Source of the DNA: a virus
Virus record (IMG/VR): IMGVR_UViG_3300022868_000102
Location: 1-23,024 of that record
Strand: one strand, 5' to 3'
DNA length: 23,024 bases
Positions within the stretch are counted from its first letter, which is position 1. Each line of letters starts with the position of its first letter. Shown piece after piece: positions 1-23,024 of the stretch. A model generated the notes under the pieces. It was not told the origin of the DNA. It was given only the letters and a program-made list of their open reading frames with translations, and searched no databases. A program made the translations under genes and the position numbers.

Positions 1-117
1 CCCACCATTAACAGCTAAATCTCCTGTAAGAGTTACATCTACAAAAGATGGACTAGAACCAGCTTTTGGGTCATGTAGTTCTTCGTTTGTGAGGTCTTTA
101 TGATAGATATTTGCCAT
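1..117 (-). CDS. Tail fibre / appendage protein, N-terminus only (runs off window)
   Basis: An open frame starts at ATG 117 and continues past the window edge, giving 39 codons that begin MANIYHKDLTNEELHDPKAG and continue into a TLTGDLAVNGG stretch. A short N-terminal anchor followed by 'tLtGdLaVnGg' is a common opening of phage tail-fibre and appendage proteins, where such strands introduce beta-rich repeats. Its likely SD (GAGGAGGG, about 9 nt upstream) lies inside the 3' end of the HNH gene at 98-775, and the two frames overlap by 20 bp. Its place after other tail and appendage genes supports a fibre role. Only the start is visible, so any receptor-binding domain is unseen. Confidence 0.7.
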   Translation of the reverse strand, partial: MANIYHKDLTNEELHDPKAGSSPSFVDVTLTGDLAVNGG

Positions 118-775
118 TTTCAATTCCCTCCTCAAAATATTTTATCCAATAATTTCTATTAAAATTAGTTCTACCATGGCACTGATTGCAAGTAGAAACT
201 AAATTATCTTCTTCATTATTTTCTTTATCATAATCTATGTGGTGAATTGATAAATTAACTCCATATAATATTAAATGCTCTTCTTCAATCATTCCACATA
301 ACTGGCAAGTGTAATTGTCTCTTTTTCTTATTTGTTCTTTTAATTTATTATTAAATTCTGATGGATAGTTATTTCTTTCTGAACTTTTTCCATCAACATA
401 ATTAAAATTTCTCACTCCAACATGTGCACAAACCCAACAGTAACCCTCCCCATAAAGAGCACTAGTAATACTAATTTCTTTACCACAATCTTTACAATAA
501 TATTTTTTTAAACAACGACCATCTATATAATTAGGACTATTTTCCCCCTCATAATTTCTTAATCTATTAAATCTAGCAAGGTCTGGTCTTTTATTCCCAA
601 TATTCTTTCCAAGTGTAGCCTCTTCCATAGAACGAATTTCAATATTATATCTTAACAAATTATTTCTTACGCAAGTATAACTAAAATTTAACAATTTTGT
701 TATTTCTGGCATTGATTTCTTCTTTTCCACATATAGATTTACTAATAAATTTTTTGGTATTATTTTTATATTCAT
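98..775 (-). CDS. HNH homing endonuclease with N-terminal HTH and zinc ribbon
   Basis: This is a 225-aa free-standing HNH endonuclease, a DNA nicking or cutting enzyme expected to spread its own gene. Residues about 5-50 look like a resolvase-type helix-turn-helix (MPEITKLLNFSYTCVRNNLL). Residues about 90-118 form a zinc ribbon (YCKDCGKE...YCWVCAH). The C-terminal HNH domain has CQLCG, IHHIDYDKEN, EEDNL and CNQCHGRTNFNRNYW, which supply the His-Asn-His residues and two CxxC zinc pairs. Its start overlaps the stop of the glycosyltransferase-like gene at 772-1401 (ATGA). Its last 20 bp overlap the next tail-fibre gene and provide that gene's SD. It shares an exact 46-bp stretch with the HNH gene at 15682-16551. 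The family is certain; homing activity is inferred. Confidence 0.93.
   Translation of the reverse strand: MNIKIIPKNLLVNLYVEKKKSMPEITKLLNFSYTCVRNNLLRYNIEIRSMEEATLGKNIGNKRPDLARFNRLRNYEGENSPNYIDGRCLKKYYCKDCGKEISITSALYGEGYCWVCAHVGVRNFNYVDGKSSERNNYPSEFNNKLKEQIRKRDNYTCQLCGMIEEEHLILYGVNLSIHHIDYDKENNEEDNLVSTCNQCHGRTNFNRNYWIKYFEEGIENGKYLS
145..190. repeat. 46-bp exact repeat shared by two HNH genes (copy 1)
   Basis: These 46 bases are identical to 15741-15786. They encode the CNQCHGRTNFNRNYW end of the HNH domain in both genes, while the flanking bases differ. Identity at the DNA level, silent positions included, suggests recent gene conversion or duplication between the two endonuclease genes. Confidence 0.9.
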
Positions 776-1401
776 AACTTTTTCAACTCCAAATAAAAAT
801 CCGTATAACTTATCTTTTTAAAATAAGGTATATTTGAATTTAATGATACGTTTATTATATTTTCTTTATTAAATTGTTTATAATCTTTTATTGAATCTTT
901 TAAACTTCCATCTTCTTTTCTATATGTTCCCTTTAATGAAGGCTTTCTAATATCATCATTTAAATAATAATGTGTATTTCTATCTTCAATATTTGAAGTT
1001 CCAAAATCGTACCCTAGTAAATATATTTTTTTATACTTTAATTTTTCAGCTAATGATAAAGCAAATGTTCCTACTAAACACAGCTTACCAACAAATAGTT
1101 TATCTGGTTCTTTATTGGGTGACCAATCATATGTCTTTATATTAAAATCTTTATATACGGTTCCAAATGTTCTTGAAATTAATTCAACATTCTTTTTCCC
1201 TAACTCTAATATTTCTTTTTGGCAAGTTAAGAAGAATGCAAAATCAGTCCATAATTGAGTAGATGGTAAAAAAGGCATAGTTAAAAAGGCGTAATTTAAA
1301 GACCAGATATCAATAGTTTTTTTATTAATATTTGTCCAAAGACCTTTTTCAATTCCCTCTCTTATGGAGTAGCCTCCGCCAATTATAATTAATCTTTTCA
1401 T
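772..1401 (-). CDS. Sialyltransferase / MptE-like (DUF115-type) enzyme
   Basis: This 209-aa protein starts MKRLIIIGGGYSIREGI, a beta strand plus glycine-rich loop, with later blocks WSLNYAF, QLWTDFAFF, TFALSLAEKL, and KKIYLLGYDFG followed by NTHYY. This order resembles the CstII-type sialyltransferase and MptE/DUF115 fold, in which the N-terminal loop binds the nucleotide donor and the 'lxGxDf' block lies near the active site. Phages carry such genes near tail fibres, where they may glycosylate virion proteins or host surface sugars. It starts 5 bp after the stop of the HNH gene at 1406-1801, has no strong SD, and couples to the next HNH by ATGA. The fold assignment is moderate; donor and acceptor are unknown. 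Confidence 0.65.
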   Translation of the reverse strand: MKRLIIIGGGYSIREGIEKGLWTNINKKTIDIWSLNYAFLTMPFLPSTQLWTDFAFFLTCQKEILELGKKNVELISRTFGTVYKDFNIKTYDWSPNKEPDKLFVGKLCLVGTFALSLAEKLKYKKIYLLGYDFGTSNIEDRNTHYYLNDDIRKPSLKGTYRKEDGSLKDSIKDYKQFNKENIINVSLNSNIPYFKKISYTDFYLELKKL

Positions 1402-1405
1402 TTAA

Positions 1406-1801
1406 CTACCCAACATTAATTAAAATTTTCTCTTCAAAATATAACTGCCAATATTCTCTATTGTAATTTGCTCTCATATTGCATTGTTTGCAAAGGGTTA
1501 TTAAATTATCTTCTTTACAGTTTTCTTTATCGTAATCTATATGATGAATTTCTATGTCTCTACCCCAAACTATTAAGTGTTCTTCTTGAGTCATTTCACA
1601 ATTTTGACATTTATAATTATCTCGTTTTTTAATTCTCTCTTTTAATGCAACATTAAATTTTTGAGGATAAATCTCAAAAGATTTACCTCCTTGCCAACTT
1701 GGATGTAATTCTCCACATTTAAATTCAGACATAACTGAAGCATGGTTTCCCTTTTTGAACCACGTTTTAAAAATCTTAAAAAGAACTTCTGGGCGTTTCA
1801 T
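1406..1801 (-). CDS. HNH endonuclease, short form (possibly frameshifted N-terminus)
   Basis: This 131-aa protein is mostly an HNH domain. After a short lead it has HPSWQGGKS, then YKCQNCEMTQEEHLIVWG, IHHIDYDKENCKEDNLITLC and KQCNMRANYNREYW. The position that is His in its relatives (CHGRTN) is Asn here (CNMRAN), as in the known HNN subclass. SD AAAGGAAG lies just upstream of ATG 1801. The 50-codon ORF at 1776-1928 overlaps it by 26 bp in another frame and carries the CxCCxCKAKR block that elsewhere heads a full-length HNH gene (15682-16551). The two may be halves of one frameshifted gene, or two coupled genes. The domain is intact either way. Confidence 0.88.
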   Translation of the reverse strand: MKRPEVLFKIFKTWFKKGNHASVMSEFKCGELHPSWQGGKSFEIYPQKFNVALKERIKKRDNYKCQNCEMTQEEHLIVWGRDIEIHHIDYDKENCKEDNLITLCKQCNMRANYNREYWQLYFEEKILINVG

Positions 1802-1928
1802 TGCTTCCTTTCTTTACAATCTTTTCCTTATAACAAGGGTTGTTTTCCCCTCTATTTTCTCCTCTTTTAGCTTTACATATACAACACTTACAGTTTGATT
1901 TATGCTGAGCAATTCCCCCAGGCTTCAT
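1776..1928 (-). CDS. Small Cys-rich ORF, likely detached N-terminus of the adjacent HNH gene
   Basis: A 50-codon frame starts MKPGGIAQHKSNCKCCICKA at ATG 1928, with AAAGG a few bases upstream. Its CKCCICKAKRG block resembles CQCFVCKAKRN near the start of the HNH protein at 15682-16551, so it looks like the zinc-binding N-terminus of an HNH endonuclease. It continues into KEKIVKKGSN and then ends out of frame, 26 bp inside the HNH gene at 1406-1801. Either a frameshift split one gene, or this is a coupled small zinc protein. I favour the first from the sequence likeness. Confidence 0.5.
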   Translation of the reverse strand: MKPGGIAQHKSNCKCCICKAKRGENRGENNPCYKEKIVKKGSNETPRSSF

Positions 1929-1939
1929 TTTTTACCTTT

Positions 1940-2008
1940 CTATAAACAAGGGGAGAATAAATTCTCCCCCGGGTTGTTTACTATTTCTTCTGAAACTTTT
2001 CTTGTCAT
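1940..2008 (-). CDS. Micro-ORF (22 aa), hypothetical
   Basis: A short frame, MTRKVSEEIVNNPGENLFSP followed by two residues, starts at ATG 2008, with AAAGGA five bases upstream and just after the stop of the gene at 2018-2509. The hairpin at 1950-1969 lies inside it. Apart from the SD and the position there is no support, so it may be a leader rather than a functional protein. Confidence 0.3.
   Translation of the reverse strand: MTRKVSEEIVNNPGENLFSPCL
1950..1969 (-). terminator. Perfect 8-bp stem-loop, possible weak terminator or mRNA processing site
   Basis: On the minus strand the sequence GGGGAGAATTTATTCTCCCC forms an 8-bp perfect stem with a 4-nt loop, followed by TTGTTTAT. It lies in the gap between the appendage gene (2018-2509) and the HNH gene. 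The T-tract is interrupted, so full termination is uncertain. It could instead end or attenuate transcripts before the inserted HNH gene. Confidence 0.5.
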
Positions 2009-2017
2009 TTTAATCCT

Positions 2018-2509
2018 TTAACTTAAAACAATCTCCAGTTGTAATTCCCACGTTTGCCCACTAGTTTTATTTCCTTGTGCAGAAACTTTTCTGTTTAGGT
2101 TTACTCCGCCATTTGAATCAGCATTAGCAACTGTAAATTCTGCCCAAGCAAAATTACCTACTGCTGCACCAAATGAAGATTTCCATGTAGCCTTTTGACT
2201 TGTTCCATAAGTTGGATAACCAGATTCCATAGCAACATATATTTTATTAGTTACTGCTTCTAATCCTGTTTGAGCTGCTGCTGCTGAAGTAGTACTATCA
2301 CCTACTCCTAAATAGGCATTAGCATTACTAAATTCAGAACCTGATGCAGAACAAGCTAATCTCCACATCTCATTAATACCCTCATTTAGCATAACATTAC
2401 CATCTATTTCACTTACTTCAAATGGACTGTTTTCTTTATAGGAATTAGCATCAGCAAACTTTCTAATCTTCCAAGTTACTTTCGCTTCTTTTAATCTATC
2501 TTCAAACAT
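2018..2509 (-). CDS. Phage tail appendage / fibre-associated structural protein
   Basis: This 163-aa protein has the pattern MLNEGINEMW (about 40-49), then NANAYLGVGDSTTSAAAAQTGL (about 62-83), KIYVAMESGYP and WELQLEIVLS. A 'lLNeGInem... nANayiGVGdStt' core recurs in tail or appendage proteins of many environmental phages; I recognise the pattern but know no established function. It lacks a signal peptide or TM segment. SD AGGGAGG lies seven bases before ATG 2509 and overlaps the end of the small gene at 2513-2656. It sits between tail-tube-like and fibre genes, which fits a virion-surface part. Confidence 0.65.
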   Translation of the reverse strand: MFEDRLKEAKVTWKIRKFADANSYKENSPFEVSEIDGNVMLNEGINEMWRLACSASGSEFSNANAYLGVGDSTTSAAAAQTGLEAVTNKIYVAMESGYPTYGTSQKATWKSSFGAAVGNFAWAEFTVANADSNGGVNLNRKVSAQGNKTSGQTWELQLEIVLS

Positions 2510-2512
2510 TTC

Positions 2513-2656
2513 TTATACCTCCCTACTCTTTTTAATACTTTTTAATATAGTTTTTACTTTTTCACTTAAATTACTTTCTCCAATATTGTCTCTTAATATG
2601 CCAATACTCTTTAAAGATACTATTTGTTTAATTTTTAAATCTTCTTTAAAAGACAT
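2513..2656 (-). CDS. Hypothetical small basic helical protein (47 aa)
   Basis: The frame starts MSFKEDLKIKQIVSLKSIGI at ATG 2656 and ends KSIKKSREV. It is rich in Lys, Ile and Leu with likely helices and no TM segment. It begins one base after the stop of the gene at 2658-2801, and its 3' end carries the SD of the appendage gene at 2018-2509, so translation is probably coupled. I recognise no family. Confidence 0.6.
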   Translation of the reverse strand: MSFKEDLKIKQIVSLKSIGILRDNIGESNLSEKVKTILKSIKKSREV

Positions 2657-2657
2657 T

Positions 2658-2801
2658 TTATTTTTTTGCCTCTGCTTCTATTTTAATTATCTTTGCTTCT
2701 ACTAGTTTAGCTGAAGCAACTAATTTCTTAGCTCTTTCTATTGATACTTCATAATAAACATTTCTTGCTGGGTCGTAAACTGAAACTACTTTACCTTTCA
2801 T
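2658..2801 (-). CDS. Hypothetical small protein (47 aa)
   Basis: The frame starts MKGKVVSVYDPARNVYYEVS and continues as a charged helix (IERAKKLVASAKLVEAKIIK) ending EAEAKK. A short beta hairpin followed by a Lys/Ala helix is likely. SD AAAGGAGAAAG lies before ATG 2801. It lies in a tight run of small genes downstream of late-promoter motif A. Function is unknown; small virion or assembly-linked proteins are common at this position. Confidence 0.65.
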   Translation of the reverse strand: MKGKVVSVYDPARNVYYEVSIERAKKLVASAKLVEAKIIKIEAEAKK

Positions 2802-2813
2802 AACTTTCTCCTT

Positions 2814-2891
2814 TTATTTACAAGGTCCTCTGCCTCTACCTGATTTTGGTCCTCCGCCACCTACTGGTCCTTTTCCATCTCTATTTGGCAT
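2814..2891 (-). CDS. Gly-rich 25-aa protein, DUF5320-like N-terminal motif
   Basis: This tiny frame begins MPNRDGKGPVGGGGPKSGRG and ends RGPCK. SD AAGGAG lies eight to nine bases upstream. It resembles the 'MPxGDGTGPxGxGPxTGRGxGxC' motif at the start of DUF5320-type proteins of anaerobes; similar tiny proteins occur in phages. It is the first gene after promoter motif A, so it should be well transcribed. Its role is unknown. Coding status is supported by the SD, the motif and the conserved Cys near the C-terminus. Confidence 0.65.
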   Translation of the reverse strand: MPNRDGKGPVGGGGPKSGRGRGPCK

Positions 2892-2923
2892 AACTTTTCT
2901 CCTTGTTTAATTTTTATTATTTA

Positions 2924-2943
2924 TATATATATAAAGAAAATAT
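2924..2943 (-). promoter_or_regulatory. Late-promoter candidate motif, copy A
   Basis: The minus strand reads ATATTTTCTTTATATATATA. It matches copies B (18186-18205) and C (20033-20052) at all positions except one variable base. It lies in the gap between 2962-3450 and 2814-2891, 32 nt before the next start codon, and TTAAAAT occurs about 20 nt upstream. It would start the transcript of the small genes and fibre genes to the left. Confidence 0.6.
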
Positions 2944-2961
2944 AATTCTAAAAAATTTTAA

Positions 2962-3450
2962 TTAAGAATCAACTATACTCCCCAATTGTTTTCCTGCATC
3001 TTTTGATTTATCTAAAAGTATTCTAAACCTAACTGGAATATAAACAATATCATCTTTTTTATAAGTTGTACCACTATACTCAATTGATATAGCTTTATAA
3101 AATGTAACTGTTCTTGTTGTTTTAGAACCCGATGCTTCTCCAGTAACAACTAATGTATGTTCTGGTACTGTTGAATCTCCTCCAAAATGTAAAGTATTAG
3201 CAGCTATTGCTGTATCTATTCCCCAAGCTATTTTTAAATTTTCCAAAGTTGCTTCTGCTAAATTTGTAACTACAAAAAATTTCTCATTTCTTTTTATAGC
3301 CTTTACTGCTGTTGCTTCTGATGAAACACTTTCAACAACTTCTATATCTGCATTCATTTCTAAAGTTACACCATTTTGAGTATACCCAACTGGAGTACTA
3401 TCAACACTTATATTTGCATACCCACTAAGTACGTTTGTTGCACTAAACAT
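2962..3450 (-). CDS. Tail-tube-like protein (paralogue of the major tail protein)
   Basis: This 162-aa protein can be aligned by eye with the likely major tail protein at 14748-15251. Matching blocks are TQNGVTLEMNADIEVVES to STRGGVTITKETEVFE, AEATLENLKIAWGID to AESDLDNIKVLWDVP, and PVRFRILLDKSKDAGKQLGSIVD to PVTFTLYADTDKPAGKQIGYIED. It should share the tail-tube beta-sandwich fold. It sits at the distal end of the tail operon, so it may form a second tube ring, a tail-tip ring or a surface decoration. SD AAGGAGGAAAAG lies before ATG 3450. Its identity as a structural tail protein is fairly safe; its exact place in the virion is unknown. Confidence 0.75.
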   Translation of the reverse strand: MFSATNVLSGYANISVDSTPVGYTQNGVTLEMNADIEVVESVSSEATAVKAIKRNEKFFVVTNLAEATLENLKIAWGIDTAIAANTLHFGGDSTVPEHTLVVTGEASGSKTTRTVTFYKAISIEYSGTTYKKDDIVYIPVRFRILLDKSKDAGKQLGSIVDS

Positions 3451-3476
3451 AACTTTTCCTCCTTAACATATTTCAT

Positions 3477-3521
3477 TTAATATTGTTTTGCTTCTAAAAT
3501 ACTCTTACGACTGCTTTTCAT
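3477..3521 (-). CDS. Micro-ORF (14 aa), doubtful
   Basis: A short frame, MKSSRKSILEAKQY, starts at ATG 3521, with GAGG six bases upstream inside the end of the previous gene. It fills the gap before the tail-tube-like gene. Only its SD supports it, so chance is a real possibility. Confidence 0.2.
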   Translation of the reverse strand: MKSSRKSILEAKQY

Positions 3522-3522
3522 G

Positions 3523-4332
3523 TTAAACCTCGCACAAAACACTAATAACAATATCAGCAGTTGTTGGAGCATAATCACCATCAGTGGTTATTTTTACTCC
3601 AATTCTTTGTCCTGCTGTAAATGTATCTGTTCTTAATACTTGAGTTGCATAATGATATTGAGTATTACTCCCATTTAATATTGCTTGCAATCCTGTTGCC
3701 GTTCCATCAATTGTAACATCTACTGTTAATGTGCCTGCTGTTCTTGCATCATTAGAAGCAATACTTATACCTACTACAGAACCTGGTTTAGCCATAGTTA
3801 CTTCAGTATTACCAACTAAACCTAACACATTTAAAGCTACTGCTGTCTGTGAAGCTGCTACATCTGATTGCATAAAATTATTATTAATTAATTGTCCTTT
3901 TAAATCAATCTCTGAACGAAGTAATACTATACTTGTTGCAGAATTTGCATAGCCAATTGCCACTGCTTGAGGTGTTGGTTTTACTTGAGTTATACTTCCT
4001 GCTACAGTATGAACATAAATTAATCCCCCAATAGTCCAACCAGTACCCACAGTTATTTCATTTCCAATACCAGCATATACATATCCCTCAGCATCTAAAA
4101 TTATTGAAGTGCTTTTAACTATTCCTAAAAAATCTCCTGTATTGTCTACCTTTGAAACTTTTCCTGCTGCTGAAGGAAGTCCAACTGCATCTCCTGCTGC
4201 TAAAGTTTCTCCACCAGTTATTTTTATTGTTCTTCCAGCTTCTACTTTTGTAATTAAATCATTAAATATTGCTACCCATTCAACTACTCCAGTAGGCATT
4301 TCTGGTATCCCATAATTATTCGTAAATGACAT
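3523..4332 (-). CDS. Structural protein with DUF2190-like decoration domain and beta-rich C-terminus
   Basis: This 269-aa protein has two parts. Residues about 32-145 (ITGGETLAAGDAVGLPSAAG, then FLGIVKSTSIILDAEGYVYA and VAIGYANSATSIVLL) resemble the capsid-cement or DUF2190-like beta domain that starts with 'aGevI.aGdaVgl' strands. Residues about 155-269 form a second beta-rich module (VGISIASNDARTAGTLTVDV, then TDTFTAGQRIGVKITTD), as in tail-surface proteins. It lies after the tip gene rather than beside a capsid gene, so it is more likely a tail appendage than head cement. No signal peptide or TM is seen. Confidence 0.6.
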   Translation of the reverse strand: MSFTNNYGIPEMPTGVVEWVAIFNDLITKVEAGRTIKITGGETLAAGDAVGLPSAAGKVSKVDNTGDFLGIVKSTSIILDAEGYVYAGIGNEITVGTGWTIGGLIYVHTVAGSITQVKPTPQAVAIGYANSATSIVLLRSEIDLKGQLINNNFMQSDVAASQTAVALNVLGLVGNTEVTMAKPGSVVGISIASNDARTAGTLTVDVTIDGTATGLQAILNGSNTQYHYATQVLRTDTFTAGQRIGVKITTDGDYAPTTADIVISVLCEV

Positions 4333-4361
4333 TTTCTGTCTCCTTTGCTTTTATTTTCTGT

Positions 4362-7300
4362 TTATACTATACTAATTTCTAAAGTAGCTGCACCACTACG
4401 ATTAATCTCACTAACCTTCTCCACAGTAAAAGTAATATTTGTAGGACTTCCATCAGCTGCTTGAGCAGCAGCATCATAAGTCCATGTTATATCAGTTGTG
4501 TTTGTCGTTCTTAATACGACACCTGTGTCTGTATTAGTTATTTTTAAATCAAACCTAACAAAATCTGTGTCTTCTGTTAATTGGTCTGACCTTGTATAAT
4601 CTAATCCTCTATCTTTTCTATTACATGTTTTCCATTTTAAAACTACATCACCAGAAGCTATTTTTGTAATTCCTCCCAAAGCATTAACTTCTAAATTTTT
4701 AGGAGTTACTGGAGCTGAACCTTTTCCTGTAAATAATATTCTCTCAACATCTACATAAGCAATATCTTGAGGTGTACCTCCAAAATTATAAGATACAAAT
4801 TTATAATATACATAATTATCTTTTCTTGCTATATCATAAACAATATTAGTTGGCAATTGTTTATACTTCATTAATGATATTACATCTCCAACTGAAGCAC
4901 TGTGAGTTAAATTAGGTACATCATAACAGTCCCAAATTATACCTTCTAATTTCCATTGTCCTGTAGCTACTAATGTAGCAACCCCAAATCTAAAATACTC
5001 ACCCGATGTTGAATCATAACAAGCATTATAATTTAAATCTTGTAATAAAGCAAATACATCATCTTTACTATTTAAAGAAGTATCTGAATCAGTTACTGTT
5101 AATGTAATACTATCGTTTGTTATACTATCTATAACCCCCATTAATCCTGAACCTGTTCCTGTATATTTTTTAGTATATGTAGCATTATCATAAGAATCAT
5201 AAATTGTAGCCCCCATCCAGCTAGTTGTACCTGAGTCAGCAAAATTAGAAATTATATAATTATTATCTAAAGCTATTAAAGCAGGTAGTTCTGAAAGAAC
5301 TGGATATCTAACATTATGTGGGTCATCTAATCTATCTGGACTTACATAATAATCATCTGAAGGAGCTGATTTTGAATCCATTATATATCCTATTTCTTCT
5401 ACAGCTTCTATATTTATTGTACCCTCTTTTACTTCTGATGTTGATAACACTCTTAAAGGTTTCTCTACCATCCCTAATTGAGAATCTGTTAATGTAAATA
5501 CTGCACCGGGAATTAATAAAGTAGCTTTTTTAGGTCCTATTGTAAAAGTATAATGCATTGGCATTGCTAAACTTCTTCTAAGAATTGTATAAGCTAATTT
5601 CATTGCTCTAGCCCCTGTAGTAAATCCAGTCATTGATACTGAAAATTCTTGTATTCCATGTTCTGCTTGGCTTACTTCATCTTCAGCAACTACTATTCCT
5701 GAAGTATATTTATTTGCTCTTTTAGTGTATTTTACTTTTATTCTATTTCTTACTTCTCTAAAGGATTCTCTTGTCATCTCTAATGGTGAATCACTTTTTA
5801 CAACATCTGTACTTACATTTATATTAGTAACAGAGACTTCAGTTTCAACTTGCTTATAAGATAATTTTCCACCACTATAAGTTATATAACCATTATGATA
5901 AGAACAAAGATGTTCGAGCAAATCTAAAGTACTCATTTCAGAATCTAATAATATTGAAATTTTAATATCGTTTGTTGTGCAAAATGCAACGGCATCTGTA
6001 AAAGAACCTAAATCATCTTCATCTATTCCCATTCCATATAAATCATTTGTTAATATTGTTCTAGCTATTTCTGGTGGAGTTATATCAATTGTTGATGGAG
6101 GCACATAAGTATAGGTATGTCTAAACATATAATATGGGTAACCAGGATACCCTCCAGATATAAAAATTCTTCCTAAATTATCTACACATATCCTATTTAT
6201 GCCATATATATCAGTTAAATCACAACTAAAAGAATCTTCTAAAACTCCTGTTAAACTATATTTATAAACAGTGGGCGGAGTAGAAGTTCCAGCATATATA
6301 CTTCCATTATAAATATGAATACCAGTTAAATTAGTAACTTCCCAACTTCTTATCTCTCCTCCTGTTAAACCAAACACAGCAATTTCCTTGTCAATTGGTG
6401 AATCTGGATTTCTAGTAATATAAACTTCATCATTATAAACATCTATATTTGTTGTCCACCTACCAGTTATAAAATATCTTACAACATTACCCTCTAAATC
6501 AAAAACATTAACCTGACTATTAACACTATCCCAAGCATTTGTTGTATATAATTCATCTTTATAAGCTTTAATTGACCTTCGAATTTGTTGAGTTATAGAT
6601 TTTGTAGCTTGTAAATTCCCGTATAAATCATAACTTGTAATACGGCTCTTATATAAACAATAAACTTTACCTTCATAAACAGATAAATCTACATACCCAA
6701 CATCTGTTGCCCATTTTCTTCTAAAAGTACCATCTAATGAAAAAACTTGAATTCTAAGATTACCTGGGTCTGTCACATAAAGTTCATTTTCATAAATATC
6801 AATACCTGTAGAACCATCAATTTGCCCATCCCCTGAACCAGTCGAACCAAAGGATGCTGTTTTCAGCCAGTCATAATAAGCATCACTATCTACAGTTGCT
6901 TCAAATGTAAAGTTAGGTAAATAAGTTGATTGTCCTAAATCAAAATTTTCAAAAACTACATAACATAAATTTCTGTAAGCTGGTGCCCTAGTAACAAAAC
7001 TTGAAATATGAGCATTAGCTGTTTGTGTTGTTGTTCCTTTATAAGCAGTAATTCCTAAATCTGACCATTGCATTATTGGTAATTCATCTTCACCTTTATA
7101 TATTTTAAATACTTCTGCTTCTCCCATACATACCCCAAAAGCAAAAGATATTGAGTATGTATAATGGCTAAATACTGATTCAGTAGTAGAACCTCCGCCT
7201 CCTCCACCTTTTCCACCTTCTTGAACTTCTTGTTCTGTATAATGTTCATGAACTTGAAAATTATCATACCAAATTAAATTTCCCGCTACTTTTCTTCTTC

Positions 7301-7466
7301 CAAGAATTACTGGTATCTTAATACCCACTTGAGAACTCTGTATTTGTAAATCACCAGGAGACCTAGAAGAATCTTCTGTTGAACCAGATTTATTTCTCGG
7401 TCTATAAAATAAAGTGAATAGTAATGCAACTGCTTTTACTGCAGTCCATACTGCTGGCATTCCCAT
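4362..7466 (-). CDS. J-like tail tip / host-specificity protein with inserted six-bladed beta-propeller
   Basis: This 1034-aa protein is the tail-tip attachment protein, expected to cap the tail and carry host recognition. The N-terminus (QSSQVGIKIPVILGRRKVAG, 44-63) and a Gly-rich loop (about 83-92) are typical of J/TipJ and GTA tip proteins. Residues about 205-455 hold six repeats of the form IDIYENELYVTD, SIKAYKDELYTTN, NIDVYNDEVYITR and GIHIYNGSIYAGT, an NHL-type propeller. The hub then resumes with PPEIARTILTNDLYGMGIDE, and the C-terminal about 120 residues look FN3-like. The propeller interrupts the hub and could be the receptor-binding or sugar-binding part. Its ATG overlaps the stop of the upstream peptidase gene. 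Confidence 0.88.
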   Translation of the reverse strand: MGMPAVWTAVKAVALLFTLFYRPRNKSGSTEDSSRSPGDLQIQSSQVGIKIPVILGRRKVAGNLIWYDNFQVHEHYTEQEVQEGGKGGGGGGSTTESVFSHYTYSISFAFGVCMGEAEVFKIYKGEDELPIMQWSDLGITAYKGTTTQTANAHISSFVTRAPAYRNLCYVVFENFDLGQSTYLPNFTFEATVDSDAYYDWLKTASFGSTGSGDGQIDGSTGIDIYENELYVTDPGNLRIQVFSLDGTFRRKWATDVGYVDLSVYEGKVYCLYKSRITSYDLYGNLQATKSITQQIRRSIKAYKDELYTTNAWDSVNSQVNVFDLEGNVVRYFITGRWTTNIDVYNDEVYITRNPDSPIDKEIAVFGLTGGEIRSWEVTNLTGIHIYNGSIYAGTSTPPTVYKYSLTGVLEDSFSCDLTDIYGINRICVDNLGRIFISGGYPGYPYYMFRHTYTYVPPSTIDITPPEIARTILTNDLYGMGIDEDDLGSFTDAVAFCTTNDIKISILLDSEMSTLDLLEHLCSYHNGYITYSGGKLSYKQVETEVSVTNINVSTDVVKSDSPLEMTRESFREVRNRIKVKYTKRANKYTSGIVVAEDEVSQAEHGIQEFSVSMTGFTTGARAMKLAYTILRRSLAMPMHYTFTIGPKKATLLIPGAVFTLTDSQLGMVEKPLRVLSTSEVKEGTINIEAVEEIGYIMDSKSAPSDDYYVSPDRLDDPHNVRYPVLSELPALIALDNNYIISNFADSGTTSWMGATIYDSYDNATYTKKYTGTGSGLMGVIDSITNDSITLTVTDSDTSLNSKDDVFALLQDLNYNACYDSTSGEYFRFGVATLVATGQWKLEGIIWDCYDVPNLTHSASVGDVISLMKYKQLPTNIVYDIARKDNYVYYKFVSYNFGGTPQDIAYVDVERILFTGKGSAPVTPKNLEVNALGGITKIASGDVVLKWKTCNRKDRGLDYTRSDQLTEDTDFVRFDLKITNTDTGVVLRTTNTTDITWTYDAAAQAADGSPTNITFTVEKVSEINRSGAATLEISIV

Positions 7467-7912
7467 TATTTATTTCCTTCCCATCTAATTGCTTTACTAA
7501 AATGTTTTTTCATTTCTTCATTTTCCTCTAAATTAAATTCTACTACTCCATATTGAATATGTGAATGAATTGCTTTATTGTCTCCTAAATAAAAAGCTGC
7601 GTGGCAATTACTTCTACCAAATCTATATAAAAATATATCTCCTACTTTTCTATCTTCTAATTTAACATCAAAACAATATTTTCCTAATTCATCTATCATT
7701 GTGTGTCTAGCTTTATGTAAAGCCCAATCTCTAGGATAAGCTTTTATTTTATAATCTTTATTTAACCAACACATCTCTTTACTTACTTCAGCTATAAAAT
7801 TAATGCAATCAGTTCTCACTCCCTTTAATCCTACACCATGCATCCATTTTGTTGGTGGGTTTAACCAAGACCGACACTCTTTTCTAAATTTTTCTTCCTG
7901 TATTTTATTCAT
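7466..7912 (-). CDS. Tail-associated NlpC/P60-type peptidase
   Basis: This 148-aa protein has the NlpC/P60 layout. The catalytic Cys is in RTDCINF (about residue 36), the His in NCHAAFYLG (about 109), and IHSHIQYGVVEF follows. Tail-linked enzymes of this type (lambda K, GTA peptidase) cut peptidoglycan peptides during DNA entry. The order BR0599-like protein, peptidase, J-like tip is the standard one for such tails, broken here only by an HNH gene. The JAB domain of lambda K is absent. Its SD (AGGAATA) lies within the last codons of that HNH gene (TAATG overlap). Confidence 0.88.
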   Translation of the reverse strand: MNKIQEEKFRKECRSWLNPPTKWMHGVGLKGVRTDCINFIAEVSKEMCWLNKDYKIKAYPRDWALHKARHTMIDELGKYCFDVKLEDRKVGDIFLYRFGRSNCHAAFYLGDNKAIHSHIQYGVVEFNLEENEEMKKHFSKAIRWEGNK

Positions 7913-8559
7913 TATATTCCTACATTACTTTGCCTAATATAAGCTTCTAATTTTAAATGGCACCTCTTACATAAAGTTTCACCATTAGATATATCCCAAA
8001 AAGGTTTGTATTTAATTGCTAATCTTATTAAAGTTTCTTTGTCATCTATCGGGCTAAATTGGTCATATTCTTTTAAAAAGTTTTCAAGTATTTTGCTTAA
8101 GGGCTTTTTATGGTGTGCTTCTAACTTCCTACCCATCTTTTTACACTTTTGGCATGTATAGTTATCTCTTTCAAATACTAATGCTCTCCATTGTAAATAT
8201 TCTTCAACTTGTCTCAAACAACAAACTAATGGATAAATTCCACCCTTCCACCTACCATTGCTTGCACCTAAATGACTTCTTTGCCCAGACGCACTCCATT
8301 TTGCTTTAGTTTCTTCAGAATGATGTTTACCATAAAATGGATTCTTTTTACCAACATATCTCCCTGTTAGCGTTTTACTTATTTTTTCCTTAGTTTCTTT
8401 AAATCTTCTTTTACCCATTTTTGCCTTACTCATTTTTAATTTAGATTCTTCTGTATGGGGTCTACCTAAAAAATTTTCGGGATACAACAAAAGTCGTAAC
8501 TGTGCAGCTTTAAACATTCTTTCTTTTGTTTCTTTTGTATGATGAGTACCTTTTTTCAT
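7912..8559 (-). CDS. HNH endonuclease with NUMOD3 repeats
   Basis: In this 215-aa protein the first half is NUMOD3-like: repeated HTEESKLKMSKAKMGKRR, KETKEKISKTLTG and HSEETKAKWSASG, which in homing endonucleases contact DNA. The C-terminal part is the nuclease (YTCQKCKKMGRKLEAHHKKP, then NGETLCKRCHLKLEAY) with both Cys pairs, the His pair and the final His. SD AAGGAG precedes ATG 8559. It separates the BR0599-like gene and the tail peptidase gene, which are normally neighbours, so it is an insertion that keeps the operon readable. Family certain, mobility inferred. Confidence 0.92.
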   Translation of the reverse strand: MKKGTHHTKETKERMFKAAQLRLLLYPENFLGRPHTEESKLKMSKAKMGKRRFKETKEKISKTLTGRYVGKKNPFYGKHHSEETKAKWSASGQRSHLGASNGRWKGGIYPLVCCLRQVEEYLQWRALVFERDNYTCQKCKKMGRKLEAHHKKPLSKILENFLKEYDQFSPIDDKETLIRLAIKYKPFWDISNGETLCKRCHLKLEAYIRQSNVGI

Positions 8560-8567
8560 TTTACTCC

Positions 8568-9422
8568 TTAAATTAAAACAGATGGTGCAGGGACGTATTC
8601 AAATCCTAAAAAATTAATGTAGTTGTTAAACTTATCATTACAAGTTGAACCACTCTTTGAACAACCTGGATAAGCTATATATGTATCTCCTACTTCTATT
8701 CCTAAATTAAAAGTTTCATATAGTGTAAGTGTACTTCCAGAATGGGTTCTAATATTTTTACTTATTCCATTTGAAGCACCAGATGTCATTACTATTTCTC
8801 CTAATGTAAAATAATTTGCTGCATAAGCACTAAGTGTTGATGAAATCAAAGTAGCCCCAGTTGAACCAGCTTCTAACTCACCAGTGACTGCATAATTTGC
8901 TTTTACTAAACCACAATAAGTACTAAATAATTTATGATTGCATTGTTCTTGATACATTATTTTTGGTACACTTGTTTTTAGTAAATCCAATGATGATGTT
9001 ATTTGCAATGTAACTGTTTTTCTATTATATTGAATTCCTTTAGTTACATCCCCTCTAAATATTTCTCTTTGGTCTGAAGTGCTTGTTGGGTCTATTTGTT
9101 TAATTATTACTCCTGCTTTATCAAACCAACCATAATCAATTGCTTGAATAATACTCTTACCTGATATTGTAAAAGCGTGAATGCTAAATTCAATTTTTAA
9201 AGTATCTATTCTCAAATCAGTTTGAAATTTTATATTGCTTCTTTCAATAGGAACAACAGTATAAGTATTTCCATCGACCAAACCTAATTCAGAGCTTTGA
9301 GCTACCCCATTGTAACTAGTTCTTCCACCATAATTAGTTAAATATAATTTCTTATTATTTGATAAAGTAATTGTATATACTTCTGTTATTCTAAAATTAG
9401 AACCTGTTAAGCTAAGTGACAT
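8568..9422 (-). CDS. BR0599 / DUF2163-like minor tail protein
   Basis: In this 284-aa protein the N-terminal half has beta blocks (VVPIERSNIKFQTDLRIDTL, EIFRGDVTKGIQYNRKTVTL). The C-terminal half has the BR0599 signature: conserved cysteines in EQCNHKLFSTYCGL, then YPGCSKSGSTCNDKFNNYIN, and FEYVPAP at the end. This family occurs just before the tail peptidase and tip gene in GTA-like tails and probably forms part of the distal tail hub. The four Cys may bind a metal or an iron-sulfur cluster, as reported for the GTA hub region; that is inference here. SD GGGAG lies in the end of the gene at 9423-9959. Confidence 0.85.
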   Translation of the reverse strand: MSLSLTGSNFRITEVYTITLSNNKKLYLTNYGGRTSYNGVAQSSELGLVDGNTYTVVPIERSNIKFQTDLRIDTLKIEFSIHAFTISGKSIIQAIDYGWFDKAGVIIKQIDPTSTSDQREIFRGDVTKGIQYNRKTVTLQITSSLDLLKTSVPKIMYQEQCNHKLFSTYCGLVKANYAVTGELEAGSTGATLISSTLSAYAANYFTLGEIVMTSGASNGISKNIRTHSGSTLTLYETFNLGIEVGDTYIAYPGCSKSGSTCNDKFNNYINFLGFEYVPAPSVLI

Positions 9423-9959
9423 TTAAATCTCCCAATCTATATCTGTTTCTATTAAAACAACTTCATTTAAATTGTATAATTGATAATAAAAATAATTAAT
9501 ATTTAAAACATCTTCAAAGAATCTTACATAATGTCTATCACCAGTAACTGGGTCTATCCATAAAAGTGTCTTTCTTCTTCCTTGCACAAAATTAAATGAA
9601 ATCAATATCTCATCTTTTTCTGATTCTGTTAATGAAGCAAACTTTAAAATTATTTTATATTGTGGTAATGCAACCCCTAATCTTCTTTGTTCTGTCCCAC
9701 CAACATATTCAATTACATCCCCACCATAAAATTTTGGTGTCTTTAAAACTGGATAAATTAATTTCCCTACATCTGGAAATACAGAAATAACAGCTAATTT
9801 AGAATCACTTTCAGCCGTATCAGTTAATGTAGGCAACTTAGCTAAAATAGAAAGAAGTTCTGAAGAAGTTATTGTATCTGATATTAATTTTGTAAATACC
9901 CCCAAAATCTTTTCGCTACCTACACCAGTATCTGATAAATTTACATAATTATCTGCCAT
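9423..9959 (-). CDS. Distal tail protein, DUF2460-like, second tandem copy
   Basis: In this 178-aa protein, residues about 75-178 (YKIILKFASLTESEKDEILI, then YVRFFEDVLNINYFYYQLYN and LNEVVLIETD) match the neighbouring protein at 9959-10312 block by block. They are tandem paralogues of a distal-tail family (DUF2460-like) found between tape measure and hub. This copy has an extra N-terminal stretch of about 70 residues (VFTKLISDTITSSELLSILA) not seen in the shorter one. Stop and start codons overlap with the neighbour. Confidence 0.75.
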   Translation of the reverse strand: MADNYVNLSDTGVGSEKILGVFTKLISDTITSSELLSILAKLPTLTDTAESDSKLAVISVFPDVGKLIYPVLKTPKFYGGDVIEYVGGTEQRRLGVALPQYKIILKFASLTESEKDEILISFNFVQGRRKTLLWIDPVTGDRHYVRFFEDVLNINYFYYQLYNLNEVVLIETDIDWEI

Positions 9960-10312
9960 TATTCATCAACTGCCTCTATTAAGGTTATATTATTTATATT
10001 ATATAAGTCATAAGTTAAATATTCTATATCTAATTCTGATTCTAAAAATCTAACTGTATGAGAGCCAGCATCTTCTGGGTTAACAAAAGTAAAAGATTCA
10101 TAATCACCATTTCTAGCTATAAAAAAATCTCTTATAGTATCCTTTTCAGCTTCTGTTAAAACTAAATACCTAAAAGTAAATTTATATCTAGCAGTAGAAT
10201 GATTTGCTCTTCTTATTTCATTCATTCCTTTAAACTTCACAATTGCAGTATCCCATATGGGTGTCTTAGTTAAAGGAAAAGGTATTTTTGGAGAAGTTGG
10301 ATAAGTAGCCAT
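9959..10312 (-). CDS. Distal tail protein, DUF2460-like, first tandem copy
   Basis: This 117-aa protein follows the tape measure gene with overlapping stop/start codons. Its core FRYLVLTEAEKDTIRDFFIA...HTVRFLESELDIEYLTYDLYNINNITLIEA is the same fold pattern as its neighbour. In siphophages and GTA-like particles the protein encoded here is the distal tail protein that joins tube and hub. Either copy may form the ring, or the two may form stacked or mixed rings. Confidence 0.75.
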   Translation of the reverse strand: MATYPTSPKIPFPLTKTPIWDTAIVKFKGMNEIRRANHSTARYKFTFRYLVLTEAEKDTIRDFFIARNGDYESFTFVNPEDAGSHTVRFLESELDIEYLTYDLYNINNITLIEAVDE

Positions 10313-13300
10313 TACAATCTCCTTAAAGAACTATTTTCATCGTATGAATCAGAAATTACATCCTCTAGACTTTGTCTATTATTACTTAAAAAATCTTTAA
10401 ATGATTTTGCGTCCATTGCATTAATATAATAATGTCTATGTATTTCTTGTTTAGGTTGTGGTGCTGTTCCTCTATTTAAATTATCTAATTCTGATTTGCC
10501 TCCAAGAGAATCCATACCTAATCTTGATAACACTCCTTCACCTGTTTGAGCAATTATTGGAACTTCATCTGATGTTAATGCTACACCCTGATGAGCTTTT
10601 ATTAATCCCCCCATATGTTTCTTTATTGGTCCACCCTGATGAAACAATCCTCCCAGTAAACCACCTGTTCCACCAACCCCTAATAATTTCAAAGCCAACA
10701 TTTGAGCTAACATATCTGCTATAATTTTTTTAACTGATGAAGCGAATGCATCAAAATAATCTCTAGCGGTATTTAAATTTCCTTCAAAAGCGTCTAAGAA
10801 TAAAGTTTTAAATGAATCTGCTATTGTGTTATAAGTTCTAGTTGCTGCTTCTTCTTGATAAGCAAGAAGCTCGTTAGTGTTTTCCTTTTGTTGTTCCCTT
10901 ATTTCTTCAAGTTTAATAGCGTGGTATTCAGCTGCTTGAGTCATAGTCATCCAACCATCTTTAACTAAATCAAATACTGAAATCATTTCTTCTTCTAAAC
11001 TCTTATAAGCAGTGCCAATAGGGTCTATTGATTCTAAAATTGTATCTGTTAACTCCTTTTGAACTTCCATTTCTTCTGCAATAATATCTGCTCGCTCTTG
11101 AGCTAATTTTTTTATTTCAGTATTTAAATCTTTTTGTAGCTTTATCCTCATTAGGTTATTATACTTCCTTATAATAACTTCATCTACAAAAGCAGCTTCC
11201 ATTGCTTCAATTTCTTTTTCAAGCTGTATATAACCACTATACTCACCACCAGTTTCTAAGTCTCTTATTTTTTCTAGTGTGTCTTTAGTTAACTCTAATT
11301 TTGTTTTCTCAGCAGCTTCTTTTGCTTTAATTTCCTTTTTATTTACTTCATCTAACTCTATCTGTAATTGTGCCCTTAATTTTTTCCCTTTTTCTGTAAA
11401 TTCACCAACTGCTTCTATCATAACAGCATATTTTTCTTTAATAGCTTTTACTTTTCCTTCAATAGAATTTTTATCTATTTCTGCTATTGCTTTGTCTGCC
11501 TCTTTTAGTGCTTTTATTAATCTAGCAACATTTTTTAAAGAAGCAGCTTCAGGGGATTTTTCAAAAGCTTCTGCTGCTTGTTTTTTTTCTTCAGCTACTC
11601 TAGCCTTAACATCAGCCATTGTATTCTCTATAACACTTATCCACTCTTTAAGTTCAGTAATAGCTTGACCAATTTCAAACTTATGAAAAGCATCCGCTGA
11701 CCCATTCCCAATAGCATCCATCTCTTCTTGAAAACCAGTAATCTTTTCTTGAAATCCAACAATAGTTTCACCAGCTGTTTTAAGCCAAAGGTCATCTTCT
11801 TCTACTTTCGTAAGTACAATAGGTTCTTTAAGTGCATCATGCATTTCCCTAAGTGCTTTACCATAAGCAACAACAGTATCAGTTCCCTTATCTAATTCTT
11901 CTCTAAAAATTTTATGTGCTTCTGAATTCTCCCCAAAAGAATCTGTTAATTCCCCAGTAAAATAATCTACTTCTTTAAAAGTTTTTTCTAAATCAGCAGA
12001 TTTATTTTTTAATTTTAAAATATGTTGCCACAAAGCATTTATTTTTTTATCTAAATCAAAAATATTAGCTGCAAATCTTCCTATTGCCCAACCTATCGTC
12101 AAACCTAATATTACTACAGAAAGATAAGACATTGTTTTTGCTAATACTCCACCAACAACATTCATTAGCCATAACTTTTGAGTTAAGGCTACAACTGCTA
12201 CGTTAATTAATCCAATTCCAGCTACTAAATGAGGTATCACCATTATTAATCCACCTAAACCAAGTGATAATACCCCAAGCACTCCTACAAGCTTTACAAT
12301 TATTGGAAATAATATGGTATGTGCCTCAGCAAAATCATTTATACTTTTAGTTACTTCTATTACTTTTGCAACTAAAGATTTCATTACGGGCAATAATTGC
12401 TTTCCTATTGTTTGAGCAGAAACAATAAATGTTTGTTTCATTCTTCCCATTTGATAATTTAATGTCTTCTGTGCTTTTAAAAATTTCTCATGACTCAAAC
12501 CCAATCTATTAGTTATAACTCTTAAATCTTCTGATGCTTTACTTGCTTGTCCAGCTGTAATTGCCCAACCTAATAAGCCTCTAATGTTTGGAGATATTGC
12601 TGACAATTGTTCAATAGAAGCTTTAGATAATTTCTGTAAAGTATCTTCAAAATTCCCAGCTTCAATTGCACTTACCCCCCACTCTATTCCTAATTCTTTA
12701 GCTGCCGCAGTAGCATCATCGTTAACTTTTAAGACAGAACGTAAAAGCCCCTTTAAAGCTGTTTGAGCTTTATGAGCATCTAAACCACCTCTAGTTAACA
12801 TTGCAAATGCTGCACCATAATCTTCAATTGACATTCTTGCTTTTTCAGCCATTGCTGCTGTTTGACCAATAGTAGTAGCAACGTCTTCCATTGTAATTCT
12901 ACCTCTTTCAACAACAGCGGCTAACCAATCTGCTGCATCAGCAGTATCTCTTAATTGCCCACCAAACGTAGACATTAAAGTAATTATAGCAGAAGTAGTT
13001 GTGGACACTTGAGTAAAACCTCCTGCTGCTGATTCAGAAGCTACAGCCATTAATCCCATTGCCGTAGAAGCTTCTATCTGAGCAGATAGTACATCATAAG
13101 TACCTTGTGCAAGCTCTTTTGTAGATTGCCCATATTCCATTGCCATTTTTTTAATTTCTTTTGAAAAGGAAGGTAGATAGTGTTCAGTAGACTCATTAAG
13201 CATAGTATTAACTTTTGCCATACTTGTTTCGAAATCTGCAGCAGCTTTAACTGTTAAAGCTAAACCAGCAACTATGATTGCTCCACCAATCATAAACTGC

Positions 13301-13452
13301 TTACCAACTTTTTTAAATACAGCACTGCTAGCTATAATAGCTTTATTTAGCCCACCAATTTCACCTTTTGCAAGATGCATCTTAGTGACGAAAGCTTTCA
13401 TGTCAACGTTAAGGAAAACGGTCAAACAACCAAGATTATCAGCACCAATCAT
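10312..13452 (-). CDS. Tail tape measure protein
   Basis: This 1046-aa protein sets tail length and passes with DNA into the host. The N-terminus has the TP901-type block (AADFETSMAKVNTMLNESTE, then STKELAQGTYDVLSAQIEAS). Residues about 380-470 are strongly hydrophobic, with several TM-like stretches. The middle (about 540-890) is a long charged coiled coil (KEADKAIAEIDKNSIEGKVK). The C-terminus is Gly-rich (LLGVGGTGGLLGGLFHQGG). It is the longest gene of the window, as expected, and overlaps the chaperone extension by one base (TAATG). No peptidase domain is seen inside it. Confidence 0.95.
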   Translation of the reverse strand: MIGADNLGCLTVFLNVDMKAFVTKMHLAKGEIGGLNKAIIASSAVFKKVGKQFMIGGAIIVAGLALTVKAAADFETSMAKVNTMLNESTEHYLPSFSKEIKKMAMEYGQSTKELAQGTYDVLSAQIEASTAMGLMAVASESAAGGFTQVSTTTSAIITLMSTFGGQLRDTADAADWLAAVVERGRITMEDVATTIGQTAAMAEKARMSIEDYGAAFAMLTRGGLDAHKAQTALKGLLRSVLKVNDDATAAAKELGIEWGVSAIEAGNFEDTLQKLSKASIEQLSAISPNIRGLLGWAITAGQASKASEDLRVITNRLGLSHEKFLKAQKTLNYQMGRMKQTFIVSAQTIGKQLLPVMKSLVAKVIEVTKSINDFAEAHTILFPIIVKLVGVLGVLSLGLGGLIMVIPHLVAGIGLINVAVVALTQKLWLMNVVGGVLAKTMSYLSVVILGLTIGWAIGRFAANIFDLDKKINALWQHILKLKNKSADLEKTFKEVDYFTGELTDSFGENSEAHKIFREELDKGTDTVVAYGKALREMHDALKEPIVLTKVEEDDLWLKTAGETIVGFQEKITGFQEEMDAIGNGSADAFHKFEIGQAITELKEWISVIENTMADVKARVAEEKKQAAEAFEKSPEAASLKNVARLIKALKEADKAIAEIDKNSIEGKVKAIKEKYAVMIEAVGEFTEKGKKLRAQLQIELDEVNKKEIKAKEAAEKTKLELTKDTLEKIRDLETGGEYSGYIQLEKEIEAMEAAFVDEVIIRKYNNLMRIKLQKDLNTEIKKLAQERADIIAEEMEVQKELTDTILESIDPIGTAYKSLEEEMISVFDLVKDGWMTMTQAAEYHAIKLEEIREQQKENTNELLAYQEEAATRTYNTIADSFKTLFLDAFEGNLNTARDYFDAFASSVKKIIADMLAQMLALKLLGVGGTGGLLGGLFHQGGPIKKHMGGLIKAHQGVALTSDEVPIIAQTGEGVLSRLGMDSLGGKSELDNLNRGTAPQPKQEIHRHYYINAMDAKSFKDFLSNNRQSLEDVISDSYDENSSLRRL

Positions 13453-13673
13453 TATTTAGTGCCTTTATCTTTTGTGCTTACTGCTAATCCGAATGTGGAT
13501 AAATTTTTGTTACCCTTGTGCATTTTTATATCACTCCATTTATTGTTACTATTTTCAGTATCTTTTTTATTCTGTCTTTCAACAGCTTTTAAAAGTATTA
13601 TAGAGTTTAAGTTGAAATCATTCAACTCGAGTGTCAATAGGTCACTAGGTAACTTATGATATCTGCAAGCCAT
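13452..13673 (-). CDS. Tail assembly chaperone, C-terminal (T) part made by frameshift
   Basis: The frame read as MACRYHKLPSDLLTLELNDFNLN and onward is the usual second half of the tail chaperone. In lambda it is the T part of gpG-T, which binds the tape measure protein during tail assembly. The frame is open upstream of this ATG to the slippery site at 13721-13727 and joins the upstream gene there by a -1 shift, through SIAPFLEGELLHLIDAMACR. No SD is needed if it is made only as the fusion. It ends one base into the tape measure start. Confidence 0.85.
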   Translation of the reverse strand: MACRYHKLPSDLLTLELNDFNLNSIILLKAVERQNKKDTENSNNKWSDIKMHKGNKNLSTFGLAVSTKDKGTK

Positions 13674-13697
13674 TGCATCAATTAAGTGTAAAAGCTC

Positions 13698-13727
13698 CCC
13701 CTCTAAAAAAGGGGCTATACTTTTTTT
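13698..13727 (-). promoter_or_regulatory. -1 programmed ribosomal frameshift site (A7 slippery run plus hairpin)
   Basis: The zero-frame codons read ACA AAA AAA GTA TAG, giving the slippery heptamer A AAA AAA (13721-13727). Six bases later (13698-13714) CCCCT pairs with AGGGG around a 7-nt loop. Slipping back one base passes the TAG and reads without a stop into the MACRYHK frame. The spacing and hairpin match classical -1 sites, and the position between two chaperone halves is where siphophages use one. Confidence 0.85.
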
Positions 13728-14110
13728 GTTGGTGCTCCAGAAATGGCATTAAATAGAAATAGTTGGTCTTCTTCTTCTATTTCACTCCAATATAGAACAT
13801 CATCTTTTTCTTTTTTGTTATATTTTAACTTTATTTTAGGTTCAACTATTCCCTTTTCTATCATAGTAGCTAAAATATCATTTAAAAAATTATTTGTTTT
13901 ATCATCTTTAGTTGCTTCTTTTAAATCAGTTACTTCCATATCGCTTTTCATAAAATCTAAAAAAGCATTTGGTACATCAGCATTTCCAGCATTAATAAAA
14001 TCCAAAACAGAAAGTCTTTTTATTTTAAAAATTGCTCCTGATGGTGCTTTAACTTCTTCAACCGTGTAAACTTTTTTTCTGTACTCATTTGGGCTTGTAA
14101 CTTTTGTCAT
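13715..14110 (-). CDS. Tail assembly chaperone, N-terminal (G) part
   Basis: This 131-aa protein (MTKVTSPNEYRKKVYTVEEV, then GAIFKIKRLSVLDFINAGN and KDDVLYWSEIEEEDQLFLFN) has the size and place of gpG-like chaperones, between the major tail protein and tape measure genes. It ends GAPTKKV at a stop just after a run of seven A. Part of the product should be extended by -1 frameshift to a fusion of about 220 residues ending at 13452. In phages the short form is in excess. An HNH gene (14142-14696) splits it from the major tail gene. Confidence 0.85.
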   Translation of the reverse strand: MTKVTSPNEYRKKVYTVEEVKAPSGAIFKIKRLSVLDFINAGNADVPNAFLDFMKSDMEVTDLKEATKDDKTNNFLNDILATMIEKGIVEPKIKLKYNKKEKDDVLYWSEIEEEDQLFLFNAISGAPTKKV

Positions 14111-14141
14111 TACAAATTTCTCCTTTTGTTTAATTAATACT

Positions 14142-14696
14142 TTAATTAAAATCTCTTACTGCTTGATACCCTAAGTTAATTTTTTTAAATCTTCGTTGAT
14201 TATTATGTATAATCGCATGGCAGCTTCTACACAATGTAATTAAGTTATCTTCTTTACAGTTCATTTTAACATAATCTTTATGATGAACATCAAGTAAGCC
14301 TAATTGCTTACAAAGAAAACATCTTTTCCCATCTATTAATCTAATTTTTTCTCTTAACTCATCATTCCAAATACTTGGGTATTCCCTCTTTTTCAAACTT
14401 CCATCCCCACCACTTGAAATGCTTTGTTTTTTTCTTACTTTTATAGCTTTTTCTTTACCATATATTTCTCTATAAGATTTTCCACTCCGAACCACACTCA
14501 TTTTTTCTTTTGTCGCTTGAGTAACTTTTCTTCCTTTCATCCAAGTGTTAACTCCCATCATTCCCTTACTAATATTATCTCTTCTTGTTTGGCTATTATA
14601 AAGAGGATTAGCACTTCTTACTTTACATGCACAAGAAAGACACATTCCTGTTTTTCCTTCCCCCTTTATATTTTTACTACATTTCATACACTTCAC
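14142..14696 (-). CDS. HNH endonuclease with zinc ribbon and NUMOD3-like repeats (GTG start)
   Basis: This 184-aa protein starts at GTG 14696, chosen because GGAG sits 6 nt upstream; the ATG three codons later would be too far. Residues 3-25 form a zinc ribbon (CMKCSKNIKG...CLSCACK). About 38-95 are NUMOD3-like (TRRDNISKGMMG, QATKEKMSVVRSGKSYREIY). The HNH part is CFLCKQLGLLDVHHKDYVKMNC and NLITLCRSCHAIIHNN, with all three key residues. It lies between the major tail protein and chaperone genes, which are nearly always adjacent in siphophages. Confidence 0.9.
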   Translation of the reverse strand: MKCMKCSKNIKGEGKTGMCLSCACKVRSANPLYNSQTRRDNISKGMMGVNTWMKGRKVTQATKEKMSVVRSGKSYREIYGKEKAIKVRKKQSISSGGDGSLKKREYPSIWNDELREKIRLIDGKRCFLCKQLGLLDVHHKDYVKMNCKEDNLITLCRSCHAIIHNNQRRFKKINLGYQAVRDFN

Positions 14697-14747
14697 TAAT
14701 ATCTCCTTTAAAAAAAGATGTCAAAACGTTAACTCTTTTCATTAACT

Positions 14748-15251
14748 TTATGCGGTTACGTCTTCAATATAGCCAATCTGTTTGCCAGCTGGTTTATCAG
14801 TATCAGCATATAGAGTAAATGTAACAGGAACAACTGTTATATCATCTTTAGCTAATACAGAATCTCCTACTTCTGAAATAAAAGCTCTATAGCAATAAAA
14901 CTTTCTATCTAATCCTTCAGGTGACTTACCATAAAACTCTAGCACCTTATAAGATATTGTAGCAGTAGTACCCCATGATAATGTTCTAGTACTTCCATCA
15001 ACTTCAACAGAATTAGGAACATCCCAAAGAACCTTAATATTATCTAAATCAGATTCAGCTATTTCAGTTGAAACCTTATAAGTTTCTCTAATCTTGCTCA
15101 TTCCTAGAGGAGATAATTCCTGGTCAACCATCTTTTCAAAAACCTCAGTTTCCTTAGTGATAGTTACACCACCTCTTGTTGAGCCCATTGATACTGTATC
15201 AATTTTAAAATCACCTATACCTACGATTACGTTTGCAGCATTCACAGACAT
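14748..15251 (-). CDS. Major tail (tube) protein
   Basis: This protein of about 167 aa starts at the second ATG (MSVNAANVIVGIGDFKIDTV). The near-perfect SD AAGGAGGTG lies 9 nt before it, while the first ATG at 15257 would leave only 3 nt. The order terminator, this gene, chaperone, tape measure marks it as the tail tube subunit, and the strong SD suits a protein made in many copies. Features are a beta-rich body, GGVTITKETEVFE, and the C-terminal VTFTLYADTDKPAGKQIGYI. A diverged relative is encoded at 2962-3450. Confidence 0.85.
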   Translation of the reverse strand: MSVNAANVIVGIGDFKIDTVSMGSTRGGVTITKETEVFEKMVDQELSPLGMSKIRETYKVSTEIAESDLDNIKVLWDVPNSVEVDGSTRTLSWGTTATISYKVLEFYGKSPEGLDRKFYCYRAFISEVGDSVLAKDDITVVPVTFTLYADTDKPAGKQIGYIEDVTA

Positions 15252-15293
15252 TTGCATGCACCTCCTTCTTGTTTATTTATATTTTTAAATTTT

Positions 15294-15728
15294 CTAACTT
15301 AAATCTACTATTTTTAAAGTATAATAAGAAACTCCTACATACATCATTAATTCGTTATCATAAAATATAGGAAGGTTTCTTTCCCACTCCAAATTTAAAC
15401 TCCTCATACTTCCCACTTCCTCTAATTTTTGATTGTGTAAAACTTTTATTGCTCTTTCTCTTATATCACTTACATTTATATCATCTATTCTATCAAAGGC
15501 TTGAACTTGCATATCGTAATTTCTTATTTTATTTGATACTTCACTATTTAAACCTAAGTCTCCTTGGCTTCCTGTTAATTTCCCAAAGCAAAGCATCGTA
15601 TCAAAATCATATTTTATTAAACTTTCAAATCGCTTTATATTTTTATTGCTCACTGTATAACCAAGTAAAGCTTTTAAATCCTCATCGGCTATCAATTTTG
15701 TATTTATCGCCTTTAATATATCTTTCAT
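15294..15728 (-). CDS. Tail terminator / tail completion protein
   Basis: ATG 15728 (MKDILKAINTKLIADEDLKA) is chosen over an earlier in-frame start at 15773 because AAGGA lies about 8 nt upstream and the earlier start sits within the conserved end of the HNH gene. The protein of about 144 aa has 'a..i...L.aD..l..llg' followed by YDMQVQAFDRIDDINVSDIR and NLEWERNLPIFYDNELMMYV, typical of small tail terminator or completion proteins. Its place between the gp10-like and tube genes agrees. Its first 47 bp overlap the HNH gene in another frame. Confidence 0.72.
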   Translation of the reverse strand: MKDILKAINTKLIADEDLKALLGYTVSNKNIKRFESLIKYDFDTMLCFGKLTGSQGDLGLNSEVSNKIRNYDMQVQAFDRIDDINVSDIRERAIKVLHNQKLEEVGSMRSLNLEWERNLPIFYDNELMMYVGVSYYTLKIVDLS

Positions 15729-16551
15729 TAAAATATTCCTTCCAATAATTTCTATTAAAATTAGTTCTACCATGGCACTGATTGCATAAAGATGTTAAAT
15801 TCCCCTCTTTAATATTTTTTTTATTATAATCTTTGTGATGAATATTTAAGTCTGCTCCGTATAATATTAAATGTTCTTCTTCTGTTATTCCACATATTTG
15901 ACATTGATACTTGTCTCTTTTACGAATCTTTTCTTTTAATTCATTATCAAACTCAAAGGGATAGGGTTCTTTTGAAATTCCACCTTGCCAATTTGAGTGT
16001 TCCACCCCTGCTGGTCTTTTCATATAGGGTAATATATTTTCTTCCCAATATAATTTATAGCATTTCTTACACCTTGTTGCACCAACATGAATCTCTTCAC
16101 CACAATCGACACAATAATTTAATTTTGAAGCTCTCCCATCTATATAACATGGATGATTTTCTTTTATAGAATATAACTCCTTTAAAAACAAAGAATGCCC
16201 TATTCTCTGGCATTTAACAGAACAATATTTCTTATTTGAATTTTTTAATTTATATATAACTTTACCACAAATAGCACAATTAGCTTTTATTTTTTTATTC
16301 AATGGGTGATTTATACCAGAATTCCAATAACATTTTCTGGAACAAAACTTTCTATTTTCATATTTAGTTTGAAACTCATTTCCACAAGTTAAGCATTTTT
16401 TAGTTACTAATTTTCTAAAAGCATTTCTTTTTGCTTTGCATACAAAACATTGACAGTCTGAGTTATGATTCAAAGGTTTGCCTTCTAATTTTTTTCTTAT
16501 TTTATCTTTTATTTCTTTAGACCTTGGATATTTTCTCTTATCTATTTTCAT
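15682..16551 (-). CDS. HNH endonuclease with multiple zinc ribbons
   Basis: At 289 aa this is the longest HNH protein here. The N-terminal 165 residues hold Cys clusters: CQCFVCKAKR (about 34), CLTCGNEF...FCSRKC (about 53-74), CAICGKVI...YCSVKC and YCVDCGEE...CKKC. The C-terminal nuclease is YQCQICGITEEEHLILYG, IHHKDYNKKN and CNQCHGRTNFNRNYW. The start overlaps the gp10-like gene by ATGA. The last 47 bp overlap the tail terminator gene and contain its SD. It carries the second copy of a 46-bp exact repeat with the HNH gene at 98-775. Confidence 0.93.
   Translation of the reverse strand: MKIDKRKYPRSKEIKDKIRKKLEGKPLNHNSDCQCFVCKAKRNAFRKLVTKKCLTCGNEFQTKYENRKFCSRKCYWNSGINHPLNKKIKANCAICGKVIYKLKNSNKKYCSVKCQRIGHSLFLKELYSIKENHPCYIDGRASKLNYCVDCGEEIHVGATRCKKCYKLYWEENILPYMKRPAGVEHSNWQGGISKEPYPFEFDNELKEKIRKRDKYQCQICGITEEEHLILYGADLNIHHKDYNKKNIKEGNLTSLCNQCHGRTNFNRNYWKEYFNERYIKGDKYKIDSR
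15741..15786. repeat. 46-bp exact repeat shared by two HNH genes (copy 2)
   Basis: Identical over 46 bases to 145-190, within the end of the HNH nuclease domain. Outside this stretch the two genes resemble each other mainly at the protein level, which suggests local gene conversion. Confidence 0.9.
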
Positions 16552-16928
16552 AGTAAGCCTAATTCTCCCTTTAAACTCCTTGTAATATAATTAATAGCTT
16601 GTTTTTTAGTTTCACCTAAAGCGGGTCGAAGAAAGCCCCCATCTGGCGATTTTACCTCCACCCAAAGTCCGTAAAAAACGTCTGTACCAATTGGCACACT
16701 ATATTTATATTTAGATAACCTAAGTGGTTTCTTTGCATTAATACTACTTCTTAATCTACCAGATATAATATGTTTTTGATGTCCATGTTGTCCAGTAATA
16801 TTTTCTTTAGCTCTTTTTTCAACTAATCTTCCTGCATTCCAAGCTGTCTTCTCTAACTTTCCAGCTGCTGCATGGATTCTCATTGTTATATTTAAAATTA
16901 CTGCTTCTTTACCTGCTAAATAACTCAT
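16548..16928 (-). CDS. HK97 gp10-like neck / tail completion protein
   Basis: This 126-aa protein starts with a helical stretch (ITMRIHAAAGKLEKTAWNAG, then VEKRAKENI). It continues with HIISGRLRSSINAKKP, YSVPIGTDVFYGLWVEVKSP and FLRPALGETK, the order seen in the HK97 gp10 family (long helix, 'tGrLr.SI', 'VGt.v.YA.yvE', 'fl.PAl'). This protein joins head connector and tail tube. It is flanked on both sides by HNH genes, with a 1-bp gap from the upstream one and an ATGA overlap with the downstream one. Confidence 0.85.
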   Translation of the reverse strand: MSYLAGKEAVILNITMRIHAAAGKLEKTAWNAGRLVEKRAKENITGQHGHQKHIISGRLRSSINAKKPLRLSKYKYSVPIGTDVFYGLWVEVKSPDGGFLRPALGETKKQAINYITRSLKGELGLL

Positions 16929-16929
16929 T

Positions 16930-17577
16930 TTATCTTATCCAATAATAATTGTTTGTGGTGAACATCGTCTTTATCATATGTATCATAAACTCTTTGAAGT
17001 GCTTTTCCCAATACTTCCTATTAAAATTAACTCTACTATTACACGGTCTACATGTTGTAATTAAGTTATCTTCCTTACAATTCTTTTTATCATAATCTAT
17101 ATGATGAACGGTTAATATTTGTCCATATACTATTAAGTGTTCTTCTTCGGTCATCCCACATAATTGACAAGTATAATTATCTCTTTTACGAATATTTTCT
17201 TTTAATTCATTATCAAATTTTCCTGGATATACATTATTTTCATATGGAATACCAGTTCCCCCGTGGGTCAAACTTATTTTTCTTTTAGATTCTATAGTAT
17301 GAAATGTTCCTTTTTTTATTCCTCTTTGTGAATCACCAATTTTTATATTCTGTTCTTTTGAATTAACTTTTCTATGGTTTAAAGACAACATCTTTTTATG
17401 TTCTTCTGAAAGATTTTTTCCCTTCCAATATCCGATGTGCCCTTTATTAGCAACACTTATTTTTTTCTTAGTTTTTTCTGAGCGTTTTTTATTTTTCCAA
17501 TATCCTTCATTTCCTCTATTTGCTTCACTAAGTTTTCTTTTATGTTCTTCAGTTCTCTCATATATCCCAGTTGGCAT
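16930..17577 (-). CDS. HNH endonuclease with NUMOD3 repeats (HNN variant)
   Basis: In this 215-aa protein, three NUMOD3-like repeats (RTEEHKRKLSEANRG, RSEKTKKKISVANKG, LSEEHKKMLSLNHRK) fill about residues 8-70. They are followed by YTCQLCGMTEEEHLIVYG, VHHIDYDKKNCKEDNLITTC and RPCNSRVNFNRKYW. The last position is Asn (CNSRVN) where others have His. SD GGAG precedes ATG 17577. It parts the head-closure and gp10-like genes, which are usually adjacent. The C-terminal tail (FMIHMIKTMFTTNNYYWIR) differs from the other copies and ends one base before the next start. Confidence 0.92.
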   Translation of the reverse strand: MPTGIYERTEEHKRKLSEANRGNEGYWKNKKRSEKTKKKISVANKGHIGYWKGKNLSEEHKKMLSLNHRKVNSKEQNIKIGDSQRGIKKGTFHTIESKRKISLTHGGTGIPYENNVYPGKFDNELKENIRKRDNYTCQLCGMTEEEHLIVYGQILTVHHIDYDKKNCKEDNLITTCRPCNSRVNFNRKYWEKHFKEFMIHMIKTMFTTNNYYWIR

Positions 17578-17589
17578 TTATTTTCTCCA

Positions 17590-17916
17590 TTATTTAATCT
17601 TATCTAATATAAGTTCAAGATGGTGTTCTGAATCCTTATCAAAAACTAAATATTTTCTCTTTACAATATATTCATTGTCCCCATTAACTATTTTATCATT
17701 AACTAGGATATCAGCATCTTCTCCGATAGCTTTAAATGCAATACCTTCAATAATACCTGAATCTTCTACTGTCATTTGAGATGTTGGCTGATAAATTCTA
17801 CAATTATAAGAAGTTAAATGTGCTTCATACTCTGCTGTACTTCCACCATAAATATCAGCGGTATTAGTTATCCTCTGTACTGTAACATCGTGAGTATATA
17901 GATTATTTATTGCCAT
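17590..17916 (-). CDS. Head closure (head-tail joining) protein
   Basis: This 108-aa protein (MAINNLYTHDVTVQRITNTA, then TSYNCRIYQPTSQMTVEDSG, ADILVNDKIVNGDNEYIVKR and HLELILDKIK) matches the phage head-tail joining family (SPP1 gp16 type). It has a small beta barrel with 'vtiqr..... d.yGg', a central Cys-Arg strand and an end strand 'hhlel.l..i'. It closes the connector and docks the tail. It is the first recognisable virion gene in this transcription unit; the portal and capsid genes lie outside the window. SD GAGGATTA lies before ATG 17916. Confidence 0.8.
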   Translation of the reverse strand: MAINNLYTHDVTVQRITNTADIYGGSTAEYEAHLTSYNCRIYQPTSQMTVEDSGIIEGIAFKAIGEDADILVNDKIVNGDNEYIVKRKYLVFDKDSEHHLELILDKIK

Positions 17917-17919
17917 TCA

Positions 17920-17961
17920 TTAATCCTCTGTTAAATCTGGTACAAATAATTTATCATCCAT
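17920..17961 (-). CDS. Micro-ORF (13 aa), doubtful
   Basis: A short frame, MDDKLFVPDLTED, overlaps the end of the 71-aa gene and ends just before the head-closure gene. Its 3' end carries the SD of that gene. It may serve translation coupling only. Confidence 0.25.
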   Translation of the reverse strand: MDDKLFVPDLTED

Positions 17962-18169
17962 TATTAAAATCCTCTAAATCTCTGGGTCTAAGTAATTTTT
18001 CAAACTCTAAAAATATTATATCTAATTTATTTTTTATACTATTAAGAATAACAATTTTTCTATAATCTTTTTTTAATTCAAAGTAAGATAACAAGTCATC
18101 TATTTCATTGGTAACTAGTCTCATATTCTTTTCAAAATTGTGTTTCTCATCTTCACCTATACCAGACAT
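17954..18169 (-). CDS. Hypothetical 71-aa helical protein
   Basis: This small charged protein (MSGIGEDEKHNFEKNMRLVT, then IDDLLSYFELKKDYRKIVIL) has likely helices throughout and no TM segment. GAAAGAG lies seven bases upstream of the start, and late-promoter motif B ends only 16 nt before it. It is the first gene of the head-tail unit. The position often holds a head-completion (gp6-like) protein, but I see no matching signature. Confidence 0.65.
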   Translation of the reverse strand: MSGIGEDEKHNFEKNMRLVTNEIDDLLSYFELKKDYRKIVILNSIKNKLDIIFLEFEKLLRPRDLEDFNNG

Positions 18170-18185
18170 GTTTTTACTCTTTCTG

Positions 18186-18205
18186 TATATAAATAAAGAA
18201 AATAT
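18186..18205 (-). promoter_or_regulatory. Late-promoter candidate motif, copy B
   Basis: The minus strand reads ATATTTTCTTTATTTATATA, differing from copies A and C only at the one variable base. It lies in the 59-bp gap between the GT9 gene and the head-tail unit. If TATATA is the -10-like part, the transcript would start within about 10 nt of the start codon of the first gene, a very short leader. Confidence 0.6.
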
Positions 18206-18228
18206 TTTTTAGGTAATATTTTAATATA

Positions 18229-19182
18229 TTATAAGATAGATGAGATTGCTGAATTTATCTTTTGGGGTAGGATTGTATATAGACTAATGCAATTAGAATA
18301 CTTCAAAGGACAAGCTTTATACCAGTCATCAGTAGAATACCAACAACCAGAACAAACTGATTCACCCTGAAAATTAAAGTGTTCTTTATACCCAAAACAA
18401 CTAATTGGTGTGGGTCCAAATAAAACAATTGTTTTTGTTTTAAATGCTCTTGATAGATGTGGAATTAAACCTTCTGGTGTTATAATTAGTTCAGCACCCC
18501 TTACTAAACTACACAATTCTTCAAAATTAGTCTTTCCTCTTAAATCAATTATGTTATCTAATTTAGTAGAGTCTTTAATTCCAACTTGAATAATATTTAA
18601 TTGCGGGTAAGATGCCTTTAAATAACTTATTATTTTATTCCAGTGATTTGTTGGATATGCTTTAGTATGTCTTAGTTCACTATCATCATTGTGTAATAAT
18701 ATATATTTACTCGATAATGATTCTAACTTATTATTTTCAATTAAAAAATCTAAATTAAAATCTTCTTCTATTAATTTTACTCCAGAATTCTTTGCTGACA
18801 TTTCTAATAAATTAGTTTTTAAACAATTTAAGTGGTTAAAGAAGTTCCAATATTTCTTTTCATCTTTTGTATGAAGCTTCATATGTCCCTTATTAGGCTT
18901 CCAAATGCCTACATAATATCTATCATCAAAAAATAAATCATAATTGCCAACTTCTTTTTTTACTAATTTATTCCAATCACAATAACCTGTGTATATTATT
19001 CTATCTATGTTTGGGTCTCTTTTTAGATATTCATTTTTATCCCTAACATAAATAGTAATTTCAGCTTCTGGATATCTTCTTTTGATTGCATGCACAAGAA
19101 ACAATAATTGTACAACATCCCCTATACCACCAATCTTAGAAATTGCGATTTTGAATTTATTTTGATTAAATAAGAAATCCAT
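18229..19182 (-). CDS. Glycosyltransferase family 9 (heptosyltransferase-like)
   Basis: This 317-aa enzyme has the GT9 (GT-B fold) pattern. The N-terminal KIAISKIGGIGDVVQLLFLV (about 11-30) is the acceptor-side glycine loop, followed by IKRRYPEAEITIYVRDKN and DPNIDRIIY. The C-terminal half has YILLHNDDSE, LNIIQVG and GAELIITPEGLIPHLSRAFK followed by TIVLFGPTP, the nucleotide-sugar site. Known relatives add heptose or other sugars in lipopolysaccharide core. Four Cys (CSGCWY, KACP, SNCI) cluster near the end. It shares the short unit after motif C with a hydrolase and a TM protein. It may alter host surface sugars or phage proteins; the donor sugar is unknown. Confidence 0.85.
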   Translation of the reverse strand: MDFLFNQNKFKIAISKIGGIGDVVQLLFLVHAIKRRYPEAEITIYVRDKNEYLKRDPNIDRIIYTGYCDWNKLVKKEVGNYDLFFDDRYYVGIWKPNKGHMKLHTKDEKKYWNFFNHLNCLKTNLLEMSAKNSGVKLIEEDFNLDFLIENNKLESLSSKYILLHNDDSELRHTKAYPTNHWNKIISYLKASYPQLNIIQVGIKDSTKLDNIIDLRGKTNFEELCSLVRGAELIITPEGLIPHLSRAFKTKTIVLFGPTPISCFGYKEHFNFQGESVCSGCWYSTDDWYKACPLKYSNCISLYTILPQKINSAISSIL

Positions 19183-19191
19183 TTTTAATTT

Positions 19192-19455
19192 TTATTTTAA
19201 AGAATCCTTTAAATCATTAATTGCTGCTTTAATATCATTTGTTCCTTGTTGGTAAAATTCTTTATATATTATGAATTCTGCTTTGGTAGTAACGTATTCT
19301 CTAGGCATATGTATTTCATCATTAGTTAAATGCCTAAATAACTTATCATCAATTTTATTTACATTTGTAGCAACCAATCCTAATATAAATAAATTAACTG
19401 TTAATAATCCAGTCATTACATATCTTAATATCACTGCAGATTTTGGTTCTTCCAT
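19192..19455 (-). CDS. Small single-TM protein, holin- or XhlA-like candidate
   Basis: This 87-aa protein has one strong TM helix (about residues 11-29: YVMTGLLTVNLFILGLVAT) followed by a charged helical tail (AEFIIYKEFYQQGTNDIKAA). SD AAGAGGAG precedes ATG 19455, 14 bp after the stop of the hydrolase gene. One TM plus an amphipathic tail next to a cell-wall-type hydrolase suggests a lysis accessory protein. No family signature is certain, and it could also be a membrane anchor for another phage function. Confidence 0.6.
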   Translation of the reverse strand: MEEPKSAVILRYVMTGLLTVNLFILGLVATNVNKIDDKLFRHLTNDEIHMPREYVTTKAEFIIYKEFYQQGTNDIKAAINDLKDSLK

Positions 19456-19468
19456 TTGCTGTCTCCTC

Positions 19469-19957
19469 TTAAAGTATAAAATTTAATATTTCACTATTTG
19501 CTATATCAGCAGGACTTACAACCCCCGCACTTTCTTTATCAACTATCTGTAATCCACCTGCTTTAAATGCTTCATATACCAATTCAGAACAAAAGTAATC
19601 TCTGTCTTTTTGCCACTTATTAGCCAACTTTTTCAATCTGAATAATTTCATTACCCCTAAAAATATTACACCTGCATAATCATATTTTTCATTGAGCTTT
19701 GAAACAAGGAAAGATATTGTTGCATTTAAATTATATCTATTGTTTTTCTTTATTCTAAATATATTATAATTAGTCAACTTTCTAATATCTTGTGCTCTAA
19801 CTATACCCTGGGCTTCAATTATTAAATTCATTTGAGCATTCACACATATAGCAACGTGGGAATATTTTGATTTTGTTCCCCATTGAATAATCTTTGACAT
19901 TAAGCCACTTCTATAAAACAATAGAATATCACCGCTGTTTATAGTTTTATTTTTCAT
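19469..19957 (-). CDS. Permuted NlpC/P60 (YiiX/YebB-like) cysteine hydrolase
   Basis: This 162-aa enzyme has the circularly permuted papain-like order: His in KYSHVAICVN (about 33), an acidic residue in NLIIEAQG (about 48), and the nucleophile Cys in YFCSELVYEAFKAGG. It opens GDILLFYRSGLMSKIIQWGT, a hallmark of the YiiX group. These enzymes cut amide bonds in peptidoglycan peptides or lipids. In this phage it may be the endolysin or a host-envelope modifier; no signal peptide or wall-binding domain is seen. It follows motif C and a 17-codon ORF that overlaps it by TAATG. Confidence 0.82.
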   Translation of the reverse strand: MKNKTINSGDILLFYRSGLMSKIIQWGTKSKYSHVAICVNAQMNLIIEAQGIVRAQDIRKLTNYNIFRIKKNNRYNLNATISFLVSKLNEKYDYAGVIFLGVMKLFRLKKLANKWQKDRDYFCSELVYEAFKAGGLQIVDKESAGVVSPADIANSEILNFIL

Positions 19958-20010
19958 TATCTTGGCTCACTGCCTTCATCTATTACATAACCACTAATCT
20001 TTTCATACAT
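19957..20010 (-). CDS. Micro-ORF (17 aa) translationally coupled to the hydrolase
   Basis: The frame MYEKISGYVIDEGSEPR starts at ATG 20010, with SD AGAGGAA upstream, and ends TAATG on the hydrolase start. It is the first frame after motif C. The SD and exact coupling suggest it is translated, perhaps only to set ribosome loading on the hydrolase. Confidence 0.45.
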   Translation of the reverse strand: MYEKISGYVIDEGSEPR

Positions 20011-20032
20011 AAAATTATTCCTCTTCTTTTGT

Positions 20033-20052
20033 TATATAGATAAAGAAAATAT
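20033..20052 (-). promoter_or_regulatory. Late-promoter candidate motif, copy C
   Basis: The minus strand reads ATATTTTCTTTATCTATATA, the third copy of the conserved 20-mer. It lies between the zinc-ribbon gene (20076-20252) and the micro-ORF/hydrolase unit, 22 nt before the start codon. GTTAAAATA occurs twice just upstream. Confidence 0.6.
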
Positions 20053-20075
20053 TTTAACATATTATTTTAACTTAT

Positions 20076-20252
20076 TTACTCCTCTCCACAATTATATTTA
20101 TCTCCATATTCTGCTACTGTCATCTTTGGAGGTGTAGCCCCACACCAAACACAAGGATGCTTGCCTTGTGAAATTTCATAAACTGCCGGAGCATATTGTT
20201 CTTTATGGCAATATATACATCTCACTTGCATTGCTGTATCTTTATCACTCAT
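20076..20252 (-). CDS. Small zinc-ribbon protein (58 aa)
   Basis: The frame starts MSDKDTAMQVRCIYCHKEQY and has a second Cys pair in HPCVWCGATPP, so CxxC-(about 19)-CxxC forms a compact zinc ribbon or rubredoxin-like knuckle. It ends YNCGEE. SD AAAGGA lies before ATG 20252. It is the last gene of the early operon before motif C. Likely a DNA- or protein-binding small phage protein; no specific family recognised. Confidence 0.75.
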   Translation of the reverse strand: MSDKDTAMQVRCIYCHKEQYAPAVYEISQGKHPCVWCGATPPKMTVAEYGDKYNCGEE

Positions 20253-20275
20253 TCCTTTAATCCCTTTCCTTTAAA

Positions 20276-20428
20276 TTATACCCAAATAGCTATAAGGATA
20301 GTTAAAAATATAAAACTATAAAATGAAATATCCTTCCAACCTATCCAACTGCAGTCATACATAAGTTTATAAATTACTATTACTAAAAACATTTCACCCA
20401 ACGTAGCTATCATATTAAGTATTAGCAT
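20276..20428 (-). CDS. Small two-TM membrane protein (50 aa)
   Basis: This is a hydrophobic protein: MLILNMIATLGEMFLVIVIY, a short charged turn (KLMYDCSWIGWKD), then FYSFIFLTILIAIWV. Two TM helices with a short loop are likely. SD AGAGGAGGAAAT is strong. It lies between the methyltransferase and zinc-ribbon genes. Size and layout would suit a small holin or a membrane-active early protein; its place outside the hydrolase unit makes a lysis role uncertain. Confidence 0.65.
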   Translation of the reverse strand: MLILNMIATLGEMFLVIVIYKLMYDCSWIGWKDISFYSFIFLTILIAIWV

Positions 20429-20456
20429 ATTTCCTCCTCTCTTTATTGTTGGGTGG

Positions 20457-21203
20457 TTATTTGCATAATTTAATTATGCGTGTATTTACAAGCGTTCCAC
20501 TATCTTTAAATGCACCAATATCATTTTTAATTATTTCTGCATTGTTCTCGTTGAGAAAATTTCTAAATTCAACAGACTTTTTGTTTGTTCTGAAAAATGG
20601 GCTTTCGCTTACAATAGAGACCAATATGCCCCTGTCTCTCAAAAGATTAAAGGCATGATAAATATGGTCTATATCTTGCTGTTTTGAAAATGGTGGGTTC
20701 ATAATTATTTTATCATAGGTCTCATCCGCTATTGTTAAAAAGTCTTTATTGCTAAGGCGTGGTTCATCATATGTTTGTTTTAATACCTCGTAATTAGCTT
20801 TATTTAATTCATTTAAAAATAAAAAATTAGTTTTTATTTCAATGGCTATTGCTCCACGTCCGGCTGAAGGCTCAAAGACTATGTCAGTATTTTTTAAGTC
20901 TGCCATTTCAATCATCTTTTGTGCTATTCCTTTTGGTGTTTCAAAAAACTGAAATTCTTTTTTTATATCTTCGACTTCTCCAGTAATTAGTAGATTTTCA
21001 AATAAATCAGTTGGATTAGCTTCAAATATATGCCCTTTTTCTTTTCTATTCCATTTTCCACCTATGGATTCTAAGCATTTATTAACTGCTAAATAAGTAT
21101 TTCTGTCTAATTGCATAGATGGTAAATATGCTATATTTAATCCTCCGCCACATTTTATAGTGCAATCATCTAATAGTTTTAAAATTTCTTCTTTAATTTT
21201 CAT
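20457..21203 (-). CDS. Adenine-specific DNA methyltransferase (NPPF type)
   Basis: In this 248-aa enzyme the N-terminal 75 residues include IGGKWNRKEKGHIFEANP, a small domain common in phage methyltransferases. Motif X/I follows: FFETPKGIAQKMIEMADLKN, then FEPSAGRGAIAIEI, the S-adenosylmethionine loop. Motif IV is IIMNPPFSKQQD, and after it come ALN-like FNLLRDRGILVSIVSESPFF and GTLVNTRIIKL. NPPF marks N6-adenine (or N4-cytosine) DNA methylation. With no restriction gene nearby it is an orphan enzyme that probably protects phage DNA from host restriction. GGAG/AGGG precede ATG 21203. Confidence 0.88.
   Translation of the reverse strand: MKIKEEILKLLDDCTIKCGGGLNIAYLPSMQLDRNTYLAVNKCLESIGGKWNRKEKGHIFEANPTDLFENLLITGEVEDIKKEFQFFETPKGIAQKMIEMADLKNTDIVFEPSAGRGAIAIEIKTNFLFLNELNKANYEVLKQTYDEPRLSNKDFLTIADETYDKIIMNPPFSKQQDIDHIYHAFNLLRDRGILVSIVSESPFFRTNKKSVEFRNFLNENNAEIIKNDIGAFKDSGTLVNTRIIKLCK
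20463..20479. repeat. Perfect 17-bp palindrome at the end of the methyltransferase gene
   Basis: GCATAATT and AATTATGC flank a single T. It lies in the last codons of the methyltransferase gene, upstream of the two-TM gene. It could be a protein-binding site or weak hairpin; there is no T-tract for termination. Confidence 0.4.
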
Positions 21204-21207
21204 CCCT

Positions 21208-21582
21208 CTACTCCTTTTCTTTTAAATAATCGGCTGTAACCCGAGCAAGTTCAATTAACATCTCTGCGTGTAATACAATAGCGTTGCCCCTTTCATTACA
21301 TTGACCCTTTGGAAAATGCTTTTCTACTAACTCAGGTGTAATTTTATTATTAACTATTGTGTCTTTTATTTCCTCAACCCCCACCTTCTCTATGCTTCCT
21401 GCTTTTTCTTGATTAGCCTTATCATACCCAGCCATAATCGCATTAGCAAACCACCCCAACATAGTTCCTTCATCTGTTGCTATTTCAGGTTTAATTTTTA
21501 CCGACCTAACAAACTCCTCCGCCCATACCTTTGCACTAAATTCGCCACATAATTTATTATCTTCCATTATCTCGCCTTTCAT
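21208..21582 (-). CDS. Hypothetical early phage protein (about 120 aa)
   Basis: The start is either ATG 21582 (ATGA overlap with the gene before, GAGG about 7 nt upstream) or ATG 21567 (MEDNKLCGEFSAKVWAEEFV). The block EGTMLGWFANAIMAGYDKAN is a pattern I associate with phage early hypothetical proteins, followed by LVEKHFPKGQCNERGNAIVL and a helical end. Likely a soluble helical protein; function unknown. It directly precedes the methyltransferase gene with a 4-bp gap. Confidence 0.7.
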   Translation of the reverse strand: MKGEIMEDNKLCGEFSAKVWAEEFVRSVKIKPEIATDEGTMLGWFANAIMAGYDKANQEKAGSIEKVGVEEIKDTIVNNKITPELVEKHFPKGQCNERGNAIVLHAEMLIELARVTADYLKEKE

Positions 21583-21743
21583 TTTATTTCCTCATAAGAT
21601 TGTTCTACCTCTTTTTTCAAAATACTATCGGGGACTTCCATCTTTAAATCTCTGTATTGCTCAGCGATAAAAGTTTCTTCGTGGCAATTTACACAATGAC
21701 CTCCATAAACTTTACATCCACAATCTTCACAATAGTTACTCAT
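21579..21743 (-). CDS. Small zinc-finger protein (54 aa)
   Basis: The frame starts MSNYCEDCGCKVYGGHCVNC, giving CxxC...CxxC within the first 20 residues, followed by a helical acidic tail (HEETFIAEQYRDLKMEVPDS). It overlaps both neighbours by ATGA, so the three genes are coupled. This kind of short CxxC...CxxC protein is common in phage early regions; partner unknown. Confidence 0.75.
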   Translation of the reverse strand: MSNYCEDCGCKVYGGHCVNCHEETFIAEQYRDLKMEVPDSILKKEVEQSYEEIK

Positions 21744-21895
21744 CCTTTTACTCCTCTATTTTTAAAAGATATAGTTAAGTCACTTTTCTTTTCATCGTTT
21801 TTCTTTTTCTGTAAAAATTTAATTACATCTTTATTTTTATGAAGTTTAATTATTCTTAGTTCCGTGACAGGTATCCCAACTAATTTAAGTCTCAT
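21740..21895 (-). CDS. Hypothetical small basic protein (51 aa)
   Basis: The frame starts MRLKLVGIPVTELRIIKLHK and continues with a very Lys-rich stretch (FLQKKKNDEKKSDLTISFKN). It is strongly positive and could bind nucleic acid. SD AAAGGAGAAGAG is supplied by the left copy of the 14-bp direct repeat. It ends on the next gene's ATG (ATGA). No family recognised. Confidence 0.65.
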   Translation of the reverse strand: MRLKLVGIPVTELRIIKLHKNKDVIKFLQKKKNDEKKSDLTISFKNRGVKG

Positions 21896-21902
21896 CTCTT
21901 CT

Positions 21903-22004
21903 CCTTTAGCTCATCTATTTTCTGGCAGAGGTCTTTAGAGCTACCCAACTAATGTACACTCATTGGACTCAAGGTTATTTCAACCTCTAGCCTTTAGCTC
22001 ATCT
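21903..22004 (-). other. Structured element bounded by 14-bp direct repeats
   Basis: CCTTTAGCTCATCT (plus strand) occurs exactly at 21903-21916 and 21991-22004. Just inside the repeats, GGCAGAGGT (21924-21932) and ACCTCTAGCC (21983-21992) pair with one bulge. Between these are a 5-bp hairpin (21972-21986) and an imperfect palindrome around TGTACA (about 21948-21969). No ORF with a normal start fills it, though tails of broken frames (LKDELKARG, QKIDELKEKR) are visible. It could be a small inserted element, a tRNA-like relic or a decayed gene. Confidence 0.5.
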
Positions 22005-22022
22005 TTCAATTCTTCCCCTCCT

Positions 22023-22259
22023 CTATTTTTTATCTTCAAATTTTTCTTCAACTACTCTTAATCTTCGTGTGGCTAATGCTAAATTATCTTTTTTCAACTC
22101 CGCCACCTGCCTTAATAAATCGGCTACTATGGGTGTGCAGTCGTCTATGGCTATGTTGTAGCCATTTGGATAAGTAGCAGATGATATCTTTCTATCGTTC
22201 ATCAATTTAATTATCTTCTCTGGCAACAACTTCTCCGCTTCCTTTGTGAAATTTTTCAT
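22023..22259 (-). CDS. Hypothetical protein (78 aa) with C-terminal coiled coil
   Basis: It starts MKNFTKEAEKLLPEKIIKLM, has a middle with YPNGYNIAIDDCTPIVADLL, and ends as a charged helix (RQVAELKKDNLALATRRLRV). Such a short globular part with a coiled-coil tail suggests an oligomer. Its ATG overlaps the HNH stop (ATGA), so it is translated with that gene. Function unknown. Confidence 0.65.
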   Translation of the reverse strand: MKNFTKEAEKLLPEKIIKLMNDRKISSATYPNGYNIAIDDCTPIVADLLRQVAELKKDNLALATRRLRVVEEKFEDKK

Positions 22260-22717
22260 TTTATTTCTCCACTCCTTTTTTTTAGTTTTCTGCCGTCAAA
22301 AATAATACCTTTAGAATAATTGCCATTTTTCCTATGAAACCACATATGAAAACCCTCATTTTTAAACAATATAAAATTCTCAATCCTATTGTCATCTTTA
22401 ATTTCATTTATGTGATGAACTCTCTCTTTAGATTTAAGATACCGACTAAGATGTTTTTCCACAACTAATCTATGCTCATAAACATATCCAGAGCCATATT
22501 TCATAGCAAATGGGTGGGTGGGGCTATATACTGCAATATAACCATTCATCTTAATTCTTCCACCTTTCCACGATGGTCTGGTTTTCTTAAAATTTTCTCT
22601 CATTAGTTGCAATGTAGCTTCAGAGCAATAACCACTTTTCCCTTTATTCCAAGTTTTGTGTCCTTTTTGAAAAGCTTTACCAGACAAAGAACCATCTTTT
22701 TTATATCCACTCGGCAT
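22256..22717 (-). CDS. HNH endonuclease, HNH_3-type
   Basis: ATG 22717 (MPSGYKKDGSLSGKAFQKGH) is chosen because GGAGGAGATT lies directly upstream; the longer frame to 22777 has no such site. In this protein of about 153 aa, an N-terminal NUMOD-like stretch (HKTWNKGKSGYCSEATLQLM) is followed by HRLVVEKHLSRYLKSKERVH, then the core VHHINEIKDDNRIENFILFKN with its His-His-Asn pattern, and a final MWFHRKNG His. It belongs to a different HNH branch from the CxxC-type copies in the tail region. It sits behind a promoter and hairpin and couples to the next gene by ATGA. Confidence 0.88.
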   Translation of the reverse strand: MPSGYKKDGSLSGKAFQKGHKTWNKGKSGYCSEATLQLMRENFKKTRPSWKGGRIKMNGYIAVYSPTHPFAMKYGSGYVYEHRLVVEKHLSRYLKSKERVHHINEIKDDNRIENFILFKNEGFHMWFHRKNGNYSKGIIFDGRKLKKRSGEIK

Positions 22718-22805
22718 AATCTCCTCCAATAAAAAGGCAACTTTCAGCGGTCTGATAGAAAGAGGTAAATCTTTCAACGCTTACGGTTGCCTTTGTTTTA
22801 AACAT
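22701..22805 (-). CDS. Leader ORF (34 aa) overlapping the HNH start
   Basis: The frame MFKTKATVSVERFTSFYQTA continues to a stop 17 bp inside the HNH gene. SD AGGGGA lies 6-7 nt before ATG 22805, and it is the first frame after the promoter. Almost all of the hairpin at 22733-22794 is within it, so translation would open that hairpin. It may be a leader peptide, or the remaining start of a gene cut by the HNH insertion. Confidence 0.45.
   Translation of the reverse strand: MFKTKATVSVERFTSFYQTAESCLFIGGDYAEWI
22733..22794 (-). terminator. Long hairpin with T-tract, possible attenuator
   Basis: On the minus strand AAAGGCAAC pairs with GTTGCCTTT (9 bp), AGCG with CGCT, and GAAAG with CTTTC around an 8-nt loop. 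TTTTTATT follows at the 3' foot. It lies between the promoter and the HNH gene, inside the leader ORF. It could end transcription unless ribosomes on the leader open it. Confidence 0.45.
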
Positions 22806-22834
22806 AAAAAATCCCCTCTCTACCAGACATTAAA

Positions 22835-22863
22835 ATTATACCACATACATTAGTATTTGTCAA
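22835..22863 (-). promoter_or_regulatory. Consensus sigma70-type promoter
   Basis: On the minus strand TTGACA (22858-22863), exactly 17 bp of spacer, and TATAAT (22835-22840), with TGG just before the -10 (extended -10). Both hexamers are perfect. It should be read by host polymerase and drives the leftward early operon starting with the leader ORF. Confidence 0.85.
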
Positions 22864-22891
22864 AGTTTTCTTTCTCTTTTTTATCTGGCAT
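22850..22891 (-). CDS. Micro-ORF (13 aa), doubtful
   Basis: MPDKKEKENFDKY starts on the stop of the upstream gene (TAATG), with AAAGGA seven bases before it. The promoter -35 lies within it. Possibly translated, but it may be chance. Confidence 0.25.
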   Translation of the reverse strand: MPDKKEKENFDKY

Positions 22892-23024
22892 TATTCATCC
22901 TTTATTCCCAAATCATCTACAAGGAAATCATTTGCACAATTAACAGCTCTTTTTATACTATATTCTTGGTCATTTTTATACTCTAATCTAACTTCCTTAA
23001 TATCCTCTACTAAATTTTCTATTA
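22891..23024 (-). CDS. Hypothetical protein, C-terminal 43 residues (runs off window)
   Basis: The open frame enters from the right edge and ends at TAA 22891. Visible parts are IENLVEDIKEVRLEYKNDQE and YSIKRAVNCANDFLVDDLGI, which are acidic and helical. No start is visible and no family is recognised. Its end is followed at once by the promoter of the next unit. Confidence 0.6.
   Translation of the reverse strand, partial: IENLVEDIKEVRLEYKNDQEYSIKRAVNCANDFLVDDLGIKDE

Follow-up and report, generated by a model that had tools for sequence, protein, structure and literature searches.

GTA-like siphovirus tail-tip proteins with TIM-barrel peripheral domains are already known, as are decorated tail-tip proteins. 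The megatron of RcGTA, Rcc01698 (PDB 6tba and 6teh), is divided into an iris (residues 1-46) and adhesin-like (47-229), peripheral (230-744), central (745-984) and fibre-binding parts (985-1304) (PMC7296036). In the megatron of roseophage R4C (8gtc) the peripheral region, residues 212-903, consists of a mannanase-like domain and a carbohydrate-binding domain (PMC10276861), and for the peripheral domains of both proteins sugar-binding or mannanase-like roles have been proposed (PMC7296036, PMC10276861). The 'evolved' Dit and Tal proteins of siphophages likewise combine a conserved tail-tip scaffold with an inserted module (PMC7291167), and a propeller at the tail tip has been described for the receptor-binding protein of phi11, which is proposed to bind a host sugar through a GlcNAc site (PMC4901313).

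Here we analyse a stretch of viral DNA of 23,024 nucleotides (IMG/VR record IMGVR_UViG_3300022868_000102, in the following the window) whose tail-tip protein carries a predicted propeller between its adhesin-like and central domains, that is, in the peripheral-domain slot of RcGTA and R4C. The succession of putative iris, adhesin-like domain, slot, central (Phage-tail_3) domain and C-terminal region is that of Rcc01698, and as in RcGTA the gene comes after those for the DUF2460, hub and NlpC/P60 proteins; the slot of RcGTA, however, is filled by a TIM-barrel-like peripheral domain of about 515 amino acids. With the R4C megatron the protein shares core and slot, whereas the slot of R4C holds the mannanase-like peripheral and carbohydrate-binding domains. 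The modules of the 'evolved' Dit and Tal proteins are carbohydrate-binding ones from phages of Gram-positive hosts, in contrast to a propeller in an Rcc01698-like protein, and the propeller of phi11 is five-bladed and belongs to a separate trimeric receptor-binding protein, whereas that of the window is an insert in the tip scaffold. None of the literature that we searched, which lacks most subscription journals, describes a propeller at this position.

The tail-tip protein and its gene neighbourhood

The features of the region are collected in Table 1. The genes follow each other in the GTA-type order of tape measure, two DUF2460 proteins, Gp84/BR0599 hub, HNH, NlpC/P60 and then the tail-tip protein. 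Of the DUF2460 genes, both of which are also present in the closest relative found (L249, described below), the one at 9959-10312 matches Pfam with 4.4e-15 and the one at 9423-9959 with 1.8e-4, under the cut-off. The phages matched in a search with the tape measure protein infect many hosts, and the identities were low (about 25-27%), so that we assign no host.

Table 1. Features of the tail-tip protein, its predicted propeller and the neighbouring genes
Feature	Position in window	Strand	Basis
269-aa protein beside the tail-tip gene; judged by position only, a candidate for a small fibre or tail protein	3523..4332	-	
Rcc01698/megatron-like tail-tip protein, 1034 aa	4362..7466	-	Uninterrupted ORF; Pfam, PHROG and PDB matches
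C-terminal region, residues 691-1034, at the place of the fibre-binding domain	4365..5396	-	62% identical in L249
Central domain (Phage-tail_3), residues 461-690	5397..6086	-	Pfam and relatives' profile
Six-bladed NHL-like beta-propeller, residues 200-456	6099..6869	-	Motif count, PDB search, AlphaFold2, fold comparison
Blade 6, residues 423-458, degenerate	6093..6200	-	Model strands 423-450
Blade 5, residues 381-422	6201..6326	-	Model strands 380-414
Blade 4, residues 339-380; 351-380 poorly modelled	6327..6452	-	
Blade 3, residues 296-338	6453..6581	-	Model strands 296-335
Blade 2, residues 259-295	6582..6692	-	Model strands 260-290
Blade 1, residues 220-258, most NHL-like	6693..6809	-	Model strands 222-253
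Adhesin-like domain, residues 40-190	6897..7349	-	6tba match, relatives' profile, model
N-terminal helix region, residues 1-39, at the place of the iris/penetration domain	7350..7466	-	Model; position as in PMC7296036
NlpC/P60 peptidase, Rcc01697-like	7466..7912	-	Pfam 1.4e-6
Baseplate hub protein, Rcc01696-like (phiJL001 Gp84 N domain and BR0599)	8568..9422	-	Pfam 2.9e-19, 1.4e-20
Two adjoining DUF2460 (distal-tail-type) proteins, without propeller	9423..10312	-	Pfam
Tape measure protein	10312..13452	-	PhageMin_Tail 6e-19; PHROG 4e-38

The protein of 1034 amino acids is matched by a tail protein family in PHROG (E 8e-63). Its residues 34-191 match the RcGTA megatron Rcc01698 (6tba, E 2.1e-12), the R4C megatron (8gtc) is found with E 4.3e-5, and residues 509-665 match Pfam Phage-tail_3 (PF13550; E 7.1e-15, 55.7 bits with a cut-off of 23). 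It had been predicted that the insert is flanked by hub sequence of the J/TipJ type. Both flanks indeed belong to a tail-tip protein, but not to lambda J itself, and the protein is better called Rcc01698 ("megatron")-like. The peripheral TIM barrel GTA_TIM (PF13547) gave no Pfam match in the protein, and the propeller stands at its position; we therefore use the label megatron-like and do not call it an RcGTA-type megatron. For Rcc01698_C (PF23666) the window protein stays without a match at E 0.01; the domain reaches 26.9 of the 27 bits needed in L255, a relative of the window's clade, and 48.6 bits in L048.

The adhesin-like domain aligns to residues 55-202 of 6tba, is placed at residues 40-189 by a profile built from the relatives, and has a pLDDT of 83-94 in the AlphaFold2 blocks from residue 101 to 190. 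An N-terminal helix (residues 4-20) is predicted at low confidence (block pLDDT 61-67). In the central domain the model is poor as far as about residue 640 (block pLDDT about 26-46 for residues 451-630), and we have therefore not taken the orientation of the propeller on the tip from the model. The 269-aa protein found no family in the Pfam and PHROG searches.

A six-bladed propeller in the peripheral slot

The original prediction had placed six repeats and a six-bladed propeller at residues 205-455 of the tail-tip protein. These residues correspond to window positions 6102-6854 of the minus strand within an intact reading frame, as had been given, and both repeats and propeller are borne out by the motif count, the PDB match, the AlphaFold2 model and the comparison of the model with known folds by VIA-align. 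We place the boundaries slightly wider, at about residues 200-456.

The motif 'I.vY..e.lY' occurs five times in the insert and not once in the remaining 773 residues of the protein; five occurrences were reached in none of 2000 shuffles (shuffle mean 0.11). Searched alone against the PDB, the insert finds NHL propellers, with TRIM71 at E 2.4e-18 in four stretches and Thin at E 2.6e-18. With Pfam NHL (PF01436) it scores 18.6 bits, below the gathering score of 20, and is therefore filed as NHL-like and not as NHL.

The AlphaFold2 model of the whole protein was built from 57 aligned rows and has a modest overall confidence (mean pLDDT 67.9, pTM 0.39). Structure prediction of the protein alone had been named as the check that might return a fold lacking a propeller; it returned the propeller, with repeated strand sets across residues 222-450. 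Blocks at residues 221-350 and 381-440 have a pLDDT of 76-93; the confidence drops to 46-63 at 351-380 and to 51 at 441-450, and it is also low for residues 191-220. Every one of the 15 best VIA-align matches of the model is an NHL domain (Z 24.1-25.0, rmsd 2.3-3.1 Å over 219-234 residues); these matches span model residues from about 200 to 453 and are followed at lower Z by six-bladed lactonases, SMP-30 and PAL. The alignment used for AlphaFold2 held rows of other NHL proteins, and the model is thus not independent of the NHL idea; the sequence search against the PDB is independent of it.

Taken from sequence and model, the predicted fold of the insert is a six-bladed NHL-type propeller. Blades 1-5 are clear by sequence; the closing strand of blade 6 is probably supplied by residues from about 200 to 207, and the VIA alignments start at about residue 200. 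The NHL propellers of TRIM71, Brat, Mei-P26 and PknD share the six-bladed fold (Z 21.6-25) but are only 13-20% identical to that of the window, and they are cellular domains with RNA-binding, protein-binding or sensor roles, whereas the window propeller belongs to a tail protein. Direct relatives of the propeller were found neither in the phage collection nor, with back-translated peptides, in the viral contigs.

A relative with a diverged propeller

Using a degenerate DNA pattern for NHL we found a contig of 7883 bases (IMGVR_UViG_3300033144_004385, here L249), the closest relative found, that is syntenic with the window at gene identities of 44-73%, the 269-aa gene being the most similar (73%). 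It is without the HNH gene between the hub and NlpC/P60 genes. Gene order and flanking domains agree in the two tail-tip proteins (global identity 0.64 for the adhesin-like domain, 0.56 for the central domain and 0.62 for the C-terminal region), and the insert of L249, in the same slot, passes Pfam NHL with 36.2 bits. The two propellers, however, cannot be aligned above chance: their identity is 0.24, with a shuffle baseline of mean 0.21 and maximum 0.26. Conservation of the same propeller on different hosts had been named as a refutation of the original prediction; here even the closest relative found does not conserve it. A blade-by-blade comparison of the two propellers did not reveal orthology, the identity order of the blades ranking 155 of 720 permutations, and hence the two do not show a shared order of blades. 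Judging by the sequences, the entry into the first blade appears to come about two strands later in L249 than in the window protein. The difference is due either to very rapid change of the propeller or to its replacement by another one of the same type.

Occupants of the slot among relatives

Relatives were collected by several scans of viral contigs, one scan of genome contigs and from annotated phage records. The slot was measured as the gap between the profiles of the two flanking domains, which is approximate where a profile matches only in part. Flanks and inserts were treated apart, since a general alignment of insert-bearing and insert-free relatives over their whole length scattered the central domain over the insert and was rejected.

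The slot is empty (20 amino acids or fewer) in 123 of the 176 distinct relatives having both flanking domains. The other slots measure 21-60 amino acids in two relatives, 61-200 in four, 201-300 in two including L249, 301-450 in 42, 451-650 in two and more than 650 in one; these counts depend on the search seeds and are not natural frequencies. Since most relatives do without any insert, the insert is dispensable to the machine as such.

The inserts of 301-450 amino acids fall into several groups without detectable relation, namely one large family (35 of 41), the pair L153/L187 and the singletons L048, L156, L172 and L173. For the large family a confident model (mean pLDDT 86.7) gives a seven-bladed, YncE-like propeller that matches YncE and WD40 domains with Z of about 23-25. 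The insert of L048 has repeated 'SPDGITWT' motifs of the Asp-box-like type and a match to DUF6242 below threshold, and that of L255 matches WD40 repeat proteins (E 1e-18). In L005 the slot holds GTA_TIM (E 1.4e-154), and by eye L086 has a similar insert. When profiles were compared, the NHL set gave no significant match to the YncE-like family (probability 2.7%) and a weak one to the insert of L255 (19%).

Several further cases stand apart. The inserts of L256/L002 (926 amino acids), L156, L172, L173 and L153/L187 look like propellers by eye only and were not counted as such. L081 (ORF from 6935, plus strand) was rejected as bearer of a slot insert; its large extra stretch lies inside the central domain. 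In a tail protein of L242 (ORF from 4493, plus strand) a central domain is accompanied by NHL-like repeats near the C-terminal end, outside the slot. At L003:857-2608 (plus strand) we note an Acinetobacter phage whose tail-tip protein has an empty slot and which encodes a BNR-repeat (sialidase-like) protein three genes upstream.

A tree calculated by a quick method from the flanking domains alone (135 rows) groups the window with L249, L255 and L256 in a single well supported set, each member of which carries a large insert. Changes between empty and occupied slot number 11 on the tree, nine of them forced by well supported branches; on this tree of flanking domains loss and the gain by the phage that had been predicted are indistinguishable.

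Possible role of the propeller

A conserved scaffold with a swappable, fast-diverging module at its tip is best read as a device for receptor or glycan binding. It also fits a host-surface-recognition module that the occupants of the slot differ while the neighbouring fibre-candidate gene and the C-terminal region remain alike. We consider it fairly probable that the NHL-like propeller in the peripheral slot binds a glycan or protein of the host cell surface and that this binding positions the tip or triggers it. On the pattern of the three-fold baseplates of RcGTA and R4C, the tail tip would be surrounded by three outward-facing copies. The flanking domains would build the tip and open for the DNA. 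The propeller of phi11 and the decorated Dit and Tal proteins are precedents for such a role. Elsewhere an NHL propeller and a DUF2460 (distal-tail) match occur in one protein (L240:391-1614, minus strand; NHL Pfam 2.4e-24, C-terminal DUF2460 1.9e-5, under cut-off), and a protein of L248 combines an NHL propeller with a chaperone domain of the S74 endosialidase type, which is typical of tailspikes. We infer a link of the propeller to host range, and it is a candidate host-range determinant for phages known from metagenomes alone. The high divergence of the propeller could, however, also reflect relaxed constraint or a replacement by another propeller unrelated to the host. In other insert families the insert identity is 0.32 on average and up to 0.57 at a flank identity of 0.50-0.65, and this closer tracking of the flanks can be counted against a role in recognition.

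Propellers with a structural role are known from the crAss muzzle and the T7-type nozzle, which likewise speaks against recognition, and in RcGTA the fibre-binding domain touches the peripheral domain (PMC7296036). The propeller might accordingly be a platform that docks or spaces the C-terminal fibre-binding region or the fibres without contact to the host. A docking surface should, however, co-vary with its partners, whereas in L249 the fibre-side candidates have stayed similar to those of the window (62% for the C-terminus, 73% for the next gene) and the propeller has not; moreover most relatives have an empty slot. We regard such a platform as unlikely. An enzymatic role of the propeller at the tip, in glycan degradation or another reaction, like that proposed for the TIM barrel in the slot, seems rather improbable to us. 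GTA_TIM does fill the same slot in L005 and matches the insert of L086 by eye, and the fold comparison also returned the lactonases, SMP-30 and PAL. Yet their Z lies below that of the NHL domains, the best matches being protein- and RNA-binding NHL domains and designed Pizza propellers; the insert matches no enzyme family by sequence in Pfam, and, as the blades of L249 and the window cannot be aligned with each other one by one, a conserved catalytic set could not be traced.

The many empty slots, and a propeller divergence at the level of shuffled sequences, would also be expected of a tolerated insertion of little function that is kept as harmless. But about 250 residues of intact fold without stops have been retained, every member of the window clade has kept a large insert, and propellers of unrelated sequence in several lineages argue for a use; a mere passenger is very unlikely.

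Recognition of the host surface by the propeller is the reading that we prefer. A slot left empty by most relatives, and filled by several unrelated propellers in others, suggests that an otherwise conserved injection machine bears a recognition site that can be replaced. Several unrelated propellers in one slot are less expected than a decorated tail tip. The slot may be a socket that has repeatedly recruited unrelated propellers (NHL-like six-bladed, YncE-like seven-bladed, Asp-box-like and WD40-like) and TIM barrels, by which host recognition could be changed without rebuilding the tip; we put this forward tentatively. For annotation a testable rule follows, namely to inspect the region between the adhesin-like and central domains.

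Other genes in the window

Genes of the HNH type are interspersed through the 23-kb tail region. Pfam finds five HNH-type endonuclease genes (1406-1801, 7912-8559, 15682-16551, 16930-17577 and 22256-22777), one of them just under the cut-off and two with NUMOD3, and the ORFs at 98-775 and 14142-14696 have a C-terminal sequence similar to theirs with no Pfam match. Two genes at opposite ends of the tail module, 2962-3450 and 14748-15257, both belong to phrog_2175 (Ig-domain/major-tail-like). A weak MptE-like match is found at 772-1401 (1.1e-5, below cut-off) and a permuted papain-like amidase, Peptidase_C92, at 19469-19957 (3e-9). The gene at 18229-19182 matches glycosyltransferase family 9 (heptosyltransferase, 1.2e-8) and possibly modifies the host surface.
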